Shown in pieces: positions 1 to 64,000 of a DNA stretch of 64,000 bases. The notes under the pieces are model-generated. The model saw nothing but the letters and a program-made list of their open reading frames with translations. It searched no databases and was not told the DNA's origin. The stretch is taken from positions 62,001 to 126,000 of the forward strand of contig NZ_JANUDY010000004.1 of the NCBI RefSeq assembly GCF_024809975.1, read 5' to 3'. The stretch is from Comamonas sp. BIGb0152 (GTDB taxonomy: Bacteria > Pseudomonadota > Gammaproteobacteria > Burkholderiales > Burkholderiaceae_C). Numbering within the stretch: the stretch's first letter is position 1; the number at the start of each line of letters is the position of its first letter. The position numbers and the translations under genes are program-made.

Positions 1-1
1 A

Positions 2-436
2 TCGGCGACGCGCCACGGCTGGGAGCTGGAGCTGTCGGGCGAGTTGGCGCGCGGCTGGCAAGCCCAGGGCAGCCTGGTGCGGCAGAACAGCTCGCTGAGC
101 AACACCAGCCAGTACCCCGAGTACCAGTTCAAACTGGGCAGCACCTACCGCTTTGATGAAGGCGCGCTGCGCGGCTTGACCGTCGGTGCGTCCACCCGCT
201 GGCAGGACAAGACCTCCGTCAGCAACGGCGCCGCCACCTTGGCGCAAAGCAGCTACGCCCTGCTGGACCTGATGGCCCGCTACCAGGTCGACAAACAGCT
301 GTCCTTCAGCCTGAACATCAACAACGCTTTGGACAAGCAGTACAAAGCCGGCGTGAACAACTTCAGCGCCATCGGCCTGTTCTACACCTGGGGCGCTCCG
401 CGCAGCGTGAATGTCGGTATGCGTTATGACTTCTGA
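2..436 (+). CDS. TonB-dependent siderophore receptor, C-terminal fragment (5' end outside window)
   Basis: This is the last 144 residues of an outer-membrane TonB-dependent receptor; the reading frame is open to the left edge. The segment reads as alternating beta strands of a barrel, beginning with GWELELSGELARGWQ, a stretch typical of siderophore receptors, then NINNALDKQYKAG, and ending in the aromatic terminus MRYDF expected for insertion by the Bam machinery. The plug domain and TonB box are not visible, so the ligand cannot be told; FhuE/FpvA-type ferric siderophores are the usual substrates of this barrel type. A TTG at 44 is not a real start, because the homologous reading continues upstream of it. 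Confidence 0.85.
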   Translation, partial: SATRHGWELELSGELARGWQAQGSLVRQNSSLSNTSQYPEYQFKLGSTYRFDEGALRGLTVGASTRWQDKTSVSNGAATLAQSSYALLDLMARYQVDKQLSFSLNINNALDKQYKAGVNNFSAIGLFYTWGAPRSVNVGMRYDF

Positions 437-502
437 TGGGTCGCCCTAGCCTGGCCCTGGGTCGGGGGCTCTAGCCGCGCAGCCATGCTGACGGCGATCG
501 CG

Positions 503-535
503 CAAGCCCGCAACCTGTCCACGGCTGCGGGCTTG
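503..535. terminator. Inverted repeat between convergent genes
   Basis: A perfect 10-bp inverted repeat (CAAGCCCGCA / TGCGGGCTTG) with a 13-nt loop lies between the receptor stop and the converging deacylase stop. There is no U-run on either side, so it is a hairpin that may assist termination rather than a canonical intrinsic terminator. Confidence 0.35.
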
Positions 536-590
536 TGCACGGTGGTCTGCTACCGCTTGTCGAATGCCATGTCGGAGGCCGATGCACCGC

Positions 591-2087
591 TCACAGGCTG
601 CTAGCCGGGTCTGGCAGCGCCTGCAAACCCGGGCTTGTTTTGGCAGGCACCGTGCGCTGCAGCACCGTGCCGGTTCGGCTACCCAGGTACACACCCTGTT
701 CGTAGGCAATAGCCCCATTGACGATGACGCAGTCGATGCCTGCAGCGGGCTGCTTGGGGTCATCAAAGGTGGCGGTATCGCGCACGGTCTGGGGGTCAAA
801 CACGCACAGGTCGGCATAGTGGCCCTCGGCCAGCACGCCGCGCTTGTCGATGCCAAAGACCTCGGCCGTCAGGCCCGTCATCTTCCAGACCGCCGTCTCC
901 AGCGGGAACAGGCCCAGATCACGGCTGTAATGGCCCAGCACGCGGGGAAAGGTGCCCCACAGGCGCGGGTGTGGGCGCTCGTTGGAGGGAACGCCGTCCG
1001 AGCCGATCATGGTGGGGCCGAAGGCCAAGATGCGCTGCACATCGCGCTCATCCATGTTGAAGTAGATGGCGCTGGCCGGCTGCAGGCGGGCGGAGGCCTC
1101 GGCACGCGAGACCTGCCAGCGTCTGGCGATATCGCCCAGCTCCTGGCCTTGCAGCTCGGGGTGGGCGGCGCTGTCGGCAATCACGATCCTGCCACTCAAG
1201 CGCTCCTCCTGCAGGTGCAGGATGGTCGAGCTGGCATGGTAGGGGTAGCAATCGAGCGACACGCACTGGCGGCGCATGGCGGCCTCAATCTGCGGCAAGG
1301 TCTGGGCTGAATTCCCCCAGTTGGCCTGGCCCTGCAGCTTGTGGTGCGAGATGATCACGGAGGCCTGCGCGCGCTGCCCGATCTTGAAGGTCTCCGCAAT
1401 GGACTGCTGGCTGTGCGCTGCTTCGTCACGCATATGGCTCACATACAGCGCGCCAAATTCGGCCAGCGGCTGGGCCAGCTTGCACAGCTCCTGCGTGCTG
1501 GCTGCGGCAGCGGGCGGGTAGTAGGTGCCCGATGACAAGCCCACCGCCCCGGCCGCCAGCGCCTCGCGCAGCAAGGCCTGCATGGCGGCCATTTCTGGCG
1601 GGTTGGCAGCCCGGTCCAGATCGGCCATGGCCCGCACCCGCAAGGTGGTATGGCCCACCAGCGGAATCACATGTATCGCGGGCGGAGATGCGCGCAGCGC
1701 TTGCAAATAGGCCTCAAAGGTCGAAAAGCGCGTGGCGGCATCGCTGAGCAAATTGAGCGGCGCGGGCATCGGCGAATCCGGGTACAGCGGCGCCACGCTG
1801 ATGCCGCAGTTGCCGGTGACCACCGCCGTCACCCCTTGCGAGAGCTTGAAGCCCATCTGGGGTTGCAGCAGCAGGGCCTGGTCGTCATGCGAGTGGGCAT
1901 CGATAAAACCTGGTGCAACGATCTTGCCCCTGGCATCAACCACCTTGTCGGCCTGCGCAGCGGACAAGTCGCCCAGGGCCGCAATCACCGTGCCGCGGAT
2001 ACCAACATCGGCCTTGAACCGGGGGCGCTTGCGGCCATCGATGACCTCGGCACCACGGATCAGCACATCAAATACCTGCGTTTGCAT
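591..2087 (-). CDS. N-acyl-D-amino-acid deacylase (D-aminoacylase family amidohydrolase)
   Basis: A 498-residue zinc amidohydrolase predicted to release D-amino acids from N-acyl-D-amino acids. Visible family features are the N-terminal beta-sandwich start (VLIRGAEVIDG), the metal motif GFIDAHSHDD, the NCG motif in TGNCGISVAPL, SHMRDE and SHHK in the middle, and IGSDGVPSNERPHPR near the end. An ATG five codons upstream exists, but an AGGAGG ribosome site lies between the two, immediately before the ATG at 2087, so the inner start is chosen. It follows the frameshifted Bug gene by about 45 bp on the same strand and is probably cotranscribed with it. Substrate specificity within the D-aminoacylase/dihydroorotase-like family is not determined. 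Confidence 0.85.
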   Translation of the reverse strand: MQTQVFDVLIRGAEVIDGRKRPRFKADVGIRGTVIAALGDLSAAQADKVVDARGKIVAPGFIDAHSHDDQALLLQPQMGFKLSQGVTAVVTGNCGISVAPLYPDSPMPAPLNLLSDAATRFSTFEAYLQALRASPPAIHVIPLVGHTTLRVRAMADLDRAANPPEMAAMQALLREALAAGAVGLSSGTYYPPAAAASTQELCKLAQPLAEFGALYVSHMRDEAAHSQQSIAETFKIGQRAQASVIISHHKLQGQANWGNSAQTLPQIEAAMRRQCVSLDCYPYHASSTILHLQEERLSGRIVIADSAAHPELQGQELGDIARRWQVSRAEASARLQPASAIYFNMDERDVQRILAFGPTMIGSDGVPSNERPHPRLWGTFPRVLGHYSRDLGLFPLETAVWKMTGLTAEVFGIDKRGVLAEGHYADLCVFDPQTVRDTATFDDPKQPAAGIDCVIVNGAIAYEQGVYLGSRTGTVLQRTVPAKTSPGLQALPDPASSL

Positions 2088-2132
2088 CTGGCCTCCTTGC
2101 ATGACATCGGTTGAGGGGCAGTTGTGGCCAGG

Positions 2133-3096
2133 TCATTCCACCTTGGCGCCACTGGCCTTGACCACCGCACCCCAGTGCGCGCGCTCCGAATCGACGAGGG
2201 CTTTGAAATCTTCTGGCAGGCCCGCCAGCGGGGTGTAGGCCATTTTTTCGAGTTGCGTTCTGATCGCGGGCGTCTTGAGCACCTGGTTCAAGGCCGTGTT
2301 CAGATGCACCACCACATCACGCGGTGCGCCGGGCGGCAGCAGCAAGCCGCCCCAGGCATTCATCACAAAACCCTCCACACCGGCCTCTTGCATGGTCGGC
2401 AGATCGGGGTACTGGAAATAGCGCTTGGCACTGGTCACCGCCAGCGCACGCACCTTGCCAGCTTGCAGCTGCGGGGCGGCGGTGACGATGTTTTCAAAGT
2501 AATAGTGCAGGTTGCCGCCAACTAGATCGTTCAGTGCCTGGGGTGAGCCCTTGTACGGAATGTGCTGTGCAGATTTCAGCTCCATCCGAGTCTTGAACAG
2601 CTCGGCCCCCAAATGGCTGGTGGTACCAATACCGCCTGAGCCATACTGCACCAGATTGCCTGCACTTTTGACATAGGTCACCAACTCCTCGACGGTGGTG
2701 ACGGGAACCTGGTTGCTCACCAGCAAAAAGCTGCTGGTGGTAGCAATGCCGCCAACCGGCACCAGGCTGCGCGGGTCGTAGGGGAGTTTGCTGAAAAGAA
2801 ACTCATTGGTCGTCAACGTGGCATTGTTGCCGTAGCCCAGGGTGTAACCATCGGGCGCCGCGCTGACCAGCGCCTGCATGCCTATGTTGCCACCCGCACC
2901 GCCTCTGTTTTCAATCACCACCGGCTGGCCCAGCTGCAGCGACAGCGCATTGCCGATCAGGCGCGTGAGCACGTCGGGGCTGCTGCCAGCCACGCTGGGC
3001 ACAATGATCTTGATGGGTTTTTCAGGGTAGGCCGCGTGCGCGGTGCAAGCCAGCAGCGGCCATCAGCAAACGGCGTGAAAACAGAGCAGCAGCCAT
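2133..3096 (-). pseudogene. Bug/TctC-family tripartite tricarboxylate transporter binding protein, frameshifted in the signal peptide
   Basis: The mature protein is intact and typical of Bug periplasmic binding proteins: AYPEKPIKIIVPSVAGSSPD, then IENRGGAGGNIG, DGYTLGYG, and an end at KASGAKVE. The only start with a ribosome site (GGGAG before the ATG at 3096) opens a signal peptide MAAALFSRRLLMAAAG that is in a different frame and hits a stop at 3022. The mature frame has a stop just upstream and no good start. A one-base gain, or an equivalent loss, near 3045-3055 separates the two. Loss of one copy of a GGCTT repeat would explain it. Either the gene is inactive or the sequence has an error here. 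It leads the deacylase operon. Confidence 0.7.
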
Positions 3097-3333
3097 GGAG
3101 TTTCTCCCGAAGATTGGAGTACTGGTAAAGGGACCGGCTGGTATGCAGCCAATGCCCCTCTGCCCTCCTCCTGTTGAACCTAAGATCCTGCACGGCATAG
3201 CGTCCAAGACAGATTCATTCTGTTCTGAGTCTTTCCAAAAATCTGCTGAATTAACAACAACCTACCAAAGCAACATGTGCAAAAAGCAGGAGAGGGCAAC
3301 AGAAGGCCGCAGAGCCAAGCACAGAGCGTCCAT

Positions 3334-3367
3334 AAAAAAGCCCGTCGGCTTTCATGCCAACGGGCTC
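3334..3367 (-). terminator. Rho-independent terminator of the 2-aminoadipate operon
   Basis: On the minus strand a 10-bp GC-rich stem (GCCCGTTGGC with GCCGACGGGC, one G-U pair) around an ATGAAA loop is followed by six Ts. It lies about 25 bp after the aminotransferase stop. Confidence 0.85.
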
Positions 3368-3390
3368 GGGTGCTATGGCTTGGCTAGCGC

Positions 3391-4599
3391 TTACTTGGCT
3401 TTATCAAATGCTTCAGTCAGCCTATCAACGGCTTGCTCGATCTGCGCCACATCGGGCGCTGCAAATGACAGACGCATCGAATGCAGATTGGCATGGTCGG
3501 CATAGAAAGCCTTGCCCGGCACAAAGATCACGTTGGCGGCGACGGCGGCATCAAACAGCTTTTGCGGATCGATGCGGGTGTCGAAGGTCATCCAGACAAA
3601 CATGCCGCCCGCGGGCTGCACAAACTGCACCAGATCGCCCAGGCGCGCTTTCAGCCCCTGGGTGAGGGCCTGCATGCGGCGCTGGTACTCCGCGCAGGCC
3701 TTGGCCACCGCTTGTGGATAGCGGCCGGACTGCAGATAGCTGGCAGCCACGGCCTGCGCCAGGGGCGAGGTGCAGAGGTCATTGGTCTGCTTGGCCACGG
3801 TGCAGCGGCGCAGCACCGCCGGGTCGGCCACCATCCAGCCCACCCGCAGGCCGGGGGCCACGGTTTTGGACAGGCTCGACAGGTAGACCACCGGGTTCTC
3901 GCTGCCCGCCACTTGCTGCTGGGCCGCGGCATAGACGGGTGCGGGGCGGGCATCGGTAAAGGCCAGCTCGCCATAGGGATCGTCCTCAACCACCACAAAG
4001 CCATACTGCAGCGCCAGCTGCACCAAGCGCTCGCGGCGCTCTTGTACCAGCAAGGTGCCGCAGGGGTTGGAGAAGTTGGGCACCGTGTAGAGCAGCTTGG
4101 GGCGCTCGGCCACGGGCAGCGCGGCCAGCAGGGCCGCCAGCGCCTCCACATCCAGGCCATCGCCATCCACCGGTGTGCTCAATATCTTGGCGCCCGCCTG
4201 GCGCAGCGCCGCAATGGTGGCGGGGTAAGCGGGGGTTTCCACACAGACGGCATCACCGGGCTGGATCAGCACGCGCAGCAGCAGGTCAAATCCCTGTTGC
4301 GATCCAGTCGTCACCAGCACATCGGCAGCGCTGCAGCGGATGCCGCGCTCTTGGCACTGGGCGGCCAGCTGCTCGCGCAGCGCGGGTGAGCCTTCGGTGG
4401 CGCCGTATTGCAGCGCGGTGGCGCCCGTGGTCATGGCCTGCGCAGCGGCGGCGGCCAGGCCTTCTTGGTCAAACAGGCTGGGCGACGGGTAACCGCCGGC
4501 CAGCGAGATCATGCCAGGGCGGCTGAGGTAGGGAAACAGCTCGCGGATGGGCGAGCCTTGCGGGTTGGCAAATGCGGGCGTGAATTGAAAAAAGGACAT
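3391..4599 (-). CDS. PLP-dependent aminotransferase, 2-aminoadipate transaminase (LysN-like)
   Basis: A 402-residue fold-type I aminotransferase (class I/II) without the GntR head seen in MocR regulators. Landmarks are LAGGYPSP (33-40), the cofactor-loop VTTGSQQG (96-103), NPCGTLL (178-184), the Asp/Tyr pair in VEDDPYGEL (204-212), and the Schiff-base lysine in SSLSKT (Lys245). These match the LysN/2-aminoadipate aminotransferase group. Third gene of the operon after hglS and the FAD dehydrogenase, 71 bp downstream of the latter. In that context it would convert 2-aminoadipate to 2-oxoadipate, the HglS substrate. The enzyme class is certain; the substrate is inferred from context. Confidence 0.85.
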   Translation of the reverse strand: MSFFQFTPAFANPQGSPIRELFPYLSRPGMISLAGGYPSPSLFDQEGLAAAAAQAMTTGATALQYGATEGSPALREQLAAQCQERGIRCSAADVLVTTGSQQGFDLLLRVLIQPGDAVCVETPAYPATIAALRQAGAKILSTPVDGDGLDVEALAALLAALPVAERPKLLYTVPNFSNPCGTLLVQERRERLVQLALQYGFVVVEDDPYGELAFTDARPAPVYAAAQQQVAGSENPVVYLSSLSKTVAPGLRVGWMVADPAVLRRCTVAKQTNDLCTSPLAQAVAASYLQSGRYPQAVAKACAEYQRRMQALTQGLKARLGDLVQFVQPAGGMFVWMTFDTRIDPQKLFDAAVAANVIFVPGKAFYADHANLHSMRLSFAAPDVAQIEQAVDRLTEAFDKAK

Positions 4600-4670
4600 G
4601 GCCTTGTCTCGCTGTTTTGTCTCTGGTTGTTGTTATTGGCCATGCCTGCCAAGGCAAACACAGCCGGTGC

Positions 4671-6104
4671 TTAGTTTTTGGCAGTGCCCAAATCCACCGT
4701 GCCGCACAAATGCTGCGGATCGAGCCGGTCGCGCCAGCCATCGGCCCATTGCTGCAGCAGCGGCGGCGTAAAGCGCTGGTAGTAGGCCAGGTTGTGGGGG
4801 CCCACGCCGTGCTCGGCGCTGTAGCTGCCGCCAAAGTCCTGCACCACCATGCCGTAGATGGCATCGCGCAGGCGCTGCACCACAGCCGGGTCGTAAGGCT
4901 CGGTAGCATCCTTGCGCCAGATGACGTTGAAGTGCACGCCGCCATCGGCGATATGGCCAAAGTCCACCACCGTGAGGAAGGGGTAGTCGCGCGCGACCAG
5001 CTCACGGCCTTTGCGGCAGAATTCCATGATGCGCGAACGCGGCACCGACACATCAAACGCAATCGGCTTGCCCAGCGCACGCGCGCCTTCGCTGATGCTA
5101 TGGCGCAGGTGCCACAGCTCGGTGGCATTGCCCAAAGCGGCATTGACGATGGTCGACTCGAACTGGTCCTCCAAAAAGCTGTTGAGCGCTTCCTGCAAAT
5201 CCAGCTGGCTGTACTTGGCAGCGGCATTGGCCTCCAGCTCGACCAGGATGGCGAACTCGGGCGCGTCGTCCGGCGCAAAGGGGTTGCGCAGGTTGGGCAC
5301 ATGGTCGATGGCCGCCTGCATGGCGTTGCCCGAGATGCCCTCAAACGCGGCCAGCCAATCGCCCAGGTCGCGCTCAAAAGCCTGCAGCAGCTCCATCACC
5401 GCCTCGTCCGAGGCGGGCACCACCAGCGCGGTGGCGCGCTGCGTCGGGCGGGCATGCACCTGGATGGTGGCCCGGGTCACGATGGCGCCGGAGCCACCGA
5501 CAAACAGCTGCTTCCAGTCCACGCCGGTATTGTTCTTGCGCAGCGCACGGCCCAGCTCCAGCACTTCGCCGGGTGGGTCCATCAGCACCACTTGCAGGGC
5601 CATCAGGTTGGAGCGCACATCGCCATAGCGGATCAGGCGGGTGCCGCCGGTGTTGGTGGCCACCATGCCGCCGATCGAGGGGTTGGCCCCCAAGTCGATG
5701 GGGAACCACAGGCCATGGGGTTCGAGCTTGTCGTTGAGCTCCTGCAGGGTGACCCCCGCATCCACCACCACGCTGCGGTTGGCCACATCCACCTCGCAGT
5801 GGCTGCGCAGGCGCGATAGGCTCAGCACCAGCTGGGTGCCGCTCATGTCGGGCGTGCTGGCACCCACCATGCCGGTATTGGCGCCTTGCGGCAGCAACGC
5901 AATACCGCGTGCTGCGCACAGCCGCACCACGGCTTGCACCTGTGCCACATCGGCGGGGCGCACCACCAGGCGCGCACGGCCCTGGCCGTAGCGCGCGCCT
6001 TCTTCGTAGGCGGCCATATCGCTGCCTTGCAGCACGCCGACTTCGCCCACAATGGCGTGCAGCGCGCTCAGCAGCTCGGTGTTGTCCATGTCAGAGGCGG
6101 CCAT
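4671..6104 (-). CDS. FAD-linked oxidoreductase, probable D-2-hydroxyglutarate dehydrogenase
   Basis: A 477-residue flavoprotein of the vanillyl-alcohol oxidase/PCMH family with the C-terminal FAD-oxidase domain of D-lactate and D-2-hydroxyglutarate dehydrogenases. The FAD-binding part shows LLPQGANTGMVGAS, NPSIGGMVATNTGGTRLIRYG and GSGAIVTRATI; the cap and C-terminus show VVDFGHIADGGVHFNV and SAEHGVGPHNLAYY. It starts 3 bp after the hglS stop, indicating translational coupling; an alternative ATG lies five codons in. HglS makes D-2-hydroxyglutarate, so oxidation to 2-oxoglutarate is the expected reaction. It is half the size of YdiJ, the enzyme credited with this step in Pseudomonas putida, and so an analogous replacement. 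Confidence 0.82.
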   Translation of the reverse strand: MAASDMDNTELLSALHAIVGEVGVLQGSDMAAYEEGARYGQGRARLVVRPADVAQVQAVVRLCAARGIALLPQGANTGMVGASTPDMSGTQLVLSLSRLRSHCEVDVANRSVVVDAGVTLQELNDKLEPHGLWFPIDLGANPSIGGMVATNTGGTRLIRYGDVRSNLMALQVVLMDPPGEVLELGRALRKNNTGVDWKQLFVGGSGAIVTRATIQVHARPTQRATALVVPASDEAVMELLQAFERDLGDWLAAFEGISGNAMQAAIDHVPNLRNPFAPDDAPEFAILVELEANAAAKYSQLDLQEALNSFLEDQFESTIVNAALGNATELWHLRHSISEGARALGKPIAFDVSVPRSRIMEFCRKGRELVARDYPFLTVVDFGHIADGGVHFNVIWRKDATEPYDPAVVQRLRDAIYGMVVQDFGGSYSAEHGVGPHNLAYYQRFTPPLLQQWADGWRDRLDPQHLCGTVDLGTAKN

Positions 6105-6107
6105 CGC

Positions 6108-7481
6108 TCAGGCCACGCTTTCTGCCACAGCGGCTTGCGCCAGGGCCTGGCGCACCGCTTGCAAGGATGCATCCTGCATGGCCTGGTACAGCGCAATCTC
6201 GTCATGCACCGGGGCGCCAAGATCAGCCTCGAAAGCCTGCTGCGCCTGGTTGGCCTCGTAGTGTTTTTGCTCTTCGCCGCCCAGGTTGGACTGGAAGATG
6301 CCCGCTGCGCTCACCGGCAGAAAATCCTCGTACACGATAGGCTCGGCACGCACCACACCGTCGGCAATCAGGGTCTCGATATCGGCCGAGGCATCGCCCA
6401 CCGGCTGCTGCAGCACATAGCGGTAGAAGGCCAGGCCTTGCTGGCGCATGGCGTCATGGCTGTCGGGGAAGGCCGCGAACGACGATTCCAGGCGGTCCTG
6501 GTAGTTGGCGCTGGCGCTGCCGGCATTGCCCATGCTGCGCACCTTGGCCAACAGGCTGTCATACAGCGCGCGGCCCTTGCGGGTGAGGGCCACGCCGCGC
6601 TGCTCGATCTCGCCAAAACGGGCGGTGTGCGTGCCCTGGTCATCGCTACCGGGGAACAGCACGCGCTCTTGCAGCGCCTTGAAGCTGGTCTGGCGCAGCA
6701 GGATGGGGCAGGCGCGGCGGGGTGGGCCTTCCACAACGTCTTTGGCATCCATGCCATGGGCCGGCATGCCGGCCTGGGCCACGTCGATGTCCAAAGTGCG
6801 CGGTGTCAGGTGGTTGATGTGCGGGCCCTTGAAGCAGACCACATCGGCGATCAGGCGGTGGGCCTTGTGCAGCTTGTCATAGGTGGCGGCATCCACGGTG
6901 GCCTCGCTGTGCCAGCGGAAGGTCTCCAGCGCCTCACGCACAAATTCGTCGGCCTGCGCATCGCTCAGGCCACCGGCGGCTTCGCACTGGGCAATCAAGG
7001 CCAGTGCGCGTTCGCTAAAGATCTGGCGGCGGGCCAGAATGGCAGCGGCTTCTTCGCGCACCGCCGCATCGGCAATCAGCTCCAGGCGCAGCAGCGAGGT
7101 GAACACCCGGAACGGGTTGCGGTTGAGCGAGCTGCCCAAGACCGGGCGGAACGCGGTGGAGTGCACCGGCACACCGGCCACCGACAGGTCGTAGTAGCCC
7201 ACGGCCTCCATGCCCATCACGGCAAACAGGCGGCGCAAGGTGGCCAGCTCTTCTTTGGTGCCCACGCGGATGGCGCCATGGCGCTCCACATCCAGGCGCT
7301 CCAGCTCATCGGCCTGCTCCATTGCACGTTCCAGCGCGGGCTGGGTCTTCAATACCTCGCCATTGACCTGGGCCACCAGCGCCATCAGGCTGCCGTACTG
7401 CGGCACTTCATCGCGGTACATATCGGACATGGCGCGGGAGAAGCGCGAACGGACTTCATCGGGGTGCACAAAGTGGGTCAT
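6108..7481 (-). CDS. hglS: 2-oxoadipate dioxygenase/decarboxylase (DUF1338, HglS/YdcJ family)
   Basis: A 457-residue DUF1338 protein. Members such as Pseudomonas putida HglS are Fe(II) enzymes that convert 2-oxoadipate, O2 and water to D-2-hydroxyglutarate with loss of CO2. Candidate metal ligands are His68 in ERHGAIR, His224 in GPHINHLTPR and a Glu in FGEIEQRG (291 or 293), spaced much like the reported His70, His226 and Glu294. SAAGIFQSNLGG sits near the C-terminus, as in the family. It is the first gene of a three-gene operon with a reasonable sigma-70 promoter upstream. The ribosome site before the ATG is poor. The flanking aminotransferase and dehydrogenase supply the steps before and after, which makes the assignment firm. 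Confidence 0.9.
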   Translation of the reverse strand: MTHFVHPDEVRSRFSRAMSDMYRDEVPQYGSLMALVAQVNGEVLKTQPALERAMEQADELERLDVERHGAIRVGTKEELATLRRLFAVMGMEAVGYYDLSVAGVPVHSTAFRPVLGSSLNRNPFRVFTSLLRLELIADAAVREEAAAILARRQIFSERALALIAQCEAAGGLSDAQADEFVREALETFRWHSEATVDAATYDKLHKAHRLIADVVCFKGPHINHLTPRTLDIDVAQAGMPAHGMDAKDVVEGPPRRACPILLRQTSFKALQERVLFPGSDDQGTHTARFGEIEQRGVALTRKGRALYDSLLAKVRSMGNAGSASANYQDRLESSFAAFPDSHDAMRQQGLAFYRYVLQQPVGDASADIETLIADGVVRAEPIVYEDFLPVSAAGIFQSNLGGEEQKHYEANQAQQAFEADLGAPVHDEIALYQAMQDASLQAVRQALAQAAVAESVA

Positions 7482-7574
7482 CGGGGGTACCAGATCAAGA
7501 GCTAATAAAACGAGAAAACCAGGCCTTGGTGGGCCGCCAAAAAGCGGCTCGGCACCAAGACAACACTGCGCGTC

Positions 7575-7603
7575 ATGCTAGGCAGAGGCTTGTTCCAGGT
7601 CAA
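7575..7603 (-). promoter_or_regulatory. Predicted sigma-70 promoter for hglS operon
   Basis: On the minus strand TTGACC (7603-7598) and TAGCAT (7580-7575) are 17 bp apart, giving a leader of about 85 nt before the hglS ATG. No dedicated regulator gene is adjacent. Confidence 0.5.
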
Positions 7604-7690
7604 ACGACAATAGCGCGGCAAATTATTCCAATTACGCACAACATGGGAGGGGGCTGCCGGGGCGGCTTGCAGGCACCAGCGCCCAGGCAT

Positions 7691-7714
7691 AAAAAAACCC
7701 AGCCGAGGCTGGGT
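7691..7714 (-). terminator. Rho-independent terminator after the amino-acid-binding protein
   Basis: Stem ACCCAGC / GCTGGGT with a 4-nt loop, followed on the minus strand by seven Ts, starting about 24 bp after the stop of the binding-protein gene. Confidence 0.85.
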
Positions 7715-7737
7715 GGTGGTGGGTGCAAGCGCGGCGC

Positions 7738-8628
7738 TTACTGGTCGGCGTAGGCTTCCAGTGGCTTGTCGTTGGGCTCTTGCAGCAGCTTCTTCAGTGC
7801 ATCGCTCATCGGCAGGTTCAGCGCCTGGCCCTTAGGCGGGATGGGTTGCATGAACCACTTGTCATAGACCTTGGCCAGCTCGCCCGACTTCATCATCTTG
7901 GCTAAGCTGTCGTCCACGGCCTTCTTGAAGGCCGGGTCGTCCTTGCGGAACAGCAGCGCAATCGGCTCCGATCCCAGCGCTTCACCGACAATCTTGAAGC
8001 CGGCTGGGTTGGCCGAGTTGGCAATCACGCCCGCGAGCAGGTTGTCGTCGAGCACAAAGGCATCGGCGCGGCCCGATTCCAGCAGCATGAAGCTTTCGAA
8101 ATGGTCCTTGCCCAGGGTGGTGGGCAGGTTGATGCTGTTGTCCTTGGCAAACTTGCGCAGCAGCTGCACGGCGGTGGTGCCCGCCGAGGCGGCCACGTTC
8201 TTGCCATCGAGCTGCTTGACGCTGGTGATGTTGGAATCAGCACGCACCGCTGCGCGCACCTGGCTCACATAGGTGGTCACCGCAAAGGCGACTTGCTTTT
8301 GGCGGCTGAGGTTGTTGGTGGTGGGGCCGCAGCCGATGTCCACGGTGCCGTTTTGCACCAGGGGCATGGTGTTCTGGGCCGTCAGCGCCATGTATTCGAT
8401 CTTGGCCTTGGGCGCGATTTCCTTGAGCACGCGCTCGCACAGCTCGACGTGGTAGCCGCCAAAGCTCTGGTTGGAGCCAATCGCATAGGCCATGGGGGCC
8501 GAGCTCTCACGCACGCCCACCACCACCTTGCCGCTGCTGTTGATCTTGTCAAAGGTGCTTTGCGCGAACGCCGCGCCGCCTGCGGCAAAAGCCACCGCCG
8601 CAGCAACCATCTTGATGCTGAATTTCAT
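7738..8628 (-). CDS. ABC transporter substrate-binding protein, family 3 (glutamate/aspartate GltI-like)
   Basis: A 296-residue periplasmic amino-acid-binding protein. A classical signal peptide MKFSIKMVAAAVAFAAGG ends at AFA-QS. The mature part shows KVVVGVRESSAPMAY, the binding lobe GCGPTTNNLSRQK, and SAGTTAVQLLRK, as in GltI-type polar amino acid binders. The start is set by AAGGAG seven bases before the ATG at 8628; a longer reading has no ribosome site. No permease or ATPase gene is adjacent, and a terminator follows directly, so this is a single-gene unit working with a transporter encoded elsewhere. Confidence 0.88.
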   Translation of the reverse strand: MKFSIKMVAAAVAFAAGGAAFAQSTFDKINSSGKVVVGVRESSAPMAYAIGSNQSFGGYHVELCERVLKEIAPKAKIEYMALTAQNTMPLVQNGTVDIGCGPTTNNLSRQKQVAFAVTTYVSQVRAAVRADSNITSVKQLDGKNVAASAGTTAVQLLRKFAKDNSINLPTTLGKDHFESFMLLESGRADAFVLDDNLLAGVIANSANPAGFKIVGEALGSEPIALLFRKDDPAFKKAVDDSLAKMMKSGELAKVYDKWFMQPIPPKGQALNLPMSDALKKLLQEPNDKPLEAYADQ

Positions 8629-8854
8629 TGTGTACTCCTTGGAATGAACGAACTGGTATCCCGGCACTGCTGCCTGGATCCCTCACCAGCTTTGCGATTG
8701 CGCTGGTTGTAGTGCGCTGCGCACGCGCGCTTTAGAACTAAATGGACACGCCGGTTTTGCGCCAGCGCATCCAACCTCCGAGTATTCCAGAGAGTCGCGC
8801 CAATCCCTAGCGCGTATTCCGAAGCATGTGTTGCTGTTTTGGAAACACCATGCT

Positions 8855-8876
8855 GCGCTGCCGTATCCGGCAGCGC
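8855..8876 (-). terminator. Hairpin after pgi
   Basis: A perfect 9-bp stem (GCGCTGCCG / CGGCAGCGC) with a TATC loop lies about 15 nt after the pgi stop on the minus strand. No clear U-run follows, so it may be a weak terminator or a 3'-end protecting hairpin. The rest of 8629-8890 shows no gene. Confidence 0.45.
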
Positions 8877-8890
8877 CAGGGGGACAAGGC

Positions 8891-10498
<1,608 letters not shown>

Positions 10499-10526
10499 AC
10501 GGGGCAGTGTAAAGCGCTGCGCGGTG

Positions 10527-10546
10527 CTGCCAGACCAGGCTGGCAG
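10527..10546 (-). repeat. Intercistronic hairpin between tal and pgi
   Basis: A perfect 7-bp inverted repeat (CTGCCAG / CTGGCAG) with a 6-nt loop sits in the 56-bp gap. It has no U-run, so a role in transcript processing or partial attenuation is possible. Confidence 0.3.
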
Positions 10547-10554
10547 CCACCCGA

Positions 10555-11502
10555 TCAGGCAGATTGCAACAACTTGTCGAGCTTGATGGCATCGGCCACA
10601 AAGGCGCGGATGCCCTCGGCCAGCTTCTCGGTGGCCATGGCGTCTTCGTTCAGTGCAAAGCGAAAGCCCGCCTCGTCGTACTGCACGCGCTCCAGCGACA
10701 AAGCCTTGGCGGCCTCGGCGTTCAAGGCCGGCTGCAGCGGTGCATCGGCAGCCGCCAGCTGGGCCAGCAGCTCGGGCGAGATGGTGAGCAAATCGCAGCC
10801 CGCCAGCGCGGTGACCTGGCCGATATTGCGAAAGCTCGCGCCCATCACCTCGGTAGTGATGCCGAAATGCTTGTAGTAATCAAAGATGGCTTTGACCGAT
10901 TGCACACCGGGATCATTGGCACCGGCCATCGCGGCCTCGTTCCAATTGCTGCCGGCCTGCTTTTTGTACCAGTCATAGATACGGCCCACAAAGGGCGAGA
11001 TCAGCTGCACCTTGGCTTGGCCGCAGGCAATAGCCTGGCACTGGGCAAACAGCAAGGTCAGGTTGGTGTGGATGCCTTGCGCTTCCAGCGCCTTGGCGGC
11101 CTGGATGCCTTCCCAGGTGGAGGCAATCTTGATCAGCACGCGGTCGATGTGCACGCCTTCGGCCTCGTAGAGCGCAATGATGCGCTGGGCACGGGCGACT
11201 GTCGCATCGGTGTCGAAGGACAGACGGGCATCGACCTCGGTCGACACACGGCCCGGGATGATGGACAGGATCTCGGCGCCAAAGCGCACCAGCAGGCGGT
11301 CCATCACCTCGTCGAGCGGTTTGCCTCGGAATTTTTGCACCGTCTCGGTCAGCAGCGGCGCATAGTCGGCCTTCTGCACCGCTTTGAGAATCAAGGACGG
11401 GTTGGTCGTGGCGTCTTGCGGCTGGAACTGCGCCAGCTGGTGAAAGTCACCGGTATCTGCCACCACCGTGGTCAGCGCTTTGAGTGCATCGAGTTGGTTC
11501 AT
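10555..11502 (-). CDS. tal: Transaldolase (TalB type)
   Basis: A 315-residue class I transaldolase, transferring a dihydroxyacetone unit between sedoheptulose-7-phosphate and glyceraldehyde-3-phosphate in the non-oxidative pentose phosphate pathway. Visible motifs are [27 protein letters not shown] and [11 protein letters not shown], where Lys125 is the Schiff-base residue. The ATG at 11502 gives the canonical start [11 protein letters not shown]; a 20-codon upstream extension is not homologous to the family. It leads the tal-pgi pair and is divergent from zwf. Confidence 0.96.
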
Positions 11503-11639
11503 GGTCTGCTCTTGGTCAAGGTCCGATTTGCCGCGCTTGTCTCCCATGGCCTGCTGCGGCAAACACGAGGGCCGCCCAAGCTTAACCGAACTTATGCCCG
11601 GTTTGAGGCTGGCTACATTCTACGGCTTCTCCTCGACCA

Positions 11640-11654
11640 TGAAACTGAGTTACA
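11640..11654 (+). promoter_or_regulatory. Candidate HexR operator upstream of zwf
   Basis: TGAAACTGAGTTACA is an imperfect palindrome with halves TGAAAC and GTTACA (5 of 6 bases complementary) and a 3-bp centre. This matches the 15-bp architecture of known HexR sites (TGTAR-type halves). It lies 31 bp before the zwf ATG, in the gap shared with tal. Confidence 0.5.
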
Positions 11655-11685
11655 TTAATCCCTGCCTTGATGTTCAGGAAGTTTC

Positions 11686-13155
11686 ATGCGTTTTGATCTG
11701 GTTTTATTTGGTGGCACCGGCGATCTGGCCTGGCGCAAATTGCTGCCCGCGCTGTTTCAATCTTTCCGCCATGGCAGCTTGCCTGCGGGCGGGCGCATCA
11801 TCGGCGTAGGCCGGGGTGAGATGACGGATGACGAGTACCGCGCGCTGATTGCCCAGCGGCTGGCCGAGGTCGAGGCCGACAAGCGGCCCAGCGATGCGGA
11901 GTTCGCCCGCTTTGCCCAGCATCTGCACTATCTGCGCATGGACCTGTCGCAACCGACCGACTACACCGCATTGCGCGCGCTGCTGCAGGCGCGCAATGCA
12001 GATACGGTGGTGATGTACCTGGCCACGGCCCCCTCGCTGTTTACCACCGTCTGCGAGCAGCTGGGCGCTGCCGGCCTGGCCACCGAGCGCACCCGGGTGG
12101 TGCTGGAAAAACCACTGGGCCATGACCTGCCCTCGAACCGCGCCATCAACGCCGCCGTGCGCGAGGTGTTTTCCGAGACCCAGATCTTCCGCATTGACCA
12201 CTACCTGGGCAAGCCCTCGGTACAAAACCTGTTGGCCTTGCGCTTTGGCAATGCCATCTTCGAGCCGCTGTGGCGGCGCGAGAACATCGCCAGCATCGAG
12301 ATCACCATGGCCGAGCAGCTGGGCGTGGAAAAGCGTGGCGAGTTCTACGAAAGCACCGGCGCGCTGCGCGACATGGTGCAAAACCATGCCTTGCAACTGC
12401 TATGCGCCATTGGCATGGAGCCGCCCATCAGCGCCGACGCCGATGCCATCCGCAATGAAAAGCTCAAGGTGCTGCAGTCGCTCAAGCGCTGGACACCCGA
12501 GACGGTGAACCGCGACGTGGTGCGCGGCCAATACGCCGCCGGCCAGATTGGCGGCAAGCCGGTGCCGGGTTACCGCCAGGAAGACGGCGTCTCCCCCAGC
12601 AGCCAGACCGAAACCTTTGTCGCGCTGCGCACCGAGATCAGCAACTGGCGCTGGGCGGGCGTGCCGTTCTTCATCCGCACCGGCAAGCGCCTGGCGGGGC
12701 GTGAGGCCTCGATCGTCGTGCATTTCCGCCAGGTTCCGCATGCCATCTACCGCACCCCGCTGGGCGCTGCCAACCGCCTGGTGATCCACCTGCAGCCCAA
12801 GGATGGCCTGACGTTGCACTTGATGGCTGCGGCCCAAAGCCAGGCCGATACCGGTGGCGTGCAGACCTTGTCCCCGGCTGCCTTGGACCTGGACTTTGAC
12901 CAGCGCTTTGGCAGCGAGCGCGTGGGCGCCTACGAGCGCCTGCTGCTCGATGTGATCGCCGGGCGCCTGAACCTGTTTGTGCGCGCCGATGAGCAGGAAG
13001 CGGCCTGGCAATGGGTCGAGCCGATTCTGGACACCTGGCAGCAGGCCAATGCCCGGGGCGAAGCCCCCCGGCCTTATGTGGCAGGGCATTGGGGCCCGGG
13101 CGCTGCCAGCGCCCTGGTGGCCCGCGATGGCCACAGCTGGATGGAAGAGTTTTGA
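11686..13155 (+). CDS. zwf: Glucose-6-phosphate 1-dehydrogenase
   Basis: A 489-residue NADP-dependent G6PDH, first enzyme of the oxidative pentose phosphate and Entner-Doudoroff routes. The dinucleotide loop FGGTGDLAWRK is at 8-18, EKPLGHD at 141-147, and the substrate-binding IDHYLGK at 170-176, with DMVQNHALQLL carrying the catalytic His further on. Length is that of the family. AGGAAG lies five bases before the ATG. hexR follows after 28 bp in the same direction, so the two are cotranscribed. A HexR-like palindrome lies just upstream. No edd, eda or pgl is present in the window. Confidence 0.97.
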   Translation: MRFDLVLFGGTGDLAWRKLLPALFQSFRHGSLPAGGRIIGVGRGEMTDDEYRALIAQRLAEVEADKRPSDAEFARFAQHLHYLRMDLSQPTDYTALRALLQARNADTVVMYLATAPSLFTTVCEQLGAAGLATERTRVVLEKPLGHDLPSNRAINAAVREVFSETQIFRIDHYLGKPSVQNLLALRFGNAIFEPLWRRENIASIEITMAEQLGVEKRGEFYESTGALRDMVQNHALQLLCAIGMEPPISADADAIRNEKLKVLQSLKRWTPETVNRDVVRGQYAAGQIGGKPVPGYRQEDGVSPSSQTETFVALRTEISNWRWAGVPFFIRTGKRLAGREASIVVHFRQVPHAIYRTPLGAANRLVIHLQPKDGLTLHLMAAAQSQADTGGVQTLSPAALDLDFDQRFGSERVGAYERLLLDVIAGRLNLFVRADEQEAAWQWVEPILDTWQQANARGEAPRPYVAGHWGPGAASALVARDGHSWMEEF

Positions 13156-13183
13156 GCACCGCTGCCACCCACCAGGGATTCCC

Positions 13184-14029
13184 ATGCTAGACCGCATCAC
13201 CGCCTCTCTCCCCTCTCTTGCGCCGGCCGAGCAGCGCGTGGCCCGCCTGGTGCTGGCCGATCCGCGCGCCTTTGCCTCGCGCCCGGTGCGCGAGCTGGCC
13301 GAGCTGGCCCATGTCAGCAAGCCCACGGTGGTGCGCTTTTGCCGCAGCATGGGCTATGACGGCCTGGCCGATTTCAAGCTCAAGCTGGCGGGCAGCGTCA
13401 GCGAAGGCGTTCCCTTTATCCACCGCAGTGTGGATGCCGATGACAAGACCGGCGACGTCATGGTTAAGGTGGTGGACAACTCGGTGGCTGCCTTTTTGGC
13501 CTACCGCAATGCCGCCAGCACCACGGCGCTGGAGGCGGCATCGAGCGCCATCGTGGCCACCTGGCAGGCGGGCAAGCGCATCGAGTTCTATGGCGTGGGC
13601 AACTCTGGCATCGTGGCGCAGGACGGGCAGCACAAGTTCTTTCGCCTGGGCGTCACCAGCCTGGCGACCAGCGACGGCCATATGCAGGTGATGAGCGCCA
13701 CCATGCTGGGCGCGGGCGACTGCGCCATCGTCATCTCCAACTCCGGCCGCACGCGCGACCTGATGGACGCCACCGACATTGCCAAGCGCAATGGCGCCAC
13801 CACCATTGCCATCACTGCCAGCGGCTCGCCGCTGGCACGCGCAGCCAATATCCACCTGGCCGCTGACCACCCCGAGGGCTACGACCGCTACAGCCCCATG
13901 GTCTCGCGCCTGCTGCATCTGTTGATTCTGGATGTGCTGGCCACGACCGTGGCCTTGCGCATCGGCGAGCCGCTGCAACCGGTGCTGCAGCAGATGAAGG
14001 ACAACCTGCACGCCAAGCGCTACACCTGA
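13184..14029 (+). CDS. hexR: HexR-like transcriptional regulator (RpiR/MurR family)
   Basis: A 281-residue regulator with an N-terminal RpiR-type HTH (ELAHVSKPTVVRFCRSMGYDG) and a C-terminal SIS sugar-phosphate domain (FYGVGNSGIVAQDGQHKFFR; VISNSGRTRDLMDATDIAK). In pseudomonads and other proteobacteria HexR represses zwf and related genes and is released by KDPG. Position directly after zwf supports the same role. The start at 13184 sits 28 bp after the zwf stop and gives MLDRITASLPSL, the canonical N-terminus. Confidence 0.88.
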   Translation: MLDRITASLPSLAPAEQRVARLVLADPRAFASRPVRELAELAHVSKPTVVRFCRSMGYDGLADFKLKLAGSVSEGVPFIHRSVDADDKTGDVMVKVVDNSVAAFLAYRNAASTTALEAASSAIVATWQAGKRIEFYGVGNSGIVAQDGQHKFFRLGVTSLATSDGHMQVMSATMLGAGDCAIVISNSGRTRDLMDATDIAKRNGATTIAITASGSPLARAANIHLAADHPEGYDRYSPMVSRLLHLLILDVLATTVALRIGEPLQPVLQQMKDNLHAKRYT

Positions 14030-14057
14030 CGGCGTATCCGCCTGGACAGAACGAAAA

Positions 14058-14082
14058 ACGGGGCAGCCAAGGCTGCCCCGTT
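14058..14082. terminator. Bidirectional terminator between hexR and the nucleotidase gene
   Basis: A near-perfect stem (ACGGGGCAGCC / GGCTGCCCCGT) is followed by five Ts on the minus strand, 25 bp after the nucleotidase stop. It also lies 29 bp after the hexR stop, with a poorer U-run on the plus side. Confidence 0.8.
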
Positions 14083-14106
14083 GTCATGCTGCGTTTGCGT
14101 TAGTGT

Positions 14107-16011
14107 TTAACGCACATCCACAAAGCTCTTGGTGCTGTACAGCTCGGTGGACAGGCGCTTGAGCAGTGGCAGACCGGTGCTGGCATCCTTGGGCTGCGAT
14201 TCGATGTAGTTGAAGAACACATCGGCATCGAGCACACCGATATCCAGGCGGCGCGCTGCCGGCACCGATGCCAAGGTCTTGTAGCCGTCGCCGCCATTGG
14301 CGTTGAAGCTCAGCACAAACAGGCGGTAGGTCTTGGCCTGGTCCAATGCAGCCCACTGGCCACTGGTGGCATCACGCACTTCAATGCCCGATATGCGGCT
14401 GCCAAACGCCTGCTTGGCATTCACATCAAAGCGCATGCCACCGGTGTAAGGGTAAGGGCCGGTGGAGCCGCCTGCGCCGTACACGGCTTCCAGGCCGTCT
14501 TCGAGCATGCCCTTGACCTCGGCACCCGTCACATCCAGGCGGTACAGCATGTTGCCAAACGGCAGCACCTGGATGGCATTGGCAGCAGTCACTTCACCGT
14601 TCAGCGCAATGCGCACGCCACCACCGCTTTGCAGCGAGATGTCGGCACCGCCATATTGCCGGTTGGCCACTTCCAGATAGGACTGGGCCACCAGCTGCTG
14701 GATATCGCCACCGCGCAGGCTGACGCTGCCTTCGGTGTTGCAGGCTGCGCTGGAGCGGCTGTAGTCGGTGCTGCCCACGCCGCCGGGCACCCGGCGCGAG
14801 CACAGCTCTTGCGGCGCCACCGCGACCTTGGTCACGTTGAAGCTGGCCACCTTGTCGCTGAAAGGCTTGAGCACCGCCTGGGCCTGGGCCGAAGGCGCTG
14901 TCATGCGCAAAAAGCCCGCGGCGTTGACGCTGCTGATGATGGAGGCGCGCTGGGCTTCGGTGGCGGCGGTGCCGGCGATCTTGAAGTCATCGCCAATCAG
15001 CACATGGGGCGTGCCCTCGCACTGGCTGACGGCGCCGTCCTTGTCGAACTTCACTTTGAGCTCGCCCACGACTTGCGAGTACTCCCAGGCCTGCACGATG
15101 CAGACGGGCTTGCCATCGAGGTCGGTGGTATTGGTCGGGTAGGCGCCGCCTGGCGTGCCCACGCCCAAAGTCTTCATCGCATCCGGGCCCAGCAAGGTGT
15201 GCGAGTCACCGCCAACGATCACGTCGACACCGCGCAGCTTTTTCGCGATGCTGCGGTCGTTGTCGTAGCCAATGTGGCTGAGCAGCACAATGCGCTTGAC
15301 GCCTTGGGCCTGCAGCTTGTCGATTTCGCGCTGGGCGGCCACGGCTTCTTCTTCAAACAAAGTGTCCTTGTCCGGGCTGGACGAGGCCTTGGTCTTTTGC
15401 GCAATGGTCAGGCCCACGATACCGATCTTGTGGCCGCCACGCTCCACCACGGTGGAAGGGGAAACCAGGTTGGCCGATTTCATCGCCGAGCTGGCACCAA
15501 ACTGCACATTGGCGCTCAGCACCGGGGTCTTGCAGCTGCCATTTTTCAGGCGATCAAGGATTCCCTTGAGGCCGCTGTCGCCCTTGTCGAACTCGTGGTT
15601 GCCCAGGGTGTAGGCATCAAAGCAGACCGTGTTGAGCATGGCCATGTCGGCCTCGCCGTCGGCCCCTGCGCGGTTGAAGTACAGGGTGCCGGTCACCGCA
15701 TCACCGGCGTGCAGCTTGAGCACATTGGCCGACTGGGCAGCCATCGCTTCAATGGCGGCGGTCACCCGGGGGAATCCTGCAGCATCCACCGTCACTGCAG
15801 TGGTCTTGCCATCCAGCGGCAACTGCAGGGTGGCCGTCTTGCTCGCCAAGGTGGAGTGGTGGTCATTGATGTGCAGGATCGTCAGCACATCGTCTTTTTC
15901 GCTGTCGCTGGAGCCCCCGCCGCCGCAAGCCGCCAACACGGCAGCCGCCACGCCGCACACGGCCCACACCATCACCCGACGCGATCCCTCTCGCACTGAC
16001 ACTGCAACCAT
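14107..16011 (-). CDS. Lipoprotein 5'-nucleotidase / UshA-like metallophosphatase
   Basis: A 634-residue exported nucleotidase. The N-terminus MVAVSVREGSRRVMVWAV runs into a lipobox LAAC followed by a Gly/Ser spacer, so it is a lipoprotein facing the periplasm. The calcineurin-like phosphatase domain shows ILHINDHHSTL, LGNHEFDKG, LLSHIGYDND and VIVGGDSHTLL as metal ligands. The 5'-nucleotidase C-terminal domain shows LQSGGGVRIAL and VLPFGNMLYRLDVTG. GGAGAG precedes the ATG at 16011; a longer reading upstream lacks a signal sequence. The expected role is scavenging of nucleotides. It stands alone between two terminators. Confidence 0.9.
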   Translation of the reverse strand: MVAVSVREGSRRVMVWAVCGVAAAVLAACGGGGSSDSEKDDVLTILHINDHHSTLASKTATLQLPLDGKTTAVTVDAAGFPRVTAAIEAMAAQSANVLKLHAGDAVTGTLYFNRAGADGEADMAMLNTVCFDAYTLGNHEFDKGDSGLKGILDRLKNGSCKTPVLSANVQFGASSAMKSANLVSPSTVVERGGHKIGIVGLTIAQKTKASSSPDKDTLFEEEAVAAQREIDKLQAQGVKRIVLLSHIGYDNDRSIAKKLRGVDVIVGGDSHTLLGPDAMKTLGVGTPGGAYPTNTTDLDGKPVCIVQAWEYSQVVGELKVKFDKDGAVSQCEGTPHVLIGDDFKIAGTAATEAQRASIISSVNAAGFLRMTAPSAQAQAVLKPFSDKVASFNVTKVAVAPQELCSRRVPGGVGSTDYSRSSAACNTEGSVSLRGGDIQQLVAQSYLEVANRQYGGADISLQSGGGVRIALNGEVTAANAIQVLPFGNMLYRLDVTGAEVKGMLEDGLEAVYGAGGSTGPYPYTGGMRFDVNAKQAFGSRISGIEVRDATSGQWAALDQAKTYRLFVLSFNANGGDGYKTLASVPAARRLDIGVLDADVFFNYIESQPKDASTGLPLLKRLSTELYSTKSFVDVR

Positions 16012-16114
16012 TCTTCTCTCCGTTTTGACAAAGGACTCTATGGTTTGTCTGCTTGATGACGTAGATGTGACTTTCTGTAATAGCAAAGGGGCTTGCCAAG
16101 CTGCTTTCCAAAAA

Positions 16115-16142
16115 CAAAACCGGCGCCTGAGACGCCGGTTTT
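16115..16142 (-). terminator. Terminator of the peptide-transport operon
   Basis: A perfect 10-bp stem (AAAACCGGCG / CGCCGGTTTT) with a 7-nt loop, T-rich on the minus strand, about 42 bp after the stop of the last ATPase gene. Confidence 0.8.
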
Positions 16143-16183
16143 GAGGTGCCTGCCCATACATGGCGCGGGCAGCAGTGGGTGCT

Positions 16184-17254
16184 TTACAGCACCGGAATAC
16201 GCCCCTCTTCGACCGCATGGCAGGCCACTTTCACGCCGGCGTCATCGATCAGCTGTGGGCGCTCGCTGCGGCAGCGGTCATTGGCCAGCGGGCAGCGCGG
16301 GTTGAAGGCGCAGCCAGTGGGCGGGTTGAGCGGATTGGGCACCTCGCCTTGCACAGGGGTGCGGGCCTTGCCGGTGTCGTGCATCTTGGGGATGGCATCG
16401 AGCAGCATGCGCGTGTAGGGGTGGCGTGGCTGGGCAAACAGGGTCTGCTTATCGGCCAGCTCTACCAGCCTACCCAAATACATGACGCCCACCTGGTCGC
16501 TGACGTGGCGCACGACGGCCAGGTTGTGCGAGATGAACAAATAGGTCAGGCCGCGCTTTTTCTGCAGGTCCTTCATGATGTTGAGCACCTGGGCCTGCAC
16601 CGACACATCCAGCGCCGATGTGGGCTCGTCGCAGACCAGAAACTCCGGCTCGGTGGCCAGCGCACGGGCGATGGAGATGCGCTGGCGCTGCCCGCCCGAG
16701 AACTGGTGCGGGTACTTGAGCATGTCCATGGGCGCCAGACCCACCTGCACCAACAGCTCAGCCACGCGGGCCTTGAGCTGCTCGGCATTGGTAATCAGGC
16801 CATGCTCCTTGAGCGGCTCGCCAACGATCTGTTCGACCAACCAGCGCGGATTCAGACTGGCATAGGGATCCTGGAAGATCATCTGCACCCGGCGGCGCAT
16901 GGCGCGTGCATTCGGGTCACGAAACGCAGCATGGGCATCCTGGCCATCAAAGGTGAAGGTGCCGCGCGTAGGGCCGTACAAGCCCACCAAAAGGCGCGCG
17001 ACCGTGCTCTTGCCGCAGCCCGATTCACCCACCAGCGCCAGCGTCTTGCCTCGTTCAATGTCAAAGCTCACGCCATCGACGGCGCGCAGCAGGCTGCGCG
17101 GCTTGCGCTCCAGCACCCGGTTGAGCCAGGGTGCCGATACATCGAAGGTCTTGGCCAGGTCACGCGCCTGCACCAGCGGCTGCTTGTCGCCCGCGCCTTG
17201 TGCGCCTTGCAGTGGCGCTGCGTTCTTGTTCGTCATGGTTGCCATCTCGCTCAT
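16184..17254 (-). CDS. Peptide ABC transporter ATP-binding protein (DppF/OppF type)
   Basis: A 356-residue ATPase, last gene of the operon. It shows Walker A GESGCGKST, Q-loop QMIFQDPYASLNP, signature [14 protein letters not shown], Walker B LVCDEPTSALDVS, and the C-terminal oligopeptide-transporter extension with the Cys-containing GCAFNPRCPLA motif (a likely Fe-S or Zn site in this family). The start at 17254 overlaps the stop of the preceding ATPase gene by ATGA; the longer reading is ignored. With its partner ATPase it would form the heterodimeric motor of a dipeptide/oligopeptide importer. Confidence 0.93.
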   Translation of the reverse strand: MSEMATMTNKNAAPLQGAQGAGDKQPLVQARDLAKTFDVSAPWLNRVLERKPRSLLRAVDGVSFDIERGKTLALVGESGCGKSTVARLLVGLYGPTRGTFTFDGQDAHAAFRDPNARAMRRRVQMIFQDPYASLNPRWLVEQIVGEPLKEHGLITNAEQLKARVAELLVQVGLAPMDMLKYPHQFSGGQRQRISIARALATEPEFLVCDEPTSALDVSVQAQVLNIMKDLQKKRGLTYLFISHNLAVVRHVSDQVGVMYLGRLVELADKQTLFAQPRHPYTRMLLDAIPKMHDTGKARTPVQGEVPNPLNPPTGCAFNPRCPLANDRCRSERPQLIDDAGVKVACHAVEEGRIPVL

Positions 17255-18249
17255 ACCGTGTCCTCGGTGGCCGCTACGTTGGGCTGGTAATCGGGTGCAT
17301 GCAGCCAGCAGGCCGCCTGGGTGGCAGCCGCGGCCATCAGGTCGGGGCGCTGCTCCATGCAGCGGTCGAACACCTGCGGGCAACGCGGGTTGAAGGCGCA
17401 GCCCTTGGGGATGGCGTTGAGCCGGGGCATGGCGCCATCGATCTGGTTCAGGCGCTCGCGGTCGACTTCCATATCCGGGATGGACGCCATCAGGCCCCGG
17501 GTGTAGGGGTGTGCGGGGTGGTTGATCACTTCATGTACCGGGCCAATTTCCGCGACACGGCCGGCATACAACACCGCCACGCGGTCGCAGGTCTCGGCAA
17601 TCACGCCCATGTCATGGGTGATCAGCATCACGGCCGCACCGCGGGTGCGGCAGATGTTTTTGAGCAGGCTGATGATCTGCGCCTGGATCGACACATCCAG
17701 CGCGGTGGTCGGCTCATCGGCCACGATCAGCTTGGGCTCGGCGGCCAGGGCCAGTGCAATCACCACGCGCTGGCGCATGCCGCCAGAGAACTGGTGCGGA
17801 AAGTGGTCAATCCGCTCTTCGGCCGCCGGAATCCCGGTGTCCTTGAGCAGCTGGATGGCGCGCTCGCGGGCCTCGCGCGCCGAGAGCTTGAGGTGGGCCT
17901 GGATGGTCTCGATCAGCTGGCGCCCCACGGTGTAGAGCGGGTTCAGCGAGGTGAGCGGATCCTGGAAGATCGCGCCAATGCGGCGGCCCCGGATATGGCG
18001 CATCTTGTCGGCGGACAGATTGTCGATGCGTTCGCCTTCGAGCAGGATCTCGCCCGAGGCCACATGGCCTGGTGGCTCCAGCAGGCCGATGATGGCCGCA
18101 CCGGTCAGCGACTTGCCTGCGCCCGATTCACCGACAACGCCCAGGATTTCACCGGGGGCAATGGAGAAGGAGATATTGTCCAGCGCCCGCAGCACACCAT
18201 GGCGATTGGGAAACTCGACCACCAGATTTTTAACTTCCAACAATGACAT
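17251..18249 (-). CDS. Peptide ABC transporter ATP-binding protein (DppD/OppD type)
   Basis: A 332-residue ATPase with Walker A GESGAGKSLT, Q-loop AIFQDPLTSLNP, signature FSGGMRQRVVIALA, Walker B IVADEPTTALDVS and the C-terminal GCAFNPRCPQ block typical of the DppD/OppD family. It lies 35 bp after the permease gene and its stop overlaps the next ATPase start, so synthesis of the two ATPases is coupled. Confidence 0.93.
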   Translation of the reverse strand: MSLLEVKNLVVEFPNRHGVLRALDNISFSIAPGEILGVVGESGAGKSLTGAAIIGLLEPPGHVASGEILLEGERIDNLSADKMRHIRGRRIGAIFQDPLTSLNPLYTVGRQLIETIQAHLKLSAREARERAIQLLKDTGIPAAEERIDHFPHQFSGGMRQRVVIALALAAEPKLIVADEPTTALDVSIQAQIISLLKNICRTRGAAVMLITHDMGVIAETCDRVAVLYAGRVAEIGPVHEVINHPAHPYTRGLMASIPDMEVDRERLNQIDGAMPRLNAIPKGCAFNPRCPQVFDRCMEQRPDLMAAAATQAACWLHAPDYQPNVAATEDTV

Positions 18250-18284
18250 CGTGGTTGTTCCTTATTCGTCTTGTGTCCGCGCCA

Positions 18285-19202
18285 TCAGCGCAGGCGCGGG
18301 TTGAGCGCGTCGCGCAGCCAGTCACCCAGCAGGTTGACCGACAGCGCAATCAGCACCAGCATCAGGCCCGGGAAGATGGTGATCCACCATTCGCCAGAGA
18401 ACAGATAATCATTGCCCACGCGGATCAAGGTGCCCAGCGATGGTGAGGTGGGCGGCGCGCCCACGCCCAAAAAGGACAGGGTCGCCTCGGTGATGATGGC
18501 GGTGGCCACCTGGATGGTGGCCAGCACCATGACCGGGCCCAGCACATTGGGCAGCACATGCTTGACCATGATGCGCAGCGGCGCCACGCCGGTGACGCGG
18601 GCGGCCTGCACGTATTCTTTGTTGCGCTCGACCATGGTGGAGCCGCGCACCGTGCGCGCGTACTGCACCCAGCCGGTGAGCGAGATGGAGATGATCAGCA
18701 CGCCAAAGGCCAGCGATTCATTGGCATTGGGAAACAGCGCACGGCCCACGCCGGCAATCAGCAGCGCGACCAGGATGGCCGGGAAGGACAGCATCACATC
18801 GCACAGGCGCATCAGCACCGAATCGATCCAGCCACCCTTGAAGCCGGCCAAGAGGCCCAGGCCCACGCCCACGACCACGGACAAGATCACCGAGGCCAGC
18901 CCCACAATCAGCGAAATGCGTGCGCCATACATCAGCGCCGACAGAATGTCGCGGCCCTGGTCATCGGTGCCCAGGATGTACTTCCAGCCGCCCTCTTCGC
19001 TCCACACCGGCGGGATGCGGGCATCGCTCAGCTCCAGGGTGGTCAGGTCAAAGGGGTTGTGCGGCGCCACCCAGCCTGCGAACAGCGCGCAGAACACGCA
19101 TATCGCAGCAATGATGGCGGCCACGATGGCTGTGGGCGATTTGCGAAAGCTATAGCCCACATCGCTATCCATCCAGCGCCTGAGTCGGTTTTTCATCGTC
19201 AT
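18285..19202 (-). CDS. Peptide ABC transporter permease (DppC/OppC type)
   Basis: A 305-residue inner-membrane permease. The OppC N-terminal segment (first membrane span IVAAIIAAICVFCALFAGWV) is followed by the extracytoplasmic stretch HNPFDLTTLELSDARIPPVW and ILGTDDQGRDILSALMYG, hallmark of DppC. The EAA loop is recognisable at EYVQAARVTGVAPLRIMVKH. It lies between the second binding-protein gene and the ATPase genes, and a stable hairpin precedes it in the transcript. Confidence 0.93.
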   Translation of the reverse strand: MTMKNRLRRWMDSDVGYSFRKSPTAIVAAIIAAICVFCALFAGWVAPHNPFDLTTLELSDARIPPVWSEEGGWKYILGTDDQGRDILSALMYGARISLIVGLASVILSVVVGVGLGLLAGFKGGWIDSVLMRLCDVMLSFPAILVALLIAGVGRALFPNANESLAFGVLIISISLTGWVQYARTVRGSTMVERNKEYVQAARVTGVAPLRIMVKHVLPNVLGPVMVLATIQVATAIITEATLSFLGVGAPPTSPSLGTLIRVGNDYLFSGEWWITIFPGLMLVLIALSVNLLGDWLRDALNPRLR

Positions 19203-19221
19203 CGTTTCTCTCTCTTGTCAC

Positions 19222-19244
19222 GGGCCGCTGCAGCGCAGCAGCCC
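19222..19244 (-). repeat. Intercistronic hairpin after the second binding-protein gene
   Basis: A 10-bp stem with one mismatch (GGGCCGCTGC / GCAGCAGCCC) and a 3-nt loop lies 8 bp after the binding-protein stop and before the permease start. It has no U-run. Such hairpins often protect the upstream mRNA and raise binding-protein yield. Confidence 0.5.
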
Positions 19245-19251
19245 AGGGCAT

Positions 19252-20826
19252 TTACTTCTTTACGGTCATCCACTTGAAAGGCATGAAGCCATCGGCCATC
19301 TGCACCAGCTCCACGTTCTTGCTCACACCCCAGTTCATGTACTGCTGGTGCAAGGGCAGGTAGCCCACATCGTCGGCCACGGTCCGCAGCGCTTCGTGGA
19401 TCGCCTGGTTGCGCTTGGCGGTATCGGTTTCCGACTGCACCTGCCGGGTCAGCGCATCAACCTTGGGGTTGCAGTAGTTGCCATAGTTGAAGGCGCCAGC
19501 CCCCTTGCCATCGTTGCAGTTCATCAAGGCGAGCAGCGGGTTGTGGGCGTCATAGGTCGATGGCGTCCAGCCCAGGATGTAGAAGGCGGTTTCGTGGCGC
19601 ATGATGCGCGGGAAATACGTGCCCTTGGTCTCGGCATTGAGTTGCACCTTGACCCCAATCTTGGCCAGGTTCGCTGACACCGCCTGGCAGATGCGGCTGT
19701 CATTGATGTAGCGGTCGTTCGAGCAGTTGAGCGTGAGCGAGAAGCCGTCTGGGTAGCCCGCTTCAGTCAGCAGTTTTTTGGCCGCTGCCGGGTCGTAGGA
19801 CAGGCGTTTGACGTCGTCGGGATAGCCATTGACACCCTTGCCGATCAAGGTGGCTAGGTTACCCGAGGCCCCGCGCATGACCTGCTTGTGCAGGCCGTCG
19901 ATATCGATGGCCTGGTAGAAGGCCTGGCGCACGCGCTTGTCCTTAAACGGGTTCTTGCCCTTGACGCTGGAATTGAGCAGCTCATCGCGCTTTTGGTCCA
20001 TGCCCATGAAGATGGCGCGCAACTCGGGGCCAGACACCACACGCGTGTTGCCCGTGCTGCCCACCCGGTCCAAGTCCTGCACCGGTACCGGGTCAATCAC
20101 ATCGACCTGGCCCGAGAGCAGCGCGGCCACGCGGGTCGCATCGTTGGCCACCGGGGTGTAGACGACTTCCTGCACATTGCCATCGATCTTGTCCCAGTAG
20201 TTGGCGCTGCGGTTGAAGACGGTGCGCACATTGGGCTGGCGCTCGCGCACCCGGTAGGGGCCCGTGCCATTGGCTTTGAAGGAGGCGGTGTTCTCGATGC
20301 CCTTGCGGCGGTCCACCGGGTTGACGGCATTGTTGGCCTCGGACCAGGCCTTGCTCATGATGTAGACCTGCGAGATCATGCTCGGCAGGATTGGGGCCGG
20401 GTCCTTGGTTTCGATGTCTACCGTGTAGTCATCGACCTTGCGCGTCTCCTTGATGGGGTTGGTGTAGGACTTCATGTCCGAGCCTTCGAGCTGCGTGCGC
20501 ATCATCGAGAACACGACATCATCGGCGGTGAACGGCGTGCCGTCATGGAACTGCACACCTTTGCGCAAGGTAAAGCGCCAGACGGTGGGCGAGGTCTGCT
20601 CCCATTGGGTGGCCAGCACCGGGCGCAGGCTCAGGTCCTTGTTGCGGCCGGCCAGCGGTTCGTAGACATTGCCGGTAACGCTCAGTTGCACGGTCTCATT
20701 GAAGGAATGCGGGTCCATGGACAGGGCATCGCCTTGGGCACCAATGCGCACGGTCTGCGCGCCGGCTGCCACATAGGCCGCGGCCAGTACCGAGGCCAGC
20801 AAGGTCTTGCACATCATGTGTTTCAT
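19252..20826 (-). CDS. Peptide ABC transporter substrate-binding protein, family 5 (second of two)
   Basis: A 524-residue family 5 binding protein. Signal peptide MKHMMCKTLLASVLAAAYVA is cleaved near AGA-QT. The mature part shows RIGAQGDALSMDPHSFNET, the family hallmark TVWRFTLRKGVQFHDGTPFT and NGTGPYRVRERQPN. The start at 20826 is preceded by GGGAAG; a much longer reading upstream overlaps the amidohydrolase gene and is not homologous. It shares the operon with another family 5 binding protein, so one permease may be served by two receptors. Confidence 0.93.
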   Translation of the reverse strand: MKHMMCKTLLASVLAAAYVAAGAQTVRIGAQGDALSMDPHSFNETVQLSVTGNVYEPLAGRNKDLSLRPVLATQWEQTSPTVWRFTLRKGVQFHDGTPFTADDVVFSMMRTQLEGSDMKSYTNPIKETRKVDDYTVDIETKDPAPILPSMISQVYIMSKAWSEANNAVNPVDRRKGIENTASFKANGTGPYRVRERQPNVRTVFNRSANYWDKIDGNVQEVVYTPVANDATRVAALLSGQVDVIDPVPVQDLDRVGSTGNTRVVSGPELRAIFMGMDQKRDELLNSSVKGKNPFKDKRVRQAFYQAIDIDGLHKQVMRGASGNLATLIGKGVNGYPDDVKRLSYDPAAAKKLLTEAGYPDGFSLTLNCSNDRYINDSRICQAVSANLAKIGVKVQLNAETKGTYFPRIMRHETAFYILGWTPSTYDAHNPLLALMNCNDGKGAGAFNYGNYCNPKVDALTRQVQSETDTAKRNQAIHEALRTVADDVGYLPLHQQYMNWGVSKNVELVQMADGFMPFKWMTVKK

Positions 20827-20878
20827 CGTTCTTCCCTTTTTTGTAAATTCCAGCCTTGGCGGGCCGGGTGCTGCGGTC

Positions 20879-22096
20879 TCAGACCAAAGCAAGCGGCATG
20901 CCACGCTCGATGATGCCGGCGTGCAGGGCCGCACCCAGCGGCAACACATCGTCATTGAAGTCGTAGCGGTTGTTGTGCAGCGGAATGATGTCGTCCCCCA
21001 CGGCCTGGCCCAGGCGCAGATAGGCGCCGGGCTTTTGCTGCAGCATGAAGGAGAAATCCTCCGCCCCCATGCTCGGGTCCATGTTGCGCACCACCAGGGC
21101 CTCTCCCACCAGATCGGCGGCCACATCGCCTGCAAAAATGGCATCTTCAGGCGTGTTGATGGTGGCCGGGTAGGAGCGCTCGTACTGCAGCTGGGCATTC
21201 ACGCCAAAGGCCAGGCCCAGGGCCTGGCACAGCTCGCCCAGGCGGCGCTCGACCAGGTTTTGCACATCGGGGTTGAAGGTGCGCACCGTGCCCACCAAGG
21301 TGGCGGTGCCCGGCGTCACGCTGAAGGCGCCCAGGTCACCGGACTGCAGCGCACAGATGCTGATGACGGCCGCATCGATGGCACGCACATTGCGCGAGAC
21401 GATGGATTGCATGGCCGTAATCAGGTGGGCCGAGGCCAGCACCACATCATTGGTCTGGTAAGGATGGGCGCCATGCCCGCCCTTGCCGCTGATGTTGATC
21501 TGGATGCGATCGGCTGCCGCCATCATGGCACCAGGGTTGACGCCAATCATGCCCTGGCGCATGGCCGGCCAGTTGTGCATGGCATAGATCGACTGCACCG
21601 GGAAGCGGTCGAACAGGCCGTCCTGGATCATCTCGCGCGCGCCGGCATAGCCTTCCTCGCCGGGCTGAAAAATCAGTACGGCCGTGCCATCAAAATTACG
21701 GCTTTCGGCCAGGTAGCGCGCCGCGCCCACCAGCATGGCGGTGTGGCCATCATGGCCGCAGGCATGCATCAGCCCCTGCTTGCCCGAGCGCCAACTGCAA
21801 TTGCCCTGCTCGGTGATGGGCAGCGCATCCATGTCAGCGCGCAGACCGATCATGCGCCCGCTGCCGTGCTTGTGGCCACGGATCACCCCCACGACACCGG
21901 TTTTGCCGATGCCTTGGTGGACCTCGTCCACGCCGCACAGGCGCAGCGCCTCGCTCACGCGGGCCGCCGTGTACTTTTCTTCAAAACCCAGCTCCGGGTT
22001 GGCATGCAGATCGCGGCGGAAGGCCGTCAACTCAGGGTGGATCTGGGCCAGGTGGGAGAAGGCGCGCGAGCTGGCGCTATAAGGCAGACGCGGCAT
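20879..22096 (-). CDS. M20-family amidohydrolase (hippurate hydrolase / aminoacylase-like)
   Basis: A 405-residue M20D metallo-hydrolase. Motifs are GLRADMDALPI (84-94), HACGHDGHTAMLVGAA (111-126, metal-binding Cys/His), FQPGEEGYAGA and the dimerisation-domain GKGGHGAHPYQTND. Enzymes of this type cleave N-acyl amino acids, hippurate, peptides or indole conjugates. No signal peptide, so cytosolic. Its ATG lies one base after the stop of the permease gene, and it sits inside the peptide-transporter operon. It probably hydrolyses what the transporter imports. The exact substrate is not determinable. Confidence 0.9.
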   Translation of the reverse strand: MPRLPYSASSRAFSHLAQIHPELTAFRRDLHANPELGFEEKYTAARVSEALRLCGVDEVHQGIGKTGVVGVIRGHKHGSGRMIGLRADMDALPITEQGNCSWRSGKQGLMHACGHDGHTAMLVGAARYLAESRNFDGTAVLIFQPGEEGYAGAREMIQDGLFDRFPVQSIYAMHNWPAMRQGMIGVNPGAMMAAADRIQINISGKGGHGAHPYQTNDVVLASAHLITAMQSIVSRNVRAIDAAVISICALQSGDLGAFSVTPGTATLVGTVRTFNPDVQNLVERRLGELCQALGLAFGVNAQLQYERSYPATINTPEDAIFAGDVAADLVGEALVVRNMDPSMGAEDFSFMLQQKPGAYLRLGQAVGDDIIPLHNNRYDFNDDVLPLGAALHAGIIERGMPLALV

Positions 22097-22097
22097 C

Positions 22098-23078
22098 TCA
22101 GTGGCCCCCCGACTTTTCGACGCGCAGGCGCGGGTCAACCGCGAAATACAGCAGGTCGACCACCAGATTGATCACCACAAAGATCAGCGCAATCAGGCAC
22201 AGGTAGGCAGCCATCACCGGAATGTCGGCAAAGGTCACCGCCTGGATGAAGAGCAGGCCCATGCCCGGCCACTGGAACACGGTCTCGGTGATGATGGCAA
22301 AGGCGATCAGCCCACCCAGCTGCAGACCGGTGATGGTCATCACCGGCACCAGCGTGTTCTTGAGGGCGTGGCCAAAGTAGATAGTGCGGTTGCTCAGGCC
22401 CCGGGCCTTGGCAAACTTGATGTAGTCCGTGCGCAGCACCTCCAGCATCTCGGCGCGCACCAGGCGCATGATCAAGGTGAGCTGGAAAATCGCCAGGGTG
22501 ATGGCCGGCAGGATGATGTGGTGCCAGCCCTTGGCGCTCAGCAAGCCCGTGCTCCAAAAGCCCAGTTGCATGGTGGTGCCACGGCCAAAGCTGGGGAACC
22601 ATCCCAGGTGCACCGAGAAAATCAGAATCAGCAAGATGCCGATCAAGAAGGTGGGCAGGGACACACCCAGCAGCGACAAGGTCATGAACATCTGGCTCAT
22701 GAAGCTGCCCCGGCGCAGCGCCGCGTACACACCCATGGGCACACCCAGCACCAAGGCCAGCAAGGCAGCCACCATGGCCAGCTCGAAGGTGGCGGGGAAG
22801 CGCTCGGCAATCAACGAAGAGACCTTGGCCCCCTGGCGCAGGCTGATGCCGAACTCGCCCTGGGCGGCATTGAGCAAAAAGTGCCAGAACTGCACGAAAA
22901 ATGGTTTGTCCAACCCCAGGGCACTGCGCAATTCGGCAATCTGCTGTGGGGTGGCGTCCTGGCCCAGCAAGAAGGTGACGGGGTCACCCACATACTGGAA
23001 CAGCATGAAGGAAATGAACGCCACGGCGATCATCACGATCACCGCCTGGATCAATCGGCGCAATATAAATGCAAACAT
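22098..23078 (-). CDS. Peptide ABC transporter permease (DppB/OppB type)
   Basis: A 326-residue inner-membrane permease beginning with the OppB signature MFAFILRRLIQAVIVMIAVA and continuing with DPVTFLLGQDATPQQIAELR and GLDKPFFVQFWHFLLN. The EAA loop reads DYIKFAKARGLSNRTIYFGHALKN, and the end is DLLYFAVDPRLRVEK. It follows the first binding-protein gene and is coupled to the downstream amidohydrolase gene. Confidence 0.94.
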   Translation of the reverse strand: MFAFILRRLIQAVIVMIAVAFISFMLFQYVGDPVTFLLGQDATPQQIAELRSALGLDKPFFVQFWHFLLNAAQGEFGISLRQGAKVSSLIAERFPATFELAMVAALLALVLGVPMGVYAALRRGSFMSQMFMTLSLLGVSLPTFLIGILLILIFSVHLGWFPSFGRGTTMQLGFWSTGLLSAKGWHHIILPAITLAIFQLTLIMRLVRAEMLEVLRTDYIKFAKARGLSNRTIYFGHALKNTLVPVMTITGLQLGGLIAFAIITETVFQWPGMGLLFIQAVTFADIPVMAAYLCLIALIFVVINLVVDLLYFAVDPRLRVEKSGGH

Positions 23079-23168
23079 GGCTGACTCTCATCGTGGCAAA
23101 CAGGGTCTGGGGGCCTCAAAGCGCCCAGGTTGGTTGTCTGCCTATTCCTCTGTCGTTTTTATGAAATA

Positions 23169-23194
23169 GCCCACCGCCTGTACGGGCAGTGGGC
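23169..23194 (-). repeat. Intercistronic hairpin after the first binding-protein gene
   Basis: A 10-bp stem with one mismatch (GCCCACCGCC / GGCAGTGGGC) and a TGTACG loop, 25 bp after the binding-protein stop and before the permease start. No U-run follows, suggesting mRNA stabilisation or partial attenuation rather than full termination. Confidence 0.55.
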
Positions 23195-23218
23195 CTGCAA
23201 AACGCTATTTGCGGCAGA

Positions 23219-24799
23219 TCAATTTACCGTCACCAGCTTGATGTCTACCCGGTTGTCTGCGCGGTGTACCAGGTCGATGTTTTTCTTCATCGCCCAGGGG
23301 ATCACCTGGTCATACAGCGGCAGGTGCGAGACCGTGTCGTTGGACAACTGCAAGCCCTCGGTCAGCATGCGGGTGCGCACGGGCTGGTCGGTTTCCGTCT
23401 TGACGCGGTCTACCAGGTAGTCCATGCGCTGATTGCTGTAGCGGCCGACATTGTAGTTTCCGTCGCCACCCTGGCCTACGGTGCGCACCAGCGACTGCAG
23501 GCTGTAGAGCGCATCAAAGGTGGGTACACCCCAGCCGAGCATGTAGACACTGGCCTCGTTGCGCTGAATCATCGGGAAGTAGGTCACCATGGGCAGGGTG
23601 CGCAGCTTGGCCTTGATCCCCACCTTGGCCCACATGGCCGTCACAGCCTGGCAGATGGCCTCATCGCTGATATAGCGGTTATTGGGGCAGGCAAAGTCCA
23701 CCTCGAAGCCATCGGGGTAACCCGCCTCGGCCAGCAGCTTCTTGGCAGCATCCTGGTCGTAAGGCAGGCGTTTGCCCACCGCTTCCGTCCAGCCATTGAC
23801 CTGGGGGGCAATGAGGGTGCCGGTCGGCTTGCCCAGGCCGCGCAAGATGGTCTTGGTGATGGCCTGGATATCGATCGACTGGTACAGCGCCTGGCGCACC
23901 TTCTGCTCTTTGAGCGGGTTCTTGCCTTTGATGTTCGAGCCCGGCAGCTCATCGCGGAACTGGTCCATGCCAAAGAAGATCGTGCGGTTCTCCAGGCCTT
24001 CGAGAATCTTCAGCTCGGGGCTGGCGCGCAGGCGGTTCAGGTCTTGCGGGGTGGGATCGAGCACCATGTCCACCTCACCGGACAGCAGCGCTGCCATGCG
24101 GGTGGGCGCGGATTTGATCGGGGTGTAGGTGATGCTCGTCACATTGCCCGGCATCTGGCCCCACCAATTGGGGTTTTTCTTGAGTACCATGCGCACATCG
24201 GGCTGCCACGATTCAAGGATGAAAGGGCCCGTGCCCATGGCATTGCGGTGGGCAAAGTTCTCGTCGGCCTTCTTGATGTCCATCGGCTCGGTGGACTTGT
24301 TTTTCTCCGACCAGGCCTTGCTCATCATGCGCAGCTCGGTCATCTGGCGCAGCAGCACCGGGTTCGGGTCGCGCATGAAGATATCGATGTTCCCGTCATC
24401 GACCTTGACCACCTTCTCAATGCCCTGCACGAAGGGGCCGTAGTTCGAGGTCTTGGCCATTGCGCGCGAGATCGAGAACACCGCATCATCGGCCGTGAAG
24501 CTGGAACCATCCTGGAACTTCACGCCCTGGCGCAATGAGAAGCGCATCTGCTTGGGGCTGATTTCCTTCCACGCAGTGGCCAGCAACGGCTCGACCTGGA
24601 AGGTCTTGCTGTTGTAGGTCACCAAGGTCTCATAGACATAGGGGTGAATGGCATTGTGCAGGCCATTGTTTTGCGCATGGATATCCCAGCTGGCCACATC
24701 GGCCTGGCTGGCCCACTTGAAGGGCTTGGCCTGGGCCACGCCAGCTGACAAAACGGCGGCTGCCGCTATCGCAACCAGAGCAAGAGAAGGCTGTTTCAT
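23219..24799 (-). CDS. Peptide ABC transporter substrate-binding protein, family 5 (first gene of operon)
   Basis: A 526-residue periplasmic binding protein with a clean signal peptide MKQPSLALVAIAAAAVLSAG cleaved near AQA-KP. Mature landmarks are WASQADVASWDIHAQNNG, ISPKQMRFSLRQGVKFQDGS and AMGTGPFILESWQPDV. It is first in the operon, so probably the most expressed, and is separated from the permease gene by a hairpin. It is only a distant paralogue of the second binding protein, as judged by reading both. Confidence 0.92.
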   Translation of the reverse strand: MKQPSLALVAIAAAAVLSAGVAQAKPFKWASQADVASWDIHAQNNGLHNAIHPYVYETLVTYNSKTFQVEPLLATAWKEISPKQMRFSLRQGVKFQDGSSFTADDAVFSISRAMAKTSNYGPFVQGIEKVVKVDDGNIDIFMRDPNPVLLRQMTELRMMSKAWSEKNKSTEPMDIKKADENFAHRNAMGTGPFILESWQPDVRMVLKKNPNWWGQMPGNVTSITYTPIKSAPTRMAALLSGEVDMVLDPTPQDLNRLRASPELKILEGLENRTIFFGMDQFRDELPGSNIKGKNPLKEQKVRQALYQSIDIQAITKTILRGLGKPTGTLIAPQVNGWTEAVGKRLPYDQDAAKKLLAEAGYPDGFEVDFACPNNRYISDEAICQAVTAMWAKVGIKAKLRTLPMVTYFPMIQRNEASVYMLGWGVPTFDALYSLQSLVRTVGQGGDGNYNVGRYSNQRMDYLVDRVKTETDQPVRTRMLTEGLQLSNDTVSHLPLYDQVIPWAMKKNIDLVHRADNRVDIKLVTVN

Positions 24800-24860
24800 A
24801 AGTCCTCGCAGAATAGTAGTGCTTCACTATGCCGCAAGGAACCGATCTTCCGCATGGTGC

Positions 24861-24879
24861 TTCCCCCAGGGCGGGGGAA
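24861..24879. promoter_or_regulatory. Perfect inverted repeat upstream of the peptide-transport operon
   Basis: TTCCCCC-AGGGC-GGGGGAA is a perfect 7-bp inverted repeat with a 5-bp centre, about 60-80 bp upstream of the first gene. It may be an operator or a leader hairpin; no regulator gene is adjacent. Confidence 0.3.
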
Positions 24880-25281
24880 TTCCCGAGTTCCTCTAATTTC
24901 TGTTATGTGACCGGCAATCACAGGCCTTTTGTCGGGCAAAACCTGGCTTCGTCTGCCAAATGTGAAACAGCAAGCCCTGATGCGCGAGGTCTGCCGCCGC
25001 GCCCTGCGCCTCAAAAAAACCATGCACAGCGTCTCTTGATGCCTATGGCCAACGCGAAGCCGGCTGCATGTATGAACCCTGCCACAGCCGATCACCCGGC
25101 GACCTGGCACCGCCTTGCACCAAGCGAGGGCCTCGCGCAGGCAAAGCACAAGGCAGAAGGCAGAAGGCAAAGAGCGAGCACTCAGCACTCAGCGCGCAGA
25201 GATGGGCGCGGGCATCCGCACCAGCACAGCGGCAAGGTATCGACGCACCATGAAGTTGCCAGCCACCTGGCAAACAGGCAT

Positions 25282-25311
25282 AAAAAAAGCCCGTCTTTCG
25301 ACGGGCTTTTT
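25282..25311. terminator. Terminator of the porin gene
   Basis: A perfect stem GCCCGTC / GACGGGC with a TTTC loop, flanked by As on the left and Ts on the right, so it works in both directions. It lies about 40 bp after the porin stop on the minus strand. Confidence 0.9.
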
Positions 25312-25350
25312 GCTTTTCAGGTTGAGTAGCTAGGAAACCCTAGCCATTCA

Positions 25351-26406
25351 TTAGAAAGCGTGACGCACACCAACGGTGATAGCGTTTTGGTTCTTGCCAG
25401 CACCAGCTGGATCGATACCCAGGCCATTAGCCGACAGGCTCATGGTTTCGCTCTTCTGGTTCTTCAGGAAAGCGTAGGTGCCGTACAGAGCGGTGCGCTT
25501 CGACAGGTTGTGGACATAGCCCAGCGACAGCTGGTGAGCCTTGCCTTCGATTTCCTTGTTGTCGTAGTAGTTGTAAGCCAGACGTGCTTCGCCAGCAGCG
25601 CCGACAGCAGCCGTTGCGCCCAGACCAGCGGACTGGAACTTAGCCTTGCTGCCACCACCCACTGGGGTGCTTTGCACTTGACGGATCAGACCCGACAGCT
25701 TGAAAGCGCCGAAGTTGTAAGCAGCGCCCAGACCCAGACCTTGAGCCTTTTCGAAGCTGGCGGTAGGATCGTTCTGTTGGTCATAAGCAATACCGGCGCT
25801 CAGAGGGCCGTTATTGTAACCAGCGGACACGCCGATGTAACGCTTAGCGGAGCTGTCACCAGCGGTTTCGCCGAAGCCGTAGTTCACGCCAGCGGTGAAG
25901 CCGGACATGTTAGGCGTGTAGTACGAAACCATGTTGCCAACGCGAACTGGGTCGCCGAAGCCGTAGGTGCCGTTGCCGAAGCTGAAGTTCTGGCCGATAC
26001 CGACTTGGCCGAACACGTCGTAGCCAGACACGGTGTTGTAAGCTGCGGTCAGTTCACGACCCAGACGCACTTCACCGAAGTTGCCCATCAAGGACACGGT
26101 GGAACGACGCTTGAACTCGAAGCCAGGACCTGCAGCGCCGCCGCCGGAAGCGGTACCGCTGTCGTTCTGGATTGCGCCTTCCAGCCAGAAACCAGCCTTC
26201 AGACCGCCACCCAAATCTTCCACGCCGCGGAAGCCCAGACGGCTGGTGGCGTTACCGGAGTTGGTCAGACCGTAGTTGCTTTCGCCACCGCTGGTCTTAG
26301 CGTAGGTCACGCCAGCATCAACGATACCGAACAGGGTCACGGAAGATTGAGCCATTGCGGCGCCGGAAGCGGCCAGCACTGCCAAGGCAACAAGAGATTT
26401 TTTCAT
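25351..26406 (-). CDS. Gram-negative general porin (Omp32 type)
   Basis: A 351-residue outer-membrane trimeric porin of the betaproteobacterial Omp32 family. The signal peptide [19 protein letters not shown] is followed by [18 protein letters not shown], then [33 protein letters not shown], and a terminal strand ITVGVRHAF ending in Phe. Codon use is biased toward a small set, unlike its neighbours, consistent with very high expression. It is a single-gene unit with a strong terminator. Confidence 0.95.
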
Positions 26407-26591
26407 TGCGAGTTACTCCAAGGTTTAACAGACGGCGCTGGTACGGGGGGGTTAATGTCAGCCTCACGGTTCTGCACAACTTCTACCTGCTCCCGCGCCA
26501 ACCTCCTAGTGTGGAAGTTCTCTCTATTTCAACAGACCGCAGGCGGTTGCGCAAACAAATTCCCCCACATGAAGAGCTATTCACTGTAAAT

Positions 26592-26609
26592 CGTTGCTTG
26601 AGTGCAACG
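26592..26609. promoter_or_regulatory. Inverted repeat in the divergent porin/coq7 region
   Basis: CGTTGC-TTGAGT-GCAACG is a perfect 6-6-6 inverted repeat in the 323-bp gap between the porin and coq7. It could be an operator for either gene. The remainder of the gap is AT-richer than the surroundings, as expected of a promoter region, and shows no gene. Confidence 0.3.
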
Positions 26610-26729
26610 TTTAACGAATGTCAGCAGCCGTCCTATTTTTCGACAAAAATTTGCTGCAACACAAGCCGTTTCAGAGGAGATTCGCCATGTTTGCAGCGGG
26701 GTGTATTCTACTGGTTAGCATCAGACCCT

Positions 26730-27350
26730 ATGCAAGATCGACTCCTTAGCGCGGCGGATACTGCGCTGCGTACCCTGTTCGCAACACCCCATGCGGCGCA
26801 TCCCTCGCCGGCCACAGGCATCCCCGAGGCGGAACTCAGCCCAGCGGAGAAAAAACTTTCTGCTTCTTATATGCGGGTCAACCATGTGGGCGAGGTCTGC
26901 GCGCAAGCGCTCTACACCGCCCAGGCCATGGTGACGCGGGACGAACATCTGCGCGAGCACCTGCTGGAAGCCGCCCAGGAAGAAATGGACCACCTCGCTT
27001 GGACCCACCAGCGCCTGCAGGACCTGGGAGAACGCCCCAGCCTGCTCAACCCCCTGTGGTTTGCCGGAGCTTTTTTGATTGGAACCGTGGCGGCCAAGGT
27101 CAGCGACCGTGCCAGCCTGGGTTTTGTCGAGGAGACGGAAAACCAGGTCTCCCTGCATCTGAAGTCCCATCTGGAGCTGCTGCCCGCGCAAGATGCCCCG
27201 TCACGGGCCGTCGTCAGCCAGATGAAGGCGGACGAAGAGCGCCACGCCGCCGCCGCAGTCGATGCAGGTGCCCTGCCCGTGCCCCCGCCCGCCCGGGTGC
27301 TGATGAAGATCGCCTCCAAGGTGATGACCGCCACCGCCCACCATATATAA
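26730..27350 (+). CDS. coq7: 2-polyprenyl-3-methyl-6-methoxy-1,4-benzoquinone monooxygenase (ubiquinone biosynthesis)
   Basis: A 206-residue di-iron hydroxylase for the penultimate step of ubiquinone synthesis. Iron ligands are visible as Glu55 in [20 protein letters not shown] (84-91), the Glu pair in [10 protein letters not shown] and DEERHAAAA. It ends with the hydrophobic helix seen in bacterial Coq7. The start at 26730 gives [14 protein letters not shown], in agreement with the family; a longer reading upstream overlaps the promoter region. It is a single-gene unit. Confidence 0.93.
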
Positions 27351-27415
27351 GACGCGAATGTCGGCAGCAGGAAAGCCAAGCCTGACAACCGCTATACACG
27401 CCGGAAGCACACCAT

Positions 27416-27440
27416 GAAAAAGCCGCCCTGACGGCGGCTC
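27416..27440 (-). terminator. Terminator of the OsmC-family gene
   Basis: Stem AGCCGCC / GGCGGCT with a 5-nt loop, followed on the minus strand by five Ts, about 35 bp after the OsmC stop. Confidence 0.75.
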
Positions 27441-27472
27441 AGCGGGTGCAGCAGTTCTGCAACACCGAGGCC

Positions 27473-27922
27473 TTAAGCCTCCACCAGGTCAAAACCCGTG
27501 GTGATCTCGGCCGTTTTGCTCAGCATGATGCTGGCCGAGCAGTATTTCTCGTGGCTCATGGCAATCGCGCGCTCCACAGCGGCTGGCGGGATGCCTTTGC
27601 CGGTAACTGTGAACTGCATATGGATCTTGGTGAACACCTTGGGCTCGGTCTCGGCGCGTTCGGCCTTCAGGGCCACGGTGCAGTTCTTGACATCATGGCG
27701 GCCGCGCTTGAGGATCAGCACCACGTCATAGGCGGTGCAGCCGCCGGTGCCGGCCAGCAGCAGCTCCATGGGGCGGGCAGCCAGGTTCTGGCCGCCGTTG
27801 GCCGGGTTGGCTGCATCTGGCGCGCCATCCATGGCCACCACATGGCCGCTGCCGGTTTCGGCCACAAAACCCATTCCCGAACGCGCGCCACTCGCGCCTG
27901 TCCACGTTACCGTGCATTCCAT
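27473..27922 (-). CDS. OsmC/Ohr-family protein (YhfA subgroup)
   Basis: A 149-residue cytosolic OsmC-fold protein. The two redox cysteines of thiol peroxidases of this family appear at Cys62 in GTGGCTAYDVV and Cys128 in SHEKYCSAS. The subgroup (YhfA-like) is of unknown physiological role, while Ohr/OsmC relatives reduce organic hydroperoxides. GGAGAG seven bases before the ATG at 27922 fixes the start; nine more codons upstream lack a ribosome site. Single-gene unit with its own terminator. Confidence 0.9.
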   Translation of the reverse strand: MECTVTWTGASGARSGMGFVAETGSGHVVAMDGAPDAANPANGGQNLAARPMELLLAGTGGCTAYDVVLILKRGRHDVKNCTVALKAERAETEPKVFTKIHMQFTVTGKGIPPAAVERAIAMSHEKYCSASIMLSKTAEITTGFDLVEA

Positions 27923-28071
27923 TGCAACTCTCCAAAAATCAGACAGCATGAGTGTGGCAGATCTGCCCGTACCTCTGCCATTTGTTGCTGGCTATCAACA
28001 GCATTGGGGAAAAAAATGGTTGCGCACATTATTTTGCTGCATCGCAACAGAAACATCGCTATACTTGGACT

Positions 28072-28188
28072 CATCTGCTGCTCCACAGCCTGGCCAAGCC
28101 AAACCAAGTGGATGCCAGCTTGCAAGTTGTCTCCTCCACCTCTCAAATGGTGGTTTCAAGCCCCTGATTCACATCAGGGGCTTTTTTT
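28072..28188 (+). ncRNA. Candidate small RNA with its own terminator
   Basis: A strong plus-strand intrinsic terminator at 28159-28188 has no plus-strand gene in front of it, since the OsmC gene runs the other way. A TATACT box at 28060-28065 would start a transcript near 28072. The -35 is not convincing. The 117-nt product would contain an unpaired CUCCUCC stretch (an anti-Shine-Dalgarno-like sequence), a small CCACC/GGTGG hairpin, and the terminator hairpin with seven Us. No open frame with a ribosome site lies inside. The identity is unknown. Confidence 0.35.
28159..28188 (+). terminator. Orphan rho-independent terminator
   Basis: A perfect 9-bp stem (AGCCCCTGA / TCAGGGGCT) with a 6-nt loop and a run of seven Ts on the plus strand. 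It follows no plus-strand gene within 800 bp and shields ilvA from upstream transcription. Confidence 0.85.
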
Positions 28189-28210
28189 CTGCCTGGCGCC
28201 GCCAAAACCA

Positions 28211-28247
28211 CCGCTGGCCCGCTCCAGTGAACGCCAGCGGTTATAGT
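28211..28247 (+). promoter_or_regulatory. Inverted repeat and -10 box upstream of ilvA
   Basis: A perfect 8-bp inverted repeat (CCGCTGGC / GCCAGCGG, 14-bp centre) abuts a TATAGT box at 28242-28247, about 140 bp before the ilvA ATG. The arrangement resembles an operator overlapping the -35 region. Confidence 0.35.
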
Positions 28248-28387
28248 GCATCGGTCTCTCGATCACCTGATGCACGCCACCCCGCCCATGCTGCCACCCG
28301 CGCATGCTCTGCGGGCTGGCGCATCAGCCAGGCGCCACCCGCATGCGCTACCTTCCTGTTGCCTCTTTTCTCTAGCGTGCATCCCCT

Positions 28388-29956
28388 ATGCCTTCCAAGA
28401 CTGCTGCCGCGCTGACGCCGGCCGATTACCTGAAGAAAATCCTGACTGCGCGTGTTTATGACGTGGCCATTGAATCGGGCCTTGATCCTGCCAAGAACCT
28501 CAGCCGTCGCTTGCACAACAAGGTGCTGCTCAAGCGCGAAGACCAGCAGCCGGTATTCAGCTTCAAGCTGCGCGGCGCCTATAACAAGATGGCCCACCTG
28601 ACGGCCGAGCAGCTCAAGGCCGGCGTGATCTGCGCATCCGCTGGCAACCACGCGCAAGGCGTTGCCCTGTCGGCCAACCGCCTGGGCACCCGCGCCGTGA
28701 TCGTGATGCCAACCACCACGCCCCAGCTGAAGATCGACGCCGTCAAAGGCCTGGGCGGTGAAGTGGTGCTGGCTGGCGAGAGCTTCAGCGATGCCTATGA
28801 GCACTCGCTCAAGCTGCAAAAGGAACAGGGCCTGACCTTTGTCCACCCCTTTGATGACCCGGATGTGATCGCCGGCCAGGGCACGATTGCGATGGAGATC
28901 ATGCGCCAGGTGCAGAAAATCGGCTCCTCCCAGCTCAACGCTGTGTTTGTCGCCATTGGCGGCGGCGGCCTGATTGCCGGTGTGGCCAATTACATCAAGG
29001 CCGTGCGGCCGGAGATCAAGGTCATCGGCGTGCAGATGAATGATTCGGACGCGATGATCCAGTCTGCCCGCCTGGGCAAGCGGGTAACGCTGAGCGATGT
29101 GGGCCTGTTTGCCGATGGCACAGCCGTCAAGCTGGTGGGCGAAGAAACCTTCCGCGTGGCGCATGGTCTGGTCGATGAATACATCACCGTCGACACCGAT
29201 GCCGTCTGCGCCGCGATCAAGGACATCTTTGTCGACACCCGCTCCATCGTCGAGCCCTCGGGCGCGCTGGCAGTCGCCGGCATCAAGCAGTACGTCGCCA
29301 AGAACAAGACCAAGGGCGAGACCTATGCGGCGATCCTAAGTGGCGCCAACATGAACTTCGACCGCCTGCGCTTTGTCGCAGAGCGCGCCGATGTGGGCGA
29401 GGAAAAGGAAGCGCTGTTTGCCGTCACCATCCCCGAAGAGCGCGGCAGCTTCAAGCGTTTTTGCGAGGTCATCGGCAATCTGCCGGGCGGCGCACGCAGC
29501 GTCACCGAGTTCAACTACCGCATCAGCGATGACCAGCGCGCCCATGTGTTTGTCGGTATCTCCACCAACAGCAAGGGCGAGTCGGAAAAGATCTGCCGCA
29601 ACTTCCAGAAAAACGGCTTTGACGCGCTGGACCTGACCTTTGACGAGCTGGCCAAGGAGCATGTGCGCCACATGGTGGGCGGCCGCTCGCAGCTGGCCCA
29701 GGACGAGCGCCTGCTGCGCTTTGTCTTTCCCGAGCGGCCCGGCGCCCTGTTCAAGTTCCTGAGCCTGATGGCGCCGAACTGGAACATCTCGCTGTTCCAC
29801 TACCGCAACCAAGGCGCAGACTACGGTCGCATCCTCGTGGGCATGCAAGTGCCCCAGGAAGACTCGCAGAGTTTTGAGCAGTTCCTCAACAACCTGGGCT
29901 ACCCCTGGGTCGAAGAAACCCAGAACCCGGCCTACCGCCTGTTCTTGCGGGCTTAA
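28388..29956 (+). CDS. ilvA: Threonine ammonia-lyase, biosynthetic
   Basis: A 522-residue PLP enzyme making 2-oxobutanoate from threonine for isoleucine synthesis. The cofactor lysine is Lys60 in FSFKLRGAYNKM; the phosphate-binding glycine loop is AIGGGGLIAGV. The last 190 residues hold two ACT-like regulatory domains (EERGSFKRFCEVIG; FVFPERPGALFKFLSLM), the hallmark of the isoleucine-inhibited biosynthetic form. cobS begins 25 bp downstream, so the cobalamin genes may share its transcript. Confidence 0.96.
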   Translation: MPSKTAAALTPADYLKKILTARVYDVAIESGLDPAKNLSRRLHNKVLLKREDQQPVFSFKLRGAYNKMAHLTAEQLKAGVICASAGNHAQGVALSANRLGTRAVIVMPTTTPQLKIDAVKGLGGEVVLAGESFSDAYEHSLKLQKEQGLTFVHPFDDPDVIAGQGTIAMEIMRQVQKIGSSQLNAVFVAIGGGGLIAGVANYIKAVRPEIKVIGVQMNDSDAMIQSARLGKRVTLSDVGLFADGTAVKLVGEETFRVAHGLVDEYITVDTDAVCAAIKDIFVDTRSIVEPSGALAVAGIKQYVAKNKTKGETYAAILSGANMNFDRLRFVAERADVGEEKEALFAVTIPEERGSFKRFCEVIGNLPGGARSVTEFNYRISDDQRAHVFVGISTNSKGESEKICRNFQKNGFDALDLTFDELAKEHVRHMVGGRSQLAQDERLLRFVFPERPGALFKFLSLMAPNWNISLFHYRNQGADYGRILVGMQVPQEDSQSFEQFLNNLGYPWVEETQNPAYRLFLRA

Positions 29957-29981
29957 AGCCTCTCTACCGGCCGCCCGCGCC

Positions 29982-30818
29982 ATGCAAGCCCTACGCCATT
30001 TTTTGCTGGCTGTGCAGTTTTTCACCCGCATCCCCATCACGGGCAAGCTGGGTGACTGGGTCGGTTACAGCCCCGAGATGCTGCGCGCCAGCGCCGGTCA
30101 TTTCCCGGGCGTGGGCTGGATTGTCGGTTTGGTCGCTGCTGGCGTGCTGGCCGCCAGCAGCCTGCTGCTGCCCGCTTCCAATGCCTACAGCCCGCTGGTC
30201 GCCGCCGTGCTCAGCACCTTGGCCACCGTGCTGCTCACCGGCTGCTTTCATGAAGACGGCCTCAGCGACGTGGTCGACGGCCTGGGCGGTAGCCACCAGC
30301 GCGAGCGCGCGCTGGAAATCATGAAGGATTCGCGCATCGGCGCCTATGGCGCCATGGCCATGGTGCTGGCCGTCCTCAGCAAGACCGCGCTTATTGCCCT
30401 GCTCGCCAGCCACAGCCTGGCGCTGGCCATGGCGAGCTTGGTCGCCGCCCATGTCATCGCCCGGCTCTGGCCCATGTGTGTGGTGCGCAGCCTGCCCCAT
30501 GTGGGCGACAGCGCCAGCTCCAAAAGCAAGCCGCTGGCGGCATTCATCAGCCGCCAAGGTCTGGTCTGCTGCCTGCTCTGGTCCCTGCCCGCAGCCTTGT
30601 TGCTGGGCCTGAGCCAGGGCTGGCCTGCGTTGCTGCTGGCCCTGGTGCTGAGCGCTGCCGCCGCGCTGTGGATGCGCCAATGGCTGCAACGCCGCCTGCA
30701 AGGCTTTACCGGCGATGGCCTGGGCGCTGCCGAGCAGGTCAGCGAGATCGCTTTTTACCTGGGCGTGGCCCTGTCGCTGGGCCCGGCAGGCCTGTGGCTG
30801 GCCAAGGCGCTGGCATGA
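29982..30818 (+). CDS. cobS: Adenosylcobinamide-GDP ribazoletransferase (cobalamin synthase)
   Basis: A 278-residue integral membrane enzyme joining adenosylcobinamide-GDP and alpha-ribazole (phosphate) in the last steps of cobalamin assembly. The family start MQALRHFLLAVQFFTRIPI and the CDP-alcohol-type metal motif in CFHEDGLSDVVDGLGG are clear, followed by several membrane spans. The ATG at 29982 is chosen because the longer reading runs back into ilvA. Its stop overlaps the cobC start by ATGA. No cobalamin riboswitch was seen upstream. Confidence 0.94.
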   Translation: MQALRHFLLAVQFFTRIPITGKLGDWVGYSPEMLRASAGHFPGVGWIVGLVAAGVLAASSLLLPASNAYSPLVAAVLSTLATVLLTGCFHEDGLSDVVDGLGGSHQRERALEIMKDSRIGAYGAMAMVLAVLSKTALIALLASHSLALAMASLVAAHVIARLWPMCVVRSLPHVGDSASSKSKPLAAFISRQGLVCCLLWSLPAALLLGLSQGWPALLLALVLSAAAALWMRQWLQRRLQGFTGDGLGAAEQVSEIAFYLGVALSLGPAGLWLAKALA

Positions 30819-31399
30819 GCGCGCTGTGGCTACAGCGCCATGCCCAACCGCTGGTGGCACCCGGGGTGTGCTACGGCCGCAGCAATATGCCCGCCGATGA
30901 CAAGGCCACCGCCGCTGCAGCACTGGCACTGCACAGCGCCTGGGCGGCTGAGCTATTGCAGGCCGGCACCGTCTGGCACTCACCACTGCAACGCTGCGTG
31001 CAGCTGGCCACCGCCTTGCAGGCACAAGCGCCGGGTTTCACACTGCGGGCTTGCGACGATCTGGCGGAAATGGATTTTGGTGCTTGGGAAGGCCAGCGCT
31101 GGGACGATATTGCGCGCGATGAGATACAGGCCTGGTCCGCTGACTTCATGGCCTATGCGCCCGGCAGCGGTGAATCACTGGTGGCCATGATGGCCCGCGT
31201 GGCACGCGCGCTCGATGCGGCACGCCAGCAGGCGCTGGAGACCGGCCAGCCGGTACTTTGGATCAGCCATGCCGGTGTGGCGCAATGCGTGCACTGGCTG
31301 CTGACCCGGGGCAACCGGGTGCCGCTGGCCAAAGACTGGCCCTCGGTCAAGATCGCTTACGGGGAATGGCTCCGGCTGCCGCTGCTCAGCAACAGCTGA
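30815..31399 (+). CDS. cobC: Alpha-ribazole phosphatase-like histidine phosphatase
   Basis: A 194-residue phosphoglycerate-mutase-type histidine phosphatase. The catalytic N-terminal motif is LQRHAQP, with CYGRSNMP following; EMDFGAWEGQRWDDI and the second histidine in WISHAGVAQ complete the active site. Overlap with cobS supports removal of the phosphate from alpha-ribazole-5'-phosphate or cobalamin phosphate. The motif has Ala rather than the usual Gly after RH, which occurs in this group. Confidence 0.88.
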   Translation: MSALWLQRHAQPLVAPGVCYGRSNMPADDKATAAAALALHSAWAAELLQAGTVWHSPLQRCVQLATALQAQAPGFTLRACDDLAEMDFGAWEGQRWDDIARDEIQAWSADFMAYAPGSGESLVAMMARVARALDAARQQALETGQPVLWISHAGVAQCVHWLLTRGNRVPLAKDWPSVKIAYGEWLRLPLLSNS

Positions 31400-31437
31400 A
31401 CAAACCTTTACCTCATTTTTAAGATCAGCTTGAGCGC

Positions 31438-32028
31438 TCAGTCGCGCAGCGAACCTGTGCTGCGGTCCACATTGGCGGCGGTATCTGCAACAGGAGCCGG
31501 CGCGGGCACAGGCGCAGCGGCCTGCACCTGCGGTGCGGCCGGGCTCGCGGGCACCGTGGCTGCTACAGCATCGATCGGGCGCAGCGCAGGCAGCGCAATG
31601 GTCATCGCTGCGGGCCCATCCACGCCAGCGCCCAGGGTCACCGCGCGCGGCGCATCGCTGCGCAGCGACTGCAACACCAGGCCATCGGCCACCACCGCAC
31701 CGACCCGGAATACTTTGGCAGGCTGGTCATCGACGGCAATGACGGCTGCGCCGCCTCCGCTGTTCTTGCCTGCCATGACACCCAGCAAACGCCAGCGGGT
31801 GGGCGCAACAGGGGCGGCTACGGGCGCACCCTCTTGCACACCAAACAGGCGCGCCATGGCAGCACCATCCACCTGCACGGCAGCCGGGCCACCGGCCTGT
31901 GGCACCGCCAGCACCTGGCGCGGTGCCGACAGCTTAAGCCCCCAGAACACCGCCAATGCCGCAGCGCCAGCCCATAAAAAGCCGGCCGCCAGCCGAGGAG
32001 ACCAGGGGTTGCGTGATAGTGTCACCAT
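31438..32028 (-). CDS. gspC: Type II secretion system protein GspC (short form)
   Basis: A 196-residue inner-membrane protein, transcribed away from the rest of the gsp cluster. A short cytoplasmic tail and one membrane helix (about 12-32) are followed by the homology region (VDGAAMARLFGV to about residue 135) that contacts GspD, then an Ala/Pro-rich tail. There is no C-terminal PDZ domain, so it is shorter than classical GspC and more like the PulC-family proteins of betaproteobacteria. The ATG at 32028 gives MVTLSRNPWSPRLAAG; further upstream there is no ribosome site. Confidence 0.8.
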   Translation of the reverse strand: MVTLSRNPWSPRLAAGFLWAGAAALAVFWGLKLSAPRQVLAVPQAGGPAAVQVDGAAMARLFGVQEGAPVAAPVAPTRWRLLGVMAGKNSGGGAAVIAVDDQPAKVFRVGAVVADGLVLQSLRSDAPRAVTLGAGVDGPAAMTIALPALRPIDAVAATVPASPAAPQVQAAAPVPAPAPVADTAANVDRSTGSLRD

Positions 32029-32066
32029 TCGCAGATTATGATGCACCCAGATGTCAGTTTCGTCAC

Positions 32067-32083
32067 TTTGACCCCCTTTGACC
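32067..32083 (+). promoter_or_regulatory. Direct repeat upstream of gspG
   Basis: TTTGACC occurs twice with a 10-bp period in the 62-bp divergent gap between gspC and gspG, ending 7 bp before the gspG ATG. Its one-turn spacing could suit a tandem protein site; function is unknown. Confidence 0.25.
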
Positions 32084-32090
32084 TGAGAGC

Positions 32091-32549
32091 ATGATGTTTT
32101 CCTTCCGCCCGCAGTCGGCAGCACGCCACATCCAAGCCCATCTCCAGCGCGGCTTTACCTTGATCGAGCTGATGGTGGTGCTGGTCATCATCGGCGTGCT
32201 GGCCGCGCTGATCGTGCCCAATGTGATTGGCGCTGCCGACGAGGCACGCGTGACCGCTGCGCGCACCGACATCACCAACATCGGCGGCGCGCTCAAGCGC
32301 TACCGCCTGGACAACCAGCGCTACCCCACCGCCGAGCAAGGCCTGGCCGCGCTGATCAACCGCCCCAGCAGCGGCCCCGCGCCGATGAACTGGAAGCCCT
32401 ACCTGGAAAAGCTGCCCAATGACCCCTGGGGCCATCCGTACCAGTACCTGAACCCCGGCGTCAAAGGCGAAGTCGATGTGATGAGCTTTGGCGCTGACGG
32501 CCAGGCCGGCGGTGAAGGCAATAACGCCGACATCGGCAGCTGGCAATAA
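32091..32549 (+). CDS. gspG: Type II secretion system major pseudopilin GspG
   Basis: A 152-residue pseudopilin. The prepilin peptidase site is QRG-FTLIELMVVLVIIG, with Glu at mature position 5, and then the conserved GspG body (RYPTAEQGLAALINRP, WKPYLEKLPNDPWGHPYQY, FGADGQAGGEGNNADIGSW) containing the calcium-binding C-terminal loop. It forms the shaft of the pseudopilus that pushes substrates through GspD. First gene of the ten-gene rightward cluster. Either of two adjacent ATGs may be the start. Confidence 0.96.
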   Translation: MMFSFRPQSAARHIQAHLQRGFTLIELMVVLVIIGVLAALIVPNVIGAADEARVTAARTDITNIGGALKRYRLDNQRYPTAEQGLAALINRPSSGPAPMNWKPYLEKLPNDPWGHPYQYLNPGVKGEVDVMSFGADGQAGGEGNNADIGSWQ

Positions 32550-32616
32550 GCCCGTTTAACAAGCGCTTTGCACTTTTGCAGTTTTTGCTCTGACTCCGCC
32601 CTGCTTTCCGGCCACC

Positions 32617-33066
32617 ATGCGTTGCTCGCTTCCACCCACCGCCCAGCCGCGCCGCCAGCGCGGCTTTAGCTTGATGGAGCTGCTGGTCGTCATCAGCCTG
32701 ATGGCGCTGGCCAGCGCCGGCGTGGTGTTTGCGATGGGCGACAACAGCCAGGACCAGCTCCAGCGCGAAGGCCAAAGACTCGCCGCCCAACTGGAAGCCG
32801 CCCGGGCCCAGTCCCGTGCCAGTGGCCAGCCGGTGCGCTGGCGTGCCGACAGCCAGGGTTTTGTGATCGAGGGCCTGCAAGGCGGCTCGCGCCAGGGCGC
32901 CTGGCTGCATCCACCCGTGGCAGTGCGCAGCAGCGGCGATATCATCCTCGGGCCCGAGGCGCTGATCGGCCCCCAAACCGTGGTGCTGGCCTACCCCGGT
33001 CGCAGCGCGAACAGCATCGCAGTGGCCACCGATGGTGTGCGCCCGTTTGCCTTGCAAGCGCCCTGA
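32617..33066 (+). CDS. gspH: Type II secretion system minor pseudopilin GspH
   Basis: A 149-residue pseudopilin with leader-peptidase site QRG-FSLMELLVVISLMALAS and a GspH-type beta domain (LAAQLEAARAQSRASGQPV; VEGLQG-like strands). It is a tip-complex component of the pseudopilus. It lies 67 bp after gspG and overlaps or abuts gspI. Confidence 0.88.
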   Translation: MRCSLPPTAQPRRQRGFSLMELLVVISLMALASAGVVFAMGDNSQDQLQREGQRLAAQLEAARAQSRASGQPVRWRADSQGFVIEGLQGGSRQGAWLHPPVAVRSSGDIILGPEALIGPQTVVLAYPGRSANSIAVATDGVRPFALQAP

Positions 33067-33088
33067 ACCTTTTCCCCACCCGCCTCGC

Positions 33089-33457
33089 GTGCCCAGCAAG
33101 TCCTCCCCCCATTCCGGTTTCACCTTGATCGAGGTGCTGGTCGCGCTCGCCATCGTCGCCATTGCGCTGCTCGCGGGCGGCAAGGCGATGAACGCGCTGA
33201 CGCAGACAGCAGGTCGCCAAAGCGATGTGATGCTCGCGCAGATCTGTGCCGAGAACCAGCTGATTGCTGCACGCCTGTCGCAACAGCTGCCCGGCCTGGG
33301 CAACACCAGCGTGGCCTGCGAGCAGGCGGGCCGCCTGTTTGATGTGCGCGTGGGCGTGTTTGCCACGCCCAACCCGGATTTCCGCCGCATTGATGCCCAT
33401 GTGTTTGGCAACGGCGCGCCCTTGCTGCGCCTCAGCACCATCGTGGGGAGGTACTGA
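33089..33457 (+). CDS. gspI: Type II secretion system minor pseudopilin GspI
   Basis: A 122-residue pseudopilin with cleavage site HSG-FTLIEVLVALAIVAIALL, and a body with CAENQLIAARLSQQLPG and VACEQAGRLFDVRV typical of GspI, which nucleates the tip complex with GspJ and GspK. The start is uncertain: a GTG at 33089 gives a short leader and avoids overlap; an ATG at 33032 overlaps gspH. Its stop overlaps the gspJ start. Confidence 0.85.
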   Translation: MPSKSSPHSGFTLIEVLVALAIVAIALLAGGKAMNALTQTAGRQSDVMLAQICAENQLIAARLSQQLPGLGNTSVACEQAGRLFDVRVGVFATPNPDFRRIDAHVFGNGAPLLRLSTIVGRY

Positions 33458-34164
33458 TGCCGCGCCCCCCCCGTTTTAGCCAGCAGCGCCCCCAGGGCTT
33501 TACCTTGATCGAGCTGCTGATCGCCATCTCCATCCTGGCGGTAATGACCCTTGCCAGCTGGCGCGGCATTGATGGCATGGTGCGCGCCCAGCAGCAAGCC
33601 CACGCCTACAGCGAAGAGGTGATGGTGGTGCAGGCGGCGCTGTCGCAGTGGAACACGGACCTGAACGCCATCGAGCGCGTCGCCGCCACCACCCCGGTGG
33701 ACTGGGATGGCCGCGTGCTGCGCCTCACCCGCCGCAGCAGCGACATCAATGAACAAGGCCTGCGCGTGGTCAGCTGGGCGCTGCGCAGCCTGGGCAACCG
33801 CGATTACTGGGTGCGCTGGCAGTCGGCGCCCGTGCGTGATCTGCAGCAGTGGCAGCAGGCTTGGAATATGGCGGCCCACGCCGTCTCCAACAGCGCACTG
33901 ACCAACACCAACGCCGATGGCGGCCCGCAGCAGACCGTGCTGATGCCCATCAGCGGCTGGCAGCTGCTGTATTTCCGGGGCAACAGCTGGAGCAATCCCC
34001 TGTCCAGCCAAGGCAGCAATCCCCAGACCGATACCAACAACCCCACCACGGTGGCGCTGCCCGATGGCATCCGCCTGCGCCTGGAGCTGCCCGCACCCGG
34101 TGCGCTCTCAGGGGTCATCACCAATGACTGGGTCAATCCCATCGTGTCGGGTAACAAATCATGA
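33457..34164 (+). CDS. gspJ: Type II secretion system minor pseudopilin GspJ
   Basis: A 235-residue pseudopilin with cleavage site PQG-FTLIELLIAISILAVMTL and the GspJ body (SWRGIDGMVRAQ; LSQWNTDLNAIE). It contains a Ser/Thr/Asn-rich loop (about 185-205). Overlaps gspI by one base and gspK by ATGA, so the minor pseudopilins are translationally coupled. Confidence 0.92.
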   Translation: MPRPPRFSQQRPQGFTLIELLIAISILAVMTLASWRGIDGMVRAQQQAHAYSEEVMVVQAALSQWNTDLNAIERVAATTPVDWDGRVLRLTRRSSDINEQGLRVVSWALRSLGNRDYWVRWQSAPVRDLQQWQQAWNMAAHAVSNSALTNTNADGGPQQTVLMPISGWQLLYFRGNSWSNPLSSQGSNPQTDTNNPTTVALPDGIRLRLELPAPGALSGVITNDWVNPIVSGNKS

Positions 34165-35153
34165 GGCGTCTCCGCAACTCCCGTACAGGCCAGCGCGGCG
34201 CGGCGCTGCTGGCGGCCATGCTCACCGTCACCTTGGTGGCCACGATTGCCGCCAGCGCCGTCTGGCAGCAGTGGCGCAATCTGGAGGTGGAAGGCGCAGA
34301 GCGCACCCGCGTGCAGGCCGCCTGGCTGCTGCTGGGCGGGCTGGATTTCTCGCGCCAGGTGCTGCGCCAGGATGCGCGCGTGGGCGGCCCTGATTCTCTG
34401 TCCGAGCCCTGGTCCGTGCCGCTGGCCGAAGCGCGCCTGTCCACTTTTTTGCAGGCCTCTAACAACCAGAGCAATGCCGACGACAGCAGCATCGATGCCG
34501 CCCAGGCCTTTTTGTCCGGCGCCATTGTCGATGCCCAGGCGCGGCTCAATATCCGCAACCTGGTCGACAAAGGCCAGATCAACCCCGTGGCGCTGCGCCA
34601 GTTCCAGCGCCTGTTTGAGCGCCTGGGCCTGCCCAGCGCGGAGCTGACCGTGCTCAGCCAGCAAGCGCAGGCCGCGCTGCGCACCGAGGGCAAGGCCGCC
34701 AATGCACCGCTGCTGCCCCGCACCTACAAAGAGCTGGCCTGGTGGGGCCTGTCCCCCGGCACGCTGGCCCGGTTGGAGCCTTATATAGTCTTGCTGCCCC
34801 AAGAGAGCAAGGTCAATGTCAACACCGCATCGGCCACCGTCATCTGGGCCGCGGTCGAGGGCCTGGACTTTGCCACCGCCCAGCAAATAGCGCAGATGCG
34901 CCTGAGCCGCGCCTTTGACGACACGGCCGATCTGCAGAAACGCTTCCCCAGCAACACGGCGCTCTCCAGCGCCAACGCGCTGCTCGATGTCAAATCCATT
35001 TATTTCGAAGTCTGGGCCCGCCTGCGCTTTGACGACCTGGTGGTGCAAGAAAAATCCCTGGTCTACCGCCAGGGCCTGAATGTAACGACCGTGGTGCGCG
35101 AGCGCGGTGCCGCGCTGGCCGCCAGCCTGATGGGAGACGGCGCCGCCAACTAG
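34161..35153 (+). CDS. gspK: Type II secretion system minor pseudopilin GspK
   Basis: A 330-residue large pseudopilin capping the pseudopilus. The site QRG-AALLAAMLTVTLVATIAA lacks the Glu at +5, as is normal for GspK. The alpha domain includes DAQARLNIRNLV and the helix-hairpin-helix-like segment KVNVNTASATVIWAAVEGLD. Size and order match the family. Confidence 0.92.
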   Translation: MRRLRNSRTGQRGAALLAAMLTVTLVATIAASAVWQQWRNLEVEGAERTRVQAAWLLLGGLDFSRQVLRQDARVGGPDSLSEPWSVPLAEARLSTFLQASNNQSNADDSSIDAAQAFLSGAIVDAQARLNIRNLVDKGQINPVALRQFQRLFERLGLPSAELTVLSQQAQAALRTEGKAANAPLLPRTYKELAWWGLSPGTLARLEPYIVLLPQESKVNVNTASATVIWAAVEGLDFATAQQIAQMRLSRAFDDTADLQKRFPSNTALSSANALLDVKSIYFEVWARLRFDDLVVQEKSLVYRQGLNVTTVVRERGAALAASLMGDGAAN

Positions 35154-35240
35154 GCGCCTGTGCCTGAACAAGAACATGATGACAAACGTATTGCAGATCG
35201 GTGAACCCGAGACCTCTACAATGCAGCGCACAACACGCCC

Positions 35241-36494
35241 ATGAGTACTTTACTGATTTCACTGCCGCTGCCCCCTGGGCCGGACACGGCGCCCAGCGCG
35301 GCCGGGAGCTACAGCTATGCCCTGTCTCCGGATGGCGTGGCCATCAGCCAGCAAGGCAGCACCACCGCTGGCCTGCTGCCCCAGCCGGGCCGCACTGGCG
35401 AGGTGGTGGCCGTCGTGCCGGCTGCGATGCTGTCCTGGCAGCGGGTAACCCTGCCCCAGGGCGTAGGCCCGGGCTCGCCCCGGCTGCGTGCGGTGCTCGA
35501 AGGCCTCTTGGAAGAGCGCCTGCTCGACGACCCCGCCCAATTGCACTTTGCGTTGCAGCCCGACACCCGCGCTAACGCCCAGGGCGAACCCATCTGGGTC
35601 GCCTGCTGCCCGCGCCAGTGGCTGCGCGACCACCTCCAGGCGCTGGAAGCCGCAGGCCGTGCGGTGGCCCGCGTCGTACCCAGCCATGCCCCGGGCGAGC
35701 CTTCAGCCGACGGTGCGCAGATCCTCATCACCGGCAGCCCCGAACTGGCGCATGCGCTGGTCTATGGCACGGACAGCGCCGATGCGGTACTGGTGCTGCC
35801 CGTCTCGCGCGAAAGCGCCGCCCTGCTGCCCGCGCTCGGGCCTGACAGCATCGTCCATGCCGAGCCCGCCGTGGCCAGCACGGCCGAACACTGGCTGCAG
35901 CGGCCCGTGCAGCTTTACAGCCCCGCCCAGACTCTGCGCGATGCCGCGCGCAGCGACTGGGACCTGGCACAGCTGGAATTTGCCAACAGCGGGCGCAACC
36001 GCCTGCAGCGGCGCCTGGGCAGCGGCCTCAATGATGTGCTCCATGCCCCCGCCTGGCGCCCGGCGCGCTGGGCCGTGCTGGCCCTGGTCGTGCTGACCGT
36101 CGTGGGCGCCAATATCTGGGCCTGGCAAGAGCGCCAGCAGCTGCAGGCCAAGGCCGCGCTGGTGCGCAGCAGCCTGACCACCGCCTTCCCCAACGTGCAG
36201 GTCGTGGTCGATGCCCCCGTGCAGATGGCCCGCGAAGTCGCCAACCTGCGCCTGGCCTCGGGCGGGCTCTCGCCCACCGATGCCGAGCCCTTGCTGGCAG
36301 CGGCGGGCCAGGCCCTGTCCAGCCTGCCCGCCGGCACGGTGCCCAGCACGGTCGAATACAGCGGCAGCGAGCTGCGCCTGCGCGGCCTGCCCACCGATGG
36401 CTTTGAGGCCTTCAGCCAGAAACTGCAGGCCCAGGGCTTGCAGGCCCAGATGCAAAACGACCAATGGGTCATCCGCGCGCAGGCCCAGCCATGA
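35241..36494 (+). CDS. gspL: Type II secretion system assembly platform protein GspL
   Basis: A 417-residue bitopic inner-membrane protein. Residues 1-250 form the actin-like cytoplasmic domain that binds GspE (LPQGVGPGSPRLRAVLEGLL; RLLDDPAQLHFALQPD region), the membrane helix is near 277-294 (WAVLALVVLTVVGANIWAW), and the periplasmic ferredoxin-like domain follows. Its stop overlaps the gspM start by ATGA. Confidence 0.9.
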   Translation: MSTLLISLPLPPGPDTAPSAAGSYSYALSPDGVAISQQGSTTAGLLPQPGRTGEVVAVVPAAMLSWQRVTLPQGVGPGSPRLRAVLEGLLEERLLDDPAQLHFALQPDTRANAQGEPIWVACCPRQWLRDHLQALEAAGRAVARVVPSHAPGEPSADGAQILITGSPELAHALVYGTDSADAVLVLPVSRESAALLPALGPDSIVHAEPAVASTAEHWLQRPVQLYSPAQTLRDAARSDWDLAQLEFANSGRNRLQRRLGSGLNDVLHAPAWRPARWAVLALVVLTVVGANIWAWQERQQLQAKAALVRSSLTTAFPNVQVVVDAPVQMAREVANLRLASGGLSPTDAEPLLAAAGQALSSLPAGTVPSTVEYSGSELRLRGLPTDGFEAFSQKLQAQGLQAQMQNDQWVIRAQAQP

Positions 36495-37039
36495 AGAAAA
36501 ACACCTCCCGCCCTTCGGCATCGGCCTCCTCGTCCGCAGCCAACCTGCTGCGCCAACGCTGGCGCGCGCTGGATGCACGTGAGCGCCGGGGCGTCAGCCT
36601 GGCCGCTGGCCTGGTGCTGATCGCGCTCTTGTGGTGGCTGGCGATTGCGCCGGTGCTGCAAACCTGGCGCAGCGCGCCCGCCGCGCACGCCCAGCTTGAC
36701 CAACAACTCGCCCGCATGCAGGCCTTGCAGGCCGAGGCGCGCCAGCTGCAATCGGCGACCAAGGTCAGCACCGCCCAGGCGCGCCAGCAGCTTGAAGCCT
36801 CGCTCACCCAGCAGCTGGGCACCAGCGCCAAGCTGACCGTGCTCGGCGAGCGCGTCACCGTTACCTTGAGCCGCGCCTCGGCCGCATCCACCCAGCGCTG
36901 GCTGGGCCAGGTGCGCGCCAATGCGCATGCGATTGCCTCCGAGCTGCGCCTGACCCGCGATGAACCCGCCAAGGGCGCAGCAGCTGCTGCCGCCCCGACC
37001 TGGTCGGGCAACATCGTTTTGCAGCTGCCTGCACAGTAA
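36491..37039 (+). CDS. gspM: Type II secretion system protein GspM
   Basis: A 182-residue bitopic membrane protein: a basic cytoplasmic N-terminus, the helix VSLAAGLVLIALLWWLAIAP (about 36-56), a coiled-coil stretch (LDQQLARMQALQAEARQLQ) and a small ferredoxin-like periplasmic domain. It partners GspL. The ATG at 36491 overlaps the gspL stop. Confidence 0.88.
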   Translation: MKKNTSRPSASASSSAANLLRQRWRALDARERRGVSLAAGLVLIALLWWLAIAPVLQTWRSAPAAHAQLDQQLARMQALQAEARQLQSATKVSTAQARQQLEASLTQQLGTSAKLTVLGERVTVTLSRASAASTQRWLGQVRANAHAIASELRLTRDEPAKGAAAAAAPTWSGNIVLQLPAQ

Positions 37040-37052
37040 GCGGCAAACCAAG

Positions 37053-37862
37053 ATGGCCCAGCAGCGCTTGACCTCTCCCCTTGCCAGCAGCGGCGCCCGT
37101 GCGCCCTGGCGCTGGGCCGTGCTGGGCGCCTGCACCGGCGGCCTGGCGGCGCTGGTGCTGTTTGCTCCGGCGCACTGGCTGGCCCAAGGCCTGGCCTGGG
37201 CCAGCCAGGGCCAGCTGCAGCTGCGCGAGCCGCGCGGCACCGTCTGGAACGGCTCGGCCCAATGGGTGTTTACCGGCGGCCAGGCCAGCCGCGACCAGAT
37301 GGCCCTGCCCGGCCGGGTGGACTGGGCCCTGCGCCCGGGCCTGCGCGGCCTCAATATGCGCTGGAATGCCAGCTGCTGCATGGCCACGCCGATGCCCATC
37401 CGCATCCAGCCCCATTGGGGCGGTGCCAGCGTACAACTGGCCACGCATGAGAGCCGCTGGCCGGCCTCCTTGCTGACCGGCCTGGGCACGCCCTGGAACA
37501 CCATCCAGCCCCAGGGCCAGCTGCTGCTCAAAACCCGTGATCTGTCGCTGGCAGTCAATGCCGGGCGGCTGCAAGTCCAGGGCGGCGCTGACCTGGATGT
37601 GATGGCGGTGACCTCGCGCCTGTCCACCATCCAGCCGCTGGGCAGCTACCGGCTGCAACTGCAAGGCGGTGACAGCACCGGCCTGCAACTGTCCACCTTG
37701 GATGGCGCGCTCCAGCTCAAAGGCCAGGGCCAATGGGTGGGCCAGCGCCTGCGTTTTCAGGGAGAAGCCTGGGCCGCCGAAGGGCGTGAGGCCGCTCTCG
37801 CAAATCTATTGACTATGATCGGGCAGCGCAGCGGAAGCCGCGTGCTGCTCTCGGTTGGCTGA
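37053..37862 (+). CDS. gspN: Type II secretion system protein GspN
   Basis: A 269-residue protein with one N-terminal membrane helix (WRWAVLGACTGGLAALVLFA) and a periplasmic beta-rich body (GTVWNGSAQWVF; LAVNAGRLQVQGGADLDV), matching the GspN family. GspN is present in only some T2SS and has no settled role. It starts 14 bp after gspM, and its end overlaps the region where gspD begins. Confidence 0.85.
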   Translation: MAQQRLTSPLASSGARAPWRWAVLGACTGGLAALVLFAPAHWLAQGLAWASQGQLQLREPRGTVWNGSAQWVFTGGQASRDQMALPGRVDWALRPGLRGLNMRWNASCCMATPMPIRIQPHWGGASVQLATHESRWPASLLTGLGTPWNTIQPQGQLLLKTRDLSLAVNAGRLQVQGGADLDVMAVTSRLSTIQPLGSYRLQLQGGDSTGLQLSTLDGALQLKGQGQWVGQRLRFQGEAWAAEGREAALANLLTMIGQRSGSRVLLSVG

Positions 37863-37866
37863 ACAT

Positions 37867-40185
37867 ATGATGCATTACCACTCTCCCATTTATCGATTTG
37901 CGCTGCACTCCATCGCGGCGAGCGTCCTTTTAATGGGCGGCAATGGCGCGGCGCTTGCGCAGACCGCCATCAACACCGGCACGGCCAGTATTCGCCCCGG
38001 CGAGCCGGTGACCTTGAACTTTGCCAATGCCGACATCGAGTCCATCGCGCGCACCATGGCCACCATCACCGGCAAGAGCGTGGTGGTCGATCCGCGCATC
38101 AAGGGCACGATGAACCTGGTGACCGACCGGCCCGTCTCGCCCCAGGCTGCGTTTGAGCAGTTTCTGGCCGCGCTGCGGCTGCAGAACTACACGGTGGTCG
38201 AGGCCGCCGGCCTGTACAAGGTGGTGCCCGAGGCCGATGCCAAGCTCCAGGGCGGCACGGTGCGCATCACCCAGGGCGGCGCGGGTGGCCAGGTCGCCGG
38301 TGGCGGCCAGATCGTCACCCAGATCTTCAAGCTCAACTTCGAGAGCGCCAACAACCTGGTGCCGGTGCTGCGCCCGCTGATCAGCCCCAACAACACCATC
38401 AATGTGAACCCGGGCAACAACTCCCTGGTCATCACCGACTACGCCGACAACCTGCAGCGCCTCTCGCGCATCATCGCGTCGATGGATGTCTCCAACGCCA
38501 GCGATGTGGAAGTGGTGGGGCTGCAGCATGCCGTTGCTACCGATATCGTGCCCCTGCTGCAACGCTTGTTGGAAGGCGGCCAGACCATTGCCAGCAGCGG
38601 CACGGCCACCGCTGGCGCAGCAGCCACAGCGCAGTCCGACAATGCCTACCGCACCTCGGTGCTGGCCGACCCGCGCACCAACAGCATCTTGCTGCGCGCG
38701 GCCAACCCGGCACGCCTGTCGCAGGCCAAGATGCTGATCGGCAAGCTCGACAGCCCCAGCCGAGGCGCCAACGCCTCGGGCAACATCCATGTGGTCTACC
38801 TGCGCAATGCCGATGCCACCGCGCTGGCGACCACCTTGCGCGCGGCCTTGGCTGGCCAGGACAGTAACAGCGCCAGCCCCGCCACCAATTTGTCCAGCGG
38901 CGGCAGCAGCGGTGGGCTCTCCAGTAACACCCGCAGCGGCTCCACCTCGCTGGGCGGCAGCACCAGCGGCACCCTGGGCAGCGGCTCGGGCAGCAGTGCC
39001 AGTGCAGGCGGCCTGGGCTCGGGTACGCGCCTGGGTACCGGCACCTCGCTGGGCAGTTCCGGCGACAGCGGCAGTGCCACCGGCGGCATCATCCAGGCCG
39101 ACACGGCCACCAACTCGCTGATCATCACCGCGCCTGAGCCGCTGTACCGCCAGATCCGCGCCGTCATCGACCAGCTCGACAGCCGCCGCGCGCAAGTGCT
39201 GGTCGAGAGCCTGATTGTCGAAGTCAGCGCCGAGAAAGCCGCGCAGTTTGGCGTGCAGTGGCAAAGCCTGCTGGGCCAGGGCAACAACGTCGTCGGCGTC
39301 ATCGGCAACAACTTCACCGTGGGCGGGGCCAACCTGTTCAACCTGGCCGCTGGCATTGCCAACGGCACCTACAGCACCCTGCCCAGCGCCGGCATGAATG
39401 CAGGCCTGGCCTTCAAGCACAACGGCGAATACGTGCTGGGCGCGCTGGCCAACCTGCTGCAGTCCAATGCCGACGGCAATGTGCTTGCCACCCCCAACCT
39501 GCTGACCCTGGACAACCAGGAAGCGCAGATCCTGGTCGGCCAGAACGTGCCCTTTGTCACCGGCTCCTACGCCAACAGCGCCGGCAACAACTCCGTCAAC
39601 CCCTTCACCACGGTGGAGCGCAAGGATGTGGGCCTGACCTTGCGGGTGCGCCCGCAGATCAATGCCAATGGCACCGTCAAGCTGACCATTTACCAAGAGA
39701 CCTCCAACGTGCTCGACGGCACCACGACTAATGCCAATGGCCCCACCACCAACAAGCGCTCGATTGAATCGACCGTGCTGGTGGACGACGGCTCGGTCAT
39801 CGTGATCGGTGGCCTGCTGCAAGACCAGTACTCCGGCTCGGTGCAGAAAGTGCCCTACCTGGGCGATATCCCCGGCATTGGCGCGCTGTTCCGCAGCGAT
39901 ACGCGCTCGCGCAAAAAGACCAACCTGATGGTCTTCCTGCGCCCCGTGGTGATGCGCGATGCCGCTGCCACCCAGCAGGTGAGCATGGACCGCTACGAGC
40001 TGATGCGCGGCGCACAGATCGCCGCCCAGCCCGAGCAAAGCAGCCGCGTGCCGATCAACGACTCGTCCATCATCACGCCGCTGGGCCAGCAGGTATCGGG
40101 TACGCCACTGGGCTACTCCGAAACCCCGGTGCTGGAGTCGCGACCCCTGACCGTGACGCCGCAAGGCATGCGCTTCGAGCCCTGA
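37867..40185 (+). CDS. gspD: Type II secretion system secretin GspD
   Basis: A 772-residue outer-membrane secretin. After a signal peptide ending near ALA-QT come N0 (VTLNFANADIESIARTMATI), N1-N3 repeats (VVGLQHAVATDIVPLLQRLL; VVYLRNADATALATTLRAAL), then the secretin domain (ANLLQSNADGNVLATPNLLT; VDDGSVIVIGGLLQD; VPYLGDIPGIGALFRS). Between N3 strands, about residues 337-409, there is a 70-residue Gly/Ser/Thr-rich insert. The ATG at 37867 is chosen over a TTG four codons earlier. It follows gspN directly. Confidence 0.95.
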   Translation: MMHYHSPIYRFALHSIAASVLLMGGNGAALAQTAINTGTASIRPGEPVTLNFANADIESIARTMATITGKSVVVDPRIKGTMNLVTDRPVSPQAAFEQFLAALRLQNYTVVEAAGLYKVVPEADAKLQGGTVRITQGGAGGQVAGGGQIVTQIFKLNFESANNLVPVLRPLISPNNTINVNPGNNSLVITDYADNLQRLSRIIASMDVSNASDVEVVGLQHAVATDIVPLLQRLLEGGQTIASSGTATAGAAATAQSDNAYRTSVLADPRTNSILLRAANPARLSQAKMLIGKLDSPSRGANASGNIHVVYLRNADATALATTLRAALAGQDSNSASPATNLSSGGSSGGLSSNTRSGSTSLGGSTSGTLGSGSGSSASAGGLGSGTRLGTGTSLGSSGDSGSATGGIIQADTATNSLIITAPEPLYRQIRAVIDQLDSRRAQVLVESLIVEVSAEKAAQFGVQWQSLLGQGNNVVGVIGNNFTVGGANLFNLAAGIANGTYSTLPSAGMNAGLAFKHNGEYVLGALANLLQSNADGNVLATPNLLTLDNQEAQILVGQNVPFVTGSYANSAGNNSVNPFTTVERKDVGLTLRVRPQINANGTVKLTIYQETSNVLDGTTTNANGPTTNKRSIESTVLVDDGSVIVIGGLLQDQYSGSVQKVPYLGDIPGIGALFRSDTRSRKKTNLMVFLRPVVMRDAAATQQVSMDRYELMRGAQIAAQPEQSSRVPINDSSIITPLGQQVSGTPLGYSETPVLESRPLTVTPQGMRFEP

Positions 40186-40209
40186 TAGCGCCCAGAGAGA
40201 CAGGATCCC

Positions 40210-41571
<1,362 letters not shown>

Positions 41572-41584
41572 CAGTAATTCGCCG

Positions 41585-41620
41585 AATACCCTGGTGGCGC
41601 CGCCCGCGCCAACGGGTATT
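41585..41620 (+). terminator. Hairpin after gspE
   Basis: Outer stem AATACCC / GGGTATT with inner TGGCGC / GCGCCA just after the gspE stop. No U-run follows, so termination would be partial or factor-dependent. Confidence 0.4.
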
Positions 41621-41642
41621 GGCGATTTGACACAATCGCCCC

Positions 41643-41924
41643 ATGTTGGAATCGCTCAATACCCTCGTCGCGCCCTATGGCGGCATGTTGTTTCTCTGGC
41701 TCACCGTCTTGGCCATCGCCAGCCTGGCGGTGCTGCGCCACTTTCAGCCGCGCATGCCCACCGCGCTGCTGCGCAGGCTGATGCGCATCGCCGGCCTGAT
41801 GGCGCTGGGTATCTCCTGGTTTGCGATGCAGCAAGGCGAGCACTACCTGGCCACTGCGCTGCTGGTGCTGCTCTGGGGCATTCTGGTGGGGATCAGCTGC
41901 GCGCGGGAGATTCGGCGGCGCTGA
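41643..41924 (+). CDS. Small membrane protein, unknown function
   Basis: A 93-residue protein with three predicted membrane helices (about 14-32, 46-62 and 69-86), rich in Leu/Ala with a basic C-terminus EIRRR. No family recognised. It follows gspE after a hairpin, on the same strand, and could be read through from the gsp cluster, but nothing ties it to secretion. Confidence 0.6.
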   Translation: MLESLNTLVAPYGGMLFLWLTVLAIASLAVLRHFQPRMPTALLRRLMRIAGLMALGISWFAMQQGEHYLATALLVLLWGILVGISCAREIRRR

Positions 41925-42033
41925 GAACCTGTTTATACGGCCCCGGTTCATCGGCAAAAACAGGGCGCTGGCCGCCCTCTGCCCGCCATAACCACAGTCA
42001 GCAAAGGATATTTGCCTAGGCAAGAATGTCCGC

Positions 42034-43050
<1,017 letters not shown>

Positions 43051-43144
43051 ACACAGGCGCTAACCAGCGCCTTTCCCCCGGATCGGCGCCCTTTTTTCAG
43101 CAAAAGCGACGCCGATCCCATCCCACCCAGGCTATGCTTGCGCC

Positions 43145-43714
43145 ATGTCTGTCCCCTATAGAACCACCCTGCCAGCGGCACTGACGGCCTGCAGCTTGCT
43201 GGCCGGCTGCATGCAGCAGCCCCCCGACGATCCCCCCCCACCCACGCCCCAGGCCCAGGAGGCCGCGCCGGCTGTGGCCCCGCCTACGTCTGCCGCGCAG
43301 CCCCAGCCCAGCGCCCGCAGCGAAGACCCGGCCTTGGCCGCGCACATGCAAACGCCCGAGTTCCGCCGCGAGTACCGCACCAAGCAAGAGCAGCTGCAGG
43401 TCGAGGCCGACGTGCAAGAGAGCGCTGCCTGGCTGGGCAGCACCGGTCTCAGCGATGCGCAAGAGCGCGCGGTTCCTCGCTATATCCGCATGGAGCTGGG
43501 CCAATCGCTGGGCAGCACCGACCCGGTACGCGCCGATGACCTGCAGTACATGGGCCAGTTTGCCGAGTTGGATGGCACCGTCTACTACTGGCGCATTCCC
43601 GACAAGGCCCATGCCCATGGCGACACCCATGCCGGCCCGGCCTATGTCTATATCCGCAAGGATGGCGGCGGGGTGTTCTACACCGACTGGGGCAACCGCA
43701 CCCCACCGGGTTAG
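43145..43714 (+). CDS. Putative lipoprotein, unknown function
   Basis: A 189-residue protein with a lipoprotein signal ending at LLAGC (Cys22) and a Pro/Ala-rich linker (residues 25-60), followed by a small domain with VYYWRIPDKAHAHGDTHAG and YVYIRKDGGG. No family recognised. The histidine cluster HAHGDTH near the end is notable but unexplained. Confidence 0.7.
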   Translation: MSVPYRTTLPAALTACSLLAGCMQQPPDDPPPPTPQAQEAAPAVAPPTSAAQPQPSARSEDPALAAHMQTPEFRREYRTKQEQLQVEADVQESAAWLGSTGLSDAQERAVPRYIRMELGQSLGSTDPVRADDLQYMGQFAELDGTVYYWRIPDKAHAHGDTHAGPAYVYIRKDGGGVFYTDWGNRTPPG

Positions 43715-43816
43715 CCAAAGCGCCACTACCCGTGTGTACAGGCGTTTGCCGGAATAACGCCTATTCCGCCTGCGCCTGCAGGCTGCTTTGATAATGGCCA
43801 GCGGAGACACCACAGC

Positions 43817-45151
43817 ATGAGCAACACACCCCAAGCAGCGCTGGCCGATCCCCGGCGCGATCCCCAGCAGTTTCTTCTGGACCTGTACCGCAGCGCCGTG
43901 CTGCGCGCGCAGCCGCTGCACAGCCTGGCGCAGTACCTGCCCAAGCCGCCCAAAGGGCGAACGGTGGTGCTGGGCGCTGGCAAGGCCGGCGGCTCCATGG
44001 CCCAGGCGCTCGAAGCCTTGTGGCCACAGGACGCGCCGCTATCAGGCCTGGTCGTTACGCGTTACGACCATATTCCGCCGCGCCCCCAAGGGCTGGCCCA
44101 GCGCCTGGAGGTGGTGGAGGCCGCGCACCCCGTGCCCGATGCCGCTTGCCTGGCCGCTGCCGAACGTATATTGGCGCTGACCGAAGGGTTGACGGCCGAC
44201 GATCTGGTGCTCTGCCTCATCTCCGGCGGCGGATCGGCCCTGCTGACCTTGCCCGCCGAAGGCATGGACCTGCAGGAAAAGCAGCGCATCAACCAGGCCC
44301 TGCTAGAGAGCGGCGCCGCCATCGGCGAGATGAACTGCGTGCGCAAGCACCTCTCGCGCATCAAGGGCGGCCGCCTGGCCGCTGCCTGCCACCCGGCCCA
44401 GGTGGTGACCCTGACCATCAGCGATGTGCCTGGCGACGATCCCTCGGTCATCGCCAGCGGCCCCACGGTGCCTGATGCATCGACCTGTGCCGATGCGCTG
44501 GCCGTGCTGAACCGTTACCAGATCAGCGTGCCGGACAGCGTGCGCGCCGCGCTGGAAGACGGCCGGCTGGAGACGCCCAAGCCCGGCGACCCGCGCTTTG
44601 CCGGCCATGAAGTTCACCTGATCGCCACGCCCCAGCAGTCGCTGGACGCCGCAGCCGCGGCCGCACGCGCGGCCGGTATCGCCGCCTATGTGCTGTCGGA
44701 TGAGATCGAGGGCGAGTCGCGTGACGTCGGCAAGGTGCATGCCGCGCTGGCGCGTGCCGTTGCCCGCCATGGCGCGCCGTTTGCCAAGCCCTGCGTCATC
44801 CTCTCGGGCGGCGAGACGACCGTTACCATCCGCCCACGCCAGCCAGGTGCCGCCAAGGGGCGTGGCGGCCGCGCCGGCGAGTTCTGCATGGGCCTGGCGC
44901 AGGCCTTGCAGGGCCAGGGCAATGTCTGGGCGCTGGCGGCCGATACCGATGGTATCGATGGTGTGGAAGACAATGCCGGCGCCCGCGTGGCACCCGACAC
45001 CCTGCAACGCGCGGCCAACCAGCATCTGAGGCTGAGCGAGCACCTGGACCGCAACGATGCCTATGGGTTTTTCGGGGCGCTGGAGGACCTGGTGGTCACC
45101 GGGCCCACGCACACCAACGTCAACGATTTCCGCGCCATCCTGGTGCTGTGA
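43817..45151 (+). CDS. ttuD: Glycerate 2-kinase (MOFRL family; TtuD/GckA)
   Basis: A 444-residue enzyme phosphorylating D-glycerate to 2-phosphoglycerate; older annotations call it hydroxypyruvate reductase. The N-terminal DUF4147 domain shows VVLGAGKAGGSMAQAL, CLISGGGSALLTLP and MNCVRKHLSRIKGG; the C-terminal MOFRL domain shows CVILSGGETTVTI and ALAADTDGIDG. It converges on the LysR gene and, with the gcl operon beyond it, completes the glycerate pathway from glyoxylate to central metabolism. Confidence 0.92.
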   Translation: MSNTPQAALADPRRDPQQFLLDLYRSAVLRAQPLHSLAQYLPKPPKGRTVVLGAGKAGGSMAQALEALWPQDAPLSGLVVTRYDHIPPRPQGLAQRLEVVEAAHPVPDAACLAAAERILALTEGLTADDLVLCLISGGGSALLTLPAEGMDLQEKQRINQALLESGAAIGEMNCVRKHLSRIKGGRLAAACHPAQVVTLTISDVPGDDPSVIASGPTVPDASTCADALAVLNRYQISVPDSVRAALEDGRLETPKPGDPRFAGHEVHLIATPQQSLDAAAAAARAAGIAAYVLSDEIEGESRDVGKVHAALARAVARHGAPFAKPCVILSGGETTVTIRPRQPGAAKGRGGRAGEFCMGLAQALQGQGNVWALAADTDGIDGVEDNAGARVAPDTLQRAANQHLRLSEHLDRNDAYGFFGALEDLVVTGPTHTNVNDFRAILVL

Positions 45152-45176
45152 TGTTGGCTGCCTGCCCCGGCCGCCC

Positions 45177-46094
45177 CTATCCCCCTTGGTGCAGACTCTC
45201 CCACCAAGCGGTGTCAAAGCTGCCTTGCAAAAACGCAATAAAGGACTGCACCTTTTGCGGCACCAAGCGCGGCGAGGGGTAGACCGCATGGATCTCCTGC
45301 TCGGGCAGACGGCAGGTCTTGAGCACCTCGACCACGCGGCCCGCCTTGAGCGATTCATGCGCCACATAGCGCGGCAGTGCGGCCACGCCCATGTGCGAAC
45401 GCGCAGCGGCCAGCAAGGCCGACAGGTTGTTGGAACGCAGCCGCCCCGTCACGGGCACCGACACCGACTCGCCACTGGCGTTGCGCAGCCGCCAGACATC
45501 GTTGCCCTGCACGCTGCTGTAGATCAGCGCGGAATGCTCTTTCAGATCAGACGGCCTGCGGGGGGTGCCCTGCTTGCGCAGGTAGGCGGGTGATGCCACC
45601 AGCACCCAGGGATTGACGCCCAGCATGCGTGCGCCCAGCGATGAATCGGCCAGTTTGCCCAGGCGCAGCGCCACATCAATGCCCTGGGCCACCAGGTCGG
45701 TGTAGCGGTCCTCAAAGCTCAGGTCCACCTGCACCTGCGGGTTGTGCTTCATGAACTCCATGGCCAGCGGAATCAGCACGCGCCGCCCAAACGCCACCGA
45801 GCTGCCAATGCGCAGCTGGCCTTGCACCTGCGTTTGCCGCACCTGCACGACCTTGTCCGCATCGGCCACATCGCTGACGATGCACTTGCATTTTTCGTAG
45901 TACAGCGCACCCGGCTCGGTCAGGCTCACGCCACGCGTATTGCGGTTAAGCAGCCGCACTTTGAGCCGCGCCTCCATCGCCGCCACCTGCTTGGTCACCG
46001 TGGGCTGGGTGGTCGAGAACTCCTGCGCCACCTTGGTGAAGCTGCCCGTTTCCACCACGCGCACAAACATGTGCATGGCATCGAGTCGGTCCAT
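45177..46094 (-). CDS. LysR-family transcriptional regulator of the glyoxylate operon
   Basis: A 305-residue LysR regulator: winged HTH at 1-62 (MFVRVVETGSFTKVAQEFST; TVTKQVAAMEARLKVRLLNR) and a type 2 periplasmic-binding-like effector domain (GQLRIGSSVAFGRRVLIPLA). It is divergent from gcl with a T-N11-A palindrome in the gap, so it very likely controls gcl-hyi-glxR. The effector is unknown; glyoxylate or a purine-breakdown intermediate are plausible. Confidence 0.88.
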   Translation of the reverse strand: MDRLDAMHMFVRVVETGSFTKVAQEFSTTQPTVTKQVAAMEARLKVRLLNRNTRGVSLTEPGALYYEKCKCIVSDVADADKVVQVRQTQVQGQLRIGSSVAFGRRVLIPLAMEFMKHNPQVQVDLSFEDRYTDLVAQGIDVALRLGKLADSSLGARMLGVNPWVLVASPAYLRKQGTPRRPSDLKEHSALIYSSVQGNDVWRLRNASGESVSVPVTGRLRSNNLSALLAAARSHMGVAALPRYVAHESLKAGRVVEVLKTCRLPEQEIHAVYPSPRLVPQKVQSFIAFLQGSFDTAWWESLHQGG

Positions 46095-46200
46095 GGTTTT
46101 GTCTCCTGGAAATGTCGTGCATGGATTGCGCGCAATGCCTCAGGCAATTCTGAATCGACGATACGCAGGGCGCGGCGATCTAAGCAGAACACATTTATCC

Positions 46201-46215
46201 ATTCCTGGGCGGAAT
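46201..46215. promoter_or_regulatory. LysR-type binding box upstream of gcl
   Basis: ATTCC-TGGGC-GGAAT is a perfect 5-bp inverted repeat with the T-N11-A geometry of LysR recognition sites, 78 bp before the gcl ATG and 107 bp before the LysR start. Confidence 0.55.
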
Positions 46216-46292
46216 AAATTTTATGGTCTGCCTGCGCCTTCCAGCAAGGGCTTGTCTTCCCTACAGTGAATTCCAACTGTAAAGGAGACCCC

Positions 46293-48083
<1,791 letters not shown>

Positions 48084-48111
48084 TCGTTCCCTTTTTTATT
48101 GGAGATACACC

Positions 48112-48915
48112 ATGCCCCGTTTTGCTGCCAACCTCAGCATGCTGTTTACCGAAGTGCCGTTTCTCGATCGCTTTGAGCGCGCCGCCCAAGCCGGCTTTGA
48201 GGCCGTGGAGTTTCTGTTTCCTTATGCCTACCCGGTCGAAGACATCCAGCAGCAGCTTGATGCCACCGGCCTGCAGATCGTGTTGCACAACCTGCCTGCG
48301 GGCGACTGGGATGCGGGCGAGCGCGGCATCGCCTGCGACCCCAGCCGGGTGGACGAGTTCCGCGCTGGCGTGGCCCAGGCGGTGACCTATGCCCACGCGC
48401 TGGGCGTGCCCCAGCTCAACTGCCTGGTGGGCAAGGCGCCCGCTGGCGTGGATGCCGCCACCCTGCGCCGCACCTTGGTGGACAACCTGCGCTTTGCCGC
48501 AGCGGCGCTCAAGATGGCCAAGCTGCGCCTGCTGATCGAGCCCATCAATGCCTTCGACATTCCCGGCTTCTACCTGAACCGAACAGACCAGGCGCTGGAC
48601 ATATTGGATGAAGTGGACGCCGCCAATGCCTTTGTGCAGTACGACATCTACCATGCCCAGCGCACGGAAGGCGAGCTGGCCGCCACCTTGCAAAAGCACC
48701 TGGCCCGCATCGGCCACGTGCAGCTGGCCGACAACCCGGGCCGCCACGAGCCAGGATCGGGCGAAATCAACTACCCCTTTCTGTTCGCGCACCTGGACCG
48801 CATTGGCTACAGCGGCTGGGTGGGCTGCGAATACAAGCCGGCCAAGGACACGGCATCCGGGCTGCACTGGATCGAGACCGTGGCGGGCCAGAAAAGGGCT
48901 GCAGCCACCGCTTGA
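48112..48915 (+). CDS. hyi: Hydroxypyruvate isomerase
   Basis: A 267-residue TIM-barrel isomerase interconverting hydroxypyruvate and tartronate semialdehyde. Start MPRFAANLSMLFTEVPF, metal/active-site Glu in LLIEPINAFDIPGFYL and VGCEYKPAKDT near the end match Hyi. GGAG lies eight bases before the ATG. It sits 28 bp after gcl in the same operon. Confidence 0.95.
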   Translation: MPRFAANLSMLFTEVPFLDRFERAAQAGFEAVEFLFPYAYPVEDIQQQLDATGLQIVLHNLPAGDWDAGERGIACDPSRVDEFRAGVAQAVTYAHALGVPQLNCLVGKAPAGVDAATLRRTLVDNLRFAAAALKMAKLRLLIEPINAFDIPGFYLNRTDQALDILDEVDAANAFVQYDIYHAQRTEGELAATLQKHLARIGHVQLADNPGRHEPGSGEINYPFLFAHLDRIGYSGWVGCEYKPAKDTASGLHWIETVAGQKRAAATA

Positions 48916-48970
48916 TCCGCGCACGGCACGCACAAACATCGCTCATTCAGAAAACCAAGGAGATCTCTTC

Positions 48971-49885
48971 ATGCATGCAACGCCCCTCAAACTGGGATTC
49001 ATTGGCCTGGGCATCATGGGCGCGCCCATGTGCAGCCACCTGATCGCCGCCGGCCACCAGCTCTTCGTCAATACCCGCGGCAAGCTGCCAGCCCATATCG
49101 CCGAGAGCAGCGCCACCCAGTGCACATCAGTGCGCGGCGTGGCCGAGCGGGCCGACATTATTTTTGTGATGGTGCCCGACACACCCGATGTCGAGACCGT
49201 GCTGTTTGCGCCCGACGGGCTGGCAGCCGGCCTCAAGGGCAGCAGCGGCAAGATCGTGGTGGATATGTCGTCCATCTCGCCGGTCGCTACCAAGGACTTT
49301 GCCAAACGCATCAATGCGCTGGGTGCCCAGTACCTGGATGCGCCGGTATCGGGCGGCGAAGTGGGTGCCAAGAACGCCAGCCTGTCCATCATGGTGGGCG
49401 GGCCGGAGGCGGCGTTTGAGCGGGTCAGGCCGCTGTTCGAGACGCTGGGCAAGAACATCACCCTGGTAGGGGGCAATGGCGATGGCCAGACTGCCAAGGT
49501 TGCCAACCAGATCATCGTGGCGCTGAACATCGAGGCGGTGGCCGAGGCCCTGCTGTTTGCCTCGCGCGCAGGGGCCGATCCGGCGCGGGTGCGCCAAGCG
49601 CTGCTGGGCGGCTTTGCGTCGTCCAAAATTCTGGAAGTGCATGCCGAACGCATGATCAAGCGAACTTTTGAGCCGGGATTCCGCATCGCGCTGCACCAAA
49701 AAGACCTGAGCTTGGCGCTGTCCAGTGCGCGCCAACTCGGCGTGTCCCTGCCCAACACCGCCCAGACGCAGGAGCTGTTCAACAGCTGCGTGGCCCATGG
49801 CGGTGCGGGCTGGGACCACTCCGGCCTGGTGCGTGCGCTGGAGATCCAGGCGAATTTCGAGATCGGGCAACAAGCCCCCGCTTAA
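48971..49885 (+). CDS. glxR: 2-hydroxy-3-oxopropionate (tartronate semialdehyde) reductase
   Basis: A 304-residue beta-hydroxyacid dehydrogenase reducing tartronate semialdehyde to D-glycerate. The dinucleotide fold is KLGFIGLGIMGAPMCSHL, the substrate-binding loop DAPVSGGEVGAKNASL, and the catalytic Lys lies in GQTAKVANQIIV. AAGGAG precedes the ATG at 48971. Third gene of the operon; its product is the substrate of the kinase at 43817-45151. Confidence 0.94.
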   Translation: MHATPLKLGFIGLGIMGAPMCSHLIAAGHQLFVNTRGKLPAHIAESSATQCTSVRGVAERADIIFVMVPDTPDVETVLFAPDGLAAGLKGSSGKIVVDMSSISPVATKDFAKRINALGAQYLDAPVSGGEVGAKNASLSIMVGGPEAAFERVRPLFETLGKNITLVGGNGDGQTAKVANQIIVALNIEAVAEALLFASRAGADPARVRQALLGGFASSKILEVHAERMIKRTFEPGFRIALHQKDLSLALSSARQLGVSLPNTAQTQELFNSCVAHGGAGWDHSGLVRALEIQANFEIGQQAPA

Positions 49886-49923
49886 GCCTGTTGCAGGCCG
49901 GGCAGACCGGCTATGCTTGCGCG

Positions 49924-50622
49924 ATGTCCCGCCCTGCCCGCCTGCTCCAACTGCTCGATCTGCTGCGCCGCGCGCGCCAGCCACAAACCGGCCCGGCGCT
50001 GGCCCAGACCCTGAAGGTGAGTCTGCGCACCGTCTACCGCGACATTGCCAGCCTGCGCGAGCAAGGCGCGGCCATCGAGGGCGATCCGGGTATTGGTTTT
50101 GAGATGCGGCCCGGCTTTTTGCTGCCACCGTTGATGTTCAATGCCGATGAGCTGGAAGCCCTGCTGCTGGGCGCGCGCTGGGCCAGCCTGCAGGCCGACC
50201 CGCAGCTGGCCAGTGCCGCCAGCGCCGCGATGGACCGTATCCGCAGCGCCTTGCCGCTGGAGCTGCGTATTGCGGTGGACACCAGCGGCCTGATGGTCCC
50301 CGACATGCAGCCCGCCACCCCGACCGAGCCCTGGCAGACGGCGCTGCGCCGTGCCATCCGCGCCGAGCACAAGGTGGTACTGCACTATCAGGACCAGCAC
50401 GGCCGCCTGACCGAGCGCCTGGTCTGGCCCTTTGCGATGGCCTATTTCGACCGCAGCCGGGTCGTGTCCGCCTGGTGTGAGCTGCGCCAGGGCTTTCGCC
50501 ACTTTCGCGCCGACCGGGTGCATGCGATGCAGGAGCTGCAGGAGCGCTACCCGCAAAGCCGCCACAGCCTGATCCAGCGTTGGCTGGCGGAGACAGGCTT
50601 CAGCTTGAGTGGCTGGTCGTAG
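49924..50622 (+). CDS. WYL-domain transcriptional regulator (YafY-like)
   Basis: A 232-residue regulator with an N-terminal HTH_11 domain (ARLLQLLDLLRRAR; VSLRTVYRDIASLREQG) and a central WYL-type ligand domain (AIRAEHKVVLHYQDQHG; RLVWPFAMAYFDRSR). Members regulate neighbouring genes in response to small ligands. The glutathione S-transferase gene starts 80 bp downstream in the same direction, a common pairing. Confidence 0.85.
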   Translation: MSRPARLLQLLDLLRRARQPQTGPALAQTLKVSLRTVYRDIASLREQGAAIEGDPGIGFEMRPGFLLPPLMFNADELEALLLGARWASLQADPQLASAASAAMDRIRSALPLELRIAVDTSGLMVPDMQPATPTEPWQTALRRAIRAEHKVVLHYQDQHGRLTERLVWPFAMAYFDRSRVVSAWCELRQGFRHFRADRVHAMQELQERYPQSRHSLIQRWLAETGFSLSGWS

Positions 50623-50702
50623 GCTGCTGACAGTTTCTGTCAGCCCCTCTGTCTAACCTGCAAGGCATGGCGACTTTGCCAAGCCCTGAACAGGAAGATG
50701 AC

Positions 50703-51353
50703 ATGACCTCCCACAACGCCCCGCTGCGCTTTTTCTACCACCCCCAGTCCCGCGCCCGCATGGTGCGCTGGATGCTCGAAGAGTGCGATGCCGTCTATGA
50801 ACCGGTGCGGCTGGAGTTTGGCGGCTCGATGAAGTCGCCCGACTACCTGGCGCTGAACCCCATGGGCAAGGTGCCGGCACTGCAGCATGGCCAGACGATG
50901 GTGACCGAGACGGGGGCGATCCTGGCCTACCTGGCCGATCTTTACCCCGAGAAAAAGCTGGCACCGGCGCTGGGCAGCGCCGAGCGCGGCAGCTACTACC
51001 GCTGGCTGTTCCTGGTAGCAGGGCCGGTGGAGGCAGTGTCTACCGCCAAGGCCGAAGGCTGGCTGCAGAACCAGACCGAACGCCAGGCGCTGTCGGCAGG
51101 CTATGGCCGCTTTGACGATGTGCTGCGCAGCCTGCAGCTGGCGGTGACCGGCAAGCGCTATGCCTGTGGCGACCACTTCACGGCCGCTGACCTGTACCTG
51201 GCCAGCTATATCGGCTGGAGCATGCAGGAAGGCAGCCTGCCCTCGCTGCCCGAATTCCAGGACTACGCACTGCCGCTGCTGCAACGCCCGGCCGCCCAGC
51301 GCGCCAACACGCTCGATGGCCCCGTCGAGATGCCCGGCGCTGCGGCAGCCTGA
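50703..51353 (+). CDS. Glutathione S-transferase family protein
   Basis: A 216-residue cytosolic GST. The thioredoxin-like domain shows LRFFYHPQSRARMVRWMLEE, LNPMGKVPAL with the cis-Pro, and TETGAILAYLADLYPE; an all-alpha C-terminal domain with YACGDHFTAADLYLASY follows. Substrate unknown. Probably controlled by the upstream WYL regulator. Start fixed by the ATG at 50703, with GGAAG eight bases ahead. Confidence 0.9.
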   Translation: MTSHNAPLRFFYHPQSRARMVRWMLEECDAVYEPVRLEFGGSMKSPDYLALNPMGKVPALQHGQTMVTETGAILAYLADLYPEKKLAPALGSAERGSYYRWLFLVAGPVEAVSTAKAEGWLQNQTERQALSAGYGRFDDVLRSLQLAVTGKRYACGDHFTAADLYLASYIGWSMQEGSLPSLPEFQDYALPLLQRPAAQRANTLDGPVEMPGAAAA

Positions 51354-51439
51354 TCGGAGCTGTGCCATCAGCGTGCCACGTGGATGGGGCACAATAGCCC
51401 CGGGTGGCCGTCGAGCCACCTTGTTTTATCCACCTGCCC

Positions 51440-52657
51440 ATGCCCGCTTTTTCGTACGAAGTTCTAGACGCCCAGGGCCAGACCCGCAAGGGCATGATCG
51501 AAGCCGACAGCGCCAAGGCGGCGCGCAGCCTGCTGCGTGCCCAGGCCATGGTGCCCTTGGCGGTCGAGCCGCTGGGCGACGTCGACGACAGCGGCGCCAG
51601 CATGGTGCGCAGCCGGCGCGCAGTCTTCAATGCCACCAGCCTGGCAGTATGGACGCGCCAGCTCGCCGGCCTCATCAGCTCGGGCCTGCCGCTGGAGCGT
51701 GCGCTGACGGCGCTGATGGAAGAGATCGACAGCGAGCCCCAGCGCCAGCTGGTGGCCAGCCTGCGCGCCGAGGTCAATGGCGGCTCCACCTTTGCCAAGT
51801 CGCTGGCCCTCTACCCCCGTGATTTTTCGCAGATCTACCGCGCGGTGATCGATGCGGGCGAGCACAGCGGCCACCTCGACCAGGTGCTGTCGCGGCTGGC
51901 CGATGATTTGGAAGAGCGCGACCAGCTCAAGAACAGCCTCATCGGTGCCTCGCTCTACCCGGCCATCGTCACCTGCTTTGCCTTTGTCGTGGTGATGGTG
52001 CTGATGAGCTATGTGGTGCCCCAGGTGGCCGAGGTGTTCTCGGGCACCAAGCATGCGCTGCCGCTGCTGACCCGCGTGATGCTGGGTTTCAGCGACCTGA
52101 TCCGCCACTGGTGGTGGTTGGGTGCCGGCCTGGCCTTTGTGGGCACGGTGATGCTGCGCCTGTCGCTGCGCCAGCCGGCGTTTCGCCAGCGCTTTGATGC
52201 GGGCTGGCTGCAGCTGCCGGTTGTTGGCAAGCTCTCGCGCAACTACAACGCCGCCCGCTTTGCCTCCACCTTGGCCATGCTCAGCAATGCAGGCGTGCCC
52301 ATCTTGAAGGCGCTGCAGGCCGCGGCCGAGACCGTCTCCAACCAGGCCATGCGCCAAGATGCCATCGATGCGCTGGACCAGGTGCGCGAGGGCGCCCCGC
52401 TCGCATCGGCCCTGGCGCAAAAAAAGCGCTTCCCCGCGCTGCTGTCGATGTTTGCCCGCCTGGGCGAGCAGACCGGCGAGCTGCCGCAGATGCTGCAGCG
52501 CGTGGCCAACCAGCTCGCCGGCGATGTGAAGCGCCGCGCGATGCGCCTGGCCACCATCCTGGAGCCGCTGCTGATCGTCGGCATGGGCATCGTCGTCGGC
52601 ATCATCGTGATGGCCGTGCTGATGCCCATCATCCAGCTCAACCAGTTTGTGCGTTAA
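51440..52657 (+). CDS. gspF: Type II secretion system inner membrane protein GspF
   Basis: A 405-residue polytopic platform protein with two cytoplasmic four-helix domains (LAVWTRQLAGLISSGLPLER; FASTLAMLSNAGVPILKALQ) and membrane helices near 170-190, 218-240 and 375-400. It recruits GspE and the pseudopilins. The assignment to T2SS rather than type IV pili rests on the GspF-like N-terminus MPAFSYEVLDAQGQTRKG and on the nearby gsp cluster lacking its own gspF. It lies 9.9 kb beyond gspE, separated by unrelated genes. Confidence 0.88.
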   Translation: MPAFSYEVLDAQGQTRKGMIEADSAKAARSLLRAQAMVPLAVEPLGDVDDSGASMVRSRRAVFNATSLAVWTRQLAGLISSGLPLERALTALMEEIDSEPQRQLVASLRAEVNGGSTFAKSLALYPRDFSQIYRAVIDAGEHSGHLDQVLSRLADDLEERDQLKNSLIGASLYPAIVTCFAFVVVMVLMSYVVPQVAEVFSGTKHALPLLTRVMLGFSDLIRHWWWLGAGLAFVGTVMLRLSLRQPAFRQRFDAGWLQLPVVGKLSRNYNAARFASTLAMLSNAGVPILKALQAAAETVSNQAMRQDAIDALDQVREGAPLASALAQKKRFPALLSMFARLGEQTGELPQMLQRVANQLAGDVKRRAMRLATILEPLLIVGMGIVVGIIVMAVLMPIIQLNQFVR

Positions 52658-52670
52658 ACAACCAGTCTGA

Positions 52671-52699
52671 CCCCGCTTGGCCCGGCCAGGCTAGCGGGG
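52671..52699. terminator. Hairpin between convergent gspF and the Bug gene
   Basis: Stem CCCCGCT / AGCGGGG with inner TGGCC / GGCCA in the 49-bp gap. No long U-run, so a bidirectional but imperfect terminator. Confidence 0.5.
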
Positions 52700-52706
52700 C
52701 CAAGTT

Positions 52707-53723
52707 TCACTCCGCGTGGATCTTGTTGGCCTTGACCACATCGCCCCAGAGCTTGTACTGCGCGCGCGTCATCGCCTCCAGCTGCTGGGGCGTGCCGCCG
52801 CCAGGCTGGTCGCCGCGTTCCTGAAAGCTGCGGATAACAGCAGGCTCTTTGAGCACCGTGTTGATGGCGGCGTTGAGCTTTTGCACCACCTCCGGGCGGG
52901 TGCCGGGCGGGCCATACATGCCGATAAAGGAGATGATCTCGAAGTCCTTCAGCCCCACTTCGGCAGGGGTCGGCACATCGGGCAGCGACGCCACGCGGCT
53001 GCTGCTGGTCACCAGGATGGGGCGCACCTTGCCGGACTTGATATAGGGATCAAACACCGAAGTGGCATCAAACATGGCTTCGATGCGGCCGGCCATCAGG
53101 TCGATCACGGCAGGGCCGCTGCCCTTGTAGGGCACATGGTTCATCGCCGGGCTACCCAGGCGCTCGCGCATCAGCTCGGTGGTCACATGCACCAGCGATC
53201 CGGCACCGGGCGTGCCATAGTCCACGCCCTTGCCGGCCTTGGCGCGCTCCTTGACCAGGGCCGAGAACTGCGCAAAGTCCTTCACCGGCGACGAGGCGGG
53301 CACCACCAGCACCAGCGGCGACTGCAGCAAGATGCCCACGGGCACAAACTTGGTCGGGTCCACAATGCCCAGGGTCGGGAACACATGCGGGGTCACCGTC
53401 ATCGAGCCATTGCCCACCAGCATGCGGTAGCCGTCTGGGGCCGAGCGCATGATGTCCGCCGAGCCCAGGTTGCCATTGACCCCGGCCTTGTTCTCGATCA
53501 CCACGCCCTGGCCCAGGTTGGCCGCCAGGCTGTTGCTGAGCACACGGGCGGCAAAATCGGTCTGACCACCTGGGGGAAAGCCCACCATCAAGGTCACCGG
53601 CTTGGTCGGGTAGGCGGTTTGCGCCAGCGATGGCGCACTCGCGCCCAGCAGGCTGGCCCCCAGCGCCAGGCCCAGGGTCAGTTTGCGGCGCAGCATCGCG
53701 TGCTGTGTTGTCTTGGTCGTCAT
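52707..53723 (-). CDS. Bug/TctC-family tripartite tricarboxylate transporter binding protein
   Basis: A 338-residue periplasmic binding protein. The signal peptide (basic start MTTKTTQHAMLRRKLTLG, cleaved near SLA-QT) precedes YPTKPVTLMVGFPPGG, IENKAGVNGNLGSADIM and DGYRMLVGNGSMTV, all Bug hallmarks. AAGGAG sits eight bases before the ATG at 53723. It lies 23 bp after uxuA, so a sugar acid such as a hexuronate or mannonate is a plausible ligand. No TctA/TctB membrane genes are present, as is usual for Bug proteins. Confidence 0.9.
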   Translation of the reverse strand: MTTKTTQHAMLRRKLTLGLALGASLLGASAPSLAQTAYPTKPVTLMVGFPPGGQTDFAARVLSNSLAANLGQGVVIENKAGVNGNLGSADIMRSAPDGYRMLVGNGSMTVTPHVFPTLGIVDPTKFVPVGILLQSPLVLVVPASSPVKDFAQFSALVKERAKAGKGVDYGTPGAGSLVHVTTELMRERLGSPAMNHVPYKGSGPAVIDLMAGRIEAMFDATSVFDPYIKSGKVRPILVTSSSRVASLPDVPTPAEVGLKDFEIISFIGMYGPPGTRPEVVQKLNAAINTVLKEPAVIRSFQERGDQPGGGTPQQLEAMTRAQYKLWGDVVKANKIHAE

Positions 53724-53746
53724 TGTTATGTCTCCTTGGTTTGAAA

Positions 53747-54823
53747 TCAGAGTGCAGCAGGCGCTGCCATGTCTTCCTGCGCGGGCGAGAACTTGTCCAC
53801 CGCTTCCCACAGGCCATTGATATAGACAGCGCCCAGCGCCCGGTCATAGAGGCCATAGCCGGGCTTGCCGGTTTCGCCCCAGATCATGCGGCCGTGGTCC
53901 GGGCGCACATAGCCTTCAAAGCCCACATCGTGGTAGGCCTTGACGATGGCCGCGATATCGAGCGAGCCACAGGTCGAGAGGTGAGCGGTTTCTTCGAAAT
54001 CTCCCTCGGGCGATACCTTCACATTGCGGATATGCGCAAAGTGGATGCGGCCCCGGCCGCCAAACTCGCGCACCAGTGCCTCCACATTGTTCTGCGGGCC
54101 GGCACCCAGCGAGCCCGAGCACAGAGTCAGGCCATTGGCGGGGCTGTCGATCAGGTCGACGATGCGGGCCAGGTCATCACGGTTCTTGACGATGCGTGGC
54201 AGGCCAAAGATGGGGCGCGGCGGGTCATCGGGATGGATGGCCATCTTGATGCCGCATTCCTCGGCCACCGGGATGACGGCCTGCAGAAAATAGGCCAGGT
54301 TCTGCCACAGCTGCTCGGCATCCACCTGGCGGTAGGCCTGCAGCAGGTCTTGCAGCTCATCGCGGCGGTAGCTGCTGTCCCAGCCCGGCAGCGAGATGCC
54401 TTTTTCCGCATCGATGCTGTCGGCCATGCGGCTGTCAAAGGCCAGGCAGGTGGAGCCATCGGGCAGCTGCTTGGCCAGCTCGGTGCGGGTCCAGTCAAAC
54501 ACCGGCATGAAGTTGTAGCAGACCACCTGCACACCGGCGGCAGCCAGGTGGCGCAAGGTTTGCTGGTAGTTGGCAATCAGCTGGTCGCGGCTGTCACGGC
54601 CCAGTTTGATGTCCTCATGCACCGGCACCGACTCCACCAGCTCAAACGTCAGGCCAGCGTCCTCGATCTGCTGCTTGAGCGCCTCGATCTTGGCCAGCGG
54701 CCAGACGGCCCCCACCGGCTCGTCATAGATCGCCGAGACGATATGCGTGACCCCGGGGATCTGGCGGATATAGGCCAAGGACACCGGGTCCGCGCTGCCA
54801 AACCAACGAAACGACATCTTCAT
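53747..54823 (-). CDS. uxuA: Mannonate dehydratase
   Basis: A 358-residue TIM-barrel enzyme converting D-mannonate to 2-keto-3-deoxygluconate in hexuronate breakdown. It starts [24 protein letters not shown] and shows [43 protein letters not shown] and [15 protein letters not shown], with the C-terminal [11 protein letters not shown] metal-site motif. The other uronate genes (uxaC, uxuB, kdgK) are not in the window. It is divergent from a GntR-family gene across an array of operator-like repeats. Confidence 0.95.
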
Positions 54824-54855
54824 GTTCTTTGAACCTCTTGCTGCAATCAAAAATC

Positions 54856-54908
54856 TGGTTAGACCAATTCTACAAACTGGCCAGACCATTTTGATTGATG
54901 GTTTACCA
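54856..54908. promoter_or_regulatory. Array of GntR/FadR-type operator sites between uxuA and its regulator
   Basis: Three near-palindromes share halves TGGT/ACCA: TGGTTAGACCA (54856-54866), TGGCCAGACCA (54878-54888) and TGGTTTACCA (54899-54908). Centres are about 22 and 20 bp apart, two helical turns, so proteins would bind the same DNA face. They lie 33-85 bp upstream of uxuA. Confidence 0.6.
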
Positions 54909-55007
54909 CTATGTCCGGTATTTGCGGTGGTTTGGCCAGTGCGCGGCTTACACTGCTGCTGGCCCTCCGGTTTTGGCGGATCGGCCTACCAACGGAATAC
55001 GCGCAAG

Positions 55008-55742
55008 ATGCCCAACAAGCTGGTCCCTACGGCTGACGACGACAGCCGCACCACCGGTGTCAGGTCCTACCAGGACCTCGCCAGAAAAATCCTTGAAGAG
55101 ACTGCCACCGACAGCGCAGCCGCCGACCAGCGCCTGCCCTCGGAGCGCAGCCTGGCCGACATGTTTGGCGTCAGCCGCACTGCCGTGCGCGAAGCCATCA
55201 TTGCGCTGGAGGTGCAAGGCCTTGTCGAGGTGCGCCTGGGCTCGGGCATCTACCTGCAGCCCCATAGTCCCAACGGCCCCAGCCGCCTGCCCGCCTTTGA
55301 TCTGCCCACGGGCCCCGGCCCGCTGGAGACCCTGCGCGCCCGCGTGCTGGTGGAGGCCGAGATAGCCGCAGCCGCTGCCAGCGAGCGCCGCGATGCCGAC
55401 CTGGACCGCATGCTCGACGCACTGGCCACCATGCGCCAGCAGCTCGGTGACAAGGACGCCTATGACGCCGCCGACCGGCGTTTTCACCTCGCCATTGCCG
55501 AGGCCACCGGCAACCGCGTGCTGCAGCACATGGTGCAAGCCATGTGGGACAACGCCCGCCAGGACCCGCGCTGGGACAAGATCGAACAGCATTTCCACTC
55601 CGAGCAGCTGCGCGAGGCCAGCCTCAAGGACCACCAGGCCATCTTTGCCGCGATTGCCGAGCGCCAGCCCGCGCAAGCCCGCCAGGCGATGCAGCAGCAT
55701 TTGGGGCGCGTCATCTCGCAGTTCTCCCAGGCCTGGTATTAA
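55008..55742 (+). CDS. GntR-family (FadR subfamily) regulator, UxuR-like
   Basis: A 244-residue regulator with the GntR winged HTH (RLPSERSLADMFGVSRTAVR; ALEVQGLVEVRLGSGIYL) and an FCD all-helical effector domain (RRFHLAIAEATGN; HQAIFAAIAERQPAQARQAM, with metal-binding Asp/His). It is divergent from uxuA, so it probably represses uxuA and the Bug gene in response to a hexuronate-pathway sugar acid. The ATG at 55008 is the first that keeps the protein out of the operator array. Confidence 0.88.
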   Translation: MPNKLVPTADDDSRTTGVRSYQDLARKILEETATDSAAADQRLPSERSLADMFGVSRTAVREAIIALEVQGLVEVRLGSGIYLQPHSPNGPSRLPAFDLPTGPGPLETLRARVLVEAEIAAAAASERRDADLDRMLDALATMRQQLGDKDAYDAADRRFHLAIAEATGNRVLQHMVQAMWDNARQDPRWDKIEQHFHSEQLREASLKDHQAIFAAIAERQPAQARQAMQQHLGRVISQFSQAWY

Positions 55743-55800
55743 GCAAGAACAGCGCTGCCACTGCGCTATATTGGCCCTCAGTTCAGCAACAAGGACGGCC

Positions 55801-56700
55801 ATGGCTGCCACTCTCGAAAACAAGCTGGTGGTCGCGATCTCCTCGCGGGCGCTGTTCAACTTTGAAGAAGAAAACCGGGTTTTCGAGCAGGACAAGGACC
55901 AGGCCTATGCCCAGCTGCAGCTGCAGCGGCTGGAGACGCCCGCACCGCCCGGCGTGGCGTTCTCGCTGGTGCGCAAGCTGCTGGCCTTCAACAGCGGCAC
56001 GGCGCAGAAGGTCGAGGTGGTGCTGCTGTCGCGCAATGACCCGGTCAGCGGCATGCGGGTGTTCCGCAGCTGCAAGGCCCATGGGCTCGATTCGATCCAG
56101 CGGGGCGTGTTCACCCAGGGGCGCGACCCCTTCCGCTACCTCAAGCCGCTGGGCGCCCATCTTTTCCTGTCTGCCAATGCCACCGATGTGCAGCAGGCGC
56201 TGCAGCTGGGCTTTCCGGCCGCGCGCGTGCTGACCGAATCGGCCCAGGCGCAGGACAGCAACCCCGACGAAGTGCGCATTGCCTTTGACGGCGATGCCGT
56301 GCTGTTCTCGGACGAGGCCGAGCGCGTCTTCCAGGCCCAGGGGCTGGACGCGTTCCAGCGCCATGAGATCGAGCATGCCGCCCGCCCCCTGCCCGATGGC
56401 CCCTTCAAGCCACTGCTGGCCGCGCTGCACCGGCTGCAGCAAGATACGCAAAGCCAGATGCGCATCCGCACCGCCCTGGTCACCGCCCGCAGTGCCCCGG
56501 CCCATGAGCGCGCCATCCGCACCCTGATGGACTGGAACATCGGCGTCGATGAAACCATGTTCCTGGGTGGCCTGGCCAAGGGCGAATTTCTGCGCGAGTT
56601 CGAGCCCGACTTCTTCTTTGACGACCAGACCGGTCACGCCACCAGCGCGGCGGCCCATGTGCCCGCCGGCCATGTGAGCAGCGGTATCTCCAACCTCTGA
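55801..56700 (+). CDS. 5'-nucleotidase-family protein (cytosolic 5'-nucleotidase I-like)
   Basis: A 299-residue protein of the 5'-nucleotidase Pfam family related to cytosolic 5'-nucleotidase IA. Signature segments are LVVAISSRALFNFEEENRVF, VEVVLLSRNDPVSGMRVF, HLFLSANATDVQQAL, AFDGDAVLFSDEAE with the HAD-type Asp, and FFDDQTGHA near the end. No signal peptide, so cytosolic. It would dephosphorylate nucleoside monophosphates. Single gene, with a terminator directly after. Confidence 0.88.
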   Translation: MAATLENKLVVAISSRALFNFEEENRVFEQDKDQAYAQLQLQRLETPAPPGVAFSLVRKLLAFNSGTAQKVEVVLLSRNDPVSGMRVFRSCKAHGLDSIQRGVFTQGRDPFRYLKPLGAHLFLSANATDVQQALQLGFPAARVLTESAQAQDSNPDEVRIAFDGDAVLFSDEAERVFQAQGLDAFQRHEIEHAARPLPDGPFKPLLAALHRLQQDTQSQMRIRTALVTARSAPAHERAIRTLMDWNIGVDETMFLGGLAKGEFLREFEPDFFFDDQTGHATSAAAHVPAGHVSSGISNL

Positions 56701-56723
56701 TCGCCTCCGCCAAACCCAGACGC

Positions 56724-56760
56724 AAAAAAGCCGCTGGCTCCTGAAGGAGGCAGCGGCTTT
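56724..56760. terminator. Bidirectional terminator between the nucleotidase and the ZnuD-like receptor
   Basis: Outer stem AAAGCCGCTG / CAGCGGCTTT enclosing an inner CTCC / GGAG with a TGAA loop. Six As on the left give a U-run on the minus strand for the receptor gene, and Ts on the right serve the nucleotidase gene. Confidence 0.9.
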
Positions 56761-56787
56761 GGCGTTCAGGCCTGGGTTTTCAGATGC

Positions 56788-58911
56788 TTAGAACTGCTTG
56801 ATAAAGCCCAGAGAAACCGCACGCCCCTGCAGCGGCGCCGCGTTCTTGATGAACGAGGTGTGCACATAGGCCAGCTTATTGGTCAGGTTGTCCAGCTTCA
56901 GGTAGATCTGCCAAGGCGTGCCGTCGCTGGAGGTCTGGTGGTAGCTGACGCGCCAGTTCAGCATGCCGTAGCCGGGGGTCTCGCTTTCATAGTCGGCCAC
57001 CTTGTTCTGGCGCTTGACCAGCTGCCACTGCGCCTCGCTGCGCCAGTTGGCCCATTTGCCAGCCACGCGCAAGCCCACACGGGCAGGGGCCAGGCGCGGG
57101 ATCTTGCTGCCGTCTTCCAGCTTGGCATGCACCAGGTCACCGGTGGCGCCCACCGTCCAGTTCGCATCGATGCGGTGCTGGATCTGGCCTTCCAGACCGG
57201 TGAAGGTGGCAGTCTGCTGCGCATACTGCAGCAGCTGCAGGCCGTCGTGCTCATCGACGGTGCGACCGTAGATGTAGTTGTTCACCCGGTTGCGGTAGAC
57301 ATTGACCGAGAAGGTCGTGTCGCCCGCCGTGCGTGCCAGCCCAATGTCGATATTGCTGGAGCGCTCCTTGCGCAGATCGGGGTTGCCCAGCTCGTAGGTG
57401 GAGGTGGCCATGTGCAGGCCGCGCGCATACAGCTCTTCGGCCGTGGGCAGGCGGCTGGCCGAGGTGACATGGGCGCTCAAGCGGTAGCCCGGCATAAAGC
57501 GCCAGCTGCCGCCCAGCGACAGCGAATTGCCCTTGTGCTTGCGCACCAGGCCGTCGTCGTTGGCATACACGCTTTGCCAGTCGTGGCGCAGTGCGGCCTC
57601 GACGCCAAAGTCGCCAAAGCGGCGCTCTTCGAGCAGGTAGACGCCCTGGCTTTGCGTGCGGGTCGGCTGCACATAGGCTTCCTCACCGGTGGCGCTAAAG
57701 CGGCGCTGCGCAGCCTCAAAACCCAGCACACCGGTCCAACCGGCGATGGGCTCATGCAGCACATCCACACGCAGGTCATGCGCGCGGTTCTTGAAGCTGG
57801 TGGAAATCTCGCCGCCCTCGATCTCGTCGTGGTGGTAGCGCGTCACACCCCCGCGCAGGCGGATGGCTGAGACGCCGGCAAACGGCTTGCGCCATTCGGA
57901 GCGCAGGTCATAGCGCTCGCTGTGCATGTCCACCACCGGCACGCCCTCTTCCTCATGGTCGTGGTCATGGTCGTCGTCTCCATGGTCGTGGCCGTCATGG
58001 CCGCCGCAGTGCAGGTGCAGACCATGGGTGTGGCAGCCCTCAAAGCTGTGGTTGTGGCCGGGCAGGCCATAGCGCGCCTGGGTGCGGGTGTAGGCCAGGC
58101 CCACATAGCCGCTGTCACCGATCCAGGACAGGCCAATGCTGCCGCCGGCATTGCGCGCGCGGCTGCCTTCCACCTTGTTGCCCAGGCCCCAGCCGCTGCC
58201 CACGCGGTAGTCATCGGCATTGCGGGCCATGCCCTCTACATGCAAGGCAAAGGGGCCCGAGCCCGCCGTCAACGACAGCGCGGTCGCGGCATCGTTGGCG
58301 CCCGTGCCGGCACGCACCTCGACCTGGCCTTCATAGCCCTTCTCGGGCACCTTGGTGGGGATCTTGTTGTCCAGCACATTGACCACGCCGCCAATCGCAC
58401 CGGCACCATAAATCAGTGCCGAGGGGCCGCGCAGCACCTCGATCTGGGTGGCCAGCATGGGCTCGCTCACCACCGCATGGTCGGGGCTGATGGTCGATGC
58501 GTCCTGGATCACCGCACCGTCGTTCAGCACCTTGACCCGCGCGCCATCCATGCCCCGGATCACCGGCCGGCTCGCACCTGCACCAAAGTGCGTGGCCTGG
58601 ATGCCGGGCTCATTGGCCAGGGTCTCACCCAGGCTGGCGCCACGTTTTTGAACCAGTTCGTCGCCCTGCAGCACGGTCACGGGGGTGGTCATGTCGTCGA
58701 CCGTGCGGTTGGTGCCGCTGGCCGATACCGTCACCTCGGGCAAGGTGGTGGCCGTGGCCGGGGCTGCACCCTCGGCGTTCTGGGCCATTGCCGCGCTGCT
58801 GAGCAGCAGGCCGGCCACAGCGGCGGCCACCGGGCGCAGGTTGCGGGCCTGCGGCTTGAAAATTGCGGTGCGCGCCAGCAGCGGCTGCGCCTGTTGTGCA
58901 TGGAAACCCAT
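56788..58911 (-). CDS. znuD: TonB-dependent receptor with histidine-rich loop (ZnuD-like zinc receptor)
   Basis: A 707-residue outer-membrane receptor. Signal peptide ends near AMA-QN; a TonB-box-like LPEVTVSAS (57-65) leads into the plug (VIRGMDGARVKVLNDGAVIQD; EVLRGPSALIYGAGAIGGVV). Residues 286-319 form an extracellular loop with about 14 histidines, several Asp, and Cys293 and Cys302. The barrel ends in IKQF. His-rich loops of this kind capture Zn2+ in Neisseria ZnuD. GAGGGG precedes the ATG. It lies downstream of a small His/Cys protein gene and a Fur/Zur-like site, consistent with zinc-starvation control. Confidence 0.9.
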   Translation of the reverse strand: MGFHAQQAQPLLARTAIFKPQARNLRPVAAAVAGLLLSSAAMAQNAEGAAPATATTLPEVTVSASGTNRTVDDMTTPVTVLQGDELVQKRGASLGETLANEPGIQATHFGAGASRPVIRGMDGARVKVLNDGAVIQDASTISPDHAVVSEPMLATQIEVLRGPSALIYGAGAIGGVVNVLDNKIPTKVPEKGYEGQVEVRAGTGANDAATALSLTAGSGPFALHVEGMARNADDYRVGSGWGLGNKVEGSRARNAGGSIGLSWIGDSGYVGLAYTRTQARYGLPGHNHSFEGCHTHGLHLHCGGHDGHDHGDDDHDHDHEEEGVPVVDMHSERYDLRSEWRKPFAGVSAIRLRGGVTRYHHDEIEGGEISTSFKNRAHDLRVDVLHEPIAGWTGVLGFEAAQRRFSATGEEAYVQPTRTQSQGVYLLEERRFGDFGVEAALRHDWQSVYANDDGLVRKHKGNSLSLGGSWRFMPGYRLSAHVTSASRLPTAEELYARGLHMATSTYELGNPDLRKERSSNIDIGLARTAGDTTFSVNVYRNRVNNYIYGRTVDEHDGLQLLQYAQQTATFTGLEGQIQHRIDANWTVGATGDLVHAKLEDGSKIPRLAPARVGLRVAGKWANWRSEAQWQLVKRQNKVADYESETPGYGMLNWRVSYHQTSSDGTPWQIYLKLDNLTNKLAYVHTSFIKNAAPLQGRAVSLGFIKQF

Positions 58912-58984
58912 GGTCTACCCCTCGAAAAGCCCATGCCTGTGTGGCATGTGCGCGCGCAGCCCATCACAACGGCTTGAACCCGCC

Positions 58985-59000
58985 GAGCGCCATGGCGCTC
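58985..59000. repeat. Perfect 16-bp palindrome upstream of the ZnuD-like gene
   Basis: GAGCGCCATGGCGCTC is a perfect palindrome in the 174-bp gap between the small His/Cys gene and the receptor gene. Operator or intercistronic hairpin; undetermined. No gene is seen in the gap. Confidence 0.3.
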
Positions 59001-59085
59001 CTGCGGCTACGCGGAAAAAACAAGACAGACCGGCCTCACCCGCTTGCTGCGCGCTATCAAGAAAAAGCGCGCGCGGGCAGCCGTG

Positions 59086-59559
59086 TCACTGGAACAAGGA
59101 GGGGGTAGGAGAAGGAGGCCCGCGCGCAAAGAACAGCGCCGGGCTTTGCCGCAGCAAGATGGCCAGCACGGTCGCTGCCGTTTCTTGCACAGCGCGCAGC
59201 AGGGGTGCCTGCAAGGAATGGCTGAGCAGGCCTGCGCCCAGGGCCATGTGGGAGAAGCCCTGGCAGTCGGCTTCGGAATGCTTGCCAAACAGGTCATGCA
59301 CGCCATGGCCGCTGCTGGCCACGGCATCGCCGCTGTCGCGCTCGGCGGCCGATGCCGTCGCGGTCACCGCAGCCGTCTGCAGCGTCCGGGCATACAGGTG
59401 GCTGATGTCATGGAGCTTGCCCAGCAGCGGCAGGCACAGCTGCGCCAGGCACAGCCAGCACAGCAACACCATCGCCCAGCCACGCAGCGGCCTCGGCGCA
59501 GGCGCCGAGACAGACAGGGGATGGAGAGCGCGCAGGGAAGACACAGGCCGGGCAGACAA
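59086..59559 (-). CDS. Small membrane-anchored protein with His/Cys motif, likely zinc regulon
   Basis: A 157-residue protein: a proline-rich cytoplasmic start, one membrane helix (about 27-47, Cys-rich), then a periplasmic part with His50, His54, His85, His88, His94, Cys99 and His104 (GHGVHDLFGKHSEADCQGF). A second hydrophobic stretch lies near 119-138. It resembles the small DUF2946-type proteins often found next to metal-related TonB receptors, but I cannot confirm the family. It precedes the ZnuD-like gene on the same strand by 174 bp. A role in handling zinc is inference. Confidence 0.6.
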   Translation of the reverse strand: MSARPVSSLRALHPLSVSAPAPRPLRGWAMVLLCWLCLAQLCLPLLGKLHDISHLYARTLQTAAVTATASAAERDSGDAVASSGHGVHDLFGKHSEADCQGFSHMALGAGLLSHSLQAPLLRAVQETAATVLAILLRQSPALFFARGPPSPTPSLFQ

Positions 59560-59594
59560 TCAAACCAGTGGCCCCCGCCGAGGATGGCCACTAT

Positions 59595-59609
59595 TGCAAA
59601 TGAATTGCA
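59595..59609 (-). promoter_or_regulatory. Candidate Fur/Zur-family operator
   Basis: TGCAAATGAATTGCA is a palindrome with 5-bp perfect arms and one further complementary pair inside, 36 bp before the ATG of the small His/Cys gene. AT-rich palindromes with TGCAAATGA-like arms occur at Fur-family sites in this group. Zur would fit the zinc genes downstream. Confidence 0.4.
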
Positions 59610-59714
59610 TTATGCCTGTAAATACCAGGTAAAACCGCGCAGAGCGGACAAGGCCCATAAAAAGCCAAGGCCCGGAATACCGGGCCCTGTGCGGCGCTTG
59701 GCGGGACGGCTGGC

Positions 59715-60188
59715 TTACAAAAAACGTTCCAGCAGCTTGCGCGAGGCCTTGTCCAGCCGGTTGGTATCCGGCAGCCGGTAGTGCACGCCATCGGCCGAGG
59801 TGATCAGCAGGTTCTGCCGGCCATGGAGCTTGCGGATGTCTTCCTCGGCCTTCAAGGTCATGTCCACCGGGCCCCGGTCGGTCTCCAAGGTCCAGATGCT
59901 GGGCACCGAGAAGGTGGAGACGCTGACGATGCGCTCGATCAGCGGCTGGAACTCGCGCGCGGCCAGGTCTTCTTCCAGCAGCGCGCGGGCGGCCGGGTCT
60001 ACCGCCTCCATATCGGCGATCCACAGCACTTCCTTGCCGTCTTCACCAATCAGCGAAATGCCCAGCAAGGGGGCCGACAGTGGAAAGGCGCGCACGGGAT
60101 TGACCTGGTGCGCTGTGCCGTCCTTGAGGAACACCAGGCGGCCAAAGCTGTTGCGGCTGAGCGCCAGCGGAGAGGAAATGGTTGTCAT
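59715..60188 (-). CDS. DUF1854 protein associated with cyanophycin genes
   Basis: A 157-residue protein of the DUF1854 family with conserved segments SFGRLVFLKDGTAHQVNPVRAF-type N-terminus, GISLIGEDGKEVLWI, FSVPSIWTLETDRGPV and LLITSADGVHYRLPD. No signal peptide or membrane helix. It starts 24 bp after the ABC exporter gene, so they are cotranscribed. The family is regularly placed beside cyanophycin synthetase in betaproteobacteria; its biochemical role is unknown to me. Confidence 0.85.
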   Translation of the reverse strand: MTTISSPLALSRNSFGRLVFLKDGTAHQVNPVRAFPLSAPLLGISLIGEDGKEVLWIADMEAVDPAARALLEEDLAAREFQPLIERIVSVSTFSVPSIWTLETDRGPVDMTLKAEEDIRKLHGRQNLLITSADGVHYRLPDTNRLDKASRKLLERFL

Positions 60189-60212
60189 GAAAAGTCTTTC
60201 CTGGGCTGCAGA

Positions 60213-62561
60213 TCAGCGGTTGTCATCGGACGCATCCACATGCGCTTTGGGGATGGGCTGGATGTCATAGGTCACGCCTGCGGCGCGCGCAGTCACCACG
60301 CCAGCGGCTTCTGCATCCTCCTCGGCACGGCGCGCCTGCGCCATATACAACCGCCAGTAGGCGCCCTCCTGGGCCATCAGCGCGTCGTGCGATCCCACCT
60401 CGACAATCTCGCCCCGGTCCATCACCACCAGGCGGTCGGCCTTGCGCAAGGTTGACAGGCGGTGGGCAATCGCAATGGTGGTGCGGCCCTGCACCAGGTT
60501 GTCCAGCGCCCGCTGGATTTCCTTCTCGGTCTCGGTATCCACGGCCGAGGTGGCCTCGTCCAGGATCAGAATGCGCGGGTCGATCAGCAAGGCGCGCGCA
60601 ATGGAGATACGCTGGCGCTCCCCGCCCGACAGGCCCTGGCCGCGCTCGCCCACCAGCGAGTCATAGCCGTAGGGCAGGCGCAAGATGAACTCATGCGCAT
60701 GGGCGGCGCGCGCTGCGGCCACAATCTCTTCGCGCGTGGCATCGGGCTTGCCGTAGGCAATGTTCTCGGCGATGGTGCCGAAGAACAAAAACGGCTCCTG
60801 CAACACCAGGCCGATGTTGCGGCGGTAGTCAGACACGGCAATGCGGCGCACATCGACGCCATCGAGCTGGATCGAGCCATCGGTCACGTCGTAGAAGCGG
60901 CTGATCAGGTTGACCAGGGTGCTCTTGCCCGAGCCGCTGTGGCCCACCAGGCCAATCATCTCGCCGGGGCGGATCTGCAGGTTCAGGCCCTTGATGACGG
61001 TGCGGCTGCCGTAGCGGAAGCCAACGTTGTCCATCGTGATGGCACCCTGCACCTTGCCCAGCTTGACCGGGTTGACCGGGTCGGGCACGTTGCTGACATG
61101 GTCGAGGATGTCGAAAATGCGCTTGGCACCAGCGGCGGCCTTTTGCGTCACCGACACGATGCGGCTCATCGAATCCAGCCGGGTGTAGAAGCGGCCGATG
61201 TAGGCGATAAAGGCCGTCAGCACACCAACGGTGATCGAGCCACCCGCGACCAGGTAGATACCGAAGGCCCAGACGATCAGCAGGCCGATTTCCGTCAGCA
61301 GGGTGACCGTGGGCGTGAACAGCGACCAGGTCTTGTTGACCCGGTCATTGGCTTCCAGGTTGACCTGGTTGGCCGCGGCAAAGCGGTCGGCCTCGCGCTG
61401 CTCTTGCGCAAAGGCCTTGACGACACGGATCCCGGGGATGGTGTCGGCCAGCACATTGGTCACTTCGGACCAGACGCGGTCGATCTTCTCAAAGCCGGTG
61501 CGCAGCCGGTCGCGCACGGTGTGGATCATCCAGGCAATAAAGGGCAGCGGCACCAGGGTGACCAGGGCCAGCCAGGGGTTGATCGAGAACAGGATGGCCG
61601 AGGTCATCACGATCATCAGCACATCGGTTGCAAAATCCAGCGCGTTGAGCGACAGAAAGAGGTTGATGCGGTCGGTTTCGGCGCCGATACGGGCCATCAG
61701 GTCACCGGTGCGCTTGCTGCCATAAAAATCGAGCGACAGCTTGAGCAGGTGGTTGTAGGTGGTGGTGCGCAGGTTGGCGCCAATACGCTCGGACACCCGG
61801 GCCAGAACAAAGGTGCGCGCCCAGCCCAGCAACCAGGCCACCAGCGCCGACAGCAGCAGCGCGCCCAGGTAAAAGCGCACCAGGCCGGCATCGATCTTCT
61901 CACCGTTCTGGAACGGGATCAGGATCTTGTCCATCAGCGGAATCGTCAGGTACGGCGCCACCAGCTGGGCCGCCGTGGTGCCCAAGGTCAGCATAAAACC
62001 CAACAACAATTGCATCTTGTAGGGTTGGGCAAAGCGCCACAGGCGCAGCAGCACCCAGCTGGAGGTGGGGGCGTTTTGCTGGCGCGCGCAGGCCGGGCAT
62101 TCCTCGCTATCGGGGGGCAAGACGCTGGCGCATACCGGGCACAGCGCGCGCTCGTCGGCCACCGCCTCGTAGGCTTGGTTGCGCAGCAAGCGCTCGCGCT
62201 GGCGCTCAAACTGCTGCACCAGGCCCAGCACCGCCGTCTGGTGTGCCAAGGTGATGCGCCACAACCCCAGGCGCTGCGTGCTGTCGTGCAGCTCCAGGCT
62301 GCCAATGCCGCCATGGTCAAAAAAACGCAGGGCCAAGTCAGAAGATAGTGCCCACTCACTCCATTGCTGGCTGCCTGGATCAAAGGCCAGCAGGCGCTCG
62401 GACGTCAAGACCACCTGGCCGCTGCCAAAACGCAAATCCGCCGTCAGGTCAACCGGAGTGACGGCAAGCACGTTTTCCAAAGTATGGAGCTTGGCTCGCA
62501 AGGGGGTTCCGAGCGGGCCCGCAAAGAATGCTGACGCGTCCGCGGAATGTTGATGTTGCAT
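60213..62561 (-). CDS. ABC exporter with PH-like region and zinc ribbon, cyanophycin-associated
   Basis: A 782-residue fused exporter. Residues 1-130 contain a compact beta-rich region ([37 protein letters not shown]) resembling a bacterial PH/GRAM domain. A zinc ribbon follows with Cys141, 144, 155 and 158. Six membrane helices span about 180-470 (type IV exporter fold), then Walker [10 protein letters not shown] (540-548), Q-loop LVLQEPF, signature [10 protein letters not shown] (644-653), Walker B ILILDEA and H-loop His700. It is divergent from cphA and followed by DUF1854. The start at 62561 has GGAGAG 13 bases away, longer than ideal; an ATG at 62618 lacks any ribosome site. Confidence 0.88.
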
Positions 62562-62800
62562 ATGGCGTGTTTTTCTCTCCGCACTCGGCGGTGGCTGTTG
62601 TCCGGTGAACAACCGCATATTATTGTGGCGAATAACTTGTGACGAATAACAGCACAGGCTGATCCATCCTCATCTGTCTTTAACGTCTGACACGTCCAAT
62701 TGGCTGACAGAGGTTAATCTGCCTTATTTGGGCGCACAATGCTTTCCCATCTACGGCGATTCCCGTTGGAATTGTTACTTATGTTTATCCGTTGATCGAT
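62562..62800. promoter_or_regulatory. Divergent promoter region of the cyanophycin locus
   Basis: A 239-bp AT-enriched gap between the exporter gene and cphA. It holds two direct copies of CGAATAAC (62629-62636 and 62643-62650, 14-bp period) and an imperfect inverted repeat GTTGT/ACAAC near 62597-62613. No gene is visible, and the sites have no assigned regulator. Confidence 0.4.
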
Positions 62801-64000
62801 ATGGCGAAATTCAATACCATCCAACTCTTGCGCACCACGTTTTTGCGCGGCCCCAGCGTCTGGACCTACCGCCCCGTACTGGAGGTCTGGCTGGACCTCG
62901 GAGAGCTGGAGGACTATCCCTCGAACAAGATCCCCGGACTGAACGAGCGCCTCACCACCTGGCTGCCCGATCTGATCGAGCACACCTGCGGCGTCGGTGA
63001 GCGCGGCGGCTTTATCCAGCGCCTCGAAGGCGGTACCTGGATGGGCCATGTGATGGAGCACGTGGTCATCGAGCTGCTGAACCTGGCCGGCATGCCCGCC
63101 GAGTTCGGCCAAACGCGCGAGATCTCCAAGCGCGGCGTCTACCGCATGGTGTTCCGCTGCCCCGAAGAGGCCGTGGCCCGCGTCGCGCTGGAGCATGGCC
63201 ACCAGCTGCTGATGGCCGCCATCAACGACGAGCCCTACGACATCAAGCCGGCGGTCCATGCGATCAAGACGGCGATCAATGACCGCTACCTCGGCCCCTC
63301 GACCGGCTGCATCGTCGATGCCGCCAGCGAGCGCCGCATTCCCCATATCCGCCTCAATGACGGCAACCTGGTGCAACTGGGCTATGGCGCGGCACAGCGC
63401 CGCATCTGGACGGCCGAGTCCGACCAGACCAGCGCGATTGCCGAAGGCATTGCCCAGGACAAGGACTTCACCAAGCGCCTGCTGACCGCCTGCGGCGTGC
63501 CCGTGCCCGAAGGCCAGATCGTGGCCACACCCGAAGAAGCCTGGGCAGTGGCCCAAGAGATCGGCTTTCCCGTCACCGTCAAGCCCTCGGACGGCAACCA
63601 CGCCCGGGGCGTGACCCTGGAGCTGTCGCAAGAGGCCGATATCAAAACCGCCTTCGCCCTGGCCCAGCCCGAAGGCTCGGATGTGATCGTCGAGAAGTTC
63701 ATCGACGGCGTCGAGCACCGCCTGCTGGTGGTGGGCGACAAGGTCGTCGCTGCCACCAAGGGCGAAACCGTCAGCGTCTACGGCAATGGCAAGTCCAGCC
63801 TGCGCGAGCTGGTCGCCGTGCTTAACGAAGACCCACGCCGTGGCCCCGAGCAGGAATACCCGCTCGACTGGATCAAGCTCGACGCAGGCGCTGTCAAGCT
63901 CGAACTCAACCGCCAGCATGTCACCCCCGATTCGGTCATTCCCCAAGGCCAGGGCGTGCTGCTGCAGCGCAATGGCAACATGGCCATCGACTGCCTTGAT
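62801..64000 (+). CDS. cphA: Cyanophycin synthetase, N-terminal part (3' end outside window)
   Basis: An open frame of 400 codons runs to the window edge. It starts MAKFNTIQLLRTTFLRGPSV, the typical start of betaproteobacterial CphA. Residues 1-160 are the N-terminal primer/polymer-binding domain (EHTCGVGERGGFIQRLEGG; MEHVVIELLNLAG). From about 220 the ATP-grasp domain begins (FTKRLLTACGVPVPEG; TVKPSDGNHARGVTLEL; VEKFIDGVEHRLLVVGDKVV), which adds Asp to the backbone. The Mur-ligase half that adds Arg lies beyond the window. Product: the multi-L-arginyl-poly-L-aspartate nitrogen store, in the cytoplasm. The ribosome site is weak. Confidence 0.95.
   Translation, partial: MAKFNTIQLLRTTFLRGPSVWTYRPVLEVWLDLGELEDYPSNKIPGLNERLTTWLPDLIEHTCGVGERGGFIQRLEGGTWMGHVMEHVVIELLNLAGMPAEFGQTREISKRGVYRMVFRCPEEAVARVALEHGHQLLMAAINDEPYDIKPAVHAIKTAINDRYLGPSTGCIVDAASERRIPHIRLNDGNLVQLGYGAAQRRIWTAESDQTSAIAEGIAQDKDFTKRLLTACGVPVPEGQIVATPEEAWAVAQEIGFPVTVKPSDGNHARGVTLELSQEADIKTAFALAQPEGSDVIVEKFIDGVEHRLLVVGDKVVAATKGETVSVYGNGKSSLRELVAVLNEDPRRGPEQEYPLDWIKLDAGAVKLELNRQHVTPDSVIPQGQGVLLQRNGNMAIDCLD

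Follow-up and report, generated by a model that had tools for sequence, protein, structure and literature searches.

Gene organization of the locus

The far end of the window (the whole stretch of 64,000 nucleotides from Comamonas sp. BIGb0152 that was analyzed) carries a DUF1854 gene and an ABC exporter gene on the reverse strand and, divergent from them, the first part of a gene for a degenerate cyanophycin synthetase, here called cphA' (Table 1). The DUF1854 gene and the exporter ORF are 24 bp apart. Past the window end, cphA' continues for a further 981 bp (729-aa product), and a full CphA gene (861 aa) starts 81 bp past the end of cphA'; the exporter is thus encoded with a cyanophycin synthetase in its own genome, divergent from cphA'-cphA. 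These ORF positions and the matches to curated models bear out the preliminary description of an exporter with a head domain, adjacent to a DUF1854 gene and divergent from a cyanophycin synthetase gene. The same description placed the exporter back to back with cphA, which is right in that the divergent gene encodes a synthetase but not as to which one, the neighbor being the degenerate paralogue with the full cphA behind it. The near-invariance of Met20 among exporter relatives indicates that the first 19 residues of the ORF probably lie outside the protein. A clustering of neighbors downstream of the DUF1854 gene, made to look for conserved ones, yielded mostly overlapping and antisense frames.

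Table 1. Features of the exporter, DUF1854, and cphA' locus, in window positions
Feature	Position	Strand	Evidence
DUF1854 gene, 157 aa	59715..60188	-	NF052234, 201 bits; PF08909, 150 bits; model pLDDT 91
ABC exporter ORF, 801 aa	60213..62618	-	NF052233, 1388 bits; Met20 nearly invariant; probable true start Met20 at 62561
ABC_tran ATPase domain, exporter residues 543-691	60546..60992	-	PF00005, 118 bits
ABC_membrane domain, exporter residues 204-477	61188..62009	-	PF00664, 150 bits
Zinc-ribbon cysteines C160, C163, C174, C177 (ORF numbering)	62088..62141	-	Weak zinc-ribbon Pfam matches
Strand-rich PH-like head, residues 45-146	62181..62486	-	Model block pLDDT 85-95; 7 strands plus C-terminal helix
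Divergent intergenic region, exporter ORF/cphA'	62619..62791	.	ORF positions
cphA', first part (degenerate synthetase with N-domain peptidase site)	62792..64000	+	Pfam N domain, 127 bits; no Mur ligase domain

We scanned the loci of the best 80 of 585 relatives, which are therefore the closest ones. The divergent four-gene order was the same in 66 of the 80 (65 plus L119, in which cphA' matches in two pieces), which argues against a chance layout. Another 12 loci contained a partial gene set, 11 of them being cut by a contig end, and 2 contained DUF1854 alone, at contig edges. The sole uncut locus with a different ABC gene near DUF1854 was L123.

The exporter, its head, and the DUF1854 protein

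Both window proteins score above the curated cutoffs of their models (880 bits for NF052233, 150 bits for NF052234, and 26.8 bits for PF08909). NCBIfam names both the exporter (NF052233; CphA_assoc_ABC) and the DUF1854 protein (NF052234; CphA_assoc_prot) as "cyanophycin metabolism-associated," and the association is therefore not new. These names give association only, however, and no divided synthetase pair; the link to a divided synthetase, the contrast in cyanophycinase content, and the CphA-free relatives described below are additions to them.

As in type IV (ABCB-like) exporters (MsbA, Sav1866, TM287/288, and TmrAB, for example), the membrane and ATPase domains of the exporter are fused, and its ATPase motifs are intact; the solved-structure matches listed are exporters of this type. 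The window exporter differs from them in its N-terminal PH-like head with a zinc ribbon, in its DUF1854 partner, and in clade-specific charged residues of the membrane part. The model of the whole exporter was of low confidence (mean pLDDT, 67), and the head alone was used; a fold search with the whole model returned the same relatives as those found by sequence.

PH-like domains are defined by seven strands and a C-terminal helix, in that order. The secondary structure of the head model has this order, and the head is accordingly predicted to be folded rather than an ordinary unstructured extension. No PH/GRAM family occurred among the Pfam matches of the window exporter or its head or among the 25 families listed of the 52 matched by 22 heads. 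The zinc-ribbon cysteines are absent in seven relatives (L013, L084, L090, L214, L217, L231, and L232), all of which retain the strand-rich head sequence; four of them (L214, L217, L231, and L232) are exporters in which the match to the family begins late, yet their strand-rich head is present and only these cysteines are absent. The zinc ribbon is thus not universal among exporter relatives.

The modeled fold of the DUF1854 protein had no Foldseek match in the PDB at E ≤ 0.001, with weak matches including the tandem-PH protein Rtt106, and its sequence had a single, chance-level match among PDB sequences (E = 0.98). Homology between the head and DUF1854 was unsupported (hhalign probability, 6.7%). 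A tblastn search of plasmids for DUF1854 gave no match, and the term "DUF1854" was not found in the open-licence literature searched.

The head and DUF1854 are both predicted as soluble folded parts, and their genes are divergent from cphA', features that would suit a sensor rather than a pump; the two parts would then bind polymer or the surface of granules, with the ABC protein relaying this binding at the membrane so as to regulate the synthetase pair. We regard such a sensor as very improbable, given that the ATPase motifs do not vary among 38 sequences, as expected for an active pump, and that the zinc ribbon is absent in seven members. The handling of granules by the exporter and DUF1854, which had been suggested at the outset, is not indicated by any finding here.

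Division of active sites between CphA' and CphA

Judging from the residues retained, the active sites of CphA1 are split between CphA' and CphA. CphA' keeps the primer-making peptidase site of the N domain but has lost the aspartate-adding site. In CphA it is the peptidase site that is gone, and the two synthesis sites (aspartate adding and arginine adding) are retained. The N-site residues H57, C59, and R70 are deleted in 108/108 CphA sequences, whereas C59 is kept in 117 of 118 CphA' sequences; the S396 loop is deleted in all 118 CphA' sequences and kept in all 108 CphA sequences. R458 is lost in the CphA' family. The CphA' encoded at the window has no M P-loop pattern, and Pfam found no Mur ligase domain over its full length. 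In CphA, H267 is replaced by Gln in 106/108 sequences, and a His occurs at position 83 in 1/108. Both the M-site lysine and the lid are present in 9 of the 118 CphA' sequences, and CphA' is therefore not reduced to a peptidase everywhere.

Compared with trifunctional CphA1, which has intact N, G, and M sites, neither protein has all three, although together they keep the primer-making site and both synthesis sites. CphA' resembles cyanobacterial CphA2 in that the M-domain P-loop lysine and lid are usually absent (PMC9427784); CphA2, however, is described as lacking the N-domain motif (PMC9262961) and has a working G site, whereas in CphA' the motif is kept and the S396 loop, part of the aspartate-adding site, is missing. 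According to PMC9262961, the N domain makes primers in the manner of an endo-cyanophycinase and is active in trans when isolated, and an enzyme that unites both activities offers no means of adjusting their balance through expression. In a divided CphA'/CphA pair, synthesis and trimming could be balanced in this way. No description of this division was met in the open-licence literature searched (subscription papers and preprints fall outside this scope), and its novelty is not established. Ralstonia eutropha is reported to have two synthetase homologues, with no cyanophycin seen in the wild type (PMC11362209, citing Adames 2013).

Co-occurrence and CphA-free relatives

In a sample of 150 genomes of the order, the exporter and CphA' were both present in 50/50 genomes with DUF1854, supporting the part of the earlier proposal in which the exporter and DUF1854 form one unit, here tied to cyanophycin synthetase. 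The proposed tie of DUF1854 to cphA has to be narrowed, because neither the exporter nor DUF1854 occurs in four complete CphA genomes of the order; the link is to the CphA'/CphA pair and, once, to an undivided CphA (genome G185), not to cphA as such.

A divergent exporter-DUF1854 pair whose exporter carries the same head occurs in two genomes (G389 and G562) in which no CphA was found; their DUF1854 proteins score 101 and 77 bits, under the NF052234 cutoff. Strict cyanophycin specificity of the exporter was rejected on these grounds, and the exporter-DUF1854 module is therefore not cyanophycin specific by nature. Pairs without CphA thus exist, but most pairs here are in CphA genomes. Ten conserved charged positions in the membrane part are common to the linked exporters and that of G185 and are absent in the CphA-free pair and in 18 generic exporters, a set that may represent one clade. 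These clade-specific residues suggest a changed substrate.

The exporter and DUF1854 may instead be recruited neighbors that move another substrate, such as a lipid, a drug, or a signal, their place beside cphA' having become fixed through shared regulation or history. The same head-exporter-DUF1854 arrangement in G389 and G562, the presence of DUF1854 in the control Sulfolobus acidocaldarius, and the fact that the nearest characterized or solved relatives of the exporter are multidrug, peptide, and lipid exporters are consistent with such recruitment. We nevertheless consider it unlikely in view of the 50/50 co-occurrence, the linkage to the undivided CphA of G185 too, and the substrate change suggested by the charged residues.

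Cyanophycinase content and a possible peptide export system

Of the 54 exporter genomes, 4 had a cyanophycinase scoring above the cutoff and 7 had a match at E ≤ 0.001; among exporter-free CphA genomes, 6/6 had one above the cutoff. The Comamonas genome itself had no match to TIGR02069 at E ≤ 0.001, and in this respect it differs from classical CphA-CphB storage systems, in which the genome encodes a cyanophycinase. In a 2023 survey (PMC10206079), a recognizable cyanophycinase was reported in 2.8% of 903 beta-proteobacterial cphA genomes, its lack was called unanticipated, and cyanophycin was treated as known only as a storage material.

We tentatively propose, at somewhat less than even confidence, that the four-gene block is one system exporting short Asp-Arg peptides made by CphA and CphA'. 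CphA, with intact aspartate- and arginine-adding sites and its N-domain peptidase lost, would make the Asp-Arg polymer. CphA' would work in trans, as suggested by its retained peptidase and lost aspartate-adding site, cutting the polymer to yield primers as well as short, soluble oligomers. DUF1854 would be a cytosolic partner of the exporter that delivers or gates the substrate, and the exporter, with its PH-like/zinc-ribbon head, would remove these short, charged peptides from the cytoplasm, making recovery by cyanophycinase unnecessary. Given that most of these genomes lack the usual enzyme for cyanophycin breakdown, export of the product rather than storage is a possibility. At the level of sequence and modeling, we count for export the co-occurrence (50/50), the gene order (66/80), the reciprocal loss of sites, the cyanophycinase contrast, the ten charged positions, the invariant ATPase motifs, and the folded head, together with the reports in PMC9262961 and PMC11362209. 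Counted against it are the G389/G562 pair, the 9/118 CphA' sequences with an M site, the few exporter genomes with cyanophycinase, the possible origin of the generic exporters from a single clade, and the fact that no gene for an outer-membrane partner was identified. Tetrasphaera genomes are also reported to have long and short cphA together with cphB (PMC10687191), so that two copies alone are no mark of an export system, and they counter the argument from linked loss (exporter present, cyanophycinase missing).

Ordinary storage offers another account, in which CphA' is itself the missing cyanophycinase, with the polymer remaining intracellular and the exporter clearing a by-product or surplus dipeptide or arginine. 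The peptidase residues kept in CphA' and the scarcity of recognizable cyanophycinase fit this account, as does the report of IadA and/or IaaA in 70.9% of beta-proteobacterial CphA1 genomes (PMC10206079). The published N-domain activity, however, is an endo-cleavage tuned for primers rather than dipeptides (PMC9262961), and the constant presence of the exporter would be left unexplained; storage of this kind is, in our judgment, rather doubtful.

The Group 1 cphA cluster of activated-sludge bacteria (PMC10687191) is described as carrying cphA in two copies and an unclassified ABC transporter while lacking cphB; in these respects it resembles the present locus. Its authors interpret it as possibly a composite transposon, flanked by insertion sequences, which differs from our reading; the main text of that paper, searched for "DUF," does not mention DUF1854.

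Extending the peptide export proposal, beta-proteobacterial "cyanophycin synthesis" might largely serve export rather than storage, with a two-protein synthetase, the exporter, and DUF1854 sending the product to the periplasm or outside, a generalization that we put forward with considerable reserve. If true, a dedicated exporter combined with a divided synthetase would provide a testable reason for the lack of cyanophycinase in beta-proteobacteria. With exporter and synthetase tied in this way, what becomes of cyanophycin is again in question for a large bacterial group, including members from activated sludge.

Conserved linkage of an exporter, a DUF1854 protein, and two cyanophycin synthetases

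The window ends in a divergent block, with genes for an ABC exporter and a DUF1854 protein on one strand and a cyanophycin synthetase gene on the other (see the table). The ORF coordinates reproduce the layout of the preliminary description, which had the exporter gene 24 bp from the DUF1854 gene and divergent from the synthetase gene. That description also placed the exporter back to back with cphA; the divergent gene does encode a synthetase, but it is the degenerate paralogue CphA', and the full cphA follows downstream. The exporter and DUF1854 proteins both exceed the cut-offs of NCBIfam equivalogs titled "cyanophycin metabolism-associated" (NF052233, 880 bits; NF052234, 150 bits), so the bare association with cyanophycin is already recorded. 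In addition, a section of a 2023 survey describes a cluster of two cphA copies and an unclassified ABC transporter, without cphB (PMC10687191).

Coordinates of the block and of related features
Feature	Location	Strand	Remark
ABC exporter ORF	window, 60213-62618	minus	NF052233 cut-off passed
DUF1854 gene	window, 59715-60188	minus	24 bp beyond the exporter ORF; NCBIfam cut-off passed
cphA' ORF	window, starts 62792, exits window	plus	ORF analysis
Full cphA	L002:3063-5648		downstream of cphA'
TonB-dependent receptor	window, 56788-58911	minus	Pfam Plug and barrel
157-aa ORF	window, 59086-59559		no Pfam match
Split cphA'	L119, about 2155-4431	minus	Diaphorobacter aerolatus
Exporter with same head, DUF1854	L263:8612-12718		G562, genome without CphA
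Exporter with same head, DUF1854	L264:2606-5304		G389, genome without CphA
110-aa ORF	L265:9944-10276		G428

Co-occurrence was tabulated as the preliminary description had proposed. Among the best 80 of 585 relatives, of which Comamonas are the closest named, the four genes have an identical divergent order at 66 loci; 12 loci carry a partial set (11 of them cut by a contig end), and 2 have DUF1854 alone, at contig edges. At the twelfth of these partial loci, L123, the ABC gene near DUF1854 is unrelated to the exporter. DUF1854 was present in 50 genomes of an even 150-genome draw from the order, all 50 of which encode the exporter (above the cut-off) and CphA', the latter nearly full-length in four (G274, G338, G377, and G384). 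CphA exceeded the cut-off in 53 of the 150, namely, 48 DUF1854 genomes plus G286, G327, G353, G362, and G367; all of these five except G362 have CphA without CphA', DUF1854, or the exporter. The remaining DUF1854 genomes, G258 and G276, carry the short paralogue; their full gene is either split in two or lies beyond a contig end. In a 249-genome draw from the phylum, the 12 genomes with the exporter above the cut-off all fall within the 14 with CphA. The linkage of the exporter, DUF1854, and the synthetase pair is well supported.

The cphA' gene of L119 matches as two separate pieces, apparently through a frameshift or sequencing error, with the other block genes present. In the window, the 157-aa ORF sits between DUF1854 and the TonB-dependent receptor, whose long His/Asp-rich stretch is suggestive of a metal receptor.

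Division of active sites between CphA and CphA'

We located, in 108 CphA and 118 CphA' sequences, the published catalytic residues of the N site (primer-making peptidase; PMC9262961) and of the G (aspartate-adding) and M (arginine-adding) sites (PMC9427784). Close relatives are among these sequences, so that the counts do not represent independent events. In CphA, H57, C59, and R70 are deleted in 108/108 and position 83 is His in 1/108; R309, N394, S396, G456, R458, K499, and E558 are retained in all. CphA' retains C59, H79, and E82 in 117/118 and H83 in 118/118, with the S396-T397-G398 loop deleted in every sequence and R458 replaced by Leu in 115. K499 persists in 17 CphA' sequences, 9 of which also have the M-domain lid; M-site loss is therefore usual rather than universal. 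Of the 121 sequences sorted as CphA', which include L176 (not a CphA') and the split L119, none matches a stricter M P-loop pattern and 120 have the N motif. Eight exporter-unlinked synthetases keep the seven residues retained in CphA (8/8) and C59 (7/8). Across 105 loci having both proteins, mean pairwise identity is 72% (CphA) and 51% (CphA') in the M core and 62% and 63% in the N domain. A 66-row tree places CphA', CphA, and the unlinked synthetases in three groups, each separated from the rest by a branch with an SH-aLRT of 100. Judged from these sequences, a division of active sites between the two proteins is well supported.

At position 267, where CphA1 has a catalytically important His, 106/108 linked CphA and G185 have Gln, and 115/118 CphA' have His. 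G185 lies outside the class, and its exporter and DUF1854 genes adjoin a single CphA carrying all three motifs, which suggests that the exporter link predates the division, in a genome that is 93% complete and 8% contaminated and where the contig may be a contaminant.

Exporter head and charged membrane positions

As the preliminary description had supposed, the exporter head is predicted to be folded rather than an unstructured extension. AlphaFold2 with 38 aligned sequences models residues 45-146 (block pLDDT 85-95) as strands 50-58, 64-72, 75-79, 86-90, 96-102, 105-111, and 116-123 and helix 124-146. Seven strands followed by a C-terminal helix are the element order of a PH domain, and "PH-like" refers to this order alone. 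Pfam hits to the window protein and its head include no PH family, nor do the 25 families, out of 52, that were listed for 22 heads; most hits are weak ones to zinc-ribbon families. The two cysteine pairs noted earlier are present (Cys160/163 and Cys174/177) and common among relatives, but they are missing in seven: at loci L013, L084, and L090 and in genomes G323, G364, G317, and G251, where the strand-rich part is still recognisable. The ATPase motifs are invariant in the 38 sequences. The DUF1854 model (pLDDT 91) is beta-rich with two helices, and searches against PDB by sequence and by fold found no solved relative.

Residues 190-500 of 40 linked exporters were compared with a CphA-free pair (G389 and G562) and 18 generic exporters. 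Thirteen positions (195, 243, 268, 277, 316, 328, 369, 377, 380, 443, 476, 480, and 493) are charged in at least 90% of linked exporters and uncharged in the pair and in at least 80% of the generic set. G185 is charged at these positions save 195 and 380, with the opposite sign at 377, and 243 lies within an insertion absent from the others; hence, ten are counted. The last predicted helix (464-508) contains R476 and R480. These charges are compatible with transport of a charged molecule, for example an Asp-Arg peptide, but are no proof of it, and the 18 generic exporters may all come from one clade.

The module in genomes without CphA

DUF1854 occurs in ten genomes of a 369-genome draw from the class, three of them already known. 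G474, G591, and G688 combine it with the exporter and two synthetase copies; G686 (78% complete) has DUF1854 and the exporter on a short contig, and CphA was not found. In G389 and G562, the exporter is a divergent one that scores 562 and 589 bits (under the cut-off); it has the same head and cysteine pairs and is followed directly by DUF1854 (77 and 101 bits, also under), and CphA was not found in either genome at E<=1e-60. Because of these two genomes, the module is wider than cyanophycin: the proposed cyanophycin-tied unit holds throughout the order draw but not in these pairs. A recruited transporter carrying some other substrate is a less likely account of the linked exporters than export of the CphA product.

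Ahead of the G562 module lie two further genes, one for a winged-helix HTH_34 regulator and one for a 356-aa protein that has no Pfam match. G428 retains a DUF1854 remnant, and no exporter was found there at E<=1e-150; its 110-aa ORF, which starts like the 356-aa protein and ends as DUF1854, resembles what a deletion would leave of the module. DUF1854 (PF08909) also exceeds the Pfam cut-off in the control genome of Sulfolobus acidocaldarius, extending the family to archaea.

Cyanophycinase and the possible role of the exporter

Of 54 exporter genomes, 4 have a cyanophycinase above the TIGR02069 cut-off (G267, G298, G310, and G342; 7 at E<=0.001), compared with 6/6 exporter-free CphA genomes (G286, G327, G353, G367, G083, and G086). 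This contrast has a Fisher p of about 4e-6 when kinship is ignored, three of the six being one family. In G298, the best hit adjoins a second CphA locus, apart from the exporter. This scarcity agrees with two reports giving cyanophycinase in 2.8% of 903 beta-proteobacterial CphA1 genomes (PMC10206079) and, in 2016, none found in Betaproteobacteria (PMC5178258); the present analysis adds that its absence tracks exporter presence. A simple reading is weakened by Tetrasphaera genomes, which, in a section of PMC10687191, combine long and short cphA with cphB.

Storage, with CphA' as the degrader, seems about as likely as a recruited transporter. We tentatively favour, ahead of both alternatives, export of the CphA product, which the exporter would move out of the cytoplasm. 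The block belongs to already named families; this implication is unexpected and testable.
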